A stretch of 64,000 bases of DNA from Caulobacter sp. S45. Its GTDB lineage: Bacteria; Pseudomonadota; Alphaproteobacteria; Caulobacterales; Caulobacteraceae. Position numbers and translations under genes: made by a program. The notes beneath the pieces are model-generated. The model did no database searches. It was not told where the DNA came from and saw only the letters and a list, made by a program, of their open reading frames with translations. Where the stretch lies: NCBI RefSeq assembly GCF_009765965.1, contig NZ_LMUL01000004.1, positions 18,420 through 82,419 of the forward strand, written 5' to 3'. Positions 1 through 64,000 of the stretch are shown here, piece after piece; the first letter of the stretch is position 1; every line of letters starts with the position of its first letter.

Positions 1-740
1 CACGGGCCGGGGGTGTTCTTCACAAACACCCAGATGCGGTTGCGATGGCCGTGGAACAAGGTGAAGTCCGACCGCCGCCCCGAAATACCCGAGCCGGCGT
101 GGCGAACCACCGCATCGGCCACCCGATACGAGCGCGCGCCCATGCCCCGCAGCCGCGCAGCCAGGTCCACGTCCTCGCAGTAGCAGAAGAACCGTTCGTC
201 GAATCCGCCGGACACCAGGAACAGGTCGCGCCGGTACAGGGCCGCAGCGCCACATGGGCCGAAGATCTCGCCGTCGCCGGCCGCGCGCGACACCGGCCAC
301 CCCTCGCCCGCCCGCCACGCTAGGCCCGCCGCATGCCAGACGTCGCCGATCCCGTCCAGCACGCCCGGCTCGTCCAGGCGGAGCTGGGTCGCCCCGAAGC
401 TCGCCGCCTCGGGTCGCGCGCGGGCGGCGGCGATGAAGCGCTCCAGCCAGGCGGAATCGGCCACGGCGTCGGGGTTCAGCAGCACCAGGAATTCGCTCGC
501 AGACTCCCGGGCCGCGACATTGTTGGCGACCGCGAAGCCGGAATTGTACCCCATGGGGCGCACCCGGAACCGTGCGTCCGGCAAGGTCAGCCGTTCCACC
601 GAGCCGTCGGACGAGGCGTTGTCGACGATCACCGCTTCGAAGTCCGCAAAGGTCTGGGCCGCCAGCGCGTCGACGCAGGGCTGCAGGAAGGCGCCGCTCT
701 CGTAGGCGACGATGACGACGGTGGCTGTGGGCGGGGACAT
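1..740 (-). CDS. Glycosyltransferase family 2 protein (partial, C-terminus beyond window)
   Basis: Reading the minus strand from an ATG at 740 gives an open frame of about 246 codons with no stop before the window edge. It begins MSPPTATVVIVAYESG, the usual first beta-strand of a GT-A glycosyltransferase, and continues with VDNASSDGSVE, LLNPDA (the DxD-like position) and a FDERFFCYCEDVDLAARL segment typical of rhamnosyl/glycosyl transferases that work on cell-surface polysaccharide. Acceptor and sugar cannot be told. It diverges from galE, whose UDP-sugar product would fit surface-glycan synthesis; that link is an inference. Confidence 0.85.
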   Translation of the reverse strand, partial: MSPPTATVVIVAYESGAFLQPCVDALAAQTFADFEAVIVDNASSDGSVERLTLPDARFRVRPMGYNSGFAVANNVAARESASEFLVLLNPDAVADSAWLERFIAAARARPEAASFGATQLRLDEPGVLDGIGDVWHAAGLAWRAGEGWPVSRAAGDGEIFGPCGAAALYRRDLFLVSGGFDERFFCYCEDVDLAARLRGMGARSYRVADAVVRHAGSGISGRRSDFTLFHGHRNRIWVFVKNTPGP

Positions 741-857
741 GTCGTTGTGCTTCTAGAGCCTGTTCCTCCCCATCGCCTCCATTATCCGCACCCCCAAGCT
801 TGAGCGGCTGCGCTGGCGCGGCCATAAGTCCCACACCCCCTCGGAGATATCGCCCGC

Positions 858-1844
858 GTGAAGACCATCTTCGTCACCGGCGGCGCCGGCTATGTCGGTA
901 GCCATTGCAGCAAGGAGTTCGCCGCCCAGGGCTGGAACGTGGTGGTCTACGACAACCTCAGCCGCGGCTGGCGCGATCTGGCGCGGTGGGGCGAGCTGGT
1001 CGAGGGCGACATCCTGGACCGCGACGCCCTGCAGTCCGCGCTCACCGCCGCCAAGCCGGACGTGCTGGCCCACTTCGCCGCCCTGACCTATGTCGGCGAG
1101 TCGGTGGAAGACCCGGCGCTCTATTATCGCAACAACACGCTGGGAACGTTCAACATCCTGGAATCCATGCGCGCGGTCGGCGTGGACAAGATGATCTTCT
1201 CCTCCACCGCCGCCACCTACGGCGTTCCCCACCAGGTCCCCATGCCCGAGGACCACCCCCAGCAGCCGATCAACCCCTATGGCTGGTCCAAGCTGATGGT
1301 CGAGCGGATGATGGACGACTACGCCCGCGCCTATGGCCTGCGCTTCGCCTCGCTGCGATACTTCAACGCCGCCGGCGCCAGCCCGGACGGGGAGATCGGC
1401 GAGCGGCACGAACCGGAGACCCATGTGATCCCCCTGGCGGCCAAGGGCGCGCTGAGCAGCGACTACGCCTTCACCATCTTCGGCGACGACTTCGACACCC
1501 GCGACGGCACCTGCGTGCGCGACTACATCCATGTCTGCGACCTGGGCCGTGCGCACGCGGCGGCGGCCAAGTACCTGATGGACGGCGGAGCGGCGGAGTT
1601 CTTCAACCTCGGCACTGGCGAAGGCACCACGGTCAAGGAGATCGCCGACGCCATCGAGAAGGTCTCGGGCAAGCCCCTGCCGCGCAAGATCGGGCCGCGC
1701 CGGGCGGGCGATCCGGCGGTGCTGGTGGCGTCCAACGCCAAGGCCAAGGCCAAGTTAGGCTGGGAGCCGACCCAGTCCTCGGTCGATGAGATCGTCCAGA
1801 GCGCCTGGAACTGGGCGCAGAAAGACGCCAAGGCGCGCGGATGA
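858..1844 (+). CDS. galE: UDP-glucose 4-epimerase
   Basis: A 328-residue extended short-chain dehydrogenase that interconverts UDP-glucose and UDP-galactose in the cytoplasm. The NAD-binding motif TGGAGYVG is at residues 7-14, the catalytic Tyr-x3-Lys (YGWSK) at 141-145, and RYFNAAGA follows, as expected for GalE. Length matches the family. The start is a GTG at 858, chosen because the NAD-binding strand must follow within a few residues. Its stop overlaps the next ATG by four bases, so the two are probably co-translated. It could act on a related UDP-sugar (GlcNAc type); the sequence does not settle this. Confidence 0.93.
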   Translation: MKTIFVTGGAGYVGSHCSKEFAAQGWNVVVYDNLSRGWRDLARWGELVEGDILDRDALQSALTAAKPDVLAHFAALTYVGESVEDPALYYRNNTLGTFNILESMRAVGVDKMIFSSTAATYGVPHQVPMPEDHPQQPINPYGWSKLMVERMMDDYARAYGLRFASLRYFNAAGASPDGEIGERHEPETHVIPLAAKGALSSDYAFTIFGDDFDTRDGTCVRDYIHVCDLGRAHAAAAKYLMDGGAAEFFNLGTGEGTTVKEIADAIEKVSGKPLPRKIGPRRAGDPAVLVASNAKAKAKLGWEPTQSSVDEIVQSAWNWAQKDAKARG

Positions 1845-2239
1845 ACAGGCGCCTGCGATCGACCCTCGCCGCCGTCCTGCTGCTCGCGATCGCCGCGCCG
1901 GCCCTCGCCGCCGAGGGCTCGGCGAAAAGCGACACCGCCAGCTATTCGGCCCTGCCGACGCTGACCGCCACCGTCCGCCATGCCGACGAGTCGCGCGGAG
2001 TGCTGTCGATCCAGGCGGGGCTGGACGTACCGGACGCCAAGCTGCGCAAGCTGGCGACCCAGTCGGTGCCCCGGCTGCGCGACGCCTACGTGCGGACCCT
2101 CAACCTCTATGCGGCGGGGCTCGCGCCGGGGGCCTCGCCCAACATCGACCAGATGGGCCAGCAGCTCCAGCGCGCCACCGATAGGGTGCTGGGACGGCCC
2201 GGCGCTCACTTCCTGCTCGGCACCGTGATGGTCAACTGA
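1841..2239 (+). CDS. Secreted hypothetical protein downstream of galE
   Basis: A 132-residue protein with a clear N-terminal signal peptide (MNRRLRSTLAAVLLLAIAAP, cleavage near ALA-AE at about residue 24). The mature part alternates beta-like segments (TLTATVRH, GVLSIQAGLDVP) with a helix (LRDAYVRTLNLYAAGL) and ends FLLGTVMVN. That order loosely recalls the periplasmic part of FliL-type proteins, but no motif is diagnostic. The four-base overlap with galE suggests one transcript. I do not recognise a function. Confidence 0.75.
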   Translation: MNRRLRSTLAAVLLLAIAAPALAAEGSAKSDTASYSALPTLTATVRHADESRGVLSIQAGLDVPDAKLRKLATQSVPRLRDAYVRTLNLYAAGLAPGASPNIDQMGQQLQRATDRVLGRPGAHFLLGTVMVN

Positions 2240-2245
2240 GGGGGC

Positions 2246-2536
2246 TCAGTCGCCGCCGTAGATCTCGTCCATGAAGCGGGCCATCTTGACGTCCAGCCCG
2301 GTGACGCCGTCCGCGTCGTGGGTGGCCAGCAGCACCTCGACCCGGTTGTAGACGTTGGACCATTCCGGGTGATGGTCGAGTTTTTCGGCCAGCAGCGCGA
2401 CGCGGGTCATGAAGCCGAAGGCGGCGTTGAAGTCCTTGAACCGGAAGGTGCGCGTCAGGGCGTCGCGCCCCTCGGCGGCCCGCCAGCCTGGCAGGCCGGA
2501 CAGGGCCGCCTCGGCGCCGATCTTTTCCTGGGGCAT
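2246..2536 (-). CDS. phhB: Pterin-4a-carbinolamine dehydratase
   Basis: A 96-residue protein of full family length. The active-site signature [18 protein letters not shown] lies at residues 51-68 (His55, His56, Pro57, Glu58, Trp59). The family dehydrates 4a-hydroxytetrahydrobiopterin, regenerating pterin cofactor for aromatic amino acid hydroxylases. No phenylalanine hydroxylase gene lies nearby, so the partner is unknown. It converges with the galE operon, six bases from its end. Confidence 0.92.
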
Positions 2537-2597
2537 TCCCGTTTCCCTTGTTCGACGACGATCAAGCCTATTGGCGAAGACCCTAGTCGTTTTCCCC

Positions 2598-3278
2598 TCA
2601 CCCCCGCACGAAATCCAGGAATACCGGCGCGATGTCGCCGAGCTTCTTCTCTTCGTAGCGAGTGGTGACGTGGTCGGCGGGCGGGACGCGCCAGTCGTCG
2701 GCGCGCTCGGCGGTCCATGACACCTGCGGGGCCTGCAGCCAGCGCTCCAAAGCCCAGTTGGCGTAGTCGGCCCAGTCGGTGGCGAAGCGCAGGCGACCGC
2801 CCGGCTTCAGCACCCGGACGATCTCGGCGACGAACTCCGGCTGCACCAGCCGGCGCTTGTGGTGACGGGCCTTGGGCCACGGATCGGGGAACATGATGAA
2901 CACCCGGTCCAGGCAGGCGTCCGGCAGCAGGACGAGCAGGTCGCGCACATCGCCCACGTGCAGGCGCACATTGGCCAGGACCTGCTCTTCGATATGGCGC
3001 AGCGCGCTGGCGGCCCCGTTCAGGAACGGCTCGGCCCCCAGGAACAGCACCTCAGGGCGCTTCGCGGCCTGGGCCGCCAAGTGCTCCCCACCGCCGAAGC
3101 CGATCTCCAGCCAGGTCTCGACGGCGTCCGGCTTGAGACGAGTCGGATCGAGCGGCGCGCCCAGATCGAGCGCGATGCTGGGCAGCAGGGTGTCGAGCAG
3201 CCCGGCTTGGCGAGCCTTGATCGGGCGCGACTTGATGCGGCCGAAGCTGCGGAGCGGACCGTGAGGTTGCTGGGCCAT
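2598..3278 (-). CDS. trmB: tRNA (guanine-N7-)-methyltransferase
   Basis: A 226-residue Rossmann-type methyltransferase that makes m7G46 in tRNA variable loops using S-adenosylmethionine. Visible hallmarks are [11 protein letters not shown] (SAM site), [25 protein letters not shown] (the TrmB catalytic/tRNA signature) and a C-terminal TRYEEKK. The length is normal. It sits downstream of metK, the SAM synthetase, on the same strand, with a probable terminator hairpin between them. Confidence 0.95.
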
Positions 3279-3285
3279 GGGAATG

Positions 3286-3323
3286 CAAAATGGGGCTGGA
3301 GGCGATCAATGCCCCCAGCCCCA
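3286..3323 (-). terminator. Intrinsic terminator after metK
   Basis: A 9-bp perfect stem (TGGGGCTGG at 3291-3299 pairing with 3315-3323) is followed on the minus strand by a run of four T (3287-3290). It lies between the metK stop and the trmB start, so it probably ends or attenuates metK transcription. Confidence 0.6.
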
Positions 3324-3371
3324 ACCTTGTTACAAGACGGATTTAGCGTCGGCCGTGATGGCCGATAACGC

Positions 3372-4547
3372 TTAGGCCAGGCGCTTCAGCTCATCCACCA
3401 GGTCGGTCTTCTCCCAGGAGAAGCCGCCGTCCGCGTCCGGCTCGCGGCCGAAGTGGCCGTAGGCGGAGGTGCGGGCGTAGATGGCGCGGTTCAGCTTGAG
3501 GTGTTCGCGGATGGCCCGGGGCGTGGCGCCGCCGATCAGCTCGGGCAGCAGCTTCTCCAGCTGAACCGGGTCGACGTGCCCGCCGCCGTGCAGGTCGACG
3601 TAGAAGCTGAGCGGCTTGGCCACGCCGATGGCGTAGCTGATCTGGATCGTGCACTTGTCCGACAGGCCTGCGGCCACGACGTTCTTGGCCAGGTAGCGGC
3701 AGATATAGGCCGCCGAGCGGTCCACCTTGGTCGGGTCCTTGCCCGAGAAGGCGCCGCCGCCGTGCGGCGAGGCCCCGCCGTAGGTGTCGACGATGATCTT
3801 GCGGCCGGTCAGGCCCGCGTCGCCGTCCGGCCCGCCGATGACGAAGTTGCCCGTGGGGTTCACGTGCCACTCGGTCTCCGCGGTGATGAAGCCCTCCGGC
3901 AGCACCTGGCGGATATAGGGCTCGACGATAGCGTGGACGTCCTTGGGCGTCAGGCCTTCCTTATGCTGGGTGGACAGCACGATGGAGGTGGCGCGCACCG
4001 GGCGGCCGTTCTCATAGAGCAGGGTGACCTGGCTCTTGGCGTCGGGCTCCAGGCCCGGCTCCTGGCCGGAGTGGCGCACCTCGGCTAGGCGCTTGAGGAT
4101 GTTGTGCGAGTACTGGAGCGTGGCCGGCATCAGCTCGGGCGTCTCGTTGGTCGCGTAGCCGAACATGATGCCTTGGTCGCCCGCGCCCTCGTCCTTGTTG
4201 CCCGAGGCGTCGACGCCCATGGCGATGTCGGCGGACTGGGCGTGCAGGTGGCAGGCGTAATCGGCGGTCTTCCAGTGGAAGCCTTCCTGCTCGTAGCCGA
4301 TGTCCTTGATCGCGGCGCGGACCTTCTCTTCCAGGCTCTCGACGATGCCCTCCGGCCCGCGGACTTCGCCGGCCAGCACGATGCGGTTGGTGGTGACCAG
4401 GGTCTCGCAGGCGACGCGCGCATAGGGATCGGCTCCCAGGAACGCGTCCACGACCGTGTCGGAAATGCGATCCGCGACCTTGTCGGGATGGCCTTCGGAC
4501 ACGCTCTCGCTGGTGAAGATGTAGGACGGTCGGCTCAAGGGGGACAC
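3372..4547 (-). CDS. metK: S-adenosylmethionine synthetase
   Basis: A 391-residue enzyme making SAM from methionine and ATP. Family motifs are present in order: [19 protein letters not shown] near the N-terminus, [12 protein letters not shown] in the middle (methionine/ATP site) and [19 protein letters not shown] (phosphate-binding loop). The open frame allows a GTG start at 4547. A TTG at 4538 has a better spaced ribosome site (GGAG eight bases upstream) and would shorten the protein by three residues. A 22-bp palindrome lies about 50 bases upstream (see 4594-4615), suggesting transcriptional control of the SAM cycle. Confidence 0.96.
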
Positions 4548-4593
4548 TCCGCGTAGGCAGGCGGCGGTTTCGATGGGCGCCAGCGGGCGGCAC

Positions 4594-4615
4594 CATATAA
4601 AGCTGTCCTTATATG
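4594..4615. promoter_or_regulatory. Palindromic operator candidate upstream of metK (SahR-type?)
   Basis: CATATAAAG at 4594-4602 is mirrored by CCTTATATG at 4607-4615, a 9-bp inverted repeat with one mismatch around a 4-base centre. It is AT-rich within GC-rich flanks, and lies 47 bases beyond the metK start on its upstream side. SAM-cycle genes in many Proteobacteria are controlled by SahR, an ArsR-family repressor with a methyltransferase-like sensing domain. This window encodes a protein of exactly that architecture (54835-55791). The pairing of site and regulator is an inference. Confidence 0.55.
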
Positions 4616-4742
4616 ATCAAGCGAACAGCTACATGCGCGCGGCGAGATAGCCGACGAAATTGATGAATATCAAACGGAGTCGCCTTCATCCGGAAAGCGG
4701 TCAAACCGCCAGTTCGCCTGGGATTGAGGCGCCTGACGGAGC

Positions 4743-5180
4743 CTAGAACTTGAACTTGGTTTCCAGGTGGACGCGCGGCAGGTTGGCGTCCTGCGGCAAA
4801 ATCTTCTGCGGGTCGGCCAGACGGTCGCCCAGACCCACCATGCCGCCAATCCGCATCGAGGGCGTGATGTGGAAGAAGGCCCCGGCGGAAACGTCCTTCA
4901 CGTCCACATTCTGATCGTGACCCACGGGAGGATCGATATCCAGGCGTAGGCCCCAACGCCCCTTGGCGTCGAGCTCCAGGCTCTTGTGAGGGGTCGAGTA
5001 GGCGTCGATGCCCGTGAAGGCGTTGGGGTTCTGGGTCTGGGCGCCGTCGGCCGCACGCGCACCGCTAGCCACCCCCATAAGGAGGAGCGCTGCGGTCGCC
5101 GCCCTGATCCCACCCGTCCAGCCCGTCATCGCCCTATCGATCGTCCTGGGCATCCCCATCCCAGGAACCTGTCTAGTCAT
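4743..5180 (-). CDS. NtrZ-like periplasmic regulatory protein
   Basis: About 145 residues from the ATG at 5180. Starts at 5153 or 5129 are also possible, and the last leaves a compact signal peptide (MTGWTGGIRAATAALLLMGV...ARA). The mature part contains SLELDAKGRWGLRLDIDPPV, GAFFHITPSMRIGGMVGLGD and the C-terminal VHLETKFKF, a short beta-rich layout matching alphaproteobacterial NtrZ-family proteins. In Caulobacter NtrZ restrains the NtrY/NtrX two-component system from the periplasm. No ntrY/ntrX is nearby. Assignment rests on motif memory. Confidence 0.6.
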   Translation of the reverse strand: MTRQVPGMGMPRTIDRAMTGWTGGIRAATAALLLMGVASGARAADGAQTQNPNAFTGIDAYSTPHKSLELDAKGRWGLRLDIDPPVGHDQNVDVKDVSAGAFFHITPSMRIGGMVGLGDRLADPQKILPQDANLPRVHLETKFKF

Positions 5181-5426
5181 AGTAACATATACATTTTTTA
5201 AACGTCCCGGCGCGGAAAGGGTCAATCCCCCGTCACGTCGCGCCACACCTCCGCTGCGACGTGTGGCCGCCGGGCCACGTGAAACCTGTTGGCCCTCTGG
5301 GACCGCTGGTATAGAGCGAGCCTCCACGCTGCAGGTTCCCCCGCGCGGCGAAGCCGTGCGCTAGGGTCTCATTGCCGCCACAGGCGCAGACCCAAGCTCC
5401 AAGATCGAGTGAGACGGGTCATCGAT

Positions 5427-5879
5427 ATGTCGGTCGTTAGAAACACGGTCCTGGTTCTGACCGCGAGCACCCTGCTGGCGGGATGCGGGCATGGGAATTC
5501 TTCTCTGGCGGGCACGACCCGCGCCCGCGCCCTGGCGCAGTCCACCGCCGGCATCGGCGTGAACAGCTATCTGTGGCGCGCCACGCTCGACACCCTGGCC
5601 TTTATGCCGCTGGCCTCGGCCGACCCCTACGGCGGGACGGTGATCACCGAGTGGTACGTCAATCCGGAAAAGCCGGACGAGCGGTTGAAGGCCACGGTCT
5701 ACATCCTCGACACCCGCCTGCGCGCGGACGGCCTGAACGTGACCGTGTTCAAGCAGACCAAGGACGCCGCCGGCGCCTGGGTGGACGCGCCAGTGGCCGG
5801 CCAGACCGACATCGACATCGAGAACTCCATCCTGACCCGCGCCCGCCAGCTCCGTCTGTCGAACCTGAGCGCCCGATAG
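5427..5879 (+). CDS. DUF3576 family lipoprotein
   Basis: A 150-residue protein with a lipoprotein signal ([20 protein letters not shown]; lipobox LAGC at residues 17-20), so probably membrane-anchored on the periplasmic side. The body reads [24 protein letters not shown], then VITEWYVNP and a C-terminal ARQLRLSNL, the pattern of DUF3576. The start at 5427 is chosen over the longer frame because it places the signal peptide correctly. The order DUF3576-leuS-lptE-holA is conserved in alphaproteobacteria, which supports the call and hints at an envelope role beside LptE. Confidence 0.85.
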
Positions 5880-5937
5880 AGGTATGGCGTCGCGCTCGGG
5901 CTTGACGGTGCAGTCGCCGTCAGGTCCAACGCGCGCG

Positions 5938-8484
5938 ATGAGCCGTTACAATCCCAAGGAACAGGAACCCCGTTGGCGCGCCGCCTGGCGCGATGCGGAC
6001 ACCTTCCTGACCAAGACGCCCGAGCAGGCCCAGGGCCGGCCCAAATACTACGTGCTGGAGATGTTCCCCTATCCGTCGGGGCGGCTCCACATGGGCCACG
6101 TGCGCAACTACACCATGGGCGACGTGGTGGCGCGCTATAAGCGGGCGCGGGGCTTCAACGTGCTGCACCCGATGGGCTGGGACGCCTTCGGCATGCCCGC
6201 CGAGAACGCCGCCATCGAAAAGGGCGTCCACCCCAAGGGCTGGACCTACGACAACATCGCCGCCATGCGGGTCCAGTTCGATCAGTTGGGCCTGAGCCTG
6301 GACTGGTCGCGCGAGTTCGCCACCTGCGACCCGGAATATTACGGCCAGCAGCAGAAGTGGTTCGCCGAGCTGTTCCGGCGCGGCCTGGTCTACCGCAAGG
6401 AGGCCACGGTCAACTGGGACCCGGTGGACAACACCGTGCTGGCCAACGAGCAGGTGATCGACGGGCGCGGCTGGCGCTCCGGCGCCCTGGTCGAGAAGCG
6501 CAAGCTAACCCAGTGGTTCCTGCGCATCACCCAATACGCCGACGACCTGATCGAGGGGCTGAAGACGCTCGATCGCTGGCCCGACAAAGTCCGGCTGATG
6601 CAGGAGAACTGGATCGGCCGCAGCCAGGGCCTGCGCTTCACCTTCGACCTGACCGGACACCCCCCGGAGGGGTTCGAGGGGATCGAGGTCTACACCACCC
6701 GCCCCGACACCCTGTTCGGCGCCAGCTTCGTCGCCATCGCGGCCGACCATCCGCTGGCCGAGCAACTGGCGAAATCCAATCCCGAGATCGCCGTCTTCGC
6801 CGAGGAATGCCGGCGCGGCGCCGCTACCGAGGCCGAGATCGAGACCGCCGAGAAGAAGGGCCTGTTCACCGGGCTCGAGGTCGCCCATCCGTTCGATCCC
6901 GCATGGAAGCTGCCGGTGGTGATCGCCAACTTCGTGCTGATGGACTACGGCACGGGCGCGGTGTTCGGCTGTCCCGCCCACGACCAGCGCGACTTGGACT
7001 TCGCCCGCAAGTACGACCTGCCGGTCCTACCGGTGGTGTTGCCGCCCGACGGCACGGCGGACAGCTTCAAGGTGGATGCGGAGGCCTATACGGGCCCAGG
7101 CCGGATCTACAATTCGCGCTTCCTGGACGGCCTCTCGATCGAGGCGGCCAAGGCGGAAGCCATCACGCGGATCGAAGCGGCGGGCCGGGGCCACGGCTCG
7201 ACGGTCTATCGCCTGCGCGACTGGGGCGTCTCGCGCCAGCGCTACTGGGGTTGCCCGATCCCGGTGGTCCACTGCGCCAAGTGCGGGCCGGTCGCCGTCG
7301 CCGAGGACCAGCTCCCCGTCGTGCTGCCCGACGACGTGACCTTCGACAAGCCGGGCAATCCGCTCGCCCACCACCCCACCTGGAAGCAGACCACCTGCCC
7401 GCAATGCGGCGGCCCGGCCGAGCGCGAGACCGACACGCTGGACACCTTCGTCGACAGCTCCTGGTACTTCGCCCGCTTCACCAACCCCCACGCCGCCTCG
7501 CCCATCGACCGGGAGGCGGCCGACTACTGGATGGCGGTGGACCAGTATATCGGCGGGGTGGAGCACGCGGTGCTGCACCTGCTCTACGCCCGCTTCATCA
7601 CCCGCGCGCTGAAGGACGAGCGCATGGTCGGCGTGGCCGAGCCGTTCGCCGGCCTGTTCACCCAGGGCATGGTCACCCACGAGACCTTCAAGGGCGCCGA
7701 CGGGCGCTGGCTGGCCCCGGCTGAGGTGGACTATCGCACCGAGGGCGCAACCAAGGGCTTCTTCGAGACCGCCAGCGGCCAGTCGGTCACGGTCGGCGGC
7801 GTCGAGAAGATGTCCAAGTCCAAGAAGAACGTGGTCGCGCCCGAGGACATCTTCGACCAGTACGGCGTGGACGCCGCCCGCCTGTTCGTGCTCTCCGACA
7901 GCCCGCCTGAGCGGGACGTGCAGTGGACCAATTCCGGGGTCGAGGGCGCCTGGCGCTTCGTCAACCGGGTCTGGGCCGAGGTCGACGGCGGCACCGAGAG
8001 CGGCGGCGTCGAAAGCGAAGAGCTGCTGCGGGCGACGCATAAGCTGATCAAGGCGGCGACCGAAGGGCTGGAAGGCTTCCGGTTCAATTCGGCGGTGGCC
8101 CAGTTCTACGCCTTCCTGAACACGCTCAAGAAGGCCGAGGGGGCCGACCGCAGGGCGGCGCTGCGAACCCTGGTGGTGCTGATCTCCCCCTTCGTCCCGC
8201 ACCTGGCCGAAGCCTGTTGGGAACGGCTCGGCGGCGAGGGCATGGCGGTGGACCAGCCCTGGCCGGCGTTCGATCCCAGGCTCGCGACCGACGAGGAACT
8301 TACCCTGCCGATCCAGATCAACGGCAAGCGTCGAGGCGAGATCCGCGCGCCCGCCGGCGCCGCCGAGGAGGAGGTCCGCCGCATCGCCCTGGACGACATC
8401 GATGTCCAGCGTCACCTTGAGGGTCTGACCGTGCGCAAGGTGATCGTGGTGCAGGACCGTATCGTCAACATCGTGGTGGGCTGA
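5938..8484 (+). CDS. leuS: Leucyl-tRNA synthetase
   Basis: An 848-residue class Ia synthetase charging tRNA-Leu. The HIGH motif appears as HMGH near residue 51, KMSKS near 624, and the zinc-ribbon insertion carries CAKCG (about 446) and CPQCG (about 487). The editing domain is represented by [15 protein letters not shown] start at [14 protein letters not shown] (5938) rather than the in-frame ATG at 5884, because family members begin with this segment. The end is four bases from lptE, so the two are very likely one operon. Confidence 0.96.
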
Positions 8485-8488
8485 GCCG

Positions 8489-8986
8489 ATGCGTATCCCG
8501 CTCGCCGTCTTCGCCCTGCTGGCCTGCACGCCCCTGGCCGGATGCGGTTTCACGCCCCTCTATGCGACGCCGGCGCTCAGCCCCGCCCTGGCTTCGGTGG
8601 ACGTGGTCCTGCCCGGCACCTCGCGCACGGGCTTCCTGCTCAAAGAACAGCTCCGGCAGGAGCTTTCCCACGACCCGGACGAGCCCGCCCACTACCGCCT
8701 GTCGATCACCCTGCATGAAACCCGCGGACCGCAGGGTGTACGGGTGAACAACGTGGCCAGCCGCTACGAACTCGATCTGTCGGTCACCTTCACCCTGGCC
8801 GACGCCACCACCGGTAAGATCCTGCATTCCGGCTCAGTCGCTTCCGAAGTCTCCTACGACTCCGCCGACCCGCCCTATGCCGGCGTCGTCGCCAACCAGG
8901 ACGGGGAGCAGCGCGTGGCCAAGGAAGCCGCCATCCGCATCCGCCTGGACCTCGCCCGCTACTTCGAGCGCCAGGCGGTTCCCTGA
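8489..8986 (+). CDS. lptE: LPS-assembly lipoprotein LptE
   Basis: A 165-residue lipoprotein: signal peptide MRIPLAVFALLACTPLAGC with lipobox LAGC, then GFTPLY, the short motif typical of LptE right after the lipid-bearing cysteine. LptE plugs the LptD barrel in the outer membrane and helps deliver LPS to the surface. Further support is the position between leuS and holA, the usual alphaproteobacterial neighbourhood. Sequence conservation in this family is low, so context carries weight. Confidence 0.88.
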   Translation: MRIPLAVFALLACTPLAGCGFTPLYATPALSPALASVDVVLPGTSRTGFLLKEQLRQELSHDPDEPAHYRLSITLHETRGPQGVRVNNVASRYELDLSVTFTLADATTGKILHSGSVASEVSYDSADPPYAGVVANQDGEQRVAKEAAIRIRLDLARYFERQAVP

Positions 8987-9018
8987 GAGCGTCGTCCGGG
9001 GTCTGAAAGCCTGAAGCC

Positions 9019-10074
9019 ATGATCCTGTCCAAGCGGGCCGACGTCGAACGCTTCCTGTCCCACCCCACCGCCGGCGTGCGCGCCGCGGTGATCTGGGGCC
9101 GCGACCGGGGCGGCGTGCACGAGCGGGCGGACCTGCTGGCGAGCAAGGTCTGCGACCGCCCGAACGATCCCTTTGACGCCGCGTTGCTGACCGAGGCCGA
9201 CGTCGACTCCGACGGAGCGCGGCTGGCCGATGAGCTGTCAGCCATTTCCATGCTCGGCGGTCGGCGCATGGTCCGCCTGCGCCTGACCGGGGAGAAACCC
9301 ACGGTCGACCGCGCTACGGCCGAGGCGCTGACCGCCCACGCCGAGGGCCGCTACAACCCCGACGCCTTCATGATTGTGGAGGCGGGCGCGCTGGAGCGGT
9401 CGTCCGCGTTACGCAAGGCCGCCGAGGGCGCCAAGGCCGGCGCCGTCTCCATCCCCGTCTACGAGGACGAGACCGGCGACGTGGCCCGCTTCGTGCGCGA
9501 GGCCCTGGCCGCCGACAAGGTCGGCATGACGCCCGAAGCGCTGGAGCTGTTCGTCTCGCGCCTGCCCAAGGAACGCGGCGTCGCCCGCCAGGAGATCGAG
9601 CGGCTGATCCTCTACATCGGTCCCGGCAGCGGGACGACCGCCTCGGCCGCCGACCTCGTCCCCTATCTGGGCGTGGAGCCGGAAGCCTCGCTCTCCGACG
9701 CCGCCGCCGACGCCTTTGGCGGCCGTGCGGCCCTGGCGCACGCGGCGCTGCGCCGGGCGCGGGCCGAGGGCGAAGGCGGACCCGCCGCCGTGCGCGCCAT
9801 CGGCAACCACCTCAACCGCCTGCGCAAGGCGCAGATCCTCACAAACGCAGGGGCCGGCGCGCAGGAGGCCGCCAAGTCGGTCGGCGTATTCTGGAAACAG
9901 GAACGCGAATTCCTGCGCCAGATGAAGAGCTGGCGCATGGACGATCTCGACGCGCTGCAAGGCGACGTGCTGGACGCGGATCGCGCCTGCAAGTCCGCCG
10001 GCAGTCCCGACCACCTGATCGTCGAGCGGCTGGCCCTGTCCATCGCCGGACGGGCGCGGCGGTTGGGGTTGTAG
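9019..10074 (+). CDS. holA: DNA polymerase III subunit delta
   Basis: A 351-residue clamp-loader subunit that opens the beta clamp. It starts MILSKRADVERFL and includes SAISMLGGRRMVRL and LFVSRLPKERGVARQEIERL (the AAA+ domain II lid helices), with a C-terminal collar helix RLALSIAGRARRL. Length is typical. It lies 32 bases after lptE on the same strand and closes the leuS operon. Confidence 0.92.
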   Translation: MILSKRADVERFLSHPTAGVRAAVIWGRDRGGVHERADLLASKVCDRPNDPFDAALLTEADVDSDGARLADELSAISMLGGRRMVRLRLTGEKPTVDRATAEALTAHAEGRYNPDAFMIVEAGALERSSALRKAAEGAKAGAVSIPVYEDETGDVARFVREALAADKVGMTPEALELFVSRLPKERGVARQEIERLILYIGPGSGTTASAADLVPYLGVEPEASLSDAAADAFGGRAALAHAALRRARAEGEGGPAAVRAIGNHLNRLRKAQILTNAGAGAQEAAKSVGVFWKQEREFLRQMKSWRMDDLDALQGDVLDADRACKSAGSPDHLIVERLALSIAGRARRLGL

Positions 10075-10108
10075 AGGGCGAAGGCGACGTCAAAAGCGCA
10101 TTTCCCCT

Positions 10109-10152
10109 CCTGTCATCCCGGCCGCAGCGAAGCGGAAAGCCGGAATGACAGG
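10109..10152. repeat. Intergenic inverted repeat (GTCATCCCGGC type)
   Basis: CCTGTCATCCCGGC at 10109-10122 pairs with GCCGGAATGACAGG at 10139-10152 (14 bp, one mismatch) around a 16-base loop. It lies between the convergent holA and AhpD-like genes. Such GTCATCCCGG palindromes are common dispersed intergenic repeats in alphaproteobacteria; it may also work as a bidirectional terminator, although no T-run follows. Confidence 0.7.
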
Positions 10153-10172
10153 GAAAGGAACGGCCCGCGCCG

Positions 10173-10634
10173 CTAACCCGCCGCCTTGACCGCGTCCGGC
10201 GTCGCCCTGAACCCGATGGCGATGCGGTTGTAGGCGTTCATCAGCCCGATCGCGATGCTGAGATTGGTCAATTCGTGCGCGTTGAAGACGGCGATGGCGG
10301 CATGATACGCGTCATCGGACACGCTTGCGTCGGCGACCCGGGTAAGCGTCTCGGCCCAGGTCAAGGCAGCCCGCTCCCGCGTATCGAACAGGGCGCCGCC
10401 TTCTCGCCAGACCGGCGTCAGCACCAGCTTCTCGACCGATACGCCGGCCTTGAGCAGGTCGCGGGAATGCATGTCGATGCAGTAGGCGCAGCCGTTGATC
10501 TGGGAGACACGGAGATAGACCAGATCGATCAGGGTCGAAGGCAATCCCGATTGGGCGACATGGGCGTGCACGCCGCCAAGCGCCTTCATCCCGTCGGGCG
10601 AGGCGGAAACGTAATCCAGTCTTTGGTGGCTCAT
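10173..10634 (-). CDS. AhpD-like / carboxymuconolactone decarboxylase family protein
   Basis: A 153-residue all-helical protein with the redox pair Cys49-x2-Cys52 followed by His56 in INGCAYCIDMHSRDL, the active site of AhpD-type alkylhydroperoxidases. EKLVLTPVWREG and ERAALTWAETLTRV follow, as in the CMD family. It probably reduces peroxides or acts as a thiol peroxidase-like enzyme; the substrate is unknown. It lies 22 bases after dgoA and may be the last gene of the pyk-dgoKA operon. Confidence 0.88.
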   Translation of the reverse strand: MSHQRLDYVSASPDGMKALGGVHAHVAQSGLPSTLIDLVYLRVSQINGCAYCIDMHSRDLLKAGVSVEKLVLTPVWREGGALFDTRERAALTWAETLTRVADASVSDDAYHAAIAVFNAHELTNLSIAIGLMNAYNRIAIGFRATPDAVKAAG

Positions 10635-10656
10635 ACTGCGCTCCGGGTTGTCGAGA

Positions 10657-11286
10657 TCATTTCGATTGCATCAGACGGTTGACGGCCGCCACCGCCGCCT
10701 TGGCCCGTACATGCACCTCTTCCGGGGTGAAGCCGGGCTTGTAGAGATCGCCGCCCATGCCGAAGCCGCGCGCGCCGGCGGCCCACCAGTCGGCCATGGT
10801 GTCGGGCTTCACGCCGCCGACCGGCATCACCGTCGCGTCCTTGGGCAGCACGTCCAGCAACGCCTTGACGTGGCCGGGCCCATAGCTGCCGGCCGGGAAC
10901 AATTTCAGATGGCGCGCGCCGGCCTCGCAGGCGACGAACGCCTCGCTGGCGCTGCCGAAGCCCGGCATGGACTTCAGGCCGCGCTCGACCGTGCGCCGGA
11001 TCACCGTGGCGTTGGTGTTGGGGGAGACGATGATCTGGCCGCCCGCCTCGACCACCTGGTCCACGACCTCCGGGCTCAGCACCGTGCCGGCGCCGCAGAC
11101 CAGACGATCGCTCCAGGCGGCGAGCTTTTTGATACTGACAAGCGGATCGGGCGAGTTCATCGGCACCTCGATCACCCGCACGCCGCCGCTGTAGAGCGCC
11201 TCGGCCACCGCCTCGACCTCGTCGGGACGCACGCCGCGGATGATGGCGACGATGGGGACCTGGGCCAGGGCTTCTTCGAGGGTCAT
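10657..11286 (-). CDS. dgoA: 2-dehydro-3-deoxy-6-phosphogalactonate aldolase
   Basis: A 209-residue class I aldolase of the KDPG/KDPGal family, cleaving 2-keto-3-deoxy-6-phosphogalactonate to pyruvate and glyceraldehyde 3-phosphate. Glu40 in VIEVPMNSP is the general base and Lys128 in RHLKLFPAG the Schiff-base lysine. The MNSP wording and the kinase partner just upstream favour the galactonate over the gluconate enzyme. The start overlaps the dgoK stop by four bases (ATGA). Confidence 0.92.
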   Translation of the reverse strand: MTLEEALAQVPIVAIIRGVRPDEVEAVAEALYSGGVRVIEVPMNSPDPLVSIKKLAAWSDRLVCGAGTVLSPEVVDQVVEAGGQIIVSPNTNATVIRRTVERGLKSMPGFGSASEAFVACEAGARHLKLFPAGSYGPGHVKALLDVLPKDATVMPVGGVKPDTMADWWAAGARGFGMGGDLYKPGFTPEEVHVRAKAAVAAVNRLMQSK

Positions 11287-12200
11287 TGCAAGGCGCCTTC
11301 CTTGAACAGGGCGTGCAGCCCGGCGAGCACGGCGGCCTCGCCGTCATAGACCTCGGCCGCAACGCCGGCATGGTCCAGAGCCCGCTTGTACTGGGCGCAG
11401 AGCCTGCCGTCGCCGACCAGGGCGATGGGCGTGTCCGATTTCACTCCCAGAAGGCCCGGCGTCGTCGCCACGTCGGCGCCGATCAGCAGGCCCGACAGAT
11501 AGGCGCGCACCTCTTCGGGCTTGAGCCCACCGCCGCCCACGACCCGCGCCCGCGCGGTGAACAGGCGCGCCGCCAGGGCCCCGCCGTCGCCGGCCGCCTC
11601 CAGCCCCTGCTCGAAGGCCGGTCCATCCGCATCGCCCTCGGCGCCTTTCAACACGCTGTGCTGGGTGAGGACGGCGAATAGCTCGCCGGTCATGGCGGTG
11701 ACGAAGCGCTCTATCCGCCCATCCGTCACCACGGCCCACTTGGCGTGGGTGCCGGGGTGGCAGACCAAATGGGTTCCCTGACGGCGGGCAGCGTCCTGGG
11801 CCAGCCAGCCGATCAACTGGGTCTCCTCGCCCCGCATCACGTCGGGACCGCCGATCCCCTGCCCGCGCAGCCCCGGAACGATCCCGACCCTAGGGTCCTC
11901 GCCATCGATCAGGCTGATCCGGGCGGCCAGGGCCTTGGCGTCGGCGGGGCAATCCACATACGCGACCTCCTTCCAGCCGATGTTGGAGCCGGCCATCCCG
12001 GTGATCAGGGCCGGCAGGCGCTGGGCCTCCAAGGCCGGGCGCACCGTGTCGCGGAAGATCGCGGCCGCCTCGCCGGGCTTGAGCCGCGAGACGCCTAGAG
12101 GAAACTCCCGATGCGCCAAGGGCGCGCCGTCGGCGTCCACGGTCCAGGCCCGCAGGTTGGTGGTGCCCCAGTCGAGGGCGAGGAAGGCGGCTTGTGTCAT
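11283..12200 (-). CDS. dgoK: 2-dehydro-3-deoxygalactonokinase
   Basis: A 305-residue kinase that phosphorylates 2-keto-3-deoxygalactonate, feeding DgoA. It begins MTQAAFLALDWGTTNLRAW, the phosphate-binding strand of the DgoK family, and contains ALITGMAGSNIGWKEVAYV and HLVCHPGTHAKWAVV, both diagnostic. I use the ATG at 12200, since the longer frame only adds unrelated residues. No galactonate dehydratase or transporter is visible here, so the upstream steps lie elsewhere. Confidence 0.93.
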   Translation of the reverse strand: MTQAAFLALDWGTTNLRAWTVDADGAPLAHREFPLGVSRLKPGEAAAIFRDTVRPALEAQRLPALITGMAGSNIGWKEVAYVDCPADAKALAARISLIDGEDPRVGIVPGLRGQGIGGPDVMRGEETQLIGWLAQDAARRQGTHLVCHPGTHAKWAVVTDGRIERFVTAMTGELFAVLTQHSVLKGAEGDADGPAFEQGLEAAGDGGALAARLFTARARVVGGGGLKPEEVRAYLSGLLIGADVATTPGLLGVKSDTPIALVGDGRLCAQYKRALDHAGVAAEVYDGEAAVLAGLHALFKEGALQ

Positions 12201-12276
12201 GGAACTCCGGACCTGATGGGCCACCTGTGAACGCGTACGCTGCATCCTGAGATGCCCGAACGGTCCCTGCGCCATG

Positions 12277-13701
12277 TCAGAACTTGAACGGCGCGTGGGC
12301 GAAGCGGAGCAGGTTGGCGGCGCCGGGCGCTCCGAACGGCGTGCCGGCCAGGATCAGAATCCGTTCCCCCGGCTTGGCCAGGCCCAGGTCGACGGCGTAG
12401 CGCACCGCGTCGTCGGTGACGTCCTCCAGCGTCTTCGGGTCGGAGCCCGCCCGCGGCTCCAGACCCCAGACCAGGGCCAGCCGCCGCGCCACCTGGGGCG
12501 TGGGCGTCAAGGCCACCACGGGCTGCAACGGCCGCTCCCGCGCCAGGCGCCGCGCCGTGCCGCCGGTAGTGGTGAAGGCGACCAGGCAGGCGGTGGAGCC
12601 CGCATCCGCCGCGCGACGGGCGGCGGCGACCAGGGCGTCGGCGTCGATGTCCTCGGGCGGGCTGTGTTCGGCGTCCATCAGCTCGGGCCAGCGCGGATCG
12701 CGCTCCACCCGTTCGATGATGCGGCCCATCATGGTGACCGCCTCCACCGGATAGGCGCCCGACGCGGTCTCGGCCGACAGCATCAGGGCGTCGGCCCCTT
12801 CATAGGCCGCATTGGCGACGTCGGTGGCCTCGGCGCGGGTCGGCGTGGCGGAGTTGATCATCGACTCCAGCATCTGGGTGGCCACGATCACCGGCACGCC
12901 ACGCCTGCGGGCGGCGCGGATCAGGGCCTTCTGCGCGACCGGCACCTCCTCGGGCTCCAGTTCCACGCCCAGATCGCCGCGCGCCACCATCACCCCGTCG
13001 CAGAAATCCAGGATCTCCTCGATCTGCTCCAGGGCCTGAGGCTTCTCGATCTTGGCCATGATCGCGGCGCGGCCCTGGACCAGCTTCTTCAGCTCGGCCA
13101 TGTCGGCGGCGCGCTGGACGAAGGACAGGGCCACCCAGTCGACGCCGATCTTCAGCGCGAAGGTCAGGTCCTTGTGGTCCTTGTCGGTCATGGCGCTGAC
13201 CGGGATGATCGCGCCAGGCAGGGCCACGCCCTTGCGATCCGACAGCTTGGTCCCCTGCACCACCTCGGTGTCGGCGAAGTCCTTGCCGCACTTCTTGACC
13301 TTGAGCCGCACCTTGCCGTCGTCGATCAGCAGGATCGCCCCGGGGCTCATGGCGGCGAACAGTTCGGGATGGGGGGTGGAGACCCGCTTGGCGTCGCCGG
13401 GCTTGGGGTCCAGGTCGAGGCGGAAGGTCTTGCCCCGCACGATCTCGACCGACCCGTCCTTGAACTGCCCAAGCCTGAGCTTGGGGCCCTGTAGGTCCGC
13501 CAGCACGCCCAGCGGCCGGTCCACGATCGCCTCGGCCTCGCGCACCGCCTTCAGGTTCGCCGCGTGATCCTCATGAGAGCCGTGGCTGAAGTTCAGGCGG
13601 AATACGTCCACGCCGGTCCGCGCCAGCTCCAGCACCTTTTCCGGGCCCCGGCTCGCCGGTCCGAGCGTGGCGACAATGCGGGCGCGACGGACGCGGATCA
13701 T
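12277..13701 (-). CDS. pyk: Pyruvate kinase
   Basis: A 474-residue enzyme converting phosphoenolpyruvate and ADP to pyruvate and ATP. It shows RIVATLGPASRGPE, FRLNFSHGSHEDH (active-site Arg/Asn), IIAKIEKP-type MAKIEKPQAL (catalytic lysine) and GVMVARGDLGVELEPEEVP. Length is typical. It shares the strand and probably the transcript with DUF1275 upstream (ATGA overlap) and dgoK-dgoA 76 bases downstream, linking sugar-acid breakdown to pyruvate. Confidence 0.95.
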   Translation of the reverse strand: MIRVRRARIVATLGPASRGPEKVLELARTGVDVFRLNFSHGSHEDHAANLKAVREAEAIVDRPLGVLADLQGPKLRLGQFKDGSVEIVRGKTFRLDLDPKPGDAKRVSTPHPELFAAMSPGAILLIDDGKVRLKVKKCGKDFADTEVVQGTKLSDRKGVALPGAIIPVSAMTDKDHKDLTFALKIGVDWVALSFVQRAADMAELKKLVQGRAAIMAKIEKPQALEQIEEILDFCDGVMVARGDLGVELEPEEVPVAQKALIRAARRRGVPVIVATQMLESMINSATPTRAEATDVANAAYEGADALMLSAETASGAYPVEAVTMMGRIIERVERDPRWPELMDAEHSPPEDIDADALVAAARRAADAGSTACLVAFTTTGGTARRLARERPLQPVVALTPTPQVARRLALVWGLEPRAGSDPKTLEDVTDDAVRYAVDLGLAKPGERILILAGTPFGAPGAANLLRFAHAPFKF

Positions 13702-14420
13702 GAGCTTCTCCCTGCGCCCGAGGCGCGACCTTCGGCGTTATCGTCGCCGCTGTTGTCGGTGGTTTGTATTGCGTGGCGGACCAGACCACCGAGCACCAGC
13801 GCGAGCAAGGCCGCCGCCGCCGCCGGCGCCAACAGGGCCGCCGTGTCGACGCGCCCATAGCTGGCGGCGCCCCCGACCGCGCCCCCGGCCAGCCCGATCC
13901 ACATGGCGAGATAGGGCAGCACCGCACGCAGCTGGCCGGTCCCAGCAACCGAGTCGGCGAGCTTTTCCCCGATCTTGACCAGGGTCCCGGTGACATAGGT
14001 CAGGCTGGCCTTGGCCCCGCCGATATGGGTCATGGTGGCGTTCTGCACGCCCATCGCCAGCACCATGGCGGCCGTGGCCGTCACCGTCGCCGTCTGGCCG
14101 GCGACCAGCGTCAGCAGCACCGCCACGCTCAGCAGCGAGGCCGTCAGGATCAGCACGGCGGCCTGCCGCCAGATCCCCGACGCCTCGGCCACCAGGCGGC
14201 CGGCGAACACGCCCATGACGAACAGGGCGATGATCCCCGCCGCGGCCCAGGCCTCTAGGCTGTGTCCCTGGACGAAGGCGGCCGACATCTGGGTGGTGTT
14301 GCCGCTCATGAAGGAGACGAACAGGCCGCCCAGCCTCAGGAAACCGACGGCGTCGACCCAGCCGGCGATCACCGTCAGGGCTATGGCCAGGAAAAGTTGC
14401 GCGGTCTCGACCCTGCTCAC
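13698..14420 (-). CDS. DUF1275 (YoaK-type) membrane protein
   Basis: A 240-residue integral membrane protein with about six or seven hydrophobic segments. The opening WVDAVGFLRLGGLFVSFMSG, then NTTQMSAAF, and later GVQNATMTHIGGAKASLTYV followed by TGTLVKIGEKL are strongly conserved in the DUF1275 family. Function is not established; it is usually annotated as a possible transporter. Its stop overlaps the pyk start by four bases. Confidence 0.88.
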   Translation of the reverse strand: MSRVETAQLFLAIALTVIAGWVDAVGFLRLGGLFVSFMSGNTTQMSAAFVQGHSLEAWAAAGIIALFVMGVFAGRLVAEASGIWRQAAVLILTASLLSVAVLLTLVAGQTATVTATAAMVLAMGVQNATMTHIGGAKASLTYVTGTLVKIGEKLADSVAGTGQLRAVLPYLAMWIGLAGGAVGGAASYGRVDTAALLAPAAAAALLALVLGGLVRHAIQTTDNSGDDNAEGRASGAGRSS

Positions 14421-14556
14421 GCCTCGCCTCTCGCTCGCCCCTGTCTAACGGGCGTCGGCGTCCACGGCCAGGGCCGCTCGATACGAACGGCGCCTCGAAA
14501 CGGCCGGTGTCTCCACCTAAATGCGGATCATGTTCAAAGGCGGTTCGATCGACTCC

Positions 14557-15573
14557 ATGCCGGCGCCCATCCGTCTGCTCGTCCTGGCCACCGTCGCCCT
14601 GGCGCTGGCCGGGTCCGCGGCCGCCCAGACCACGCCGCCCGCAGCGCCGTGGGCGCCCAGCGGTCCCGCGCCCTGGGACACGGGGCCGACGCCGTCCGGC
14701 GGCGTCACGGTCGCCCCCGTCGAAGTGGTGAAACGCCTGCCCGGTCCCGCCCTCTGGCGTGTCACCAAGGGGCCGTCCGAAGTGATCATCCTCGGCGGGC
14801 TGACGCCCCTGCCGCATATGCTGGAATGGAACACCCTGCGAATGGAGCATGCGCTGAACGGAGCGGACGCGCTGTATCTGCAGCCTCGTCCCAAGCTGGG
14901 CGCGATGGAGGTGATCGGCCTGGCGTTCAACAAGGGGGCGCTGCAACTTCCCCGCGGACAGACCCTGGACAAGAGCCTGCCGCCCAAGGAGCGGGCGCGG
15001 CTGCTGAACCTGCTGGCCAATATCCATAAGAAGCCGGCCGACTATGCGCGCTGGAAACCCGCCATCGCCGGCCTGTTGCTGATCGCGGATTTCCGCAGGG
15101 CGGCGGGGCTGTCCGACGGCAAGCCCGGAACCACCGTGATGCATATGGCCAACGACGCCCATGTCCCGGTGCGTTACGTTGGGGACTTCGACCTGGGACC
15201 GTACATCAAGACCGCCGCCACCCTGTCGCAGGCGGCGAACCTGGCCTGTTTCGACGCCGCGATGGACGATATCGACCAGGAATCCGCGCATGGGCGCGAG
15301 GCCGCCTCGGCCTGGGCCAACGCCGATCTGAAGACGGTGGGCGAGACCTACAAGGTCTCGGTGCTGGACCGCTGCCTGCTCCAGCTCCCAAGCGTACAGG
15401 GCCTGCTGGAAAAGGGCACGCAGCAAGGCGTCACGACCATCGAGACCGCCATGATCACCCCCGGCAAGTCGGTGGCGGTGATCGATCTCAACTTCCTGCT
15501 GCGTCCGAACGGCATCCTGGATCGGCTGAAAGCCGATGGCGCGACGATCTCGATCCCGGATTTGACCCGCTAG
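14557..15573 (+). CDS. TraB/GumN family protein
   Basis: About 338 residues from the ATG at 14557, which gives a clean signal peptide (MPAPIRLLVLATVALALAGS...AAAQ). ATGs at 14521 and 14530 would extend it but have no better ribosome site. After a Pro-rich linker, ALWRVTKGPSEVIILGGLTP and ADALYLQPRPKLG match the TraB/GumN fold, whose members are putative metalloproteases or inhibitors of peptide pheromone. The usual GxxH pair is not obvious: the GGLTPLPHM segment has one histidine only. Probably periplasmic. Confidence 0.75.
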   Translation: MPAPIRLLVLATVALALAGSAAAQTTPPAAPWAPSGPAPWDTGPTPSGGVTVAPVEVVKRLPGPALWRVTKGPSEVIILGGLTPLPHMLEWNTLRMEHALNGADALYLQPRPKLGAMEVIGLAFNKGALQLPRGQTLDKSLPPKERARLLNLLANIHKKPADYARWKPAIAGLLLIADFRRAAGLSDGKPGTTVMHMANDAHVPVRYVGDFDLGPYIKTAATLSQAANLACFDAAMDDIDQESAHGREAASAWANADLKTVGETYKVSVLDRCLLQLPSVQGLLEKGTQQGVTTIETAMITPGKSVAVIDLNFLLRPNGILDRLKADGATISIPDLTR

Positions 15574-16265
15574 ACCCTGCGCTCCGGCCCGCTCCAGCCT
15601 GCAAAACCTCCGGCCAGGGCGTCGTGCAGGAATTCGGCCGTCAGCGACAGCGCCTCTTCCGGGATGGAATGACCCGCCCCCCCGCACAACCGCCACAGCG
15701 CCGGCGCGCCGACGTCGGCAAGGGCCGACAGGGCCATGAACAGGGACTGCGGCGGCACCCGGTCGTCGCGATCGCCATGACAGAGCAGGATGGGCGGACG
15801 GCTGAGGATTTCACGCGGCAAGGTCTCGGCCCCGGCCAGCAGTCCCGAAAGCCCGACCACCGCCCCCAGCGTCTGCGCCCGGCGCGGCCCGACATGCAGC
15901 GACATCATGGTCCCCTGGCTGAAGCCCACCAGGGCGCAGGCGCTTGGAGGCAGGCCGTGACGAACGAGCTCCGTATCGATGAAGGTGTTCAACGACGGCG
16001 CCGCCGCACGCACGCCGGCGGCCAGCTTGTGCAGGTCCGTGCCGCTGAGGGGGAACCACTGGTAGGCGCTGCCGGAAGGATAGCCTGGCACGCCCTCGGG
16101 CGCGTTGGGGGCGACGAAGGCCGCATCGGGCAGGATTTGGGCCAGGTAGGGGGCGAGTCCGATCAGGTCTTCGCCGTTGGAGCCGTAGCCATGAGCGAAG
16201 ATCACGAGTTGGCGCGCCTTGCCGCCGCTGGCCGGTCCGACCCGGGGTCCGTCGATCGCCGCCAT
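15570..16265 (-). CDS. Alpha/beta hydrolase (phospholipase/carboxylesterase type)
   Basis: A 231-residue alpha/beta hydrolase. The oxyanion region is VIFAHGYGSNGEDLIGLA, the nucleophile elbow GFSQG lies in ALVGFSQGTMMSLH, the acid is in CHGDRDDRVPP and the histidine in GAGHSIPEEA. This layout is that of the YpfH/acyl-protein thioesterase-like carboxylesterases. The start at 16265 overlaps the upstream gene's stop (TGATG), so the two are translationally coupled. Confidence 0.88.
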   Translation of the reverse strand: MAAIDGPRVGPASGGKARQLVIFAHGYGSNGEDLIGLAPYLAQILPDAAFVAPNAPEGVPGYPSGSAYQWFPLSGTDLHKLAAGVRAAAPSLNTFIDTELVRHGLPPSACALVGFSQGTMMSLHVGPRRAQTLGAVVGLSGLLAGAETLPREILSRPPILLCHGDRDDRVPPQSLFMALSALADVGAPALWRLCGGAGHSIPEEALSLTAEFLHDALAGGFAGWSGPERRV

Positions 16266-16936
16266 CAGATCGCCTCGCTGTCCACGTCCGGCAAAGCCAC
16301 GCCCCGCCGTCGAGGCTTGTAGTAGCCCCACAGCAGGTGCGCAGCCACACCCCGAAAGGGGCGCCACGCCTCACTTCGCGCATAGAGCGCTTTTTCACTC
16401 AACCTTTCAGGGACATTTTCCAACGCGCGGAAGGCCTCCTGCAGCGCCAGGTCTCCGGCCGGGAAGACGTCCAGCCGGCCTTCGCAGAACATCAGATAGA
16501 CCTCCGCCGTCCACCGCCCCACGCCCTTCAGCGAGACCAGGGCCGCGATGGCCGCCTCGTCGTCCAAGGCGCCCAGCCCTGTCAGGTCCACCACCTTGTC
16601 CACATGGGCGCGGGCGATGGCCAGGGCGTAGCGCGCCTTGGGTGCGGATAGGCCGAACGCCTTCAGCCCGGCCTCGTCGTGGCCGAGCACCGCCTCCGCG
16701 CCGACCCCGCCCAGCCCGGCCTCCAGCCGCGCCCAGATGGCGGCTGCTGAGGCGGTGGAAACCTGTTGCTGGGTGATGAGCTGGATCAGGCCGGCGAACC
16801 CGCCCGGCCGAACGCGCCAGGCGAACTCCGGCGTCCGCGCATGGGCCCGCGCCAGCAGGGGATCGCGCGCCGCCAGCCACAGCCGCGCCTCGGCGATACG
16901 GGCGGGATCGATCGGGCTGGAAGCGGGGATGTCCAT
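16265..16936 (-). CDS. DNA-3-methyladenine glycosylase II (HhH-GPD family)
   Basis: A 223-residue base-excision glycosylase removing alkylated purines. The helix-hairpin-helix reads LVSLKGVGRWTAEVYLMF and is followed by the catalytic aspartate in FPAGDLALQEAF. The N-terminus (DPLLARAHARTPEFAWR, then GFAGLIQLITQQQVSTASA) is typical of the short AlkA-like glycosylases lacking the Ada-type domain. There are no iron-sulphur cysteines. It diverges from gluQ. Confidence 0.9.
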   Translation of the reverse strand: MDIPASSPIDPARIAEARLWLAARDPLLARAHARTPEFAWRVRPGGFAGLIQLITQQQVSTASAAAIWARLEAGLGGVGAEAVLGHDEAGLKAFGLSAPKARYALAIARAHVDKVVDLTGLGALDDEAAIAALVSLKGVGRWTAEVYLMFCEGRLDVFPAGDLALQEAFRALENVPERLSEKALYARSEAWRPFRGVAAHLLWGYYKPRRRGVALPDVDSEAI

Positions 16937-17011
16937 CGACGCCAGTCTAGGGCGCCCATCCGGCGCCGCGAACCTGTCGCGCGAAGGTCGCGGGACCGGT
17001 ATGGAGGAAAG

Positions 17012-17899
17012 GTGAGCGCCTTTGCGACCCGTTTCGCCCCCTCGCCGACCGGCCTGCTGCATCTCGGCCACGCCTTTTCCGCGCTGACCGCCTTCGAGGC
17101 GGCGCGGGCGGCCGGCGGGCGGTTCGTGCTGCGCATCGAGGACATCGACCGCACCCGGGTCCGTCCCGAGTTCGACGCCGCCCTCCTGGAAGACCTGGAA
17201 TGGCTCGGCCTCGCCTGGGAAAGGCCCGTGCGCCGCCAGTCCGAACACATGGCCGACTACCAGGCGGCGCTGGATCGCCTGAAGGCGCGGGGGCTGCTCT
17301 ACCGCTGCTTCCGCACCCGGCGCGAGGTGCTGGACGAGATCGCCCGCGCGCCCCACGGCCCAGGCGATGGCGGGTTGGGCGAGGACGCCAAGGGCGCGGT
17401 GTTTCGCGGCGAACCGCTCCCAGGCGATCGGGAAGCCGAACTGTTGGCCTCGGGCCAGCCCTATGCCTGGCGGCTGTCGCTGGACCGGGCGCGCGAGGCC
17501 CTGAACGGCTTCGACCGCCTCCGTTTCGTCGAGCAGGGCCGCGGGCCGCTGGACGAGACCGGCGTCGTGGCCGTCGATCCAATGCGGGAAGGCGACGTGA
17601 TCCTGGCCCGCAAGGACGTGGGCGTGGCCTATCACCTGGCCGTGGTGGTGGACGACGCGCTGCAAGGCGTCAGCCACGTGATCCGGGGCGAGGACCTGTT
17701 CCACGCCACCCACATCCAGGTGCTGCTGCAGGCCTTGCTCGGACTGCCGACCCCCACCTATGGCCATCACCGCCTCTTGCTGGGGCCGGACGGCAAGCGG
17801 CTGGCCAAGCGCAACGGCGCGCCGTCGCTACGCGATCTGCGTCTGGACGGCGCGACCCCGGAAACGGTGCGGGCAAGGTTGGATCTATCCACGGCCTAG
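17012..17899 (+). CDS. gluQ: Glutamyl-Q tRNA(Asp) synthetase
   Basis: A 295-residue paralogue of the GluRS catalytic core that adds glutamate to queuosine in tRNA-Asp. TRFAPSPTGLLHLGHAFSAL carries the HLGH version of HIGH, and GKRLAKRNGAPSLRDL the KMSKS counterpart. There is no anticodon-binding domain, as expected for GluQRS. The start is GTG at 17012, with GGAGG seven bases upstream. In the zinc-binding insertion only one cysteine remains (LYRCFRTRRE), so the zinc knuckle of the E. coli enzyme is absent. Queuosine genes queA and tgt lie 1.2 kb away on the same strand. Confidence 0.9.
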   Translation: MSAFATRFAPSPTGLLHLGHAFSALTAFEAARAAGGRFVLRIEDIDRTRVRPEFDAALLEDLEWLGLAWERPVRRQSEHMADYQAALDRLKARGLLYRCFRTRREVLDEIARAPHGPGDGGLGEDAKGAVFRGEPLPGDREAELLASGQPYAWRLSLDRAREALNGFDRLRFVEQGRGPLDETGVVAVDPMREGDVILARKDVGVAYHLAVVVDDALQGVSHVIRGEDLFHATHIQVLLQALLGLPTPTYGHHRLLLGPDGKRLAKRNGAPSLRDLRLDGATPETVRARLDLSTA

Positions 17900-17966
17900 G
17901 CGCCACAGATCAAGGATGTTGCGTTTGCGCCCTTGCCCTCCTGGCCGAGGGACTTCAAAGCCGGGC

Positions 17967-18917
17967 ATGGCCTCCGCTTCCAACCGCAAGCCCCTGCTCA
18001 TCCTGATCGTCGGGGCCAGCGTTCTGGCCCTGTCCGGGATCCTGGTGCGGCTAACCCACACGGGTCCGGCGGCCGCCGGGTTTTGGCGGTTGACCTGCGC
18101 CATGCCGCTGCTGGCGCTGCTGGCGTTGCGCGAGGGTCCCGCCGCCTCTCCGGCGGCCCGGATGACCACCAGGGCGCACCTGAAGATCATCGTCATCGCC
18201 GGGCTGATGTTCGCCGCCGACATGGTCTGCTGGCACTACAGCCTGCATATGACCTCGGTGGCCAACGCCACGGTGCTTGGCAACCTGACGCCGGTGTTGC
18301 TGACCCTGGTGGGCTGGCTGTTCTTCAAGGAGCGGCCCACCGTCCTGTTCCTATGCGGCCTGTCCCTGGCGCTCGCCGGCGCGGCGTCGATGGCGATGAG
18401 CGCGGGCGGCGGCGGGCGAGGGACCAATCCGGACCTGGGCAACGTCTTAGCCGTGATCACCACCGTCTGGTACGGCGGCTACTTCCTCGCCGTACGCCAA
18501 GCCCGCAAATCCATGAGCGCGATCAAGATCATGCTGGGCTCCAGCTTGGTCGGCGCGCCGGTGATGCTGGTCGTCGCCCTCGCCTTCCATGAACCGGTCC
18601 TGCCGACCGCGGCGATCGGATGGGCCGCCTGTATCGGCCTGGGCCTGGTCCATGTCGCCGGTCAGGGCTCCATCGCCTGGGCGCTTGGCAAGCTGCCGGC
18701 CCCCCTAACGGCGGTGGTGGTGCTGGTGCAGCCGGCGACGGCGGCGATCTTGAGCTGGTTCATCTTCCATGAGGCGATCGGGCCTCTGCAAGCGGTCGGC
18801 GGCCTGATGGCGCTGGCCGGCGTCGCCCTGGCCCAGGCCGCCCCCCAGCGCACGCCCGCACCGGTCGCCGGGGAAGCGGAGGCGATGGCCAAGGGGAAAC
18901 CTGTCGCCGCCGCCTGA
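17967..18917 (+). CDS. EamA/DMT family transporter
   Basis: A 316-residue membrane protein with about ten hydrophobic segments in two EamA repeats (first from ILIVGASVLALSGILVRLTH, second from VLAVITTVWYGGYFLAV). It contains TSVANATVLGNLTPVLLTLV, usual in drug/metabolite exporters. The substrate cannot be inferred. Start at 17967 is the first in-frame ATG giving a normal cytoplasmic N-terminus. The 163 bases to queA include a fragment resembling the GTCATCCC intergenic repeats. Confidence 0.88.
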   Translation: MASASNRKPLLILIVGASVLALSGILVRLTHTGPAAAGFWRLTCAMPLLALLALREGPAASPAARMTTRAHLKIIVIAGLMFAADMVCWHYSLHMTSVANATVLGNLTPVLLTLVGWLFFKERPTVLFLCGLSLALAGAASMAMSAGGGGRGTNPDLGNVLAVITTVWYGGYFLAVRQARKSMSAIKIMLGSSLVGAPVMLVVALAFHEPVLPTAAIGWAACIGLGLVHVAGQGSIAWALGKLPAPLTAVVVLVQPATAAILSWFIFHEAIGPLQAVGGLMALAGVALAQAAPQRTPAPVAGEAEAMAKGKPVAAA

Positions 18918-19080
18918 ACCCTCGCCCGCGCTCAATTGGCAGCGGAGCCGCCCCCTCTAACCCGGTCATCCCCGCGAAGGGGCGGAGGGGAATAGAGACC
19001 CCATTTCTGGTCAGCCAGCGCCCGCCGGCCCTACGTCGCCCTTGACCGCGGGGCGCGCTTGTGACGAGTGCGCGGGCCTG

Positions 19081-20154
19081 ATGCCGCTTCAGCTTTCCGA
19101 CTTCGATTTCGCCCTGCCCGAGGACCGCATCGCGCTGCGGCCCGCCCATCCGCGCGACAGCGCGCGGCTGATGGTGGTGCGCCCCGGCGCCGCGATTGAG
19201 GACCGTGTGGTCAGCGATCTGCCCAACCTGCTGCGAGCCGGCGACGTGCTGGTGTTCAACGACACCCGCGTGATCCCCGCCCGCCTGACCGGCGTCCGTT
19301 CCCGCGACGGGTTGAAGGTGGCGGTGGAGGCGACCCTGCATCGCCGCCGCGCGCCCAATCGCTGGAGCGCCTTCATGCGCCCCGGCAAGCGCCTGCACCC
19401 AGGCGACCCGGTGGCGTTCGGACCCAACGGCGAGATCACGGCCAAGATCGAGGCCAAGGGCGAAGGCGGCGAGATCGAACTCGCCTTCGACCTGTCGGGA
19501 CCCGCCCTCGACGCGGCGGTGATGGCGCACGGGATCATGCCGCTACCGCCCTATATCGCCGCCAAGCGGGGCGAGGACGACGCCGACCGCACCGACTACC
19601 AGACCGTCTACGCCGCCCACGACGGGTCGGTCGCCGCCCCCACCGCCGGCCTGCATTTCACCCCCGAACTGCTCGCCGCCCTGACGGCCGAGGGCGTGGG
19701 GTCGGCCTTCGTCACCCTGCACGTGGGCGCGGGCACCTTCCTGCCGGTCAAGGCCGACACCATCGAAGCGCACAAGATGCACGCCGAGTACGGCGAGGTG
19801 TCCGAGGCCGTCGCCCAGGCTTTGAACACGGCGCGGGCGGCGGGCGGGCGGATCGTCTGCGTCGGCACCACCAGCCTGCGCCTGCTGGAGTCCTGCCTGA
19901 CGCCGGACGGCGCCTACGCCCCCTTCGCCGGCGAGACCGACATCTTCATCCATCCCGGCCAGCCGGTGCGCGCGGCTGACATGTTGATGAGCAACTTCCA
20001 CCTGCCGCGCTCCACCCTGCTGATGCTGGTGGCGGCGTTCAGCGGCCTGGACACGCTGCGGGCGGCCTACGCCCATGCGGTGGAGACCGGCTACCGTTTC
20101 TACTCCTATGGCGACAGCAGCCTGTGGTTCCGGGCGGAGACACCATCGGCATGA
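19081..20154 (+). CDS. queA: tRNA preQ1(34) S-adenosylmethionine ribosyltransferase-isomerase
   Basis: A 357-residue enzyme converting preQ1 at tRNA wobble position 34 to epoxyqueuosine, using the ribosyl part of SAM. It starts [20 protein letters not shown], with [24 protein letters not shown] and [11 protein letters not shown], all QueA signatures. The stop overlaps the tgt start by four bases (ATGA), so the two queuosine steps are coupled. Confidence 0.95.
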
Positions 20155-21275
20155 GCGCCTTTCCCTTCACGATCAGCGCCCGCGAGGGCGCGGCGCGCAC
20201 CGGCGTGCTGTCCACCTCGCGCGGCGACATCCGCACGCCCGCCTTCATGCCGGTCGGCACCGCCGGCACGGTGAAGGCGCTGACGGTGGATCAGGTGGCC
20301 CAGACCGGCGCCGACATCCTGCTCGGCAACACCTATCACCTGATGCTGCGCCCCACCGCCGAGCGGGTGGCCAGGCTCGGCGGCCTGCACAAGTTCATGC
20401 GGTGGGACAAGCCGATCCTGACCGACAGCGGCGGCTTCCAGGTGATGTCGCTGTCCAAGATCGCCAAGGTGAAGGAGGACGCCGTCACCTTCCAGAGCCA
20501 CCTGGACGGCTCCCGCCATGTGCTGTCGCCGGAACGCTCCATCGAGATCCAGGCCGACCTGCTGGGTTCCGACATCGTCATGCAGCTGGACGAGTGCGTG
20601 GCTTGGCCGGCGGAGGAGCCCCGCGCAGCCGAGGCGCTACGCCTGTCCGCCCGTTGGGCCGCCCGCTGCAAGACCGCGTTCGGGACCCGTGATGCGCAGG
20701 CCCTGTTCGGCATCCAGCAGGGCTCCACCTTCGAGACCCTGCGCCGGGAGTCCGCCGATCGGCTGCAGGAGATCGGCTTCGACGGCTACGCCATCGGCGG
20801 GCTGGCGGTGGGCGAGGGCCATGCGGCCATGTGCGAGGTGCTGGACTACGCACCGGCCATGCTGCCGCCGGAGCGGCCGCGCTACCTGATGGGGGTGGGC
20901 AAGCCCATCGACATCGTCGAAGCGGTGGCGCGCGGCGTGGACATGTTCGACTGCGTGCTGCCGACCCGCTCCGGCCGCCACGGCCAGGCCTGGACCTGGG
21001 ACGGCCCGATGAACCTGAAGAACGCCCGCTATGCCGAGGACCCCGAACCGCTGGACGGCTCGAGCGCGTGCCCGGCCAGCCGGGACTACTCCAAGGCCTA
21101 CCTGCATCATCTGGTGAAGTCGGACGAGATCCTGGGCCAGGTGCTGTTGTCCTGGCACAACGTGGCCTTTTTCCAGGGCCTGATGTCGGCCATGCGCGAG
21201 GCCATCGCGGAGGGCCGGTTCGCTGCGTTTCGACAGAGCTTCCTGGATCGGACCGGAGCGGGATCGGAGGCCTGA
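20151..21275 (+). CDS. tgt: tRNA-guanine transglycosylase with an eroded zinc site
   Basis: A 374-residue enzyme exchanging guanine 34 for preQ1 in GUN tRNAs. [13 protein letters not shown] and [10 protein letters not shown] surround the catalytic region, [12 protein letters not shown] the substrate loop and [16 protein letters not shown] the second aspartate. The C-terminal zinc site normally has C-x-C-x2-C. Here the aligned stretch is [16 protein letters not shown], so only the middle cysteine is kept and the outer two are serine and serine; the distal histidine (LSWHN) remains. The enzyme fold otherwise looks complete. Confidence 0.94.
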
Positions 21276-21302
21276 GTCTCTACGCCGCTAGGGTGGGGCG
21301 GA

Positions 21303-22304
21303 TCAGTGCGCCGAGGCCGCCGCGAAGCCGTTGCTCCACGGGGCGGCTGTGGTCGTGGAGATCGGCGCCGAAATCGCAGTGACGGCGACCGCGGTCGTCG
21401 GCGGACGCCAAGTCTGCGCGGGATCGGCGGCCGGCGCGATCGGCGGAAGCACCAGGACGCTGTAAGACGTCACGGAGACCGGCGTCGTGCTCGCAACGGC
21501 GACCGTCCCTCCATGAGCCCGCGAACGCTTCGATGCGGGGGGCGATTGCAGCGAAGCGATTTGAATCGGAAGGGGCTGCGAAGCCGCAACGCCGGGAACC
21601 TGCGCGCTCGCGACCATGACGACCTGCGAATCACCGGCGGGGTGCGCGCCCGAATTCCAGCTCGCCGCAGCGTCCGCCACCTGCGTCGGCTCGAAACCCA
21701 ACGGCGCCGCCGGCCAGCTGCAGCTATGGGCCATCCCGACCGTCTTCAGGAAAGAACGCCGGACCTCGCCCGAGAGGATGGCGTGTTTGACGTGGTTCTC
21801 GTAACGCGTCGCGCCGCTGATCTGCTTGATCGTGCCGCGCATGGGGATGAAATGCTCCACCGCGCTGCCGGCGGCGTCGAGCGCCGCCTCACCGGCGAAG
21901 TCCGCCCCGCGCGAGGCGCGCGTGCGCTTCTTGTCTTCCTTGGGCATGTCGACGTCGGGGCCGAGCGCCAGATCGAGTTCGGCCACCTTGTTCAGCACGT
22001 CGTTGCAGCTATCCAGCCCGACCATGTCGTAAGGCTTCTCCTCCGCCCGCATCAGCACCGGCGGAATCTGGTCCTGCATCATGTTGAGGTCGTGGAGGGG
22101 CGCCTTAATCGCCTGGCCGGCGCCGTGGTAGATTACGGTGCCCGTGGTCTTGACGACGTAGGCGCTGGTCCCAGCGGCGTGATAGGTCGCGCTGGCCCCC
22201 GCGTCCGCATAGGAGCTAGCCTGCTGGACAGGCGCCGAGACGCATGCGGCGCAGGTCGCACCGAGCGAAACGACGATAATCGTAGTCCCCGCCACCCTCG
22301 TCAT
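21303..22304 (-). CDS. Secreted hypothetical protein with a disordered C-terminus
   Basis: A 333-residue protein from the ATG at 22304, preceded by GGGAG six bases upstream. The N-terminus is a signal sequence (MTRVAGTTIIVVSLGATCAA) with two cysteines but no good lipobox. Residues around 60-215 are ordered-looking and include an Asp/Lys/Arg-rich stretch (MPKEDKKRTRASRG) and a glycine/alanine amphipathic segment. The last third is rich in Pro, Ala, Thr and Ser. I do not recognise the family. It is convergent with tgt and probably periplasmic or outer-membrane associated. Confidence 0.7.
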   Translation of the reverse strand: MTRVAGTTIIVVSLGATCAACVSAPVQQASSYADAGASATYHAAGTSAYVVKTTGTVIYHGAGQAIKAPLHDLNMMQDQIPPVLMRAEEKPYDMVGLDSCNDVLNKVAELDLALGPDVDMPKEDKKRTRASRGADFAGEAALDAAGSAVEHFIPMRGTIKQISGATRYENHVKHAILSGEVRRSFLKTVGMAHSCSWPAAPLGFEPTQVADAAASWNSGAHPAGDSQVVMVASAQVPGVAASQPLPIQIASLQSPPASKRSRAHGGTVAVASTTPVSVTSYSVLVLPPIAPAADPAQTWRPPTTAVAVTAISAPISTTTAAPWSNGFAAASAH

Positions 22305-22441
22305 CGGCAACTCCCGCAACGCCCCCAATAAATCCACATTGTTGCAATTTAAACAATTGCTTTTACGGCCAACCTCACCATTTTGCCCGCCTTGCCCAAG
22401 CGGCGGCCCTTTCTATGGTCCCTCCGCTTCGGACAAGCCCC

Positions 22442-22517
22442 GAGCCCGTAGCTCAGTTGGTAGAGCACGTGACTTTTAATCATGGGGTCCTGGGTTCGAA
22501 TCCCAGCGGGCTCACCA
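22442..22517 (+). tRNA. tRNA-Lys (anticodon TTT)
   Basis: A complete cloverleaf: acceptor GAGCCCG (22442-22448) pairs with CGGGCTC (22507-22513), discriminator A, and CCA encoded at 22515-22517. The D stem is GCTC/GAGC. The anticodon arm is CGTGA-CTTTTAA-TCATG with anticodon TTT at 22475-22477. The T arm is CTGGG-TTCGAAT-CCCAG. The anticodon reads AAA and AAG codons. Confidence 0.98.
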
Positions 22518-22628
22518 CCACGCAATTCGACGTCCGTGCGGAAAACCTCCGCGGGACGCAAACGGTTCCCCACCGATCCCAACATCCTGGGCGGCGGCGC
22601 GCCGATCGAATTGCGCACGAGGGAAGAC

Positions 22629-23198
22629 ATGGCTGAAATCCTTCGAACCACCGTGCTGGACGATAGCTGGGCCACCTTCCTGAAGGCGGACGTTCGACTG
22701 GACGATGGCGTTGAAGTGTCGCGCCAGATCGTATCGCACGGCCACGCCGCCGTCGTTCTCCCTTATGATCCAATCGCCCGGCGGGTGCTGATGGTTCGCC
22801 TGTTGCGGGCGCCGGCGCTCTACGCCGAGGGCCTACAAGCCGTCACCGAAGCGGTCGCCGGCATGATCGATCCCGGCGAGACGGCAGAGGACGCCGCCCG
22901 GCGCGAGGCGATGGAAGAGGTCGGGGTTCGCCTGAAGGCGTTGGAGCCGGTCGGGACCTATTGGGCCACGCCGGGCATATCCACCGAGCGGATGACGCTG
23001 TTCCTCGCGCCCTACACCCAGGCGGATCGCCTCACTGGCGGCGGCGGGGTCGAGGGCGAGCACGAAGGGATCGAGGTGCTGGAGCTGAGCCTCGACGACA
23101 TGAAGCGGATGCTGGAACAGGGCCAACTCCAGGACATGAAGATCCTCGCCCTCGCCCAGGCCCTGCAGCTACGCCACCCCGAACTCTTCCAAGCTTGA
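22629..23198 (+). CDS. NUDIX hydrolase (ADP-ribose pyrophosphatase-like)
   Basis: A 189-residue protein. The Nudix box is complete: Gly78, Glu84 and REAMEEVGV at 92-100. Upstream, GHAAVVLPYDPIARRVLMVR and EAVAGMIDPG fit the ADP-sugar pyrophosphatase (NudF-like) branch. It probably hydrolyses ADP-ribose or a similar nucleoside diphosphate linked compound. GAGGG lies before the ATG. Its last 30 bases overlap the 3' end of the convergent bioD. Confidence 0.9.
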   Translation: MAEILRTTVLDDSWATFLKADVRLDDGVEVSRQIVSHGHAAVVLPYDPIARRVLMVRLLRAPALYAEGLQAVTEAVAGMIDPGETAEDAARREAMEEVGVRLKALEPVGTYWATPGISTERMTLFLAPYTQADRLTGGGGVEGEHEGIEVLELSLDDMKRMLEQGQLQDMKILALAQALQLRHPELFQA

Positions 23199-23882
23199 GA
23201 AAGCTGCGCCCTCCCATCCAGGCGACACCCCCTCAAACGCCCCGCTCCGGCGAACCCGCGTGACCGGCAGCCGGGAAAAGCGGTGCAGCGTCTCGGCAGT
23301 GGCCTCGAAGTCCACCCCGGCGTCCACGCTCTCGTTCAGGATCAGGCCGGCGATCGGAACAGCGCGGCCGCGCAGGGCCTCCACGGCGGTGAGGGCATGG
23401 CTGATCGCGCCCAGATAGGACCCGCATACCAGCAGGGCCGGAACCCCCAGCGCAGCGATCCAGTCGAGCACGACGCCGTCTTCCGCCACCGGGCTCATCA
23501 CCCCGCCGACCCCTTCGATCAACACGTCCGTCTCCGGCGGCGTGGCGGCCAAGCGCGCGCGGCACCAGTCCACCACCTCGCCCAGCCGGATCGAGCGGCC
23601 TTGGGCGCGGGCGGCCATGTCCGGCGATAAAGGCGCCTCGAACCGCCAGGGCGTGCAGGCGGCCACCGTTTCCGGGGTGATGGGCAGGCCTTGCGCGGCG
23701 AGCAGGACGGCGGTGTCGCTGGCGGAGAAGGCCGGGTCGGATGGAGCGTCCGGCATGCCGCTGGCCACGGGCTTCAAGGCGAGCACCGAACGCCCGGCGG
23801 CTCTGCGGGCGCGGATCAACGCGGCCGACACGTAGGTCTTGCCGATGTCCGTTCCCGCCCCCGTCACGAAGACGACGCTCAC
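23169..23882 (-). CDS. bioD: Dethiobiotin synthetase
   Basis: A 237-residue ATP-dependent carboxylase closing the ureido ring of dethiobiotin. The P-loop is VTGAGTDIGKTYVSAAL, followed by ALKPVASGM (carbamate-lysine region) and a second motif VLIEGVGGVMSPVAED. The GTG start at 23882 overlaps the bioF stop (GTGA), matching a bioF-bioD operon. The C-terminal end overlaps the convergent NUDIX gene by 30 bases. Confidence 0.93.
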   Translation of the reverse strand: MSVVFVTGAGTDIGKTYVSAALIRARRAAGRSVLALKPVASGMPDAPSDPAFSASDTAVLLAAQGLPITPETVAACTPWRFEAPLSPDMAARAQGRSIRLGEVVDWCRARLAATPPETDVLIEGVGGVMSPVAEDGVVLDWIAALGVPALLVCGSYLGAISHALTAVEALRGRAVPIAGLILNESVDAGVDFEATAETLHRFSRLPVTRVRRSGAFEGVSPGWEGAAFSSLEEFGVA

Positions 23883-25006
23883 CGGATCGTCTCCAGCAAC
23901 GGCTTCAGCGCGTGCGCCACCGCGTCCACCTCGGCTTCCGCGTGGGCGGCGGAGAAGGCCAGCCTTAACCGCGCCTGCCCCTCGGGCACCGTAGGCGGGC
24001 GAATCGCGACCACCAGGAAACCATGAGCCTGTAATGCCTGGGACAAGGCCAGGGCCCGGCTCGAGGCTCCGACGATCACTGGGACGATCGCGCTCTCGGC
24101 CAGCGGCAGGCCCATGGCCTCGGTGAACTGCCGCGCCAGGGCCAGGGGCCTCGAGCAACGGTCCGGTTCAGCCTCCAGGATCTCCAGCGCAGCCAGGGCG
24201 GCGGCTGCCGAAGCCGGCGGCAGGCCGGTGGTGTAGACGAAGCTGCGCGCACGGCTCTTCAACAGGTCCACCACCGGGGCGGAAGCGCACAGATAGCCGC
24301 CGTAACTGCCCAGGGCCTTGGACAAGGTGCCCATCTCGAGCGGCGCGCGCGCTTCCGGCTCGATGACGCCCAGCCCGTGGGCGTCGTCCACCATCAGCCA
24401 GGCGTCGTGAGAGGCGGCGAGCGCGTTCATCTCCGCCACCGGGGCGCGGTCGCCGTCCATGCTGAATACCCGCTCGGTCAGGACCAGGGTCCGCCCCACC
24501 CCCGCATGGCGACCGGCCAGCCTGCCGGCCAGGTCCTCCAGGTCGTTGTGGCGGAATATCCCCACCTCGGCCCCCGACAGCTTGGCGCCGGCGAACATGC
24601 AGGCGTGGGACAGGGCGTCGAGCAGCACCAGGTCTCCACGTCCGACAAGCGCGGGAGTGACGCCGATATTGGTCAGATAGCCGCTACCGAACACCAGGCC
24701 GGCCTCGGCGCCCTTATGACGGGCGAGCGCACGCTCCAATTGGCCAAGCAGGGGATGGTCTCCAGTGACCAGGCGCGAAGCGCCCGCGCCGGTTCCATAG
24801 CGCTCCACCGCCGCGATGGCGGCCGCCTTCACGCGCGGGTCCTGGGCCAGACCGAGATAATCGTTGCAGGAAAAGGAGATCAGCTCCCGACCGCCCCGCT
24901 CCACACGCACGCCCTGAAGGCGGTGCGTGGGAACCAGGTCGCGGCGCAGGGCCGCGGCCTCGAGGCTAGAGAGCTTCCCGCGGGCGAAGGCGTCCAGACT
25001 GTCCAT
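23879..25006 (-). CDS. bioF: 8-amino-7-oxononanoate synthase
   Basis: A 375-residue PLP enzyme condensing pimeloyl-thioester with alanine in biotin synthesis. FSCNDYLGLAQDPRV, SRLVTGDHPLLGQLE, FSMDGDRAPVAEM and VDDAHGLGVI are in place, and the PLP lysine is in MGTLSKALGSYGGYL. Length is usual. bioD follows with a four-base overlap; bioA and bioB are not in the window. Confidence 0.95.
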   Translation of the reverse strand: MDSLDAFARGKLSSLEAAALRRDLVPTHRLQGVRVERGGRELISFSCNDYLGLAQDPRVKAAAIAAVERYGTGAGASRLVTGDHPLLGQLERALARHKGAEAGLVFGSGYLTNIGVTPALVGRGDLVLLDALSHACMFAGAKLSGAEVGIFRHNDLEDLAGRLAGRHAGVGRTLVLTERVFSMDGDRAPVAEMNALAASHDAWLMVDDAHGLGVIEPEARAPLEMGTLSKALGSYGGYLCASAPVVDLLKSRARSFVYTTGLPPASAAAALAALEILEAEPDRCSRPLALARQFTEAMGLPLAESAIVPVIVGASSRALALSQALQAHGFLVVAIRPPTVPEGQARLRLAFSAAHAEAEVDAVAHALKPLLETIR

Positions 25007-25062
25007 GACCGCCGCTCGGACCCCGGCGACGGCGCACTGTCAAGCTTCGCCCGTCGGGATCG

Positions 25063-26106
25063 CTAGACCGCCTCGGCCGTCTTGACCGGCGCAGCGGCGG
25101 CCTTGTCCGTGGTGGACGGAGCCGAAGACGCCGCCGGGGCGACCGGCTTGGACGCGACCGATGGGATGGCGGACGGAGCCGTAGACTTAGGCGTGACGGA
25201 GGGGGTCGAAGCGGCGCGGTCGGCTTGCGGCGTCGAAGTCGAAGGAGACGCTCCGTAGGCGCCGGCGGCGGGAACCAGGCTGGCCATGAGCATCTGGCCG
25301 GCCGGGGTCTTGGACGCTGTCTTGAAATCCGCAGCGACCAGGGTCGGCGGCTGGGAGGGATGCGCCGCCTGGTGGAACATGGCGTCGGCGCCGGCGTGGC
25401 CCGCGAAGCGATAGAAGACGTGCGCGCCGATCTGGGCCACCTTCAGCAAGCCCGCGAAAGCGCCGCTTCGCGCGGTCTGGAAGTGGGTCGCCTCGCCCAC
25501 GCCCGCCATCACCGAGCCGTGCAGGGCGCTGGCCGCGACCTTGCGCGACCGCCGCCAAGCCTCGTCGTCCACCGGATTGGAGGTGAGGCCCTTGCAGGCG
25601 AAGGTGAATTGGCAGCCGGCGCTGGAACGCTGGTGCACCACGCCGCAGATGGTCTTTGGGAAGGCCGGATGGCGGACACGGTTCAACACCACCTGGGCGA
25701 CCGCTTCCTGACCGGCTTCGGACTCGCCGCGCGCCTCGTAATAGACGACCTGGGTCAGGCAGCTGAGATCGGAACTGTCCGCCGAGCCGACGGCGAGGTG
25801 GAACGGGCGAGCGATGATCGGCGCGGAGGCCGAAACGCTGGCGCGGAAGCGATCGCGCAGCCCCCCCGCGGCGATCGCCACATTGGCCCGCGCGGGAACG
25901 ATCCGGGGGGCCGTCGGTTTACTATTCGGAAAGGCGGAAGCCTCCATTGCAGGTGTGGCTGCAGGCGCCGTGCGCACACCCGACATACGGTCGAGGCCGC
26001 CGACGAGATATGCGGCGCCGATCGCCAGGCCCATTCCGGAGCCCAGAGCTATGGCGCCAAACAGCGCGCGCACGTCTCCGGCGCGCGGCTGGGAAGATAT
26101 AGACAA
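25063..26106 (-). CDS. SleB-type cell wall hydrolase
   Basis: A 347-residue protein with one N-terminal hydrophobic segment (LFGAIALGSGMGLAIGAAYL, about residues 15-34) that could anchor it. The hydrolase_2/SleB domain spans roughly 110-240: CLTQVVYYEARGESEAGQEA, AQVVLNRVRHPAFPKTICGV and CQFTFACKG, with the catalytic glutamate in YYEARGE. The last 110 residues are Ala/Pro/Ser-rich and probably disordered. It should cleave peptidoglycan, as lytic transglycosylases of this family do. Confidence 0.88.
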   Translation of the reverse strand: MSISSQPRAGDVRALFGAIALGSGMGLAIGAAYLVGGLDRMSGVRTAPAATPAMEASAFPNSKPTAPRIVPARANVAIAAGGLRDRFRASVSASAPIIARPFHLAVGSADSSDLSCLTQVVYYEARGESEAGQEAVAQVVLNRVRHPAFPKTICGVVHQRSSAGCQFTFACKGLTSNPVDDEAWRRSRKVAASALHGSVMAGVGEATHFQTARSGAFAGLLKVAQIGAHVFYRFAGHAGADAMFHQAAHPSQPPTLVAADFKTASKTPAGQMLMASLVPAAGAYGASPSTSTPQADRAASTPSVTPKSTAPSAIPSVASKPVAPAASSAPSTTDKAAAAPVKTAEAV

Positions 26107-26418
26107 AGCTTTCTAAGTCCTCTTCGGCGAGGGCGCTTCGCCCCCCGAAAGATCGCTCCAACCCGCAACATGGGTGGGCGTATGCTGACCGGCGGGACCA
26201 CGTCTCCACCGTTAACGCCGCCTTAGACGTTCAGACTGTGTCCAAAACGTGTCAAAAGCACCGGAAGGCCACCCTATCACTCGTTTGCGTGGGACTGAAG
26301 CGACAGCGTTGCGGCGAATTCGACCAGTTTTGCGACTCGACTGGACGCGCCTAAAAACGGCCTGCAAAAGGGCGTGCGTGTCAGTCTGACCCGTCGAACG
26401 CCGCAAAGCGGACCCTGA
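26107..26418. other. Intergenic region between SleB gene and autotransporter
   Basis: 312 bases separating divergent genes, so promoters for both should lie here. I see no EcfG-type promoter, no strong hairpin and no small ORF with a ribosome site. A poor purine-rich ribosome site (GCGGACC) precedes the autotransporter ATG. Confidence 0.5.
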
Positions 26419-29400
26419 ATGCGTAAAGCCCTTGTCGCCGCCGTCGCGCTGGCGCCCCTCTGCTTCGTTGCGAGCCGGACCCCAGCTCGCGCGCAGCAGG
26501 ACGTGACCAACGGGCTGAACGCCCCCATCGCCACCGCGACCGCCACCAGCGCCGGTCCAGGCGACATCACCATCGAGAGCGGTGGGTCGGTGACTGTCAC
26601 CGGAACCACGCCCGCCGTGACGCTGAACAGCAGCAACAACGTCGAGAACGACGGCACGGTCTCGATCAACGGGGTGAACAATTCCACCGGGGTGCAGCTC
26701 CAAGGCGGCAACACCGGCAGCTTCATCAACACCGGCACCATCATCAACAGCGAGAGCTTCAGCGCCGCGACCAACGGCAACGGCTTCATCGTGGAGCCGG
26801 TCGCACAGGGGAGCGGCCGCATCGGCATCCAGGTGACCGGCAGCGCACCGCTGAACGGGTCGATCACCAACGACGGCACCATCACCATCCAGGGCAACAA
26901 CTCGTACGGCGTGTCGATCGAAGCCCCGATCACCGGCAGCTTCCTCAACGCCGGCACCATCACCCTGGTCGGCGACAACGGACTTGCGATCCGCTCCACC
27001 GCCGGCAGCACTGTCGGCGGCAACTTCCAGATTACGGGCTCGATCAGCTCCCAGGGGGCCGGCTCCGGCGCGATCAACCTCCAGGGCGACGTGGGCGGCG
27101 CGGTCTCGATCTATGCGCCGATCAGCAGCACGGCCTATGCGGTCACCACCCGGCCGACCGACACCGGCACCTTGCAAAGCCTCGAGGGCGGCGGCGGGCA
27201 TACCATTGTTCCGGGTCAGCTTGAGCAGTCGGCCGCCGCCGTCATCATCGGCGGCAATGTCGGCGGTGGCATCTTCATCGGGGCGCCCCCAGTAGGCACC
27301 ACCACCACTTCCACCGCCGACCTCGACGGCGACGGCATCGTCGACAGCGTCGAAGGCACCGGCTCGATCACCAACATCGGCAGCGCCCCGGCCTTGGTGA
27401 TCGGCTCCGCCACCACCGCCACCACCATCGGCGTGTTCAGCACCGCCGCGGATGGCGAGGTGGCCGTACCTCAACCCGCAAACAATTTCGGCCTGATCAT
27501 CCGCGGCTCCGTCGCCGGCATCGGCACATTCGACGGCATGTCGGCCACCGGGCTGCAGATCGGCACCGGCTCCGCCCCTGTGACCATCGACGGCGGCGTG
27601 CGGGTAGTCGGCAGCGTGACCGCCGACAGCTTCGAGGCCAACGCCACCGCCATCCACATCTTCGCCGGCGCCACGGTGCCGACGATCCAGAACGAAGACT
27701 TCATCGAGGCGAGCGTCAGCCACTCGGTGCTGGTCACCAGCCCCGACCCGTCCACCGCTGTCGCCTCCGCCATCGTCGTGGAAGCGGGCGGTACGCTGAG
27801 CGCGATCAAGAATCTCGGCACCATCCAGGCGTCGGTGACCGGCGACAACATGTCGGTCTCCACCATCGTCGACAAGAACACCACCGGCGGCATCGGCACG
27901 ATCACCAACGAAGGGGTGATCAGCGCCACCATCAATCCGGAAAACACCGGCGACGCCACCCATGGCGAAGCGATCGCCATCGACCTGCGCAGCAACAGCA
28001 GCGGCGTGAACCTGATCCAGCAGGTCAATCCGAACCCGATCGCTATCGAGACCACCACCACCACCGACGCCTCGGGCGCGGTCTCCACCACGGCGGCCTT
28101 CACCTCCGTCACCGCCACCGCCAGCGCGACGGCCACCACCACCACCACCGTCACCACGACGGGTTCGGGCGTGACCACCACCACCACCACCACCACGCCG
28201 ACCACGCCCGAGATCATCGGCGACGTGCTGCTCGGCAACGGCAACAACAACGTCCAGCTTATCGGCGGCGGCATGGTCGGAGCCCTCAGCCTGGGAACCG
28301 GCGTGGACTCCCTGCTGATCGACAATGGCGCGACCTATTCTGGCGCCCTGACCTATGGCGGCACCGCCCTGGCGCTGAACGTCAACAACGGCATCCTGCA
28401 GAACACCGCGACCGGCACGCTGAAACTGTCCAGCCTGCACATCGGCGCCAGCGGCACGCTGTTCGCCGCGATCGACCCCGCCAACAGCGCCAACACCCTG
28501 TACCAGGTCAACGGCGCAGCCACGCTGGACAAGGGCGCTCAGCTCGGGATCATCCTGAACTCGCCGCTGTTCAACGAGACCACCTACACCATCATCTCGG
28601 CCACCAGCCTGACCAACAACTCCGCCGACTCGGTGGTGCTGACCCAGGTGCCCTACGTGCTGGTCGGCACGGCCACCACCAACACCGCCGCCGGCACCAT
28701 CAGCGTTGACCTGCGCCGCCGCACCGCCGCCGAGATCGGACTGAACCCGGCGCAGAGCGCGGCGCTCAACGCGATCTACACTTCGCTGCCCAACGACGCG
28801 GGAATCGAGGGCGCCGTCCTCGACCAGTTCACCCGCAGCGGCTTCCTCGGCGTTTATAACCAGATGCTGCCGGACTATTCCGGCGGCGTGTTCCAGCTGG
28901 CGCTGGCGGCGTCGGACGCGGTGACCCGCGCCACCTCGCGCATCAACGACATCGAGAATCCCAGCGGCACCCGAGGGGCCTGGGCCGAAGAGGTCGCCTT
29001 CGGCGTCGATCGCTTCAACAGCAATTCGGCCGCCGGCTATTCGGGCGGCGGTTACGGCTTCGTCGGCGGGCTTGAGACCGGCGGCGCGGGCCTGGGCGCC
29101 TTCGGCCTCACCGGCGCCTTCCTGACCGGCGACCTGACGCCCGCCCATTCCCCCGGCGACAACCTCGCCACCATCTCCGAGGGCGAGTTCGGCGCCTATT
29201 GGCAGGCCCAGCTCGGCGGTTTCCGCGCCGATGCGCGCTTGGCTGGCGGCTATGTGCTGTTCTCCGACCGGCGCGAGCTGATCCAGACCGACAGCGCCGG
29301 CGCCACCTCGCTGGACCGACAGTCCAAGGCCAGTTCCTCGGGCTACACCGCGACCGGCCACTTCGGCGTGGGCTACCAGACCAACCCGATCGGCCTGTTC

Positions 29401-29823
29401 TATTTCCGGCCCCAGGTCCACGGCGACTATTTCCGCCTGGATCAAGGCTCCTACACCGAGCACGACGGCGGCCCCGGCTTCGACCTTGCGGTGAACCAGC
29501 GCACCGGCGATCAGACCAGCGGCACCGCCGCGCTGGTCACCGGCATGAGCTTCGGCTCGGGCTTCAAATGGCGTCCCGAATTCGAGCTGGGCTATCGCGA
29601 CGTGTTCACTGGCACCTCCGGCAACACCACCGCCGCCTTCACCACGGCCGGCAGCCAACCCTTCACCCTGCCTGCGCCCTCCATCCGGGGCGGCGGGCCG
29701 GAAGCGCGCATCAACGTCAAGGCCGACACCGACTTCTACGAGCTGAACTTCGAAGCCGGCGCCGAACAACGCACCAATTTCGCCGAGGGCGATGTCCGCT
29801 TCAGCGTGCGGGTGCTGTTCTAA
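26419..29823 (+). CDS. Autotransporter (type Va) with beta-helix-like passenger
   Basis: A 1134-residue surface protein. The signal peptide is MRKALVAAVALAPLCFVASR...ARAQ. The passenger has irregular repeats of the type NDGTITIQGNNSYG, NAGTITLVGDNG and NLGTIQASVTGDN, as in right-handed beta-helix passengers. A Thr-rich linker near residues 545-595 is encoded by ACC repeats. From about residue 850 (GTRGAWAEEVAFGVDRF) the sequence becomes an autotransporter beta-barrel ending in FSVRVLF, an aromatic C-terminus suited to BAM insertion. The cargo's role (adhesion or other) is unknown. Confidence 0.9.
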   Translation: MRKALVAAVALAPLCFVASRTPARAQQDVTNGLNAPIATATATSAGPGDITIESGGSVTVTGTTPAVTLNSSNNVENDGTVSINGVNNSTGVQLQGGNTGSFINTGTIINSESFSAATNGNGFIVEPVAQGSGRIGIQVTGSAPLNGSITNDGTITIQGNNSYGVSIEAPITGSFLNAGTITLVGDNGLAIRSTAGSTVGGNFQITGSISSQGAGSGAINLQGDVGGAVSIYAPISSTAYAVTTRPTDTGTLQSLEGGGGHTIVPGQLEQSAAAVIIGGNVGGGIFIGAPPVGTTTTSTADLDGDGIVDSVEGTGSITNIGSAPALVIGSATTATTIGVFSTAADGEVAVPQPANNFGLIIRGSVAGIGTFDGMSATGLQIGTGSAPVTIDGGVRVVGSVTADSFEANATAIHIFAGATVPTIQNEDFIEASVSHSVLVTSPDPSTAVASAIVVEAGGTLSAIKNLGTIQASVTGDNMSVSTIVDKNTTGGIGTITNEGVISATINPENTGDATHGEAIAIDLRSNSSGVNLIQQVNPNPIAIETTTTTDASGAVSTTAAFTSVTATASATATTTTTVTTTGSGVTTTTTTTTPTTPEIIGDVLLGNGNNNVQLIGGGMVGALSLGTGVDSLLIDNGATYSGALTYGGTALALNVNNGILQNTATGTLKLSSLHIGASGTLFAAIDPANSANTLYQVNGAATLDKGAQLGIILNSPLFNETTYTIISATSLTNNSADSVVLTQVPYVLVGTATTNTAAGTISVDLRRRTAAEIGLNPAQSAALNAIYTSLPNDAGIEGAVLDQFTRSGFLGVYNQMLPDYSGGVFQLALAASDAVTRATSRINDIENPSGTRGAWAEEVAFGVDRFNSNSAAGYSGGGYGFVGGLETGGAGLGAFGLTGAFLTGDLTPAHSPGDNLATISEGEFGAYWQAQLGGFRADARLAGGYVLFSDRRELIQTDSAGATSLDRQSKASSSGYTATGHFGVGYQTNPIGLFYFRPQVHGDYFRLDQGSYTEHDGGPGFDLAVNQRTGDQTSGTAALVTGMSFGSGFKWRPEFELGYRDVFTGTSGNTTAAFTTAGSQPFTLPAPSIRGGGPEARINVKADTDFYELNFEAGAEQRTNFAEGDVRFSVRVLF
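28051..28197 (+). repeat. In-frame ACC trinucleotide tracts in autotransporter linker
   Basis: Three runs of ACC lie inside the autotransporter: five units from 28051, about six around 28133-28149 and seven at 28174-28194. They encode threonine stretches. Slippage by whole units would change linker length without breaking the frame. Confidence 0.85.
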
Positions 29824-29877
29824 CGCAACGCCTGCCGCTACCGTCCCGGTCCTAGGACTGGGGCGGGAGGACAGCGG

Positions 29878-31143
29878 ATGCGTGTGATCGACGACCTGAA
29901 GGCGCTGAACGGCGAACAGCGTTCGGCCTTCCTGGCCAGCTTCCTGGGCTGGACCCTGGACGCGTTCGACTACTTCCTGCTCACCTTCGTCATCAAGGCC
30001 ATCGCCGAGGACTTCCACGTCAAGCCCAGCGCGGTGCAAGGCGCGGTCTTCCTCACCCTGGTCGCCCGGCCGTTCGGGGCGGTGGCGTTCGGCTGGCTGG
30101 CCGACAAGTTCGGGCGCCGTCCGATCTTGATGATCGACGTGCTGCTCTATTCGGCGCTGGAGCTGGCCTCGGCCTTCGCTCCCAGCCTGATCGTGCTGCT
30201 GGTCCTGCGCACCCTGTTCGGCTTCGTCATGGGCGGGGAGTGGGGCATCGGCGCATCCTTGGCGCTGGAGTCGATCCCGGTGCGCTCGCGTGGCGTCGTC
30301 TCGGGCATCCTGCAGGAGGGCTATGCGTGCGGGCAGCTCCTGGGGGCGCTGGTGTTCGCCTTCGCCTATCCACACTTCTCCCAGTGGTTGCCGCAGGTGG
30401 CGAGCTGGCGGGTGCTATTCGTGGTCGGCGTGATCCCCGCCCTGCTGGTGTTCTACATCCGTCGAAACGTGAAGGAGAGCCCGGCCTTCGAGCAGAACCG
30501 GGGCAAGGCGCATCGCGGCATGGACGTGATCCGCACGCTGGCGGCCAACTGGAAGCTCTTGATCTACGCCGTGGTGCTGATGGCGGCGTTCAACTTCTTC
30601 AGCCACGGCACCCAGGACAACTACGCCACCTTCCTGGAGGTGCAGCATGGCTTCACGCCGCAGACGGTGGGTCTGCTCACCATCGTCATGAACTTCGGCG
30701 CGATCACCGGCGGCCTGACCTTCGGCGCCTGGTCGGAACGGATTGGCCGGCGCAAGGCCATCGTCATCGCCGCCCTGCTCGCCCTGCCGATCATCCCGCT
30801 ATGGGCCTTCGCACCGACGCCGATCCTGCTGGGCCTCGGCGGCTTCCTGCTGCAGATCGCGGTGCAGGGCGCCTGGGGCGTGGTGCCCGTGCACCTGAAC
30901 GAGCTGTCGCCGGAGAACGCGCGCGGCACCTTCCCCGGCGCCGCCTACCAGTTCGGCAACCTGATCGCCGCCTTCGCCGTGCCCATGCAGGGCAAGCTGG
31001 CCGAGGCCCGCCACAACAATTACGGCTTCGCCCTGGCCGCGGTCGCCAGTGTGACGGCGGTGGCGCTGGCGGTGCTCACCTGGTTCGGGCCGGAAGCGAA
31101 GGGCGTGTCGTTCGGGCCCAAGGAGGGGACGCCTTTCGACTAA
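29878..31143 (+). CDS. MFS transporter (sialate/lactate SHS-like)
   Basis: A 421-residue carrier with about twelve hydrophobic segments. Motif GWLADKFGRRPILM lies in the loop after helix 2, and FGAWSERIGRRKAIV is its second-half equivalent. FLGWTLDAFDYFLLTFVIKA at the N-terminus and GFVMGGEWGIGASLALE resemble the sialic acid/monocarboxylate:H+ symporter branch (Jen1, NanT). A carboxylate is the likely substrate, but this is by family only. It begins 54 bases after the autotransporter, past a CCTAGG-centred palindrome. Confidence 0.85.
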   Translation: MRVIDDLKALNGEQRSAFLASFLGWTLDAFDYFLLTFVIKAIAEDFHVKPSAVQGAVFLTLVARPFGAVAFGWLADKFGRRPILMIDVLLYSALELASAFAPSLIVLLVLRTLFGFVMGGEWGIGASLALESIPVRSRGVVSGILQEGYACGQLLGALVFAFAYPHFSQWLPQVASWRVLFVVGVIPALLVFYIRRNVKESPAFEQNRGKAHRGMDVIRTLAANWKLLIYAVVLMAAFNFFSHGTQDNYATFLEVQHGFTPQTVGLLTIVMNFGAITGGLTFGAWSERIGRRKAIVIAALLALPIIPLWAFAPTPILLGLGGFLLQIAVQGAWGVVPVHLNELSPENARGTFPGAAYQFGNLIAAFAVPMQGKLAEARHNNYGFALAAVASVTAVALAVLTWFGPEAKGVSFGPKEGTPFD

Positions 31144-31150
31144 GGGATGG

Positions 31151-32368
31151 CTAAAGCCGCCCTAGCCTTATCACTTCGACCACGTCCCCGGCTTCGGCGG
31201 CAGGAGCATGGGTGGGGCGGCGCAGCAGGGCGTCGGCGGCGGCGAACACGCTGACCAGCGAGGAGTCCTGGTCCGAGAATGGCGTGACCTGCACCGAACC
31301 GTCCGCGGCGCTCTCGAGCTTCGCCCGCATCCAGTGCTCGCGCGGGCCGCTTTCGCGCATGGGTCGGGTCAGGCGGGCGTGCTCCATGCGCAAGGTCGGG
31401 TCGCCACCCTGCCACACCGCCAGCAGCGGCCGCAGGAACAGCTCCGCCGCCACCAGGCCCGAGGCGGGATTGCCGGGCAGGCCCAGCACGAACCGCCCGT
31501 CCGCCAGCCGTCCGAACCAGGTCGGCTTGCCGGGCCGCAGGCGGATGGTCTCCACCAGCAGTTCCAGCCCCAGGCGCTTCAGCGCCGGCTTCACCAGGTC
31601 GTAGTCGCCGACCGACGCCCCGCCGACGGTGACGATCAGCTCGGCCTCAACGCCCTGGATAGCAGCCAGGATGGCGTCCTCGTCGTCGCGGGCGGGCTCC
31701 AGCCGGATCGGCCGACCGCCCCAGCTGGCCGTCAGGGTCGCCAGCGACGGCCCGTTGGAGTCGAAAATCTGCGCGGGCTGGATGTCGACCGTCCCGGCCC
31801 GCACGATTTCCTCGCCGGTGGAGATGATCGCCACCCGAGGCTGCGGATAGACCTGCGCCTCCGCGCGTCCGGCCGAGGCCGCCAGGGCCAAGCGCCAGGC
31901 GTCCAGCCGCACGCCTGCCGGCAGCAGCACGTCGCCAGCCGCGAAGTCGCCGGCGCGCGGACGTACATTGGTTCGCTCCAGCGGCGGCGGTCCCTCGAAG
32001 CGCACCCGCTCGCCCTCACGCGTCGCCCGTTCCTGGATCACCACCGCACATCCGGGCGGGACCTCGGCCCCGGTGAAGATGCGAACCGCCTCGCCCGCGC
32101 CCACCCCTTGCGAAAACGGACGGCCCGCAGCGCTTTCGCCGACGACCGCGAAGCTCGCCGCCACGTCGCCCGGCTGCAGCGCGTAGCCGTCCATGGCCGA
32201 GGCGTCGAAGGGCGGCTGATCGCGCACCGCGCGGATCGGTTCGGCCAGCACGCGGCCCTCGGCGTGGCGGTCCAGCGCAACTGTCTCAAGCGCGCCCGGC
32301 GTCACGGCCGCCAGCATCCGCGCCCGCGCCTCTTCGACGGGCAGGTCCTTCAAATTCATGGCGAACAT
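31151..32368 (-). CDS. moeA: Molybdopterin molybdotransferase
   Basis: A 405-residue enzyme inserting molybdate into adenylated molybdopterin. Diagnostic segments are PFDASAMDGYAL, IFTGAEVPPGCAVVIQE, VTVGGASVGDYDLVKPAL and VLGLPGNPASGLVA. Two starts are close (32368 and 32359); GGAGAGGG just upstream serves the second better. It is the last gene of the moaA-to-moeA run and converges with the MFS gene seven bases away. Confidence 0.94.
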   Translation of the reverse strand: MFAMNLKDLPVEEARARMLAAVTPGALETVALDRHAEGRVLAEPIRAVRDQPPFDASAMDGYALQPGDVAASFAVVGESAAGRPFSQGVGAGEAVRIFTGAEVPPGCAVVIQERATREGERVRFEGPPPLERTNVRPRAGDFAAGDVLLPAGVRLDAWRLALAASAGRAEAQVYPQPRVAIISTGEEIVRAGTVDIQPAQIFDSNGPSLATLTASWGGRPIRLEPARDDEDAILAAIQGVEAELIVTVGGASVGDYDLVKPALKRLGLELLVETIRLRPGKPTWFGRLADGRFVLGLPGNPASGLVAAELFLRPLLAVWQGGDPTLRMEHARLTRPMRESGPREHWMRAKLESAADGSVQVTPFSDQDSSLVSVFAAADALLRRPTHAPAAEAGDVVEVIRLGRL

Positions 32369-32400
32369 CCCTCTCCCGCGTCCTCGAAGGCGGCGGGACC

Positions 32401-32880
32401 TCAGTCATCCCGGCGGAATTCGCCCGAGGCGCCGCCGGTCTTGGTCAACAGCCGCACGCCGTCGATGGTCATGGCTTTGTCGGCGGCCTTCAGCATGTCG
32501 TACAGGGTCAGGCAGGCCACGGACACCGCCGTCAGCGCCTCCATCTCCACCCCGGTCTGACCGGTCATACGCACCCGGGCGACCACGGTCATACCCGAAC
32601 CGTCCTCGGCCTCACCGACCTCGACCTTGACCGAGGACAGGGCGAGCGGATGGCACAGTGGGATCAGGTCGGAGGTCCGCTTGGCGGCCATCACCCCTGC
32701 TATCTCGGCCACAGCGCGCACGTCGCCCTTCTTGCCCCCGCCCGAGCGCGCCAGTTCCAAGGTGGCCGGGGCCATGCGCACCCGCCCCTCGGCCACGGCT
32801 TCGCGCGTGGTCACGGCCTTGTCGGACACGTCGACCATCCGCGCGCGGCCTTCAGCGTCGATGTGGGTGAGGCCGCTCAT
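32401..32880 (-). CDS. moaC: Cyclic pyranopterin monophosphate synthase
   Basis: A 159-residue enzyme that with MoaA makes cPMP from [23 protein letters not shown] opens the protein and [17 protein letters not shown] plus [20 protein letters not shown] are the active-site blocks. Length is standard. Its ATG overlaps the moaB stop by four bases. Confidence 0.95.
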
Positions 32881-33458
32881 TTCTCGAGCAAGCGCGGGAT
32901 CAGGTCGACCATGTTGCAGGGGCCATGGCGGCTGTCGAGCTGGGGCGCGATCACCGACCAGCCGTCCTTCACCGCGCCGTTGGAGCCCGGCAGGCAGAAG
33001 ACGAACACGCCCTTGATCAGGCCCGCCGTCGCCCGCGACTGCAGCGTCGACAGGCCGATGGCGGCGTAGCTGATCATGTGGAACACCACCGAGAAGCCCT
33101 CCATCCGCTTGTCGAACAGGGGCTCGACCGCTTCGGGGGTGATGTCGCGGCCGGTGATGCCGGTACCGCCGGTGGTGATGATCGCCTCGACCTCGCCGCT
33201 CTCCACCCAGGCCATGATGCGTTGGGTGATGGCGACCCTGTCGTCGGCGACGATGGCGCGCTCGGCCACGGCGTGCCCCGCGCCGGCGATCCGTCCCGCC
33301 AGGATGTCACCGGAGGTGTCGCTCTCCTCGTCGCGGGTGTCGGACACGGTGAGCACCGCGATCCGCACCGGTTTGAACGGCTTGTCCTCGTCGATGCGAC
33401 CGCCGGCGCCCAGCGGCAGCTTGGGGGTGGGGGCGGTCAGGGTCACAGGCGCGTTCAT
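32877..33458 (-). CDS. moaB: MoaB/Mog-family molybdenum cofactor protein
   Basis: A 193-residue protein of the MoCF-binding fold: [19 protein letters not shown], then [18 protein letters not shown], the molybdopterin-binding loop. MoaB/Mog proteins adenylylate molybdopterin before MoeA inserts the metal. A 30-residue leader precedes the domain. It overlaps moaC downstream by four bases and moaE upstream by four bases. Confidence 0.92.
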
Positions 33459-33922
33459 GGCGTCTCCTTGGGCTCAGGGGCGTCCCAGCGCGCGGCGTCC
33501 TGGCGATCCTGCGTCGTCGGCTCGATCCAGCGGTCGCCGGAGGGGCCGCGCGAGCGTTTCCAGAACGGGGCGCGGGACTTGAGGTAGTCCATCAGATGAT
33601 CGGCCGCCTCAAAGGCGGCGCGGCGATGGGCGGCGGCGGTGGCGACGAACACGATCGGCTCGCCCGGCGCCATCACCCCGTAGCGATGCGCCACCAACAC
33701 GTCCTGCAGCCCGAAACGCGCCACCGCCGCGGCGGCCGTGCGGCCGATTTCCGCCTCGGTGAAGCCGGGATAGGCGTCCAGTTCCAGCGTGTCCGCCTCG
33801 CCGCCCTCGGCGCGCATCAGGCCGGTGAAGCTGACCACCGCGCCCGTCTCCAGGCGGCCTTCGCTGAAGGCGGTGAGCAGGGCGCCCGGGTCGAACGGTT
33901 CGATCTGGAGCCGGATGTCCAA
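33455..33922 (-). CDS. moaE: Molybdopterin synthase catalytic subunit
   Basis: A 155-residue large subunit of molybdopterin synthase, which transfers sulphur from the MoaD C-terminus to cPMP. VVSFTGLMRAEGGEADTLEL, VLVAHRYGVMAPGEPIVFVA and LMDYLKSRAPFWKRS match MoaE, the last carrying the catalytic lysine region. The C-terminal Arg/Trp-rich tail after 120 is extra. moaD precedes it by two bases. Confidence 0.95.
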   Translation of the reverse strand: MDIRLQIEPFDPGALLTAFSEGRLETGAVVSFTGLMRAEGGEADTLELDAYPGFTEAEIGRTAAAAVARFGLQDVLVAHRYGVMAPGEPIVFVATAAAHRRAAFEAADHLMDYLKSRAPFWKRSRGPSGDRWIEPTTQDRQDAARWDAPEPKETP

Positions 33923-33924
33923 GG

Positions 33925-34170
33925 TCAGCCGCCGCTCATCGGCGGCAGGAAGGCGACCTCGCAGCCCTGCGTAAGCGCCACGTCGCCCCGCGCCAGGGTC
34001 TTGTCCACCGCCGCCTGCACGCCAGGGCGCGCCAGGGCCTCGGCCAGGCGCGGCGTCTCCGCCGACAGCAGGGCGCGCAGGGCCGACAGGGTGGCCGGGA
34101 CCTCCGCCAGGGTCCGCTCGCGCCAGCCGGCCGCGTCGCCCAGCATCCCGAACAGCAGCACCCGCGCCAT
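33925..34170 (-). CDS. moaD: Molybdopterin synthase sulphur carrier subunit
   Basis: An 81-residue ubiquitin-fold protein from the ATG at 34170. It ends in LPPMSGG; the terminal Gly-Gly is adenylylated and thiocarboxylated, then docks into Moa[19 protein letters not shown] is the first strand. It lies between moaA (one base upstream) and moaE (two bases downstream), as expected for co-expressed partners. Confidence 0.92.
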   Translation of the reverse strand: MARVLLFGMLGDAAGWRERTLAEVPATLSALRALLSAETPRLAEALARPGVQAAVDKTLARGDVALTQGCEVAFLPPMSGG

Positions 34171-34171
34171 C

Positions 34172-35227
34172 TCAGCCCCCCGTGGTGGACATGTGGCGGG
34201 CGACCGAGGGCCGCGCATCGCGGGCGATGTGGAAGTCGTGGCCCTTGGGCTTGACGGCGATAGCGCCCCGGATCGCCTCGACCAGCGGGGCGTCGTCGCC
34301 GGGATGGGAGCGCAGCGCGCCGCGCAGGTCGGTGGCGTCGTCCTGGCCCAGGCAGGTGTGCAGGGTTCCGGTACAGGTCACCCGCACCCGGTTGCAGGTG
34401 TCGCAGAAGTTATGGCTCATCGGGGTGATGAACCCGACCCGTCCGCCGGTTTCCGCCAGCCGCACGTAGCGCGCGGGGCCGCCGGTGGCGTAGGCGTCGC
34501 CCTCCAGGGTCCAGATCGAGGCCAGGGTCTGGCGCACTTGGTCCAGTGACACGAACTGCTCGGTGCGGTCCTCGTCGACCACGCCCAACGGCATGGTTTC
34601 GATCAGGGTCAGGTCGAAGCCCCGCCCGTGCGCCCAGGCGACCAGGTCGGGGATGTCGGCCAGATTGTCGGCCTTCAAGGCCACCGTGTTGATCTTGACC
34701 TTGAGGCCTGCGGCGTCGGCGGCGTCCAACCCAGCCATCACCTTGTCCAGGTCGCCGCCACGGGTCAGGCGGCGGAAGGTCTCGGGGTTCAGCGTGTCCA
34801 GCGAGACGTTGATCCGCTTCACCCCGCAGCGCGCCAGGTCGGCGGCGAAGCGATCCAGGTTGGTGCCGTTGGTGGTCAGGGTCAGCTCGTCCAGCGCCCC
34901 CCTGCGCAGGTGGCGCGAAATGCTCTCCACCAGCTCCATGAAGCCCTTGCGCACCAGGGGCTCGCCGCCCGTGAGACGCAGCTTTCGCGTGCCCAGGCCC
35001 ACGAACACCGTGCAGACCCGGCTCAGCTCCTCCAGCGACAGCACCTCGGCGCGCGGCAGGAACTGCATCCGCTCCGGCATGCAGTAGGCGCAGCGCAGGT
35101 CGCAGCGATCAGTGACCGATACGCGCACGTATTCGATCCGGCGACCGAAGGGGTCCACCAGTGGCGCACGGGCCGGGCTGAGGCTGCGGGCGGTTAGGAA
35201 ATCATCGGTGGCGTCGTAAGGTGTCAT
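34172..35227 (-). CDS. moaA: GTP 3',8-cyclase (radical SAM)
   Basis: A 351-residue radical-SAM enzyme starting cofactor synthesis. The N-terminal cluster motif is in [16 protein letters not shown] (C-x3-C-x2-C), the C-terminal cluster in [19 protein letters not shown], and the protein ends in GG, a conserved feature of MoaA. It is the first gene of the cluster. Its start is only 25 bases from the divergent gene at 35253. Confidence 0.96.
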
Positions 35228-35252
35228 GCACTCGTTGTTCCAGGACCCCTAG

Positions 35253-35891
35253 ATGGCCATTACGCGCGCGGGCGTCAAAGGTCCGATAGCAGTTATCGTC
35301 CTGGCGGCCGGCGCCGGCCGCCGTTTCGGCGGGGGAAAGCTGCTCGCGCCCTGGCGGGGCGGCGTCCTGATCGAGGGCGCGCTGCACGCAGCCTTCGCCG
35401 CGCCAGCCTCGCAGGTGGTGGTCGCTGTCGGCGCGAGGGGTCAAGAGGTCGCCCGCACTGTGCAAGCGTTCGCGGTTCGAAACGGCTGTGAAGAACGTCT
35501 GCGTCTGGTGGAGGTTGCAGCCTGGGAGGACGGCCTGTCCGCGTCGCTGAAGGCCGCCGTGGCGGCGCTGCCCGCCGAAACCAGCGCCGCCTTCGTCTTC
35601 CTCGCCGACATGCCGCTGATCCCCGACGATATTCCACCCGCCCTGGCCGCCGCCCTGACGCCAGGCCACGCCGCCGCGATCCCTGAGGTCGAGGGCGAGC
35701 TTGGCCATCCGGTATTGCTGGGGTCGGAGCTGTTCCCCCTCGTGGCGGCGCTGACCGGCGATCGGGGCGCCCGCAAACTGCTCGAAGGTCTGGGCGACCG
35801 GCTGGCGCGCGTCCCCACCGCTGACCGGAACGTACTGCTGGACGTCGACACGCCCGCCGCCCTGGCCCAGGCCGAAAGCCAAATCCAATGA
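35253..35891 (+). CDS. MobA/MocA-like nucleotidyltransferase
   Basis: A 212-residue GT-A fold nucleotidyltransferase. VIVLAAGAGRRFGGGKLLAP is the nucleotide-binding loop and FLADMPLIPDD the metal-binding aspartate. The GHPVLLGSELF stretch is characteristic of MocA-type enzymes that add CMP (or GMP) to molybdenum cofactor. Divergent from moaA, which supports a cofactor-maturation role. CTP versus GTP use cannot be decided from sequence. The stop overlaps the next gene's ATG. Confidence 0.82.
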   Translation: MAITRAGVKGPIAVIVLAAGAGRRFGGGKLLAPWRGGVLIEGALHAAFAAPASQVVVAVGARGQEVARTVQAFAVRNGCEERLRLVEVAAWEDGLSASLKAAVAALPAETSAAFVFLADMPLIPDDIPPALAAALTPGHAAAIPEVEGELGHPVLLGSELFPLVAALTGDRGARKLLEGLGDRLARVPTADRNVLLDVDTPAALAQAESQIQ

Positions 35892-36784
35892 ACGTCTTCC
35901 CCGCCGGCTTTCCCCTTCAGGGACGCCGCGTGGCCGTGGTGGGGGACGGCGAGGCGGCCGAGGCCAAGGCGCGGCTGTTCCTGGGATCGCCCGCCCAGCT
36001 TGTAAGGGTTGCGGCCGACGACGCCCTGGATGCGCGCAGCTACGCCGGGGTCAGCCTGGCTTTCATCGCCCTGCCGGGAGAGCTGGCGGTGGAGGCGGCG
36101 GCGGTGGCGCGCTCCGCCGGGGCCCTGGTCAATGTCGTCGACCGCCCCGAGCTCTGCGACTTCAACACGCCCGCCATCGTCGATCGTGGCGACGTCGTCG
36201 GCGCCATCATGACCGGAGGCGCGGCGCCGGTGTTGTCCACCGAGCTGAGGTTGGCGCTGGAGGCGCAATGGCCCATGGCCCTGGGCCAACTGGCGGTGCT
36301 GCTGGAGCGGATAAAGGACCAGGCGCGGACCCACCTGCCCGATCCCGCCTTGCGGCGCGGCGTGCTGCGCGCCCTGATCCGTGGACCGGCGGGGGGGGCG
36401 GCGCTCGATGACCGCATGGCCGAGGCCGAGGCGCTGGCCTGCGCGGCGCTCGCCGACGCCCGTCCGCCCGAGCCCGGGATCGTGCTGGTGCGCGCACCCG
36501 AGGCGCCGGACCTGATGACGCTCAGGACACTGCGGCTGCTCTCCGAGGCCGACCGCATCGTCATCGACGCCGACGTCGACCCTGCTCTAGCGCGTCTCGC
36601 CCGGCGCGACGCCCCCCTGACCACGCTCGATCCGGGGGAGACCTTGGCTGTCCGATCCGACCCGTCGATCGCATGGGCCTGGCTATCGGACGCGCGCCTG
36701 GTGGTGCGGATCTGCTCAACCGATCCGCAGATCGAATGCGCGGCGTTGGTCGCGACGGGGGTCAAGGCTGAAATCAGCCAGTAA
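35888..36784 (+). CDS. Siroheme-synthase-like protein with truncated SUMT domain
   Basis: A 298-residue protein. Residues 1-160 match the NAD-binding precorrin-2 dehydrogenase/ferrochelatase part of CysG (RRVAVVGDGEAAEAKARLFL, VNVVDRPELCDFNTPAIVDR, GGAAPVLSTELRLALE). From about 195, GIVLVRAPEAPDLMTLRTL then RLLSEADRIVIDADVD aligns by eye with the start of uroporphyrinogen-III methyltransferase. Its SAM-loop glycines are gone, and the remaining two thirds of that domain are missing. It probably works only as the dehydrogenase/chelatase, or has lost function. Confidence 0.75.
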   Translation: MNVFPAGFPLQGRRVAVVGDGEAAEAKARLFLGSPAQLVRVAADDALDARSYAGVSLAFIALPGELAVEAAAVARSAGALVNVVDRPELCDFNTPAIVDRGDVVGAIMTGGAAPVLSTELRLALEAQWPMALGQLAVLLERIKDQARTHLPDPALRRGVLRALIRGPAGGAALDDRMAEAEALACAALADARPPEPGIVLVRAPEAPDLMTLRTLRLLSEADRIVIDADVDPALARLARRDAPLTTLDPGETLAVRSDPSIAWAWLSDARLVVRICSTDPQIECAALVATGVKAEISQ

Positions 36785-36796
36785 ATTCTGTATTAA

Positions 36797-36821
36797 GGAA
36801 CAGTAGAGGTTTAATCACGTT
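36797..36821 (+). promoter_or_regulatory. EcfG-type promoter for DUF1328 gene
   Basis: GGAAC at 36797-36801, 16-base spacer, CGTT at 36818-36821: an exact match to the alphaproteobacterial EcfG/SigT consensus. The ATG it serves is 48 bases downstream. A perfect 7-bp hairpin (36831-36848) would sit at the very 5' end of the transcript. Confidence 0.85.
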
Positions 36822-36868
36822 CTAACCTTCGCCGCCACACCTGGCGGCGTCGAATAGGGAGCGCCGTT

Positions 36869-37042
36869 ATGCTTGGCTGGGCCCTCGTATTTGCGATCGT
36901 CGCGCTTGCGGCGTTTTATTTCGGCTTTTTTGCCTTGGCTGGCTTGGCGGCTTCGATCGCCAAGATTCTGTTCCTCGTGTTCCTGGTTCTGCTTGTCGTA
37001 AGCTTCGTGATCCGCGCGTTTCGAGGCGGATCGGTCGTCTAG
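36869..37042 (+). CDS. DUF1328 (YtjA-type) small membrane protein, copy 1
   Basis: A 57-residue protein beginning MLGWALVFAIVALAAFYFGF, followed by GLAASIAKILFLVFLVLLVV and a basic tail VIRAFRGG. Two hydrophobic helices with a SxxAK-like turn between them are the DUF1328 pattern. It sits in the cytoplasmic membrane; function is unknown, but such genes are commonly stress-induced. An exact EcfG promoter precedes it. A second copy lies at 38670-38840. Confidence 0.9.
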   Translation: MLGWALVFAIVALAAFYFGFFALAGLAASIAKILFLVFLVLLVVSFVIRAFRGGSVV

Positions 37043-37112
37043 TCACGGACGGGGGCGGTCAAGCCGCCCTCGTCTCTCGGCCGACAGGCGTAGGGTAAGC
37101 GTGCGCCTCAGC

Positions 37113-37421
37113 CTACTGCGCATTGCCCGTATTCGACGGCTCGCCCGGCGCAGGCGACGATCGAGGCGAGGCGTTTTGCACCGGATACCCGCTGACATTC
37201 CGAGCGCCCGCGGCCCGCGCATTGTTGAGCGCGTTGAAATGCGGCGCGTAGAGCAGCCAGTAGCCCATCACCACCACCACAGCGAGGGCCAGCGAAATCA
37301 CCAGGATCCAGATGTTGCGCCCGGTGCGCACGGCGCCCCGCGCATCGGTCACGCTGGAAGCGATTCCCTCCCCGGCTCGGTTGGCGCGAGACGGGTCTTG
37401 GGTCGGCGGCGTCGTGGACAT
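37113..37421 (-). CDS. Small single-pass membrane protein, EcfG-controlled
   Basis: A 102-residue protein from the ATG at 37421, which has GGAGGAATTC right before it. A polar N-terminus (MSTTPPTQDPSRANRAGEG) leads to one membrane helix (IWILVISLALAVVVVMGYWL, about residues 38-57). A Pro/Ser/Asn-rich tail follows. No family recognised. An exact EcfG promoter with 17-base spacer sits 38 bases upstream, so it is probably part of the general stress regulon. Confidence 0.78.
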   Translation of the reverse strand: MSTTPPTQDPSRANRAGEGIASSVTDARGAVRTGRNIWILVISLALAVVVVMGYWLLYAPHFNALNNARAAGARNVSGYPVQNASPRSSPAPGEPSNTGNAQ

Positions 37422-37458
37422 GAATTCCTCCGGCAAGGATCGAGGATGCCTCCGAGCC

Positions 37459-37484
37459 AACGCCCCGACCGCAACGGCCGTTCC
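37459..37484 (-). promoter_or_regulatory. EcfG-type promoter for 37113-37421
   Basis: On the minus strand GGAAC (37484-37480), 17-base spacer, CGTT (37462-37459). Exact in both elements, with the longer allowed spacer, and 38 bases from the start codon. Confidence 0.7.
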
Positions 37485-37549
37485 GCGAGGAGGTCTCACC
37501 GGGTCTCGCTCTCGCAAGACGAAACAGTCGAATTTCGTGGATCGCCGCC

Positions 37550-37574
37550 GGAACGATCCGAAAGGCTGGATGTT
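37550..37574 (+). promoter_or_regulatory. EcfG-like promoter for GsrN-like RNA
   Basis: GGAAC at 37550-37554, 16-base spacer, TGTT at 37571-37574: one mismatch to CGTT. The structured segment begins at 37581, seven bases after the -10, which is where transcription would start. Confidence 0.6.
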
Positions 37575-37580
37575 ATTGCA

Positions 37581-37692
37581 GTGCGGAGGCGGTCACGCCC
37601 CCCCGACTTCAGGCTGGTTCGCCAGTCTGCCGCCTCCGCACCCCCTTAATGCAAACATCTGGCGTAGAGACGGCTTTCCGCCGTCTCCTTTG
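37581..37692 (+). ncRNA. Candidate stress-induced small RNA, GsrN-like
   Basis: A non-coding stretch of the stress island with clear RNA-like structure. A 12-bp perfect outer stem (37581-37592 with 37630-37641) encloses a run of seven C (37598-37604) and an inner stem CAGGCTGG/CCAGTCTG closed by a TTCG loop (one G-U pair). A second 8-bp hairpin, GAGACGGC/GCCGTCTC (37667-37687), is followed by CTTTGT and may be the terminator. In Caulobacter the EcfG-dependent sRNA GsrN uses a C-rich 5' loop to pair with mRNA leaders and is encoded near the same locus. Boundaries and homology are inferred. Confidence 0.6.
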
Positions 37693-37708
37693 TCGCCAAC
37701 TCTTGTCG

Positions 37709-38191
37709 TCAGGCGGGCGAAGCGTGGATGGCGACTTCGGTCTTGCGGCGCAGGGGAACCGACTTGCCACCTGGGGTGAGCGCACCGGCCTCGCCGAGCG
37801 CGCGAATCTCGAACTTGGGCGTGGGGAGGCCGGCGCCCTGAAGCGCCGCGGCCACCACCGCCGCGCGCCGACGGGACAGATCTAGGTTATCCGCGGGCGT
37901 CCCCTGGGCGTCGGTCAGGCCGAGCACGCTGACATAGCCGATATGGCAGCCGTGGACCTGGGCCGCCGCCGTCGCCAGCACCTGTTGAGCGCCACCCGTA
38001 AGCTGATCGGAATCCTCGGCGAAATAAATCGGGAAGGTCACGTCCTGGCACGTCGACGCCACCTTGGGAGCGGGCCGTGCCGGCTCCATGGTGGAGCAGC
38101 CCGCCACAGCCAAGCCGATCAGGCCTGCGGCCCCGAGGCCAAATACAAGGTTGAAATCCCTTGCGCGAATGCTCAAGCCCCACCTGCCCAT
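37709..38191 (-). CDS. OmpA-family lipoprotein
   Basis: A 160-residue protein with a lipoprotein signal ending in LAVAGC (about residue 32). The OmpA-like peptidoglycan-binding domain spans the rest: FPIYFAEDSDQLTGGAQQVL, VLGLTDAQGTPADNLDLSRR and RAAVVAAAL. The Asp and Arg that hold diaminopimelate are in this motif. It probably tethers the outer membrane to peptidoglycan. The lipoprotein gene at 38202 ends 10 bases upstream, so the two likely form a pair. Confidence 0.85.
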   Translation of the reverse strand: MGRWGLSIRARDFNLVFGLGAAGLIGLAVAGCSTMEPARPAPKVASTCQDVTFPIYFAEDSDQLTGGAQQVLATAAAQVHGCHIGYVSVLGLTDAQGTPADNLDLSRRRAAVVAAALQGAGLPTPKFEIRALGEAGALTPGGKSVPLRRKTEVAIHASPA

Positions 38192-38201
38192 CGAACTACC
38201 C

Positions 38202-38450
38202 CTAAGCCTTAGGCTCCCCGTTTTCCCAGAAGAAACGCTTCTGGGCGGGATCGTAGTAATAGTAACGCTTACGCCCCTTGTCATAATATTGATGATGGGG
38301 ATCGCGATGAAAGGCCGGGCCGTCCTCTTTCATCGTGGAGGTGTTGCCGAGACGCGCCCAGTTCGGACGCTCCTGCCAGTGCGGCGGCCGGGCTGCACAC
38401 CCCGATAGCGCCACAGCGATCAACCCGATGGAGACCCCATTGCGGACCAT
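38202..38450 (-). CDS. Small Tyr/His-rich lipoprotein
   Basis: An 82-residue protein from the ATG at 38450 with AGGACG before it. Signal MVRNGVSIGLIAVALSGC has a lipobox (ALSGC). The mature part is rich in Trp, Tyr, His and charged residues (PPHWQERPNW, DPHHQYYDKGRKRYYYYDP, KRFFWENGEP). No family recognised. Upstream I find no EcfG element. Confidence 0.72.
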   Translation of the reverse strand: MVRNGVSIGLIAVALSGCAARPPHWQERPNWARLGNTSTMKEDGPAFHRDPHHQYYDKGRKRYYYYDPAQKRFFWENGEPKA

Positions 38451-38669
38451 ACGGCGTCCTCCGTCCTCAACCCATCCTATGCTTTGACCGCCGGCGTCTG
38501 CCAAGCCCGGTCTGAACGCGCGCTCGCAAGCGAATGAGGCGATGCGCTTTTCAGCACACCGCCGCCTCAAGTTGAGCCATCGTCCTTCCCCTTCCGACAG
38601 CAGCTTCAAACCCATCCGCCTGTGTTTCGCAGATGAATTTGAAGCCGCCATCACCGAATGCATGGATCG

Positions 38670-38840
38670 CTAGAGGCCCCGCCCGCGCACCAGGTGCATC
38701 ACCAGGGAAACCAGGAACAGCACCAGGAAGATCACAAAAAGAATATGTGCGATTTGCGCCGCCACTCCGGCGATGCCGACAAAGCCAAAGAGGCCTGCGA
38801 CGAGGGCGACGACTAAAAAGATCAATGCCCACCTAAGCAT
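38670..38840 (-). CDS. DUF1328 (YtjA-type) small membrane protein, copy 2
   Basis: A 56-residue protein beginning [20 protein letters not shown], then [20 protein letters not shown] and MHLVRGRG. Same two-helix layout as the copy at 36869. GGAGG lies six bases before the ATG. An exact EcfG promoter is about 70 bases upstream. sodB lies further upstream on the same strand. Confidence 0.9.
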
Positions 38841-38910
38841 ACCGTCCCTCCATGAAGGCGGATGCCGGGCCGGACACTCTCGTCCGACCTATCCGGTCCG
38901 CCCTTCTGCA

Positions 38911-38935
38911 AACGTCGTCGGCAGAAGGGCGTTCC
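38911..38935 (-). promoter_or_regulatory. EcfG-type promoter for DUF1328 copy 2, inside an inverted repeat
   Basis: On the minus strand GGAAC (38935-38931), 16-base spacer, CGTT (38914-38911), exact. The spacer and -10 fall within a perfect 10-bp inverted repeat (38900-38909 with 38921-38930) that also follows the sodB stop. Confidence 0.85.
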
Positions 38936-38950
38936 AGCCTTGACGAAAGC

Positions 38951-39577
38951 TTACTTCCAGTCCGGCGCGGGGAAGGTATAGGCCTTACCCGAGCCGTTGG
39001 CGGCGGCATACTGCGCCTCCACGAAGCGCCAGTTCACCAGCTTGTCGAACCACTGTTCCAGGAAGCCCTTACGGTCCTGCTTGTGGTCGAGATAGTAGGC
39101 GTGCTCCCACACGTCGCAGACCAGCAGCGGGGTGACGCCAGCCTCGGTGATCGCGGTCGCGGCGTCGTGGGTGGAGATGATCTCCAGGTTCGGCCCACGC
39201 GCGATCAGCCAGGCCCAGCCGGAGGCGAAGTGGTTCACGCCTTCGTCGACGAACTTGGTCTTGAAACCATCCAGACCGCCGAACGCCTTGTCGATGGCTG
39301 CGGCCAGGTCGCCGGAGGGCTGGGACGGCTGGGGGGTCATGCATTCCCAGAAGAAGCCGTGGTTCCAGGCCTGGGCGGAGTTGTTGAACACCTTCTTGGT
39401 GGAGGACTTGACCACCTCCTCGAGGGTGGCGGGCTTTTCACCGGCGGCGGCGAGCAGGGTGTTCAGCGTCTCCACGTACTTGGCGTGGTGCTTGTCGTGG
39501 TGCGTGCGCATCTGCACGTCGGAGAGCACGGGGGCGAGGGCGTCGCTCGGGTAGGGCAGGTCGGGCAGTTTGAACAT
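38951..39577 (-). CDS. sodB: Superoxide dismutase, Fe type
   Basis: A 208-residue cytoplasmic enzyme dismutating superoxide. Metal ligands are His26, His73 (AWNHGFFWECM), Asp155 and His159 (CDVWEHAYYLDH). Gln69 just before AWNH is the position that marks iron rather than manganese enzymes. Length is usual. No EcfG promoter is seen in front of it, although it lies within the stress island. Confidence 0.95.
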   Translation of the reverse strand: MFKLPDLPYPSDALAPVLSDVQMRTHHDKHHAKYVETLNTLLAAAGEKPATLEEVVKSSTKKVFNNSAQAWNHGFFWECMTPQPSQPSGDLAAAIDKAFGGLDGFKTKFVDEGVNHFASGWAWLIARGPNLEIISTHDAATAITEAGVTPLLVCDVWEHAYYLDHKQDRKGFLEQWFDKLVNWRFVEAQYAAANGSGKAYTFPAPDWK

Positions 39578-39611
39578 GGCTATCCTCTAAACCTTCAAGG
39601 GGTTCGATCGG

Positions 39612-40010
39612 TTACGGGCGACGGCTCCGCCCGGAGGCGGGGTCGAACAGGCGAAGCAAAATAGTGGCGAGCTGGGGGTTGCGCCAAGCCAGCAGGCCGG
39701 CCGCGGCCGCAGCCCCCGCCGCCGCCACCGGGCGCTCCCGCAGGACGTCGGCGAGCCGGTCGGCCAGGGCGGACTTGCCCGTCGCGGCCGTCGCCTTGGA
39801 CGCGGGCTTCTTCGCCTTGCGGAACGCCACCAGGGCGATCAGCAGGATCAGCACCGCCGCCGAGCCACAGACCACGGCCGCAGCACCCGCCGGGCCGATA
39901 TAGGTGCGCACCAGAGCGTAGAGCGCGAAGGATGCGGACACGACGACCACGCCCGCCGCCGTGGCCATGGCCACCACCGCGACGATCAGGGTGATGAGCC
40001 GGCGGATCAA
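39612..40010 (-). CDS. Two-helix membrane protein of a DUF883-like pair
   Basis: A 132-residue protein with two N-terminal membrane helices (about 5-30 and 40-63) and a third weak hydrophobic stretch near 95-110. A lysine/alanine-rich linker (FRKAKKPASKATAATGKSAL) lies between. It looks like the holin-superfamily / YqjE-type partners that usually follow YqjD-like genes. ATG overlaps the upstream gene's stop by four bases, so it shares the EcfG promoter at 40359. Confidence 0.72.
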   Translation of the reverse strand: MIRRLITLIVAVVAMATAAGVVVVSASFALYALVRTYIGPAGAAAVVCGSAAVLILLIALVAFRKAKKPASKATAATGKSALADRLADVLRERPVAAAGAAAAAGLLAWRNPQLATILLRLFDPASGRSRRP

Positions 40011-40321
40011 CGACGGCCGCCGGCGAACAGAAGGCCCAGGACGAAACCCGCGCCAAGGGCTGCGAGGGTGGCGGTGAGCGGGCGCTCGTGCACCCGGTCC
40101 ACCACGTAGAGACGCGCGGTGTCGAGCTGCTCGCTGGTCGCTTGACCGCGAAGCTGCTCCAGACCGTCGCTGAACACCTTCTGGGCGTTGCGCGCGAGTT
40201 CGGGAAAGGCGCGGCGGCTCTCTTCGACCGCGTCGCGGGCGTTGCGTACGGTTTCGCGCACGCTGTCGGCCGCCCGGTCGGCCTTGCCGAGCACCGGATC
40301 GAGGGTGGATTTGGCGGACAT
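40007..40321 (-). CDS. DUF883 (ElaB/YqjD-type) membrane-anchored protein
   Basis: A 104-residue protein: an amphipathic, charged helix (about residues 10-75, with AADSVRETVRNARDAVEES) followed by a single C-terminal anchor (LTATLAALGAGFVLGLLFAG). VHERPLTATLAALGAGF is the conserved end of the ElaB/YqjD family, which in E. coli anchors to the inner membrane and binds ribosomes in stationary phase. It follows an exact EcfG promoter by 38 bases. Confidence 0.8.
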   Translation of the reverse strand: MSAKSTLDPVLGKADRAADSVRETVRNARDAVEESRRAFPELARNAQKVFSDGLEQLRGQATSEQLDTARLYVVDRVHERPLTATLAALGAGFVLGLLFAGGRR

Positions 40322-40358
40322 CGGGTCAGCTCTCTTTCGGACGGTTCGCCGCGCTGGG

Positions 40359-40383
40359 AACGTCGGGCCGGTGCGGGAGTTCC
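40359..40383 (-). promoter_or_regulatory. EcfG-type promoter for DUF883-like operon, overlapping a hairpin
   Basis: On the minus strand GGAAC (40383-40379), 16-base spacer, CGTT (40362-40359), exact. A perfect 11-bp inverted repeat (40362-40372 with 40387-40397) overlaps it; GGAAC lies in the loop. The hairpin also follows the phyR stop. Confidence 0.85.
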
Positions 40384-40417
40384 CCGACCGGCCCGACCTT
40401 GCCTCAACGCGCTCGGT

Positions 40418-41218
40418 TCAAGACGGGTTACGGGGTCGTGCGGGGTGGAAGAACAGCGCCTGCCCGATCGCCGCCTTCACCGTTTCCGGTTGGAACGGCT
40501 TGGTGATCAGGAAGGTTGGCTCGGGCCGCTCGCCGGTAAGCAGGCGTTCGGGGAAGGCGGTGATGAAGATCACCGGCACGTCGTGGCTGCCCAGGATATC
40601 CTTGACCGCATCGATGCCCGAAGAGCCGTCGGCGAGTTGGATATCCGCCAGCACCAGACCCGGCGCATTGCGCGCGACGGCCTCGACCGCCTCGCGACGG
40701 GTGGCGGCCACTTCGAGCACCTCGTGGCCCAGCTCCCTCACCAAGGCCTCGATGTCGGCGGCGATCACCGGCTCGTCCTCGATGATAAGCACCTGCGTCG
40801 CGAGCTCGGAATCGATCTCGCTCTGCGCTTCGGCGATCAGCGCTTCGATCTCGGTCAGCGACACGCCGAGAATCTGGCCGGCCTCCTGGGGATTGAAGCC
40901 CTCGAGCGCGGTCAGCAGGAAGGCCTGACGCGATCGCGGTGCGATGCGCATCAGCCGGCGGGACGCATCGTCCCCAACGCCGGGATCGACTTCACCCCGT
41001 GTCTCCAGCCGCGCTCCGGTGCTGTCCCAAATGGCATGGAACACATGGTAGAGCGCCACCCGGGGGGTGAGATGCGACGGAAGAGAACGCTCGCCGGCGG
41101 CCAGCGCTTCCAGCGCCGCGCGGACATAGGCGTCCCCCGCCGATTGCTCGCCGGTCAGGGCGCGCGCATAGCGCCTCATATACGGAAGATGCGGCGCAAG
41201 CCGCTCCAACAGACCCAT
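40418..41218 (-). CDS. phyR: PhyR general stress response regulator
   Basis: A 266-residue protein from the ATG at 41218 (GGAGG five bases upstream). Residues 1-140 form a sigma-factor-like domain without DNA-binding function (YMRRYARALTGEQSAGDAYV, LTALEGFNPQEAGQILGVS). Residues 142-260 are a receiver with EDEP acidic pair, phospho-acceptor Asp192 (LVLADIQLADG) and KPF lysine near 240. When phosphorylated it binds NepR and frees EcfG. It is divergent from nepR-ecfG and has its own exact EcfG promoter. Confidence 0.96.
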   Translation of the reverse strand: MGLLERLAPHLPYMRRYARALTGEQSAGDAYVRAALEALAAGERSLPSHLTPRVALYHVFHAIWDSTGARLETRGEVDPGVGDDASRRLMRIAPRSRQAFLLTALEGFNPQEAGQILGVSLTEIEALIAEAQSEIDSELATQVLIIEDEPVIAADIEALVRELGHEVLEVAATRREAVEAVARNAPGLVLADIQLADGSSGIDAVKDILGSHDVPVIFITAFPERLLTGERPEPTFLITKPFQPETVKAAIGQALFFHPARPRNPS

Positions 41219-41277
41219 ACTGCCTCCGTGAAGCTCGCGAAGAGCCTTGCAACCGCCCAACGCGCCGCAGCGGGCGC

Positions 41278-41302
41278 AACGTACGCCTACCGCCCCGGTT
41301 CC
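41278..41302 (-). promoter_or_regulatory. EcfG-type promoter for phyR
   Basis: On the minus strand GGAAC (41302-41298), 16-base spacer, CGTT (41281-41278), exact, 60 bases from the phyR ATG. It implies positive feedback of EcfG on phyR. Confidence 0.88.
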
Positions 41303-41353
41303 GACAACCGGGGGCTTGTCGTTGCATATCGTCGGATATATGGCCGCAGGGAC

Positions 41354-41378
41354 GGAACCGCCAACGCTTAGCGGAGTT
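41354..41378 (+). promoter_or_regulatory. EcfG-like promoter for nepR-ecfG-phyK
   Basis: GGAAC at 41354-41358, 16-base spacer, AGTT at 41375-41378: one mismatch. It is 54 bases before the nepR ATG, the place where autoregulatory EcfG promoters usually lie. Confidence 0.6.
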
Positions 41379-41431
41379 TCCGGCGATTGGAATTCGTTGA
41401 AGGCGCGCCCGGCGCGACGCTCCCATTGGTC

Positions 41432-41626
41432 ATGAACGAACGAACACATCGGGACCTAGCTCCCGATACGGAACCGGCCTTGGAGGAAGCGCGTCTTCGC
41501 CAACAGGCGATCGGCGCCAAGCTAAGGCATCTGTTCGACGAGATCGTAAACGAGCCCGTTCCTGAGGAATTCCTTGATATACTCAGGCGCGCCGACGATA
41601 AGAATAAAGACGCCGGTCAGGACTGA
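41432..41626 (+). CDS. nepR: NepR anti-sigma factor
   Basis: A 64-residue protein. LRHLFDEIVNEPVPEEFLDI is the NepR core helix pair that clamps EcfG and, under stress, PhyR. The N-terminal 25 residues are polar and variable, as in the family. I use the ATG at 41432; an in-frame TTG at 41387 would add 15 residues. Neither start has a strong ribosome site. Stop and ecfG start overlap (TGATG), which keeps sigma and anti-sigma levels coupled. Confidence 0.92.
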   Translation: MNERTHRDLAPDTEPALEEARLRQQAIGAKLRHLFDEIVNEPVPEEFLDILRRADDKNKDAGQD

Positions 41627-42219
41627 TGGTCCAACGTAACATTCTCGATGCCGCCTCCGAGACGGTGTTCAAGCGCGACCTGGTCGCATTGATCCCGCAT
41701 CTGCGCGCCTTCGCACGCACCCTGTGCGGCGACGCCGCCGCGGCCGACGACCTCGCGCAAGACGCGGTCCTCAAAGCCTGGGACGCGCGCTCCAGCTTCC
41801 AGATGGGCACCAACATGAAGGCCTGGACCTTCATGATCCTGCGCAATCAGTTCTATTCCGAAAAGCGGCGCTCCTGGCGGCAGACCCAGCTCGACCAGGA
41901 CGCGGCGGAGCGGACGCTGGTGGCCGCCGACGACCCCGAGGCGCCCGTCGCGCTCGACGAGATGCGGCTGGCCATGCGCATGCTGCCCTCCGAGCAGCGC
42001 GAGGCGCTGATCCTGGTGGGCGCGGGCGGCTTCGCCTACGAGGAAGCGGCGGAAATCTGCGGCTGCGCGGTGGGGACGGTGAAAAGCCGGGTCAGCCGCG
42101 CGCGCCGTGCGCTGCTGAACATCCTTGAGCGCGGCGCCTACGACCGGGACGGCTCGCCGGCGGGTGAAGCCATGAAGACCATCCTGGCAGATGCGGAGCG
42201 TCTGAGCGGACCACGTTGA
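41626..42219 (+). CDS. ecfG: EcfG-family general stress sigma factor
   Basis: A 197-residue ECF sigma factor (called SigT in Caulobacter). Region 2 is LIPHLRAFARTLCGDAAAAD then DLAQDAVLKAWDARSSF; region 4 is LPSEQREALILVGAGGFAYE then EAAEICGCAVGTVKSRVSRA. It directs polymerase to GGAAC-N16-CGTT promoters, several of which I find around it. Its stop overlaps the kinase start by four bases. Confidence 0.95.
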   Translation: MVQRNILDAASETVFKRDLVALIPHLRAFARTLCGDAAAADDLAQDAVLKAWDARSSFQMGTNMKAWTFMILRNQFYSEKRRSWRQTQLDQDAAERTLVAADDPEAPVALDEMRLAMRMLPSEQREALILVGAGGFAYEEAAEICGCAVGTVKSRVSRARRALLNILERGAYDRDGSPAGEAMKTILADAERLSGPR

Positions 42220-43910
42220 TGCCGCGGCCCCATGGCGGCATGACCATCCGTTTCCGCCTGGGACTGGCGCTAGCCTTGGCGCTTTGCCCGGTGCTCGCGC
42301 TCGGCGTGCTGCAGGTGGTGACGGAGTTCCATCGCGACGCGCACGTCCGTCAGGAAACCCTGATCGAAGCCGCCGACCGCGCCTCGACCACCGCACGCGC
42401 GCGCATGCAGGCGGCCGTCGCCCTGTTGCAGACCTTGACCCCACAGGTGGTGGGAGCGGATTGCACCCCACGGCTCGCGGCGGCCCTGCAGCAGCTTCGT
42501 GACTATCGCAACCTCGTGCGGCTCGACGCGAACGGGCGGGTGCAGTGCTCCGCGGCCAGCATGCCGGTGGTGGCGGATCGCACCAAGCTGCCCTGGTTCG
42601 CGCACTTACGGGACGGCGCGTCCAGCGTGGTCGCCAAATCCCTGTCCTCCACGGCCCCGACCCTGATCGCCGCCACCCGCGCAGAAGGGAGGGACGGGCG
42701 TTTCGAGGGCGCGCTGGTCGCCTTCATCGACCTCGACGGCCTCAGACCCGACCTGTCGGACCCGACCCTTCCCGCAGGCACCGCCATCGCGGTCCTGGGC
42801 GGGGATGGCCGATACATGGTCCAGACCAATCCCCGCGCCTTCGCCCCCCTGCCGAAGGACTGGCGCAAGATCGACCGGTTCACGGCCAAGGACGGGACCG
42901 GCGCGGTGCGAGACTTCGCCGTCGCCCCGCTGTTGCGCAGCGAAGCCTATGTCGTGCTCTCCGCGCCGGCGCCGGACCTGTTCTACTGGGCGCGGCTGAA
43001 CCCGTTCAGCTCCATCGTCTATCCCGTCCTGGCGTGGTTGGCGGCCTGGACGGCGGTGTGGATCGTCACCGAGCGGGTCGTGGTCCGCTGGCTGGCCTAT
43101 CTGGACCGCATCGCCAGCATCTACGCCCGGGGCCGTTTCACCGTGCGCCCGGTGCAGGCGGAAAGCGCGCCGCGCGAGATCCGCGACCTGGCCCACACCC
43201 TGGACCTCATGGCCGACGGCCTGGTGGCCCGCGACCAGCGGCTGAAGGATTCCCTCGCGCAAAAAGACACCATGATGCGAGAAATCCATCACCGGGTGAA
43301 AAACAATCTCCAGGTCATCAACAGCCTGCTGAACCTGCAGCAGCGCGCCCTGACCGATCCGGCGGCGCGCACCGCCATGTCCGACACCCGCCAGCGGATC
43401 ACCGCGCTGGCCCTGATCTACCGGGCGCTGTACCAGAGCCCCGATCTGCGCCGCGTGGACCTGCGCCAGTTCATGGAGGAGCTGGTCGGCCAGCTGAGCG
43501 CCGGCGAGGGCGGCAGGGTCTCCAAGATCCGCACCGATCTCCAGGCCGACGATCTGGAGATCGATCCCGATCAGCTGGCGCCGCTCGCCCTGTTCGCGGT
43601 GGAGGCGATCACCAACGCCCGCAAGCACGCCTTCGACGAGCGGGGCGGCCTGATCGAAGTGCGCTTCCATGTGGGCGAGACCCACGCCGTGCTCGAGATC
43701 GCCGACAACGGCAAGGGCGATCCCGGACCGCCGGACAGCACCGGCGTCGGACGCACCCTGATGAGCGCCTTCGCCCGGCAACTGCGCGGCGAACTGGAAG
43801 TGATCACGGCCCAGGAGGGCGGCGTGGTCGTGCGCCTGACCTTCCCCAAACCCCGTCCGCCCAGCTCGGAACCTCAAATCGGATCGGACGGGAACCCGAT
43901 AGCGGCTTGA
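42216..43910 (+). CDS. phyK: PhyK-type sensor histidine kinase (HisKA_2)
   Basis: A 564-residue membrane kinase. A first membrane helix (about 12-32, FRLGLALALALCPVLAL) and a second (about 270-290) bracket a roughly 240-residue periplasmic sensor. A HAMP-like stretch follows, then EIHHRVKNNLQVINSLLNLQ with the phospho-accepting histidine near 359, the hallmark of the HisKA_2 family. The ATPase has VEAITNARKHAFDE (N box) and IADNGKGDPG (G box). Position right after ecfG, with a four-base overlap, matches Caulobacter PhyK, which phosphorylates PhyR. The signal sensed is unknown. Confidence 0.92.
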   Translation: MMPRPHGGMTIRFRLGLALALALCPVLALGVLQVVTEFHRDAHVRQETLIEAADRASTTARARMQAAVALLQTLTPQVVGADCTPRLAAALQQLRDYRNLVRLDANGRVQCSAASMPVVADRTKLPWFAHLRDGASSVVAKSLSSTAPTLIAATRAEGRDGRFEGALVAFIDLDGLRPDLSDPTLPAGTAIAVLGGDGRYMVQTNPRAFAPLPKDWRKIDRFTAKDGTGAVRDFAVAPLLRSEAYVVLSAPAPDLFYWARLNPFSSIVYPVLAWLAAWTAVWIVTERVVVRWLAYLDRIASIYARGRFTVRPVQAESAPREIRDLAHTLDLMADGLVARDQRLKDSLAQKDTMMREIHHRVKNNLQVINSLLNLQQRALTDPAARTAMSDTRQRITALALIYRALYQSPDLRRVDLRQFMEELVGQLSAGEGGRVSKIRTDLQADDLEIDPDQLAPLALFAVEAITNARKHAFDERGGLIEVRFHVGETHAVLEIADNGKGDPGPPDSTGVGRTLMSAFARQLRGELEVITAQEGGVVVRLTFPKPRPPSSEPQIGSDGNPIAA

Positions 43911-43915
43911 CCGTT
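43891..43915 (+). promoter_or_regulatory. EcfG-type promoter for entericidin gene
   Basis: GGAAC at 43891-43895, 16-base spacer, CGTT at 43912-43915, exact. The -35 lies inside the last codons of phyK. The entericidin ATG is 44 bases downstream. Confidence 0.87.
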
Positions 43916-43958
43916 CAAGCTTCGCCTTTCTATCCGTTTCTTCTGGGGAGACCTCTTT

Positions 43959-44099
43959 ATGCGTAAGCTTCTTATCCTGCTGGCCGCCACCGCCGCTGTT
44001 TCGGTCGCCGCCTGCAACACCATCGCGGGCGCCGGCAAGGACGTCTCCGCCACTGGCAACGCCGTGACCGGCACCGCCAAGGACGCGACCCCGCACTAA
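43959..44099 (+). CDS. Entericidin-family small lipoprotein
   Basis: A 46-residue lipoprotein: signal MRKLLILLAATAAVSVAAC with lipobox VAAC, then NTIAGAGKDVSATGNAVTG, typical of entericidin A/B. Mature length is about 28 residues. E. coli entericidins are stationary-phase, sigma-S controlled, toxin/antidote-like envelope lipoproteins; here control would pass to EcfG. GGGGAG precedes the ATG, and a strong terminator follows. Confidence 0.9.
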   Translation: MRKLLILLAATAAVSVAACNTIAGAGKDVSATGNAVTGTAKDATPH

Positions 44100-44126
44100 G
44101 CCGAAAGGCCTATTGCAGGTTCCAGG

Positions 44127-44168
44127 AAAGGCGCCCTTCGGCCAGTCCGCGGGGCGCCTTTTCGTTTT
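44127..44168 (+). terminator. Intrinsic terminator after entericidin
   Basis: AAAGGCGCCC (44127-44136) pairs perfectly with GGGCGCCTTT (44152-44161), followed by TTCGTTTT. A 10-bp stem with T-rich tail. Confidence 0.88.
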
Positions 44169-44270
44169 GGTCCATCGGGCGCAACATGATTGCACGCCGG
44201 AGCGCTCGGGACGGCTTCTAGCCGCGAGCAATCCGCTCTAGCTTGCCCCTAAAGATTAGGGGGACGGCTT

Positions 44271-45929
44271 TTGGCAGGTTCGACATCCGGCGGCGCGACA
44301 AGCGCGCCGAGCGATATCCGCGTCGTGGTGGCGGCGTCATCGGCCGGCACGGCGTTCGAGTGGTACGACTTCTTCGTCTTCGTCCCGCTCGCCACCATCA
44401 TCTCCAAGACCTTCTTCGCCGGGCTGAACGATACGGCCGCCTATGTCTTCGCACTCGGATCGTTCGCGGCCGGGTTCGCCTTCCGCCCCGTCGGCGCGCT
44501 GATCTTCGGTCGGGTGGGCGATCGGGCGGGCCGCAAGGGCGCCTTCCTGATCACCGTGATCATGATGGGCTCGGCCACCTTCTGCATCGGCCTGTTGCCG
44601 ACCTACGCCCAGGCTGGCCTGATCTCGCCCAGCCTGTTCATCCTGTTGCGCATCATCCAGGGGATCGCGCTGGGCGGCGAGTGGGGCGGGGCGGCCATCT
44701 ACATCGCCGAGCACTCCCCCCCCAACAAGCGCGGCTTCTTCACCAGCTGGATCGGGGCAGCGGCCGCGTTCGGCCTGGGCGGGGCCCTGATCGTCACCCT
44801 GATCACGCGAACGGTGCTGGGCGACATGGCGTTCAACGCCTGGGGCTGGCGCATCCCGTTCCTGGCCTCAGTGATCCTGCTGGCGGTGTCGGTCTGGTTC
44901 CGGCTCAAGCTGTCGGAAAGCCCGGTGTTCCAGAAGATGCACGCCGAGGGCCGCCGCTCAACCCGCCCCTACGCCGACGCCTTCCTGGAGCCGCACAGCC
45001 TCAAGCGGGTGCTGCTGGCCCTATTCGCGGTCATGGTGGCCCAGGGGACGGTCTGGTACACGACCTTCTTCTACGCCCAGTTCTTCATCGAGAAGATCCT
45101 CAAGGTCGCGCCCAACACGGTCAACGCGATCATGATCGCGCTCGTGGTCCTGTCGGCGCCGCTCTACATCGTGTTCGGCGCCCTGTCGGATCGGATCGGA
45201 CGCAAGGCGGTGATGGCCGGCGGCATGATCCTGTTCACCGCCGCGCTGTGGCCGGGCTTCCACCTGATCACCCGCGCCGCCAATCCCGCCCTCGCCGAAG
45301 CCGCCCAGCGCGCGCCGGTGACGGTGATCGCCGATCCGGCCCAGTGCACGCTGCAGTTCGATCCCGTCGGCAAGGCGCAGTTCCGCACCGCCTGCGACAT
45401 CCTCAAGGGCGCCCTGACCAACGCCGGGGTCTCCTACCACAACGTCAAGGCAGCGCCCGGCGCGTCGCCGGTGGCCAAGATCGGCGACGCCACGGTCGCC
45501 TCGGTGGACGGCCGCACGCTGTCGGCCCCCGCGCTGAAGGCGGCGCGGGCGACGGTATCGGCGCGGCTGGCCGCGGCCCTGTCCAAGGCCGGCTATCCCT
45601 TGCGCACCGATCCCGCGCGGACCAATGCACCGCTGATCCTGGCCGTGTTGCTGGTGTTCGCCGTAGGGGCCACCGCCCTATACGGGCCCCAGGCGGCGTG
45701 CCTGGTCGAGCTGTTCCCCAGCAAGGTCCGTTACACCGCCCTGTCGCTGCCCTATCACATCGGCACCGGCTGGGTCGGCGGCTTCCTGCCGGCCACCGCC
45801 TACGCCATGGTGGCGGCCAGCGGGGACAGTTATTTCGGCCTCTGGTATCCGATCATCGGCACCGTGATCAGCATCGTCGCCACCCTGCTGTTCCTGCCCG
45901 AGACACGCACCCGCGACCTGAACCTTTAG
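44271..45929 (+). CDS. MFS (metabolite:H+ symporter type) transporter with a large insertion
   Basis: A 552-residue carrier, longer than the usual 420-450. SAGTAFEWYDFFVFVPLATI opens it, and FGRVGDRAGRKGAF and FGALSDRIGRKAVMAGG are the two half-motifs of MHS-family carriers. Between helices near 320 and 455 is an extra hydrophilic domain of about 115 residues (roughly 337-450), with two cysteines 16 apart (near 359 and 375). Members of this group carry proline/betaine or dicarboxylates; the substrate is unknown. Start is TTG at 44271, with GGGGA six bases upstream. Confidence 0.85.
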   Translation: MAGSTSGGATSAPSDIRVVVAASSAGTAFEWYDFFVFVPLATIISKTFFAGLNDTAAYVFALGSFAAGFAFRPVGALIFGRVGDRAGRKGAFLITVIMMGSATFCIGLLPTYAQAGLISPSLFILLRIIQGIALGGEWGGAAIYIAEHSPPNKRGFFTSWIGAAAAFGLGGALIVTLITRTVLGDMAFNAWGWRIPFLASVILLAVSVWFRLKLSESPVFQKMHAEGRRSTRPYADAFLEPHSLKRVLLALFAVMVAQGTVWYTTFFYAQFFIEKILKVAPNTVNAIMIALVVLSAPLYIVFGALSDRIGRKAVMAGGMILFTAALWPGFHLITRAANPALAEAAQRAPVTVIADPAQCTLQFDPVGKAQFRTACDILKGALTNAGVSYHNVKAAPGASPVAKIGDATVASVDGRTLSAPALKAARATVSARLAAALSKAGYPLRTDPARTNAPLILAVLLVFAVGATALYGPQAACLVELFPSKVRYTALSLPYHIGTGWVGGFLPATAYAMVAASGDSYFGLWYPIIGTVISIVATLLFLPETRTRDLNL

Positions 45930-45950
45930 CGATCGCTGCGGCGGGGGCCA

Positions 45951-45976
45951 GGAACTCCGGTCGGCCCCCTCCGGTT
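45951..45976 (+). promoter_or_regulatory. EcfG-like promoter for DUF4142 gene
   Basis: GGAAC at 45951-45955, 17-base spacer, GGTT at 45973-45976: one mismatch. It starts 46 bases before the ATG. Confidence 0.45.
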
Positions 45977-46021
45977 ACGCGAGTCCGTGAACGGCGCGCT
46001 CGGCGCCGCTGGAGGAAATGC

Positions 46022-46570
46022 ATGCTCCGTATTCTGACCCTGGGCGTGGCGGCGGCGCTGGCGCTGAGTTCGGCTGGAGTCGTCAGCGCCCAAGCGATGC
46101 GGCCGGATATGGCCGGCCCGTCGATGGGAGGCCCAGCGCTGTCGACGCCGGACTACGTGGCCACCGCCGCGCGCAGCGACATGTTCGAGATCGCCGAGGC
46201 GCGCATGGCCCTGCACCGCACCTCGAACCCGCACGTCCGCGATTTCGCGCAGATGATGATCCGCGACCACTCCAAGTCGACCGCCATGATCAAGGCCGCC
46301 TTGACCGAAACCGGCCGCCCCGTCCCTCCGCCGCCCGGGCTCGGCGCCGACCAACAAGAGATGATCGCCACACTGCGCGGGTCAGGCCCGAACTTCGACC
46401 GCGTCTATATCGACCAGCAGGTCCAGGCCCATATGAAGGCGCTCGAAGTCCACGCAGGCTACGCCCGCGGCGGTCAGAACCTCGCCCTGCAACGCACGGC
46501 CAATCGGATCGTCCCGGTGGTCCGGCGTCACCTGGCCATGGCGCGCGACATCCGTGGCCATATGAGCTGA
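46022..46570 (+). CDS. DUF4142 family secreted protein
   Basis: A 182-residue protein with signal peptide MLRILTLGVAAALALSSAGV...SAQ. The mature part is mostly helical: YVATAARSDMFEIAEARMAL, NPHVRDFAQMMIRDHSKSTA and VQAHMKALEVHAGYARGG match DUF4142, a ferritin-like four-helix family without clear metal residues. GGAGG precedes the ATG by seven bases. Such proteins are often part of the general stress regulon, which agrees with the upstream near-consensus promoter. Confidence 0.85.
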   Translation: MLRILTLGVAAALALSSAGVVSAQAMRPDMAGPSMGGPALSTPDYVATAARSDMFEIAEARMALHRTSNPHVRDFAQMMIRDHSKSTAMIKAALTETGRPVPPPPGLGADQQEMIATLRGSGPNFDRVYIDQQVQAHMKALEVHAGYARGGQNLALQRTANRIVPVVRRHLAMARDIRGHMS

Positions 46571-46595
46571 AGGACACGCGGCGGGTAGACGCGCC

Positions 46596-49500
46596 CTAGC
46601 CGCCCACCGCCGTGACATTGTCGTCGGAGTTGCGGTCGATGGCCTTGTTGTAGGGATCGACGCCCGCGAACCTGGGCGCCCGGTCGACCACGAACCGGAA
46701 CACCTGCTTGCCACTGCGCACCTTCAGGTGCTTCAGCAGGATGACGTCCTTGGCCGCAAAGTCGGGCTTGCCGGGCTCGCGCGTGAACAGGCCGACGTCG
46801 AAGGCCTCGTCCATCGGCGCCTCGCTCTCCTTGCCCTGGCCGGTGGCGTAGAGCTTCTTGCCCGTCACCTCCAAGGCGACGTCGTAGCGCCCGTCGGGAC
46901 GCTTCTTCGACGAGGCGTGGACCGCGCGCAGGTCGTACAGGGTGATCTTCTCGAACAGGTCGGTGATCAGCTGCTGCTGGTCCGGCCGGGCCTCGGCGCG
47001 CAGGTCGGCCAGGAAATCGCGCGTGGTCGGATAAGGCGCGCCCTTGAAGGCGTAGTCCTTCAGCAGGTGGCGCAGCGCCGCGTTCACCGCCGCCTCGCCC
47101 AGCTCGTCCTGCAGCCGGTACATCACCAGCGAACCCTTACGGTAATGGATGTAACCCTGGTCCTCGACCCGGTCCAAGGGCAACTCCTCGACCGCCTCGC
47201 CGCCGCGCGAGCGCAGGTAGTTGTCCAGTTCGAATTTGAGGAACCGACGGATCTGGTCGTCGCCGTACAGGTGCTTCATCGCCATCAGCGCGCTGTACTG
47301 GGCGAAGGTCTCGTCCAGCATCGAGGCGCCCTGCATGTCCGCCCCGATCACCTGGTGCGCCCACCACTGGTGGCCCAGCTCGTGGGCGGTGACGTAGGTG
47401 ACGAAGTCGATCTTGGAGCGGTCCCGCTCGTCCATGATGAAGCCGATCCCCTCGGAATAGGGGATGGTGTTGGCGAAGGACTGGGCGAACTGGGCGTAGT
47501 CGGGGAACTCCAGGATGCGCACCTGGCGGAACTGGTAGGGGCTGAAATTGGCCTGGTCGTAGTCGAGCCCGAACTTCAGCGCTGCGATCATCCGGTCGAC
47601 GTTCCAAGCGTGCGCCGGGTGGTAGTAGACCGACAGGTTCACGCCCTTGTAAGGCACGCGCCTGACCGCATAGCGCGCGGACTGGATAGAGAAGAAATCC
47701 AGGATCGGCGCCTCGGTGCGGAACTCCGCAATATGGCGACCGCCGACGATCCGGTCGGCCACCCGGTAGCCCGGCGCCATGGGTGTCTGGTCGGCTGTGG
47801 TGGAAACGGTGATGTCGGTGTTCACCCAGTCCGCGCCGTGGGTGATCATGTTGAACTGCCGCGCGCTGTCGTCCTCGAGCTTGGGCGGGCGCAGGTCCTC
47901 CGGCAGGTGGTATTTGCGCCGCTTGGCCCGGTCGGTCAGCAGGCCAGTGCGGTCCATGCCGATCATGGGCGCGATCTCGAAGCTGTTGAGGAAGCTCCCG
48001 TTGTCGACGATACGAGTGGTGTTGCCGCGGTTCTTGAAGCCGTGCTGGCCCCTGCGGACGGTGAAGGACAGGCTGCGCTTCTCGCCCGGCGCCATCGGCG
48101 TATCGAAGGTGAAGATGCGATAGTTGAAACGATCGTAGGTCTTCAGCGGCCGCCCGCCTTCCACCGACAGGGCCAGCACCTTCAGGTCGCGCTCGAAGCG
48201 GACGTGCAAGGTGCGGATCGGAGCCAAGGTCTTGTTCTGCAGGACATAGACGCCGTGCGCCCGGGCCTGGGGACCGTCGGGATAGAGATCGACCGCCAGC
48301 TTCACATCGGTGATCTTGGGCTGGGGAACCCGGGCGAAAGGCAGCAGCGCCTTCTCGTAGTCCGCCTGGAAGCGATCGTCGGCCAGCTGGGTGCGGTAGG
48401 GATTCCAGACGTTGGTGTTCAGATAGATATAGCCGCCGACCGCCAGCGCTCCGACGACAGCCACGCCCAGCAGTCCTCCGGCCGGTCCGGCCAGGCGATG
48501 CGGCAGCCGCCGGAAGCGAGGCCTCAGGCGCGCGTCCGAGCCGCGCCGCCACAACCCGTAGGTCAGGACCGCGAGCCCGAGCGCGACCAGGCTCCAGTAG
48601 AGCTGGAACCAGTTCCTCGCCAGGCCGGCCAGGCCCTGGTTGTTCATGTCCGACAACGGCACGTCCGGCGAGCCGCCGTAGATGTACAGGTTGTGCTCGA
48701 AGCCCAGCTTGGGCAGCACGATGGTGGCGATGATGTAGATCACCATCAGCCCCCAGCCGAAGAATTTGTGGGGCACGAGCGTCTGGAGGAACACCGCCAG
48801 CACCGCGATCAGCGCCGCATTCACCGTCTCGGGCAGCAGGTACCAGCCGAGATACTTGCCGAGCTCGTAGTGGGTGAACCCCTTCAAGGTCTGGATCAGC
48901 ATCGCGCCCACGACGCTGATCGCCAGCATGGCGAACAGCACCCCGATGATGGCCACGATCTTGGGCGCGGCGAACACCCAGTCCGGCGTGGGGGTTGCGT
49001 CCACCAGGGCCTCGGTGCGCCGGTCCCGCTCGCGCCAGACCAGCTCGCCCGCATAGTAGATCGACACCACCAGCGGGATGATCCCGAACGCGCCGCGCAA
49101 CACCGTGATCAGGCTGCGCGTGACGGGATAGGCGTTGACGCCATAGACGCCGTTGGTGGTTCCGAACCACATGCCGGCCATGCTGTTGAACAGGCCGAGC
49201 GCCATCAGCACGAAGAAGGCCGGGCTCTTGAACACCTGGCCCATGTCGAGCCGGGTGCGGGCGACGAGCTGGGCCCAGACGGCGCGACCCCCGCCAGGGT
49301 CGGCGTAGGCGCCGGGCGCAGGCGGCGTCAGCGGCTGGGCGGCCTCAGGGGCGATATCGGCGGCCTGGCGTTCGGCTTCACGGCGGCTCAGCTTCTTACC
49401 GCGCACTTCGAACCGGAACAGGACCGACGCGCCGGCGAGGAACGCCGCGCCGACCACCGTCCAGATGATGCGGTTCCACAACAGGGGCCCGGCTAGCGGC

Positions 49501-50195
49501 GCCAGCAGGGTGTTGCGGTCCGTGGCGGTCCAATAGCGGCTGGCGTTGCCGAACGCTCCGATACCGAACGGCTCCAGATAGGCCATCGCCACGCGAAACT
49601 GCGGCTTGGCGGCCAGGGCGATGGCGACCAGATACAGGATCAGGAAACCGACCACGCCGAGATAGGTCGCCATCAGCGAACGGGTGGCCGTGGCCAGCGC
49701 GAAGAACCCCGCCGAGATGAAGAACAAGGTGGGAACCGCCAGCACGACATAGGCGTAGGCGTAGGCGTCCGGCCGGAAAGCCCCCAGCTTCTCCGGATCG
49801 ATCCAGGGCATCACCGAGCCCACCATCATCGCCAGCGGGATCGACAGGAAGCACAGCAGCACCGCGGCGAAGGCGCCCACGAAGCGTCCGTACAGATAGT
49901 CGAGCTTGCGCAGGCGGGTGGCCCGCAGGATCGGGCCGAAGCCGGTGTCGTCGTCGCGCACCACCACGTTGGCTACAAACGCCGTGCTGACGAACATGAA
50001 GAACAGACTGAAGATCAGGAACGTCTGGGCGATCGCGCTCGGCGAGTTGACGTGCACGTTGGCCGTGGCGCCGATCTGGATCGTGTCGCTGGTCACCGAG
50101 CCGAAGGTCAGCAGGAAGAACAGTCCCGCCGCCACCCAGAACACCGGGTTCTTGAGCTGGTAGCGCAGCTCGAAGCTTGCGATCTTCAGGAACAT
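46596..50195 (-). CDS. ABC permease fused to M1 aminopeptidase
   Basis: A 1199-residue two-part membrane protein. Residues 1-600 hold two sets of ABC-2 type membrane helices (starting FELRYQLKNPVFWVAAGLFF) and a Pro-rich cytoplasmic loop near 270-300. From about 620 a periplasmic M1 metallopeptidase domain follows, with the zinc motif HELGH near 937 and a glutamate 20 residues later (MLDETFAQYSALMA). The spacing is two more than usual HExxH-x17/18-E counts but matches this fused family. Co-transcribed with the ATPase upstream. Substrate unknown; a peptide seems likely. Confidence 0.88.
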   Translation of the reverse strand: MFLKIASFELRYQLKNPVFWVAAGLFFLLTFGSVTSDTIQIGATANVHVNSPSAIAQTFLIFSLFFMFVSTAFVANVVVRDDDTGFGPILRATRLRKLDYLYGRFVGAFAAVLLCFLSIPLAMMVGSVMPWIDPEKLGAFRPDAYAYAYVVLAVPTLFFISAGFFALATATRSLMATYLGVVGFLILYLVAIALAAKPQFRVAMAYLEPFGIGAFGNASRYWTATDRNTLLAPLAGPLLWNRIIWTVVGAAFLAGASVLFRFEVRGKKLSRREAERQAADIAPEAAQPLTPPAPGAYADPGGGRAVWAQLVARTRLDMGQVFKSPAFFVLMALGLFNSMAGMWFGTTNGVYGVNAYPVTRSLITVLRGAFGIIPLVVSIYYAGELVWRERDRRTEALVDATPTPDWVFAAPKIVAIIGVLFAMLAISVVGAMLIQTLKGFTHYELGKYLGWYLLPETVNAALIAVLAVFLQTLVPHKFFGWGLMVIYIIATIVLPKLGFEHNLYIYGGSPDVPLSDMNNQGLAGLARNWFQLYWSLVALGLAVLTYGLWRRGSDARLRPRFRRLPHRLAGPAGGLLGVAVVGALAVGGYIYLNTNVWNPYRTQLADDRFQADYEKALLPFARVPQPKITDVKLAVDLYPDGPQARAHGVYVLQNKTLAPIRTLHVRFERDLKVLALSVEGGRPLKTYDRFNYRIFTFDTPMAPGEKRSLSFTVRRGQHGFKNRGNTTRIVDNGSFLNSFEIAPMIGMDRTGLLTDRAKRRKYHLPEDLRPPKLEDDSARQFNMITHGADWVNTDITVSTTADQTPMAPGYRVADRIVGGRHIAEFRTEAPILDFFSIQSARYAVRRVPYKGVNLSVYYHPAHAWNVDRMIAALKFGLDYDQANFSPYQFRQVRILEFPDYAQFAQSFANTIPYSEGIGFIMDERDRSKIDFVTYVTAHELGHQWWAHQVIGADMQGASMLDETFAQYSALMAMKHLYGDDQIRRFLKFELDNYLRSRGGEAVEELPLDRVEDQGYIHYRKGSLVMYRLQDELGEAAVNAALRHLLKDYAFKGAPYPTTRDFLADLRAEARPDQQQLITDLFEKITLYDLRAVHASSKKRPDGRYDVALEVTGKKLYATGQGKESEAPMDEAFDVGLFTREPGKPDFAAKDVILLKHLKVRSGKQVFRFVVDRAPRFAGVDPYNKAIDRNSDDNVTAVGG

Positions 50196-50204
50196 CGTGA
50201 CGCC

Positions 50205-51083
50205 TCAAGCCGCCTTGCGGGCGGCGTGAAGGCTGGAGAAATAGACGTCCTCCAGACCGCCCGAGTGGCGCGCGAACCCATCGCCGGGATCGGCGTCGCT
50301 CAGCACGTGGACCACGGTGCGCCCGCCCGACAGCCGGGTGGAGATCAGGTCGTAGCGCTCTCGCAGGGTGGGGATGTCGCCCTTATCCACCGCCTTGCTC
50401 CAGATGCGGCCGTCTAGTTCAGCCGTCAGGCTCCCCGGCGCACCCTGGCGCACGATGCGACCGCCGGCGATCACCGCCATGGCCTGGCAGAGGTCCGACA
50501 CGTCCTCGACGATGTGGGTGGACAGGATCACCACCACGTTCTCGCCGATCTCGGCCAACAGGTTGAGGAAGCGGTTGCGTTCCTCCGGATCCAGGCCGGC
50601 GGTGGGCTCGTCGACGATGATCAGGGCCGGGCCGCCGATCAGGGCCTGCGCGATGCCGAAACGCTGGCGCATGCCGCCGGAAAACCCCGCCAGCGCCTTC
50701 TTGCGCACCCCGTAGAGGTTCACCTGCTCCAACAGGCGCTCGACCTCGGCCTTGCGCGCCTTCGGATCGGCGATCCCCTTCAGCACGGCCATGTGGTCCA
50801 GCATTTCGTAGGCCGACACGCGGGGATAAACCCCGAAGTCCTGGGGGAGATAGCCGAGCGTCTGGCGCAGCCGCTCCGGCGTCTTGAGCACGTCGATGTC
50901 GTCGAAATGGATGGCGCCGGAGGTCGGGGTCTGCAGGGTGGCGATGCATCGCATCAGGGTCGACTTGCCGGCCCCGTTGGGACCCAGCAGACCATACATG
51001 CCGCGCGGCACGTTCAGCGTCACGCCATCCAGCGCCCGCACGCCATTGGAGTAGACATGGGTCAGGTCGTTGATCTGCAGCAT
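50205..51083 (-). CDS. ABC transporter ATP-binding protein
   Basis: A 292-residue ATPase. Walker A is LLGPNGAGKSTLMRC, the signature LAGFSGGMRQRFGIAQ and Walker B LIIVDEPTAGLD. It ends nine bases before the permease-peptidase gene and is its obvious energy subunit. The start at 51083 is selected because the family begins MLQINDLTHVYSNG. Confidence 0.93.
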   Translation of the reverse strand: MLQINDLTHVYSNGVRALDGVTLNVPRGMYGLLGPNGAGKSTLMRCIATLQTPTSGAIHFDDIDVLKTPERLRQTLGYLPQDFGVYPRVSAYEMLDHMAVLKGIADPKARKAEVERLLEQVNLYGVRKKALAGFSGGMRQRFGIAQALIGGPALIIVDEPTAGLDPEERNRFLNLLAEIGENVVVILSTHIVEDVSDLCQAMAVIAGGRIVRQGAPGSLTAELDGRIWSKAVDKGDIPTLRERYDLISTRLSGGRTVVHVLSDADPGDGFARHSGGLEDVYFSSLHAARKAA

Positions 51084-51203
51084 CTTCAGCCCCGATAGTC
51101 CCGCGACGCTGCACGGGGCGAGGCGGAGACGCAAGTGAAAGCCATGTAACATCCGCGCCACACAGGCGTTCACAGCGGCGTCGTAACGCGATACCTCGCA
51201 GTC

Positions 51204-51866
51204 ATGACATCCGACTGCAATTCACCCTCCCCGGACGGGACCTGCGCCCACGGCCCCGACGCGCCGATCGCGGCCCTGCTCACCCGCAACCGCGCCTGGG
51301 CCGAACGCAAGACCAGCGCCGATCCCGGCTTCTTCAAGCGCCTCACGGCCCAGCAGAGTCCGGCCTATCTGTGGATCGGCTGTTCCGACAGCCGGGTGCC
51401 GGCCACGGAAATCGTCGACCTCGATCCCGGCGAGGTGTTCGTCCATCGCAACGTCGGCAATCTGGCCCCGGTGGACGACGCCAACTACCTGTCGGTGCTG
51501 CAGTATGGAGTGCAGGTGCTGAAGGTGCGCCACGTCCTAGTCGTGGGCCATTACGGCTGCGGCGGCGTGCTGGCCGCGCTGCAGCCGCCGCTTCAAGGGC
51601 CCGTGGAGGGTTGGTTGACCCCGATCCGCCAGTTGGCCTTCGAAAGCCGAGCCGAACTTGACGCCCTGCCCGACGATCAGGCCCGCCACGACCGGCTGTG
51701 CGAGCTGAACGTCCTGGCCCAGGTGCGCAATGTCGCCGCCACCACCCTGGTCAGGGACGCCTGGGCGGCGGGCGAGGACCTGACCATCCACGGCTGGTGC
51801 TATTCGATCGGCAGCGGCCTGATCACCGACCTCAACGCCACGGTGCGGGGGCCGCTCACCCGCTAA
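51204..51866 (+). CDS. can: Beta-class carbonic anhydrase
   Basis: A 220-residue zinc enzyme hydrating CO2. Ligands are Cys60, Asp62 and Arg64 (IGCSDSRVPATEI), His116 and Cys119 (VVGHYGCGGV). The Cys-Asp-Arg/Cys-His arrangement is complete. An N-terminal extra stretch (about 25 residues, two cysteines) is family-variable. Its stop overlaps the convergent next gene by four bases. Confidence 0.95.
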   Translation: MTSDCNSPSPDGTCAHGPDAPIAALLTRNRAWAERKTSADPGFFKRLTAQQSPAYLWIGCSDSRVPATEIVDLDPGEVFVHRNVGNLAPVDDANYLSVLQYGVQVLKVRHVLVVGHYGCGGVLAALQPPLQGPVEGWLTPIRQLAFESRAELDALPDDQARHDRLCELNVLAQVRNVAATTLVRDAWAAGEDLTIHGWCYSIGSGLITDLNATVRGPLTR

Positions 51867-52369
51867 GCCCGCTCGATCGCCAGGGCGTCTCCCGGACCCG
51901 CCACCGCCAGCAAGGCTTCGAGGTCCGCACGCGCCAGGGCCACGCACCCCTCGGTGGGCGGATAACCAGGCTTGGCCACGTGCAGGAAGATCGCCGACCC
52001 CATGCCGGGGATAGGCGGGTTGTCGTTGTGGGCCAGGATGCAGACGATGTCGTACAGCTCGTCTTCCCGCCACATCCGCTCGCAGCTGGCCGGGTAGGGC
52101 AACGTCACGGGGCGGTTATAAGCCGGGTCCTGCGGCGCGTCGCACCAACCGTCGTCCAGCCCAATGGCCTCGACCGGCAGCCGGGTCCGGGGCGCTGCAC
52201 CCCGGTCGGGCCGGTAGAGCACCCGCAGCAGGGCCCAGGTCCCCAGCGGCGCCGCGCCGTCCCCCTCGCGCTTGTCGCCGGCCTCCACCACCCCCGAGCG
52301 GCCGAGCGCGCAGGAGACGACCCGGTCCCCGATCCGGCAGCGTCCGTCGGCATAGGCGGTGAAGATCAT
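51863..52369 (-). CDS. L,D-transpeptidase (YkuD) family protein
   Basis: A 168-residue protein. GYPPTEGCVALARADLEALL carries the catalytic cysteine, with the histidine upstream in AIFLHVAKPG, giving the HxxxxxxxxxxxGC order of YkuD domains. No signal peptide is visible from the ATG at 52369, unusual for a cell-wall enzyme, so the protein may lack export, use a non-classical route or begin elsewhere. It converges on can. Confidence 0.82.
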   Translation of the reverse strand: MIFTAYADGRCRIGDRVVSCALGRSGVVEAGDKREGDGAAPLGTWALLRVLYRPDRGAAPRTRLPVEAIGLDDGWCDAPQDPAYNRPVTLPYPASCERMWREDELYDIVCILAHNDNPPIPGMGSAIFLHVAKPGYPPTEGCVALARADLEALLAVAGPGDALAIERA

Positions 52370-52437
52370 GGGGCGGCGTCCATTCCGCTGAAGCTTTGCA
52401 CCTGAGAGCCTTTGCACCGGCGCATTTGCAAGGCCAT

Positions 52438-53133
52438 ATGTCGGCTATGGCCCAAACGAGAACGATACTGATCGTCGACGACGACGAGGACCTGCGGGGC
52501 GCGCTGGCCGAGCAGATCGACCTGGAGGACGACTTCAAGACCGTCCAGGCCAGGACCGGCGGCGAGGGCGTCGCCACGGCCAAGGCCGTCCGCCCCGACT
52601 TGATCCTGCTCGACGTCGATCTGCCCGACATGGACGGCCGCGACGCTTGCCGGCAGATGCGCGAGGACGGCGTGCTGGCTCCCGTGATCATGCTGACCGG
52701 CGCCGCCACCGACGACGACACCGTGCGCGGCCTGGACGCCGGCGCAGACGACTATGTCACCAAGCCGTTCCGCTTCGCCGTGCTGCTGGCGCGCATCCGC
52801 GCCCAGCTACGCAGCCACGAACAGTCCGAGCACGCGGTGTTCCGCATCGGCCCCTACGAGTTCCGCCCGGCTCAGAAACTGCTGATCGACGAGAAGCAGA
52901 AGAAGATCCGGCTGACGGAAAAAGAGGCCAACATCCTGAAATACCTCTACCGCGCCGGCGAGAAGCCGGTCTCGCGCGAGGAGCTGCTGACCCAGGTGTG
53001 GGGCTACAACGCCGGCGTCACCACCCACACGCTGGAGACCCACATCTACCGCCTGCGCCAGAAGATCGAGCCCGAGGCCGGCGGCGCACGCCTGCTGCTC
53101 ACCGACGCAGGGGGTTATCGGCTGGCGCTCTGA
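52438..53133 (+). CDS. OmpR/PhoB-family response regulator
   Basis: A 231-residue regulator. The receiver starts TILIVDDDEDLRGAL, with phospho-acceptor Asp in LILLDVDLPDMDGRD and KPFRF near 105. The C-terminal winged helix includes LTEKEANILKYLYRAGEKPV and THTLETHIYRLRQKIEPE. The partner kinase is not next to it. Starts at 52438 and 52447 are both possible. Target genes are unknown; the neighbouring L,D-transpeptidase is divergent from it. Confidence 0.9.
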   Translation: MSAMAQTRTILIVDDDEDLRGALAEQIDLEDDFKTVQARTGGEGVATAKAVRPDLILLDVDLPDMDGRDACRQMREDGVLAPVIMLTGAATDDDTVRGLDAGADDYVTKPFRFAVLLARIRAQLRSHEQSEHAVFRIGPYEFRPAQKLLIDEKQKKIRLTEKEANILKYLYRAGEKPVSREELLTQVWGYNAGVTTHTLETHIYRLRQKIEPEAGGARLLLTDAGGYRLAL

Positions 53134-53228
53134 AGCGGGCGAACGCCTCCAATGTGCGGAATGCACATTTGGTCTTGACGCGAACGTAAAGAGAACGCAC
53201 GCTCCCCTCCTGTCCATGGAGGCGCCCC

Positions 53229-54314
53229 TTGAACCAGCCCGATTCCCGCGTTCATCGGATCAACCGGCTGGGCGGCCTGGGGGTGGACTGCGACGCCGCC
53301 GGATTGCGGCTGGCGGGGGTGGCCCTGCTGCACAAGCGTGGCCACGCCTTCGTTCCGCGCCCCGCCGACGAGATCGAGCTGCTGCTGAAGGCCGCCTATC
53401 CCGCGGACAAGGCGCCGTTCCTGTCCTTGAGCCTAGCCTCCATCGCCGACGCCCTGAACGCGGGGAACCTGGCCAAGGCAGCGATGACGGCGATGTTCCT
53501 GAAACTATCCGAACTGGACGCGGACGGCGCCGCGCGCATCGCCCGCGTGGATGACGTGTTGGCGAAATATGATGGCCAACCTCGCGCGCAGGATGGACGC
53601 TTCGCCGACGGGAAGATGGGCGCGGCCGCACATCATGACCGGCCTCCCGCTCAATCGGCTAAGCCTTCGTCAGGTCCACATCAGACTTCGCAGCAAACAC
53701 TGACCCACGTCGCCACCGCCGCCGACTTCGCCACCCGGAAGACACCGGCCGATGCGCCAGGGGCGATCCAGTTCTCGCCAACGCTGCAAGGCCAGTTCGA
53801 CGTCTCATGGAGCCGGAGCTTCCCCGGCGGCCGCTCCAAGGAACAGGGCGGCACGATCGTCACCGACCGGCAGGGAAATCTCAGCGTCCAGAACATCGGC
53901 GGCGTGGCTGCGGACCGGAAAACGTTCACACCCGATTACACCATGAAAGATCCCGCCAAGTTCACTCCAATCGGGGTCTTCCACACCCACCCCTATGACA
54001 GGTCGGAAGGAGGTTATACTGGCATCGCGATCGATGGGGGCGACGCGGGTGGACTGATCGACAGCCCGGCCAAGTTCTGCGTCGTCCAGAGTGGCGAAAA
54101 GCAGTTCATGTTCATGAATACAAGCGTTACGCCGCAACGCGTGAATTGGGATGCTTTACATATGGAGGGGCAGCGCGATTCCGACGCATTCGGCGCAAAG
54201 GGTAATAACTTCGCCGATTCAAGCGCAAAAGCAGCGATTGAAATCGCCGCCAAATACGGCCTAGCCTACTATGAGGGACACCATGATCACTTCACGCGCG
54301 TCTATCAAAAGTAA
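53229..54314 (+). CDS. Modular protein with JAB-like HTHP motif (toxin-like)
   Basis: A 361-residue protein from a TTG at 53229 with GGAGG six bases upstream. Residues 1-128 form a helical N-terminal module ending AKYDGQPRAQDGRFADG, a layout I associate with the variable-tail proteins of alphaproteobacteria. A linker (129-165) is Ser/Pro/His-rich. The C-terminal part has IGVFHTHPYDRSEGGYTG (His252, His254, with Asp269/Asp272 following), like the metal site of JAB/JAMM domains. The 3' third is AT-richer than its neighbours. Its end overlaps the next gene by 44 bases. A polymorphic toxin is likely but unproven. Confidence 0.65.
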   Translation: MNQPDSRVHRINRLGGLGVDCDAAGLRLAGVALLHKRGHAFVPRPADEIELLLKAAYPADKAPFLSLSLASIADALNAGNLAKAAMTAMFLKLSELDADGAARIARVDDVLAKYDGQPRAQDGRFADGKMGAAAHHDRPPAQSAKPSSGPHQTSQQTLTHVATAADFATRKTPADAPGAIQFSPTLQGQFDVSWSRSFPGGRSKEQGGTIVTDRQGNLSVQNIGGVAADRKTFTPDYTMKDPAKFTPIGVFHTHPYDRSEGGYTGIAIDGGDAGGLIDSPAKFCVVQSGEKQFMFMNTSVTPQRVNWDALHMEGQRDSDAFGAKGNNFADSSAKAAIEIAAKYGLAYYEGHHDHFTRVYQK

Positions 54315-54774
54315 GTTTTTTCGAAACCAGAGGGCATTTTTCAATATTGCATTGGGCGCCACAATTGTGTGTTTAACGCCAATGACGGCCGCCGAAAGCT
54401 TCGCTAAAGCTCCGAATTTCCCGGCTTCCTATGCCGCTCCGTGCATCAAATCAAAAGAACTCTCACGCGCCATAAAGTCACAGATCGAAATTCGGCGCGA
54501 AATAGCTAAGAAACACTACCGTATCGCCAATCGACTCTTGCAGATCACCATTTGGCAAATTGATCGTTACACCGATCAAAGATCTTACGATGCAAGAGAA
54601 GGCATATTCGACGACACCGGCCAAGATATGATGCTGGCCCGCTACCTTGAGGCGCATGGCGATAAAAAGAAAGCTCTGCATATACGGCGGGAAATGCTTA
54701 CCGGCGCAATAGCTTCGTGCCGAAGCGAACCAAAATCCACAAGTGAAAAACTAAAGAATTTAATCGCTCGCTGA
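54271..54774 (+). CDS. AT-rich secreted small protein, possible immunity protein
   Basis: A 167-residue protein (ATG at 54271, alternative at 54283) whose N-terminus is a signal peptide: basic RASIKSKFFRNQR, then a hydrophobic AFFNIALGATIVCLTPM and an AESFA-like cleavage site. The mature part is Lys/Arg-rich helices with two cysteines that could pair. Base composition is clearly different: 28 of 60 bases in 54481-54540 are G or C, against roughly two thirds around it. No family recognised. Overlap with the HTHP gene fits an effector-immunity pair with the immunity part in the periplasm. Confidence 0.65.
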   Translation: MRDTMITSRASIKSKFFRNQRAFFNIALGATIVCLTPMTAAESFAKAPNFPASYAAPCIKSKELSRAIKSQIEIRREIAKKHYRIANRLLQITIWQIDRYTDQRSYDAREGIFDDTGQDMMLARYLEAHGDKKKALHIRREMLTGAIASCRSEPKSTSEKLKNLIAR

Positions 54775-54834
54775 TCTCGGCTTTCCCTTTCAGTCCGACA
54801 AATATTTCGACGAAGGGACGTCCAGGGCGCCCGC

Positions 54835-55791
54835 CTACCCCCGCTCGGCGCTCCACACCTTGACGGTCAACCCGCCAGCCTCGGTGGGCGGCAAGGCGAC
54901 GGCGGTGTGGGCGTGAAGGCCGGCCTGGGCGGTCCAGCGCGCCATCTCCTCGTCGGAGAAGCCCAGGCGGCGGTGCTGGTGCACCTCGCGTAGGTATTCC
55001 AGCCCGTGGGGGGCGAAGTCCACGATCATCAACCGCCCGCCCGGCGACAGCAGCCGCGCCGCCTCCACCACCGCGCCGGCCGGGTCGCCCAGATAGTGCA
55101 GCACCCGGTGGATCACCACCCGATCCGCCGTCCCCGTCGGCAGGCCGGTGGCGTGGATGTCTCCGTGGCGCAGCTCCACCCCCTCCAGCCCCGCCTCGGC
55201 GGTGTGGGCGCGGGCGATGTTGAGCATTTGCTGCGACAGGTCGAGCCCGATGGCGTGGGCCGAGCGAGGCCCGAGCAAGGTCAGCATCCGCCCGGCGCCG
55301 GTGCCCAGGTCGATCAACCGGCGATAGGGCCCGTCGCCCGCCGCGCGCAGGATCGCCGCCTCCACCGCGTCCTCGGCCACGTACAACGAACGGATCTCGT
55401 CCCAGCGGGCGGCGTTGCGGGCGAAGTAGGCCTGGGCCTCGCCATGGCGGGCCTGGCGCACCGCCTCCAGCTTCTCCAGGTCGCGCTGGTGATCGAGCGC
55501 GCCGGGCGCCAGCGTCTCCAGCACATTGTATAGGAAGCGCCGCTGTGGCTCGGATGCACCCAGGCGATAGAATACCCAGGCGCCATCGGGGAACCGCTCC
55601 ACCAGCTTGGCCTGGGCCAGCAGCTTGAGATGGCGCGACACCCGCGGCTGGCTGTGGCCCAGGATCTGGACCAGCTCCATCACCGCCAGCTCCTCGCGCG
55701 CCAGCAAGGCGAGCACCCGCAGGCGCGTCGGCTCGCCCGCCGCGCGCAGCATCTCCACTAAATCGTCGGCGGTGGCCTTCATGGCCTCCAT
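54835..55791 (-). CDS. ArsR-family regulator fused to a SAM methyltransferase-like domain (SahR-type)
   Basis: About 318 residues from the ATG at 55791. Residues 1-90 are an ArsR winged helix (ADDLVEMLRAAGEPTRLRVL, GHSQPRVSRHLKLLAQAKLV), without the cysteine cluster of metal sensors. From about 145, LIDLGTGAGRMLTLLGPRS, IGLDLSQQMLNIARAH and LLSPGGRLMIVDFAPHG form a class I methyltransferase fold. This architecture is that of SahR, which senses S-adenosylhomocysteine and represses metK, ahcY and methionine genes. The only site candidate in the window is upstream of metK. It diverges from mlaC. Confidence 0.8.
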   Translation of the reverse strand: MEAMKATADDLVEMLRAAGEPTRLRVLALLAREELAVMELVQILGHSQPRVSRHLKLLAQAKLVERFPDGAWVFYRLGASEPQRRFLYNVLETLAPGALDHQRDLEKLEAVRQARHGEAQAYFARNAARWDEIRSLYVAEDAVEAAILRAAGDGPYRRLIDLGTGAGRMLTLLGPRSAHAIGLDLSQQMLNIARAHTAEAGLEGVELRHGDIHATGLPTGTADRVVIHRVLHYLGDPAGAVVEAARLLSPGGRLMIVDFAPHGLEYLREVHQHRRLGFSDEEMARWTAQAGLHAHTAVALPPTEAGGLTVKVWSAERG

Positions 55792-55840
55792 ACAGCGTGT
55801 CGGCATCCTATCTGTAAAGCTTGAGCGTCGGGGCGGGGCC

Positions 55841-55866
55841 GGAACCCTGGGTTCCCGCCACCCGTT
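55841..55866 (+). promoter_or_regulatory. Possible EcfG-type promoter for mlaC
   Basis: GGAAC at 55841-55845, 17-base spacer, CGTT at 55863-55866: exact in both elements. It lies 57 bases before the mlaC ATG, but outside the stress island, so chance is not excluded. Confidence 0.4.
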
Positions 55867-55922
55867 CGGCGCTCGAAAACACAGCGTACCGCCCACGCCA
55901 TACGCATCATCCGGAGCCTTCG

Positions 55923-56594
55923 ATGCCCACGCCCCTATCCCGCCGCGCCGCCAAGCTCGCAGGCGCAGCCGTCCTGGCCCTCACAGCCGCCCTGCCGCTG
56001 ACCCTTGCCTCCAGCGCCCCCGCCATGGCCCAGGCCGCGCGCGGGCACGGCGACCCGCAGGCGGAAGCCTACGTCCAGACCCAGGCCAACCGCGCGCTGA
56101 CCATCCTGAACGACCAGGGCATGAGCGTCGCCGCCAAGAAGCAGGCCTTCTACGGCTTCGTGAACGACGTGGCCGACGTGTCGCGCATCACCGATTTCGT
56201 GCTCGGCCGCTACCGTCGCGCACTCACTCCCGAACAGTACAACCGCTTCGCCCAGGCTTTCCGTCAGTATGCGGATAGTATCTACGAAACGCGCTTCGGC
56301 GATTATCACGGCGAGAAGCTGACGGTGTCGGGCTCGGTCGCCCGCTCGCCCAACGACGTGGTGGTCTCCAGCATCGTCAGCGGCGCGGACTACAAGGGCA
56401 ACCCGGTGGTGAACTGGCGGCTGCTGCGCGGCGCGAACGGCTGGAAGGTCGTGGACATCCAGGCCCAGGGCGTCTGGCTGGCCGTGGTGCAGCAACAAGA
56501 CTTCACATCCACCCTCGCCAATCACAACGGCGACGTCGACGTGCTGATCCATCAGCTACAGTCCGACGCCAGCCAGGGGCGGCCCGCTCACTGA
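55923..56594 (+). CDS. MlaC-family phospholipid-binding protein
   Basis: A 223-residue secreted protein. Signal peptide with a Ala-rich core (KLAGAAVLALTAALPLTLAS...AMAQ). The mature part has RYRRALTPEQYNRFAQAFRQ, DYHGEKLTVSG and WRLLRGANGWKVVDIQAQGV, the Ttg2D/MlaC pattern. MlaC carries phospholipid between outer and inner membrane. No mlaA/B/D/E/F neighbours are visible. Confidence 0.88.
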   Translation: MPTPLSRRAAKLAGAAVLALTAALPLTLASSAPAMAQAARGHGDPQAEAYVQTQANRALTILNDQGMSVAAKKQAFYGFVNDVADVSRITDFVLGRYRRALTPEQYNRFAQAFRQYADSIYETRFGDYHGEKLTVSGSVARSPNDVVVSSIVSGADYKGNPVVNWRLLRGANGWKVVDIQAQGVWLAVVQQQDFTSTLANHNGDVDVLIHQLQSDASQGRPAH

Positions 56595-56624
56595 AGCTGA
56601 TCCGAGCCGATCCCTGAGCATTAT

Positions 56625-56653
56625 CCCCCGGCGCCATCCCCTGGCGTCGGGGG
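56625..56653 (+). terminator. Terminator-like hairpin after mlaC
   Basis: CCCCCGGCGCCA (56625-56636) pairs with TGGCGTCGGGGG (56642-56653), a 12-bp stem with one mismatch and a five-base loop. There is no long T-run. Confidence 0.55.
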
Positions 56654-57015
56654 CTTCAACTTCCAATCCTTACGGTCGACCCGAGAGAATCCACCGACAT
56701 ACTTCTTCAGGTCCTCATTTCTGGCGCCAGAGCTGGCGGGAACGTCGTTCGAGCTTGTCGAAACCTGAACCTTCCAAGACAATGCAGCCTATATCGACGC
56801 AGGCCAAAGCTTCGAAAATCCAAACAAGCCGCAAAACGACTTGGCTTTTTTGGATTGACGGGGGAACTCACGCGGCCTTTACATGCTTGTATGCAATCCG
56901 GCAAAACTTCGCCACAATTTCGCCGGATAGTCGCCACCACTCGACATCAAGGTCGGGTTCGAGGCGGGGGCATTCGTCGTCCGCCGACGCCAACAAGAAT
57001 AAAGGGAGTTTCATC
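56654..57015. other. Intergenic region between mlaC and the 57016 gene
   Basis: Apart from the hairpin at its left end I see no gene here. Two stretches are AT-rich (around 56800-56860 and 56880-56920), and TTGACG at about 56855 could be part of a sigma-70 type promoter. No EcfG consensus with the proper spacing. Confidence 0.4.
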
Positions 57016-57276
57016 ATGGCTGCTCGTATCGTCGCCGCGGGTCTGATCGCCGCGTCCCTGCTGGTCGCTCCGGCCTTCGCCCAGACCGCCGCCACTCCGC
57101 CGGCGCCATCCCACTCGAAGACCACGACCAACACCACCGACGTCAAGACCGCCGACACCGACGCGTCCGGCAAGACGGTCACCAAGCACCACAAGGTGGT
57201 CAAGCACGCCAAGAAGGTGACCGCGCCCAAGCCGGACACCGCGACCGACGCCGCCGGCAACACCACCGGCCAGTAA
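57016..57276 (+). CDS. Small secreted Lys/His/Thr-rich protein
   Basis: An 86-residue protein with signal peptide MAARIVAAGLIAASLLVAPA...FAQ. The mature 62 residues are Thr, Asp, Lys and His rich (TADTDASGKTVTKHHKVVKH), with no hydrophobic core, so probably disordered. AAAGGGAG precedes the ATG. Function unknown; a strong terminator follows. Confidence 0.75.
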   Translation: MAARIVAAGLIAASLLVAPAFAQTAATPPAPSHSKTTTNTTDVKTADTDASGKTVTKHHKVVKHAKKVTAPKPDTATDAAGNTTGQ

Positions 57277-57343
57277 GACGCTCCGCGCGCCGGACGGGCC
57301 TGGGCTTCGTCCGATGCTCGCCTCAGAGCGGTCGCACCTGTTT

Positions 57344-57373
57344 CGAGCCCGGCCATAGCGCCGGGCTCGTTTC
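57344..57373 (+). terminator. Intrinsic terminator
   Basis: CGAGCCCGGC (57344-57353) pairs perfectly with GCCGGGCTCG (57360-57369) around a six-base loop, and TTT follows. It ends the 57016 transcript. Confidence 0.75.
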
Positions 57374-57458
57374 GTATGGGACAGGGTCCGGATTGAATCG
57401 AAAGTCGATTTCGCCGTCGACCATCGAAGTCTAGGCTGTCCCACGGACAGGAGCTGCC

Positions 57459-57842
57459 ATGACCGCCAAATTCTCGAGGCTCATCCTAGGGACGGCCGCC
57501 CTTTGCGCGGCGGTCCACGGAGGCGGAAACGCTCTCGCGCAAGCCACCGCCACGCAGCCCGCGCCGGCTGGCAGCGCCGCGCCCCCTCCGGCGGCGCCCA
57601 AACCCCATCATCGCCGCAAGCCACAAAGCCTGGAGATGGACGTGAACGGAACAGGCGAAGCGCCGGCCGTCGCCGGGCCCAACACCAGCACCCAGGACGC
57701 GACCAGCGGCGACCTCAGCGGCTCGACGGGCGCCGGCTCGAGTGCACCGATGTACCCGACCCCGTCGACACCCGCCCCCCAGGGCGCGCCGGACGATCGG
57801 CCGGCCCTCGCCGCGCCTGGCGACGCGACGCCGAGACCCTAA
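57459..57842 (+). CDS. Secreted Pro/Ala/Ser-rich hypothetical protein
   Basis: A 127-residue protein. N-terminal signal-like stretch (LILGTAALCAAVHGGGNALA). The rest is low-complexity: PAPAGSAAPPPAAPKPHHRR, then a Gly/Ser/Thr-rich tail ending in APQGAPDDRPALAAPG. GAGCTGCC precedes the ATG weakly. Probably periplasmic and disordered; function unknown. Confidence 0.65.
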   Translation: MTAKFSRLILGTAALCAAVHGGGNALAQATATQPAPAGSAAPPPAAPKPHHRRKPQSLEMDVNGTGEAPAVAGPNTSTQDATSGDLSGSTGAGSSAPMYPTPSTPAPQGAPDDRPALAAPGDATPRP

Positions 57843-57857
57843 CGCCGTGAACGAGCG

Positions 57858-58523
57858 TCAGGCCTTGTGGCGAGCCGGCTTGGCCTGCTTCTGCGCCAGG
57901 GTGAAGGGCAGGTCGTCCAACGTCACATAGCCGCGCCCCTCGACGTCCAGGGCCTCGAAGTTGTGGTCGGCACGGGCCAGGAAGTCCGCCAGCTTGATCT
58001 GACCGTTGAAGGTGCGGTCAGCGGAACGGACGGGCTCGGCGTCGTTCAGCAATCCATAGGCGCCGGCGCCCTGATAGGGCAGGTCGTCCTCCCGGATCTT
58101 GCTCGAACCGGAGGCGCCGCCCCCGCTATCCTGGGCCAGGGCCGTCAGGATCAACGCTGGCCGGCCGTCCAGACGGGCCGATGGGGCGGCGCCCATCACG
58201 TCGGGCACGATCTGATGCTCGTAGTAGCTGACCTCGGCGTCATCCACGATGCCGTCATGGTCCCGGTCCAGCACCTTGAAGAAGGCTTCTGCATCTGCGC
58301 GGAACTCGGCCTTGTCGATATGGCCGTCCTTGTTGGCGTCCGCCTTCTGGAACCAGGCCACCACCGGATAGGGATCGCCGGCCTTGGAGCGGAAGGGTTC
58401 GCCACAGGGGCTGATGAAAAGCTCCGAGTCCCTCAGCGGCGTCAGCTGCGAGCGAGGCGCCGCCGACACGGCGTCGGCCGCCAGCATCGAGACGAGGATC
58501 ATACCGACGGCGAACTTGACCAT
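57858..58523 (-). CDS. EF-hand domain secreted protein
   Basis: A 221-residue protein with signal peptide MVKFAVGMILVSMLAADAVS. Two canonical EF-hand loops lie at residues 62-73 (DANKDGHIDKAE) and 86-97 (DRDHDGIVDDAE), each with acidic residues at 1, 3, 5 and 12. A later DVEGRGYVTLDDLPF is a degenerate third. It probably binds calcium in the periplasm. Convergent with 57459. Confidence 0.85.
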   Translation of the reverse strand: MVKFAVGMILVSMLAADAVSAAPRSQLTPLRDSELFISPCGEPFRSKAGDPYPVVAWFQKADANKDGHIDKAEFRADAEAFFKVLDRDHDGIVDDAEVSYYEHQIVPDVMGAAPSARLDGRPALILTALAQDSGGGASGSSKIREDDLPYQGAGAYGLLNDAEPVRSADRTFNGQIKLADFLARADHNFEALDVEGRGYVTLDDLPFTLAQKQAKPARHKA

Positions 58524-58636
58524 GACGCACCCCTGAGACCTGACCCTGGAATGGGCCGAGTTTAGCCCAAAACGCCAAGCTTAAAACTCGGCGGCGTGCG
58601 TGCCACATCCTGCGCCACGATCAAGTGATTTCGGGT

Positions 58637-59746
58637 TCAGGCGATTTCAGGATCGCGGCGCATGGGCGAGCCCAGGCGGGTGAGGTGGCCCATCTTGCGG
58701 CCGGGCGCGACATCGCGCTTGCCGTAGAGCCATAGCCGAGCCGATGGGTCCGCAGCCAGCGCCGCCCAGTCCAGCGCCGCGTCGCCCAGCAGATTCTCCA
58801 TCTCCGCGGTCGCCAGCATGTCGGTGGGCCCCAGCGGCCAGCCGGCCACCGCCCGCACGTGCTGCTCGAACTGGTCCACCTGGCAGGCGTCCAGCGTCCA
58901 GTGGCCGGAGTTGTGGACCCGAGGCGCGAACTCGTTGACCAGCAGCCGGCCGTCCTCGCCCTCGAACAGCTCGATCCCGGCGACGCCGACATAGTCCAGC
59001 CGCTCCAGGGTGCGTTCGGCGATCCGCAGCGCCTCGGCGCGGGTGGTGTGGGATGCCTGGGCCGGCGCGCGCGAGGTGCGCAGCACGCCGTCGCGGTGAT
59101 GGTTCTCGCTCAGCGGATAGGCCGCAACCACCCCGTCGCGACCGCGCGCGGCGATCACCGACAACTCACGGCGAAACGCCGCCCTGGCCTCCAGGATCGC
59201 GGGCTTGGAGCCGATGCGGGCGAAGGCGGCCTCGGCGTCGGCGGCGTCGGCGACCCAGGTCTGGCCCTTGCCGTCATAGCCTTCGCGCCGGGTCTTCAAC
59301 AGAGCTGGCGCACCCAGCCGTGACAGGCCCTCGACGATATCGGCCACGCTGTCGACCGCCGCGAAGTCCACAGTGGGGACGCCGGAGGCGCGGAAGAAGC
59401 TCTTCTCCTTCACCCGATCCTGGGCGGTGGCCAGCGCCAGGGCGCCGGGAGCCACGTCTCCCCCGTGGGCGATCAGCGCCTCGACCGCCGCGACCGGGAC
59501 GTTTTCGAACTCATAGGTGACGACCGCCGCCAACTCGGCCAGTTCGGCCAGGGCGGAGGGGTCGGTGTAGTCGGCGACGATAGTGCGCCAAGCCACCCGA
59601 CTGGCAGGGGTGTCGGTCTCGGGCGTCAGCACCACCACGTCGAAGCCGAGCCGCGCCGCGGCCAGCGCCAGCATCCGGCCGAGCTGACCCCCGCCCAGGA
59701 CGCCGATCACCGAGCCGGGCGCAAGCGGAGCGAAAGTCTGGCTCAA
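58637..59746 (-). CDS. purK: 5-(carboxyamino)imidazole ribonucleotide synthase
   Basis: A 369-residue ATP-grasp enzyme of purine synthesis, carboxylating AIR to N5-CAIR. It begins with [20 protein letters not shown] and includes [33 protein letters not shown] and [20 protein letters not shown] then [11 protein letters not shown]. The start is TTG at 59746, overlapping the purE stop (TTGA), which couples the two consecutive steps. Confidence 0.93.
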
Positions 59747-60246
59747 ACCGGAGCGTCCTCGACCGTCTCGGCCACCGCCTCGGTCTGGGCCCGACGATAG
59801 GCGACGACCCGCTCGGCCAGGGCAGGATCGTTCAGCGCCAGGATCTGGGCGGCGAACAGCCCCGCGTTCTTGGCCCCCGCCCGGCCCACCGCCATGGTCG
59901 CCACCGGTACGCCGCCGGGCATCTGGACAATGGACAGCAGGGAGTCCCAGCCGCTGAGCGCCTCGGAGCGCACCGGCACGCCGATCACCGGCAGCTCGGT
60001 CAGCGAGGCGGTCATGCCCGGCAGGTGCGCCGCTCCACCCGCCCCGGCCACGATCACCTTCACCCCGTCGGCCCTGGCGGACTTGGCGAAGGCGTACATG
60101 CGATCGGGCGTACGATGGGCGGAAACCACCTTGGCGACATAGGCCACGCCGAGCGCGTCCAGCGCCTCGGCCGCCGCGCTCAGCGTCGGCCAGTCCGAGC
60201 GGCTGCCCATGATGATGGCGACGGGCGCCGGTCCGCTCTGGTCCAA
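59743..60246 (-). CDS. purE: 5-(carboxyamino)imidazole ribonucleotide mutase
   Basis: A 167-residue mutase moving the carboxyl group from N5 to C4. [25 protein letters not shown] and [15 protein letters not shown] are the substrate loops. A TTG at 60246 is the only reasonable upstream start and has no clear ribosome site. It precedes purK with a four-base overlap. Confidence 0.93.
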
Positions 60247-60344
60247 AAGCTGAAGTCCATAAGTGCAGGAAAGTCGGCGAGTATAGGCAGGCCGTTTGCG
60301 CCCGCAACCAATCCTGAGCTATGCGGGCTGCCGGGAGACGATTA

Positions 60345-60983
60345 ATGAGCAAGGCGCTCGGCCAGACGCGCATAGACACCCTGGCGGGCCTGGGTCTGTC
60401 CGAGGCGGAGCTTACCCCTGCGGTGCGCGAAGCCTTGGCTAGGCTGTTGGCCGAACAGGCCGCCTGCGGCGCGGAGATCGCACACCTGACCACGCGCCTG
60501 GCGGAAGCCGAACGGCTGGCGGACCGGGACCCGTTGACCCCCGTGCTCAATCGCCGCGCCTTCGTGCGCGAGCTTCAGCGCAGCGCCGCCTTCTGCAACC
60601 GCTACGACGCGCCGGCCAGCCTGGTCTATTTCGACCTCGACGGCTTCAAGGGCGTGAACGACCGCTTCGGCCACGCCGCGGGCGACGCGGCCCTGGCGGT
60701 GACGGCGCAGATCCTGGTCGACAATGTACGCGAGTCCGACGTGGTGGGACGGCTCGGCGGCGACGAGTTCGCCGTCATCCTCGCCCAGGCCGACGGACCG
60801 GCCGCCATGGCCAAGGCGCAGTCCCTGACCGAGATCATCGGGGCCGCCCCGGTGGTGTTCGAGGGTGAGCTGATCCCGCTGAAGGCCTCGGCCGGCGTGC
60901 GCGCCTACGAACCCGGCCTGGAGCCGACCCGGTGGCTGGCCGAAGCCGATGCCGCCATGTTCCTACGCAAGGGCCTGCGCTGA
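60345..60983 (+). CDS. GGDEF domain diguanylate cyclase
   Basis: A 212-residue protein with a short N-terminal coiled-coil (about 20-58) and a GGDEF domain. The active loop is intact (RLGGDEFAVILAQ, residues 136-148). The inhibitory I-site RESD (129-132) sits five residues before it, so product feedback is expected. It should make c-di-GMP. No receiver or sensor domain is attached. GGGAG precedes the ATG. Confidence 0.92.
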   Translation: MSKALGQTRIDTLAGLGLSEAELTPAVREALARLLAEQAACGAEIAHLTTRLAEAERLADRDPLTPVLNRRAFVRELQRSAAFCNRYDAPASLVYFDLDGFKGVNDRFGHAAGDAALAVTAQILVDNVRESDVVGRLGGDEFAVILAQADGPAAMAKAQSLTEIIGAAPVVFEGELIPLKASAGVRAYEPGLEPTRWLAEADAAMFLRKGLR

Positions 60984-61007
60984 ACGCCCTTCGGCGAGGA
61001 ACCCAGT

Positions 61008-61232
61008 TCAGGCGATGATGTCGGGGGTGAGTTGGTCTTCCAGCCGGACGATCTCGTCGCGGAGCAGCAGCTTCTTCTTTTTCAGCCGGGCGATCTGGAT
61101 TTGATCGGGACGGGGCTTGCCCTCGAGCGCAGCCACCGCCGCGTCCATGTCCTGGTGCTCCACCTTCAGATTGGAAAGGCGGGCCCGCAGCGCCACGTCT
61201 TCCGCGCTCTGGATCGGCCCGTCGTCATTCAT
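61008..61232 (-). CDS. DUF465 (YdcH) family protein, copy 1
   Basis: A 74-residue coiled-coil protein: LRARLSNLKVEHQDMDAAVA, then QIQIARLKKKKLLLRDEIVR, the YdcH/DUF465 heptad pattern. The start at 61232 is preferred over 61247. Function unknown. It diverges from a second family member at 61394. Confidence 0.88.
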   Translation of the reverse strand: MNDDGPIQSAEDVALRARLSNLKVEHQDMDAAVAALEGKPRPDQIQIARLKKKKLLLRDEIVRLEDQLTPDIIA

Positions 61233-61393
61233 CTCGGCAATCCACAAACCGATCCATCAAGCTTTGAAGGCGGCGCTGAAGTCCTAACAGAGCTGCGTCT
61301 GCGGTAAAGCAGAGGATGGCTTCACGCCAGAGTGACCTGACAGGCGCGGAAGGGTCTGCTCTACTCCGCCTGCCAGCAGAAGGAGCGCACCGT

Positions 61394-61570
61394 ATGGCGA
61401 TTGAAGCGCGCATTCGTGAACTGGGTTACCGTCACCAAACTCTGGACAAGGCCATCGAGGACGAAAACCGTCGTCCCGGCAACGACTCCTTGCGTCTCAA
61501 CGAGCTCAAACGACAGAAGCTCAAACTCAAGGAGCAGATAGAGGTGCTGCGCGGAGCCCGCGCGCACTGA
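61394..61570 (+). CDS. DUF465 (YdcH) family protein, copy 2
   Basis: A 58-residue coiled coil: ARIRELGYRHQTLDKAIEDE then LRLNELKRQKLKLKEQIEVL. AGAAGGAGCG sits eight bases before the ATG. Same family as the divergent copy, with only about 160 bases between them. Confidence 0.9.
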   Translation: MAIEARIRELGYRHQTLDKAIEDENRRPGNDSLRLNELKRQKLKLKEQIEVLRGARAH

Positions 61571-61646
61571 CGTTTCAAGCGCCCCGACCCTTAGGGGTTA
61601 GGCGCGACCTCCAGATCGTATTTCATCCGCCATTTCACTTCGTCAT

Positions 61647-61737
61647 CCCCCGACTGATCGGGGGAGCCGTGGAACAGGCTTGTCGGCCGAGAAGGCTGAA
61701 GCGCCGCGCCATGGATGCCCGGATCAAGTCCGGGCAT
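61647..61737. repeat. Intergenic palindromic repeat pair
   Basis: CCCCCGA/TCGGGGG (61647-61653 with 61658-61664) and ATGCCCGG/CCGGGCAT (61715-61722 with 61730-61737). Both belong to the GTCATCCC / GCCCGGATCAAGTCCGGGC class of dispersed intergenic palindromes common in alphaproteobacteria. They lie in the 241-base gap between the DUF465 copy 2 and the convergent trcR. Confidence 0.75.
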
Positions 61738-61811
61738 GACGGCGGAAACGGGATGTGAGCGATAGGGCCCTTCCGCACCCACCGTGGGTCTTTGGCCCCC
61801 GATCTGGGACT

Positions 61812-62435
61812 TCAGTCGGCGTCGGCGGCGTAGTCGCCTTCGGTCTCCGCCGCGGAAAGCAGCGTCGGGCCGTCGGGCACGATGCCGCGCTTGGCGTCGT
61901 CCTTGGCCTTCTTGTCGGCGGCGCGTTTCACGACATCGTCCAGGTTCAGCTGACCGACCAGGCCCAGGGTCACCGGGTCCACCGGCTTGATCGCCGCCGA
62001 GTTCCAGTGGGTGCGGTCACGCACGGAATCGATGGTGGACTTGGTCGTGCCGAGCAGGCTGGCGATCTGAGCGTCGGTCACTTCCGGGTGATTGCGCAGG
62101 AACCAGGCGATGGCGTCCGGGCGATCCTGGCGGCGCGACACGGGGGTGTAGCGACCGCCGCTTTTCTTGGCGGGCTTCAACATCTCGGCGTGCCGGCTCT
62201 TCTGCTGAACCATGCGGTAGTTCGGCTCCTTCTCGGCCTTCTCCAGCTCCTGGCGGGAAAGCTGGCCGTTGCCGATGGGGTCGGCGCCGCGGATGTCGCG
62301 AGCCACTTCACCGTCGGCGATCCCGTTCACTTCCAGCGGATGCAACCCGCAGAAGGCGGCGATCTGCTCGAAGGTGAGCGAGGTGTTGTCCACTAGCCAG
62401 ACGGCGGTGGCCTTGGGCATCAGGATGTCGGTCAT
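61812..62435 (-). CDS. trcR: Cell cycle transcriptional regulator TrcR (DUF1013)
   Basis: A 207-residue protein, one of the alphaproteobacterial signature families. MPKATAVWLVDNTSLTFEQI begins it, GGRYTPVSRRQDRPDAIAWF and ITDAQIASLLGTT-like TDAQIASLLGTTKSTIDSVR give a helix-turn-helix. NLDDVVKRAADKKAKDDAKR closes it. TrcR associates with RNA polymerase and influences cell-cycle genes. The call is by family recall. Confidence 0.82.
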   Translation of the reverse strand: MTDILMPKATAVWLVDNTSLTFEQIAAFCGLHPLEVNGIADGEVARDIRGADPIGNGQLSRQELEKAEKEPNYRMVQQKSRHAEMLKPAKKSGGRYTPVSRRQDRPDAIAWFLRNHPEVTDAQIASLLGTTKSTIDSVRDRTHWNSAAIKPVDPVTLGLVGQLNLDDVVKRAADKKAKDDAKRGIVPDGPTLLSAAETEGDYAADAD

Positions 62436-62489
62436 GGGGCTCGGCCCTTGCTCCAGCCCGGCGCAGGCGAACCCGCACGCGAACGTCTT

Positions 62490-62519
62490 AAAACAGAGGC
62501 GCCCGGCGGATCGCCGGGC
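62490..62519 (-). terminator. Terminator-like hairpin after 62579-62851
   Basis: GCCCGGCG (62501-62508) pairs perfectly with CGCCGGGC (62512-62519) around a three-base loop. On the minus strand GCCTCTGTTTT follows, giving a T-run. It would end the hypothetical gene before trcR. Confidence 0.6.
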
Positions 62520-62578
62520 GGTTGACGATCAGCATACCGGCTTTATCCGACCGCGCAAAGGCTGGCGCGCCATCGCCC

Positions 62579-62851
62579 CTAGGCCGCGATGGCCTGTCCA
62601 CCCGCGGCGGGCGCAAACACCATGCGCACATCGCCCGGCCGCCGCTCGGAGTCGCCTACGCGATCGACGAAACGCAACAGGCCTTTGAGGCACATCACCT
62701 CGAGCTTGCCGAAGAACATGAAGCCGTCTTCGTTGAAGTCGCCATGGCTATACAGCTCGGCCGACACGTAGCCGTCGCGACGCGCCGTCTGCAAGACGGC
62801 GGACTCTTCCTCGCTGATGCGAACCGGATCAGGTACGGGTTCGAACGCCAT
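62579..62851 (-). CDS. Hypothetical acidic protein
   Basis: A 90-residue protein from the ATG at 62851, with GGCGGAG upstream. It contains ISEEESAVLQTARRDGYVSA and FNEDGFMFFGKLEVMCLKGL then RFVDRVGD. No signal peptide or membrane helix is visible. I do not recognise the family. The 172 bases upstream, before the rlmH end, are AT-richer and may hold its promoter. Confidence 0.7.
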   Translation of the reverse strand: MAFEPVPDPVRISEEESAVLQTARRDGYVSAELYSHGDFNEDGFMFFGKLEVMCLKGLLRFVDRVGDSERRPGDVRMVFAPAAGGQAIAA

Positions 62852-63023
62852 CTTGCGTCTCCGCCTTCCACCAAAGGAAGTGTACAACAAACACCCCCAA
62901 GATGTCAGTCGTATTGTTGGAAGATGACCATTAAAAGGCGACCTGAACACCTAAGATACACAATCCTAAGTATATTTCAGAATTGATTGATCAGCCGGCT
63001 GACCAGATCATGTGACGATTCAC

Positions 63024-63494
63024 CTAATCGCGATGATAGGGCGAGCCCGCGAGAATGGTGACGGCGCGATAGACCTGCTCCGCCAACATGACCCGCGCCA
63101 AGGCGTGGGGCCAGGTCTGCGGACCGAAGGCGAGCTTGACCTGCGCCCTCGCCAGCACCTCGGATGAAAGCCCATCCGCCCCGCCGATGACGAACACCAG
63201 CCGCCGCACGCCATCATCGCGCCAGCGCCCGACGCGCGCCGCCAAGTCGCGGGATGCCCAGGTCTGGCCGTGTTCGTCGCAGGCCGCCAGCAAGGCGTCT
63301 CCGCCCTCCAGCGCCGCAAGCAGCGCTTCACCTTCCGCGGCCTTGCCGGGCTTGCGGGGCTCCAGCTCGATCACATCGACAGGGCCGAGCCCGAGCGCGC
63401 GCCCGGCGGCGGTCGCGCGCGCCACATAGTCGGCCACGAGCTCACGCTCAGGCCCGCGCGCAAGCCGGCCGATAGCCAGGATGCTTACGCGCAT
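63024..63494 (-). CDS. rlmH: 23S rRNA (pseudouridine1915-N3)-methyltransferase
   Basis: A 156-residue SPOUT-fold enzyme. MRVSILAIGRLARGPERELV starts it, VFVIGGADGLSSEVLARA is the SAM loop in the knot and MLAEQVYRAVTILAGSPYH is the C-terminal signature. It methylates helix 69 of large-subunit rRNA in the 70S ribosome. rsfS precedes it by six bases, the usual order. Confidence 0.96.
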   Translation of the reverse strand: MRVSILAIGRLARGPERELVADYVARATAAGRALGLGPVDVIELEPRKPGKAAEGEALLAALEGGDALLAACDEHGQTWASRDLAARVGRWRDDGVRRLVFVIGGADGLSSEVLARAQVKLAFGPQTWPHALARVMLAEQVYRAVTILAGSPYHRD

Positions 63495-63500
63495 GGCGGT

Positions 63501-63995
63501 CTAGTAGACGGGGTTGTGGCCCGAGTTGTGGCCTGTGACCGACGGCCGATCTCCACCCAGCGGGTGGGGCGGCTCGACCGACCAGATCTTCTCGATGTTG
63601 TAGAAGGACCGCACCTCGGGCCGGAACAGGTGGACGATCACGTCCAGCGCGTCGATCAGCACCCAGTCCCCCTGGGGCAGACCTTCGACCTGGGCCTTGC
63701 CGTAGCCGCCTTCCTTCAGCGAGCGCAGCAAGTGGTCGGCCATGGCCGAGACATGACGCTGCGACCGGCCGGTGGCGACGACGATGGCGTCGGCCAGCGG
63801 GCTCTTGTCCTTCAGGTCGATGACGATGACGTCCTGGGCCTGGTCGTCGTCCAGCCGCGCGAGGATCAGGTCCGTCAGCGCGTGGGCGTCTTCGGTCGCG
63901 AGCGACGCGGGGACTGCGGGCGAGACGTCGGTCTCGGCGGCGGATTCGGGGGGCAGTGGAAGATCCTTCCTGAGGTCAAGAAGAGACGATAACAC
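63501..63995 (-). CDS. rsfS: Ribosome silencing factor RsfS
   Basis: About 164 residues from a GTG at 63995, five bases inside the window, so the true start may differ. ARLDDDQAQDVIVIDLKDKS, AIVVATGRSQRHVSAMADHL and GDWVLIDALDVIVHLFRPEV are the RsfS core. RsfS binds L14 (uL14) and blocks subunit joining when nutrients are short. A 25-residue C-terminal tail after YNIEKIW is long for the family. nadD is expected beyond the edge. Confidence 0.93.
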   Translation of the reverse strand: MLSSLLDLRKDLPLPPESAAETDVSPAVPASLATEDAHALTDLILARLDDDQAQDVIVIDLKDKSPLADAIVVATGRSQRHVSAMADHLLRSLKEGGYGKAQVEGLPQGDWVLIDALDVIVHLFRPEVRSFYNIEKIWSVEPPHPLGGDRPSVTGHNSGHNPVY

Positions 63996-64000
63996 AAATC

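Follow-up and report, generated by a model that had tools for sequence, protein, structure and literature searches.

Region 37550-37692 of the window, by which we mean the whole 64,000-nucleotide stretch of DNA that was analyzed, is in all probability the gsrN gene of Caulobacter sp. S45. Sequence, fold, promoter, and neighboring genes make it very probable that this copy belongs, with some divergence, to a known small RNA (sRNA) family of the bacterial stress response; it is nothing new in kind. When the whole window was compared with all 4227 Rfam families by cmscan, two matches reached their gathering scores: a tRNA at 22442-22514 and RF01529, the "CC3552" sRNA, at 37585-37688 on the plus strand (E = 1.3e-5). 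The latter ran end to end (model positions 1-106 of 106, not cut off), and its 52.8 bits lie 2.8 bits over the gathering score of 50, in a family whose best score was 124.7 bits and whose weakest accepted matches scored 34-39. It was the only RF01529 match in the genome at E <= 0.001; two matches to other Rfam families within 37550-37692 were at chance level and were rejected. A first-pass annotation had proposed a GsrN homolog here and had pointed to a covariance-model search as a check. That search returned RF01529 above its gathering score, and the proposed homology is supported because the match is accompanied by covarying 5' stems, a conserved promoter sequence and C-rich loop, and a conserved gene neighborhood.

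The elements that had been picked out by eye (promoter, stems, C-run, and hairpins) were all found in place. An EcfG-type promoter of the form GGAAC-N16-TGTT occupies 37550-37574 on the plus strand, with GGAAC at 37550-37554, a 16-nt spacer, and TGTT at 37571-37574. Downstream, on the same strand, an outer stem of 12 perfect base pairs joins 37581-37592 to 37630-37641, the 3' arm being recovered by pattern, fold, and covariation alike. The stem encloses the C-rich loop CCCCCCCGAC (37598-37607; seven C at 37598-37604), a putative target-pairing seed that is single-stranded in the fold, and an inner stem-loop, CAGGCTGG-TTCG-CCAGTCTG, at 37610-37629, whose arms (37610-37617 and 37622-37629) are closed by the TTCG loop. 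A second hairpin of 8 bp pairs 37667-37674 with 37680-37687 and is followed by CCTTTGTC; together with its short T-run (37667-37692, plus strand) it is a probable terminator, with a run of only TTTGT, which is weak, and no matches in a terminator scan. The fold of 37575-37700, another check that had been suggested, reached -61.2 kcal/mol versus -37.1 +/- 3.4 for shuffled sequences (z = -7.2; 0 of 200 as good), and the trimmed RNA (37583-37691) gave a z of -5.3. Positions 37593-37609 were unpaired in both the minimum free energy and the centroid structures. The predicted transcript covers 37583-37688 on the plus strand.

RF01529 is very probably the RNA published as GsrN, given the agreement between its C. 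crescentus-like members and the published description. Tien, Fiebig, and Crosson (2018; PMC5869019) identify GsrN as ccna_R0081 of C. crescentus, an sRNA from Landt 2008, with a numbering that reaches 106, six C in the loop, and internal ends at C53, T54, and T64. They also describe a stable 5' isoform of 51-54 nt that arises by endonucleolytic processing, and the C53 cleavage maps to the arm that matches the 3' arm of the outer stem (37630-37641) in the window. Nine numbering registers were printed for three loci before one was chosen, which starts at a conserved G two bases before GGAGG or GAAGG. In this fitted register, C53, T54, and T64 were reproduced in 2 of 121 RF01529 members, L007 (genome G129) and L008 (G076); the C. 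segnis locus (L159) also has C, T, and T, but in another of the nine registers. Length, neighborhood, and katG leader played no part in fitting the register. The RF01529 matches of L007 and L008 are 104 nt long, which with the two preceding bases makes 106; sodB lies 2.4 kb past gsrN in G129 and G076; and none of phyR, nepR, and ecfG was detected within about 10 kb of gsrN in these two genomes, matches up to an E of 0.01 included. Both loci have six C in the loop, as do 10 of the 121 members in all. The katG leader of G129 carries GTCGGGG, in agreement with the described C. crescentus pairing, and 7% of shuffles reach that length. It is the coincidence in L007 and L008 of C53/T54/T64, the six C, the length of 106, and the distance from the general stress response (GSR) locus that leads us to equate RF01529 with GsrN. 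The same register, picked post hoc because it places C53/T54/T64 correctly in these two loci, puts the likely transcript start of the window copy at G37583 and not, as suggested earlier, near 37581.

Several lines of evidence suggest that the promoter is that of a typical family member. The window contains 14 copies of the pattern GGAACN{16,17}NGTT versus 2.07 expected, a count reached in 0 of 100 shuffles, and ten EcfG-type matches cluster around the GSR core between 36797 and 43915. Two of these promoter sequences overlap and diverge (40357-40383), and each of two DUF1328 genes has one in front of it (36869, plus strand; 38840, minus strand). GGAAC-N16/17-NGTT lies upstream of 47 of 51 RF01529 loci, the window excluded, a set made up of the 30 top-scoring loci, 20 chosen from weaker ones, and L032. 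Their -10 forms are CGTT (32 loci), GGTT (7), AGTT (5), and TGTT (3), with no match in 4. Of the 78 named loci whose upstream sequence is long enough, 75 have this promoter before gsrN, at 10 or 11 nt from the GGAGG of the stem; the corresponding distance in the window is 10 nt. The first-pass annotation was right that a GGAAC-N16-TGTT promoter is present, and its count of one mismatch does not mark a defect: we rejected the reading of TGTT as a defective promoter, since it is a usual family form (14 of 78 named loci and the 3 of 51 above).

Both 5' stems covary among relatives and are kept by compensatory change. Our alignment holds 65 rows, that is, the window and 64 of 69 non-redundant candidates (L075, L079, L086, L140, and L163 were left out). 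These derive from 131 loci examined, L161 having been excluded beforehand, of which 123 stayed, 116 with a promoter; five were dropped for lack of the strict core (L067, L074, L082, L083, and L085) and three more at contig or locus edges. All five loci without the strict core have GGAAC upstream, and a stem pair was visible by eye in four. L086, one of the seven promoterless rows, had been wrongly located by the script, and some species are counted twice where two collections overlap. Across the alignment, 98.5% of cells are paired, and 12 of 18 pairs have changed on both sides, a level attained by 0 of 500 shuffles. Cells with changes on both sides number 78 versus 21.9 in shuffles, a control that ignores relatedness; when the partner was slid by 1-3 columns, a control that retains relatedness, pairing fell to 39-58%. 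In the outer stem, where 11 of the 12 pairs were tested, 99.2% of cells are paired, and three of the 11 pairs are invariant and so uninformative. All seven tested pairs of the inner stem have changed on both sides, and RNAalifold found the same helices unprompted. In the loop, columns 19-28 of the alignment carry the majority letter in 60-65 of 65 rows, which had been preselected on part of the core, and the C-rich core occurs in 46 of the 51 RF01529 loci, which had no core-based selection. The window copy departs from nearly every other row at three columns, with T at 12 (found in 1 other row), C at 13 (1 other row), and C at 31 (no other row), and it has an added inner-stem pair, C37610-G37629, and a TTCG inner loop. 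Its linker beyond the 5' module has diverged and lacks GATGATGC, which 36 of the 65 rows carry.

The genes around the RNA are also those of the wider family. On the minus strand upstream lies a gene for a 102-aa protein (37113-37421) that looks hydrophobic over one stretch, matches nothing in Pfam, and has its own EcfG-type promoter (37484-37459, minus strand). Convergent with gsrN is its usual 3' neighbor, an OmpA-family gene (37709-38191, minus strand; PF00691), followed by an iron/manganese superoxide dismutase gene that is sodB-like (38951-39577, minus strand; PF02777/PF00081) and by the GSR core at 40418-42219, with phyR (PF22029/PF22233) on the minus strand and nepR (PF18557) and ecfG (PF04542/PF08281) on the plus strand. 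Elsewhere in the genome (G000:C9:1277648-1278226) lies a gene for another EcfG-like sigma factor, which shares 65% identity with the EcfG of the window. Among 80 named loci, none longer than 8 kb, PhyR was matched in 65 (in L159 weakly and far off), OmpA in 57, always at +122 to +374 from gsrN, NepR in 50, and EcfG in 46; sodB falls in the same block in 26, and several loci end before it. No match to OmpA or sodB was obtained in several named loci, mostly of Brevundimonas, and none of the neighborhood genes was matched in L104, L142, L153, L161, and L163. Read from protein matches in loci of at most 8 kb, so that some members are out of view, the usual order is histidine kinase, ecfG, and nepR (minus strand), phyR, an optional DUF1328 gene, and gsrN (plus strand), then OmpA, a hypothetical gene (hyp153), DUF1328, sodB, and two small genes (all minus strand).

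The window keeps the run from gsrN through OmpA, the hypothetical gene, DUF1328, and sodB to the two small genes, but its phyR-nepR-ecfG-histidine kinase block stands beyond sodB and not before gsrN. In ten further regions of 17-20 kb, the core was on the usual side in five (G005, G017, G019, G025, and G030) and absent from four (G129, G076, G009, and G011), and G012 had the order of the window. Because this arrangement is common to G012, which belongs to another genus, it is no assembly accident. In the window, phyR and ecfG are 2.7 kb and 3.9 kb from gsrN, a closeness typical of Caulobacteraceae other than C. crescentus. PMC5869019 places gsrN near the GSR genes in Caulobacteraceae with C. 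crescentus as the exception, and homologs beside the GSR locus were thus already predicted in print in 2018; the earlier statement that gsrN sits close to the core regulators in Caulobacter is untrue of C. crescentus and true of other members of the family.

A lack of stem conservation in sister genomes had been named as a refuting observation. The outcome is split: the stems are conserved across much of the family, yet RF01529, DNA, and core-pattern searches turned up no gsrN in two genomes of the same genus, G010 (about 270 contigs, 96% complete) and G027 (about 430 contigs, 85%), a weak G027 match (L053) being left out. In these two genomes (loci L046 and L047), the 102-aa gene adjoins the OmpA gene, their aligned parts being 105 and 118 nt apart; in the window, 287 nt separate the two genes. 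The sodB gene of the window had no match inside this block in either genome, although a SodB 45% identical to it is encoded elsewhere. PhyR and EcfG are retained, at 87% and 90% identity. In the wider family gsrN sits beside OmpA, which makes loss in G010 and G027 likelier than a gain of the gene in the window. Genomes that have a GSR core and no detectable gsrN, these two included, offer natural comparisons for roles of GsrN beyond katG.

According to PMC5869019, the proven action of GsrN in C. crescentus is activation of katG, through pairing of the loop, four of its C included, with the first seven nt of the katG mRNA, which amends the initial description of a loop directed at mRNA ribosome sites. 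The genome of Caulobacter sp. S45 has two katG copies. One (L063) is intact and lies behind what appears by eye to be the end of an aldehyde dehydrogenase gene. The other (G000:C6:51271-52235; L064 and L065) is broken: its reading frame shifts near profile position 81, and it stops near position 320 of 716, where no contig end lies; it has an upstream box, CAATTTTAC, that also precedes katG in several relatives. Neither copy carries the GsrN leader site, the longest exact loop complement being 5 nt in leaders taken as 150 nt before the intact copy and as the span from the box to the start in the broken one, with mRNA starts assumed. Upstream of the box, and probably outside the mRNA, there is a 9-nt complement, GGGGGGGCG. 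Control of katG through the C. crescentus leader site is not expected here because neither leader has the site, and the idea of katG as a conserved target is not borne out in this genome.

We also surveyed katG in 21 loci (the intact copy above plus 20 chosen by hand from 193 katG-positive genomes), of which L216, L217, and L218 were dropped for lack of a usable start. GTCGGGG occurs in 3 of the remaining 18 leaders (G129, G217, and G223), GTCGGG in a fourth (G125), and an 8-nt loop complement, GGGGGCGT, in that of G031. The script anchored several rows on an internal ATG, so their leaders include coding sequence; the two leaders of the window genome were redone separately. Single sites of this kind are not significant because single-base shuffles reach 7-8 nt in 7-14% of trials. 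We make no claim that gsrN follows katG across genomes: over all 299 Caulobacteraceae genomes, the odds ratio was 4.7 (p = 4e-9, relatedness ignored). Within the 240 genomes with NepR, 156 have both, 50 gsrN only, 20 katG only, and 14 neither (p = 0.058, relatedness again ignored), and 51 of the 208 gsrN-positive genomes show no katG, so that the katG link counts as a role in C. crescentus and not as a defining trait of GsrN.

One interpretation, which we offer tentatively and consider less probable than its converse, is that GsrN has been rewired: promoter, structure, and C-rich seed have been kept, the katG leader site, which makes GsrN a peroxide-protection RNA in C. crescentus, has been lost, the conserved job across the family concerns other G-rich targets, and the RNA and the adjacent sodB have been cleanly deleted in two sister species that keep the GSR core. 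In the parts of the literature consulted, passages of PMC5869019, PMC11005374, and PMC6237742 among them, where these points were not searched by name, we met no prior description of the loss within the genus, of the core block on the other side, or of the missing katG site. An argument can also be made that the gene in this genus is a decaying copy, recognizable and no longer functional or expressed. Its score is low in the family range, neither same-genus genome yielded a gsrN, the katG site is absent and one katG broken, and the T-run is short; yet the 12-bp outer stem is free of mismatches, the inner stem has gained a pair, the C-run and the GAC are intact, and the promoter has the usual family form and spacing. 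We regard decay as improbable because a decaying RNA would hardly keep stems, C-run, GAC, and promoter together. The hairpins do adjoin a convergent gene, but there is next to no likelihood that they are a mere terminator between it and an upstream transcript, with no sRNA, given a promoter that ends 9 nt ahead of the predicted start, a structure far more elaborate than a terminator, the RF01529 match, and the covariation. Equally negligible is a coding origin. Two listed open reading frames do span the stretch (37101-37649 and 37312-37779, both plus strand), but the RNAs of relatives differ in length by amounts that do not divide by three (their C-run has 6 to 9 letters), and their stems show paired changes.

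A functional gsrN gene remains our preferred reading, and across genomes gsrN co-occurs with NepR. RF01529 was detected in 208 of 299 Caulobacteraceae genomes (E <= 0.001, strict filters), 201 passing the cut-off, and in 3 of 289 genomes sampled from the class under strict filters, all three Caulobacteraceae. NepR was found in 240 of the 299; 206 of the 208 genomes with gsrN have NepR, and 57 of the 59 without NepR lack gsrN, a statistic that ignores relatedness. Four genomes (G150, G154, G158, and G203) from one genus, g3, have two RF01529 matches each, a possible duplication. Of 34 NepR-positive genomes without an RF01529 match, 4 contain the core pattern, which marks a gsrN in G028 alone. 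A few more copies may be hidden because the core pattern misses 5 of 51 genuine loci. Fifteen genomes lacking a match were re-searched at E up to 1, which yielded 17 weak matches, 15 with loci inspected; among these, only G028 (L048) had both a C-rich core and a promoter, and it was accepted as a sub-cut-off gsrN. Weak matches near contig ends (L053, L054, L058, and L062) were left out of judgement. Core-pattern matches in G021, G114, and G126, along with a second one in the genome of the window, were dismissed as chance, with no gsrN-like C-run or promoter (L224 offers 11 nt upstream), and a match in a 'Rhodospirillales' MAG (L161) was rejected for want of a promoter and a pairing arm.

Under general stress, PhyR sequesters NepR, and EcfG is freed. 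By analogy with the published system (PMC5869019), EcfG would then use 37550-37574 to start an RNA of about 106 nt at approximately G37583. Its 5' half would fold into the double stem that presents CCCCCCCGAC, and this loop could pair with G-rich sites in mRNAs and change their translation or stability, again by analogy with GsrN (PMC5869019). Processing to a 5' isoform may likewise occur as described for GsrN (PMC5869019), and the 3' hairpin is modeled as ending transcription. In this way, gsrN would give the general stress response of Caulobacter sp. S45 a post-transcriptional arm.

Comparison with known systems places the RNA within its family. For Rhizobium etli, Sinorhizobium meliloti, and Brucella abortus, PMC5869019 mentions putative GsrN-like RNAs next to the GSR locus, and by that description they share with the window copy an EcfG-type promoter near the GSR locus and an exposed 5' loop; they differ in that our search of 289 genomes of the class, under strict filters, gave no RF01529 match outside Caulobacteraceae. 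The likeness to RF01529 itself is a full-length match above gathering with consensus stems alike, whereas the window copy is low-scoring, has a short TTCG inner loop, and is diverged in the linker from the 5' module to the 3' hairpin. With GsrN of C. crescentus it shares an EcfG/sigma-T-type promoter, a length of about 106 nt, a 5' double stem with a C-rich loop, and a 3' hairpin, and with the C. crescentus-like G129 and G076 a sodB gene downstream of the RNA. It differs from C. crescentus in having seven loop C in place of six, a TGTT -10 element in place of CGTT (the form searched for in PMC5869019), a place beside phyR-nepR-ecfG in place of a distant one, and no katG leader site, and from L007 and L008 in its loop flanks (TC and CAG versus CG and GAG). 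Across the family, the linker, the katG site, and the place relative to the core genes have varied, and what has been held is the promoter, the double stem, and the C-rich seed.
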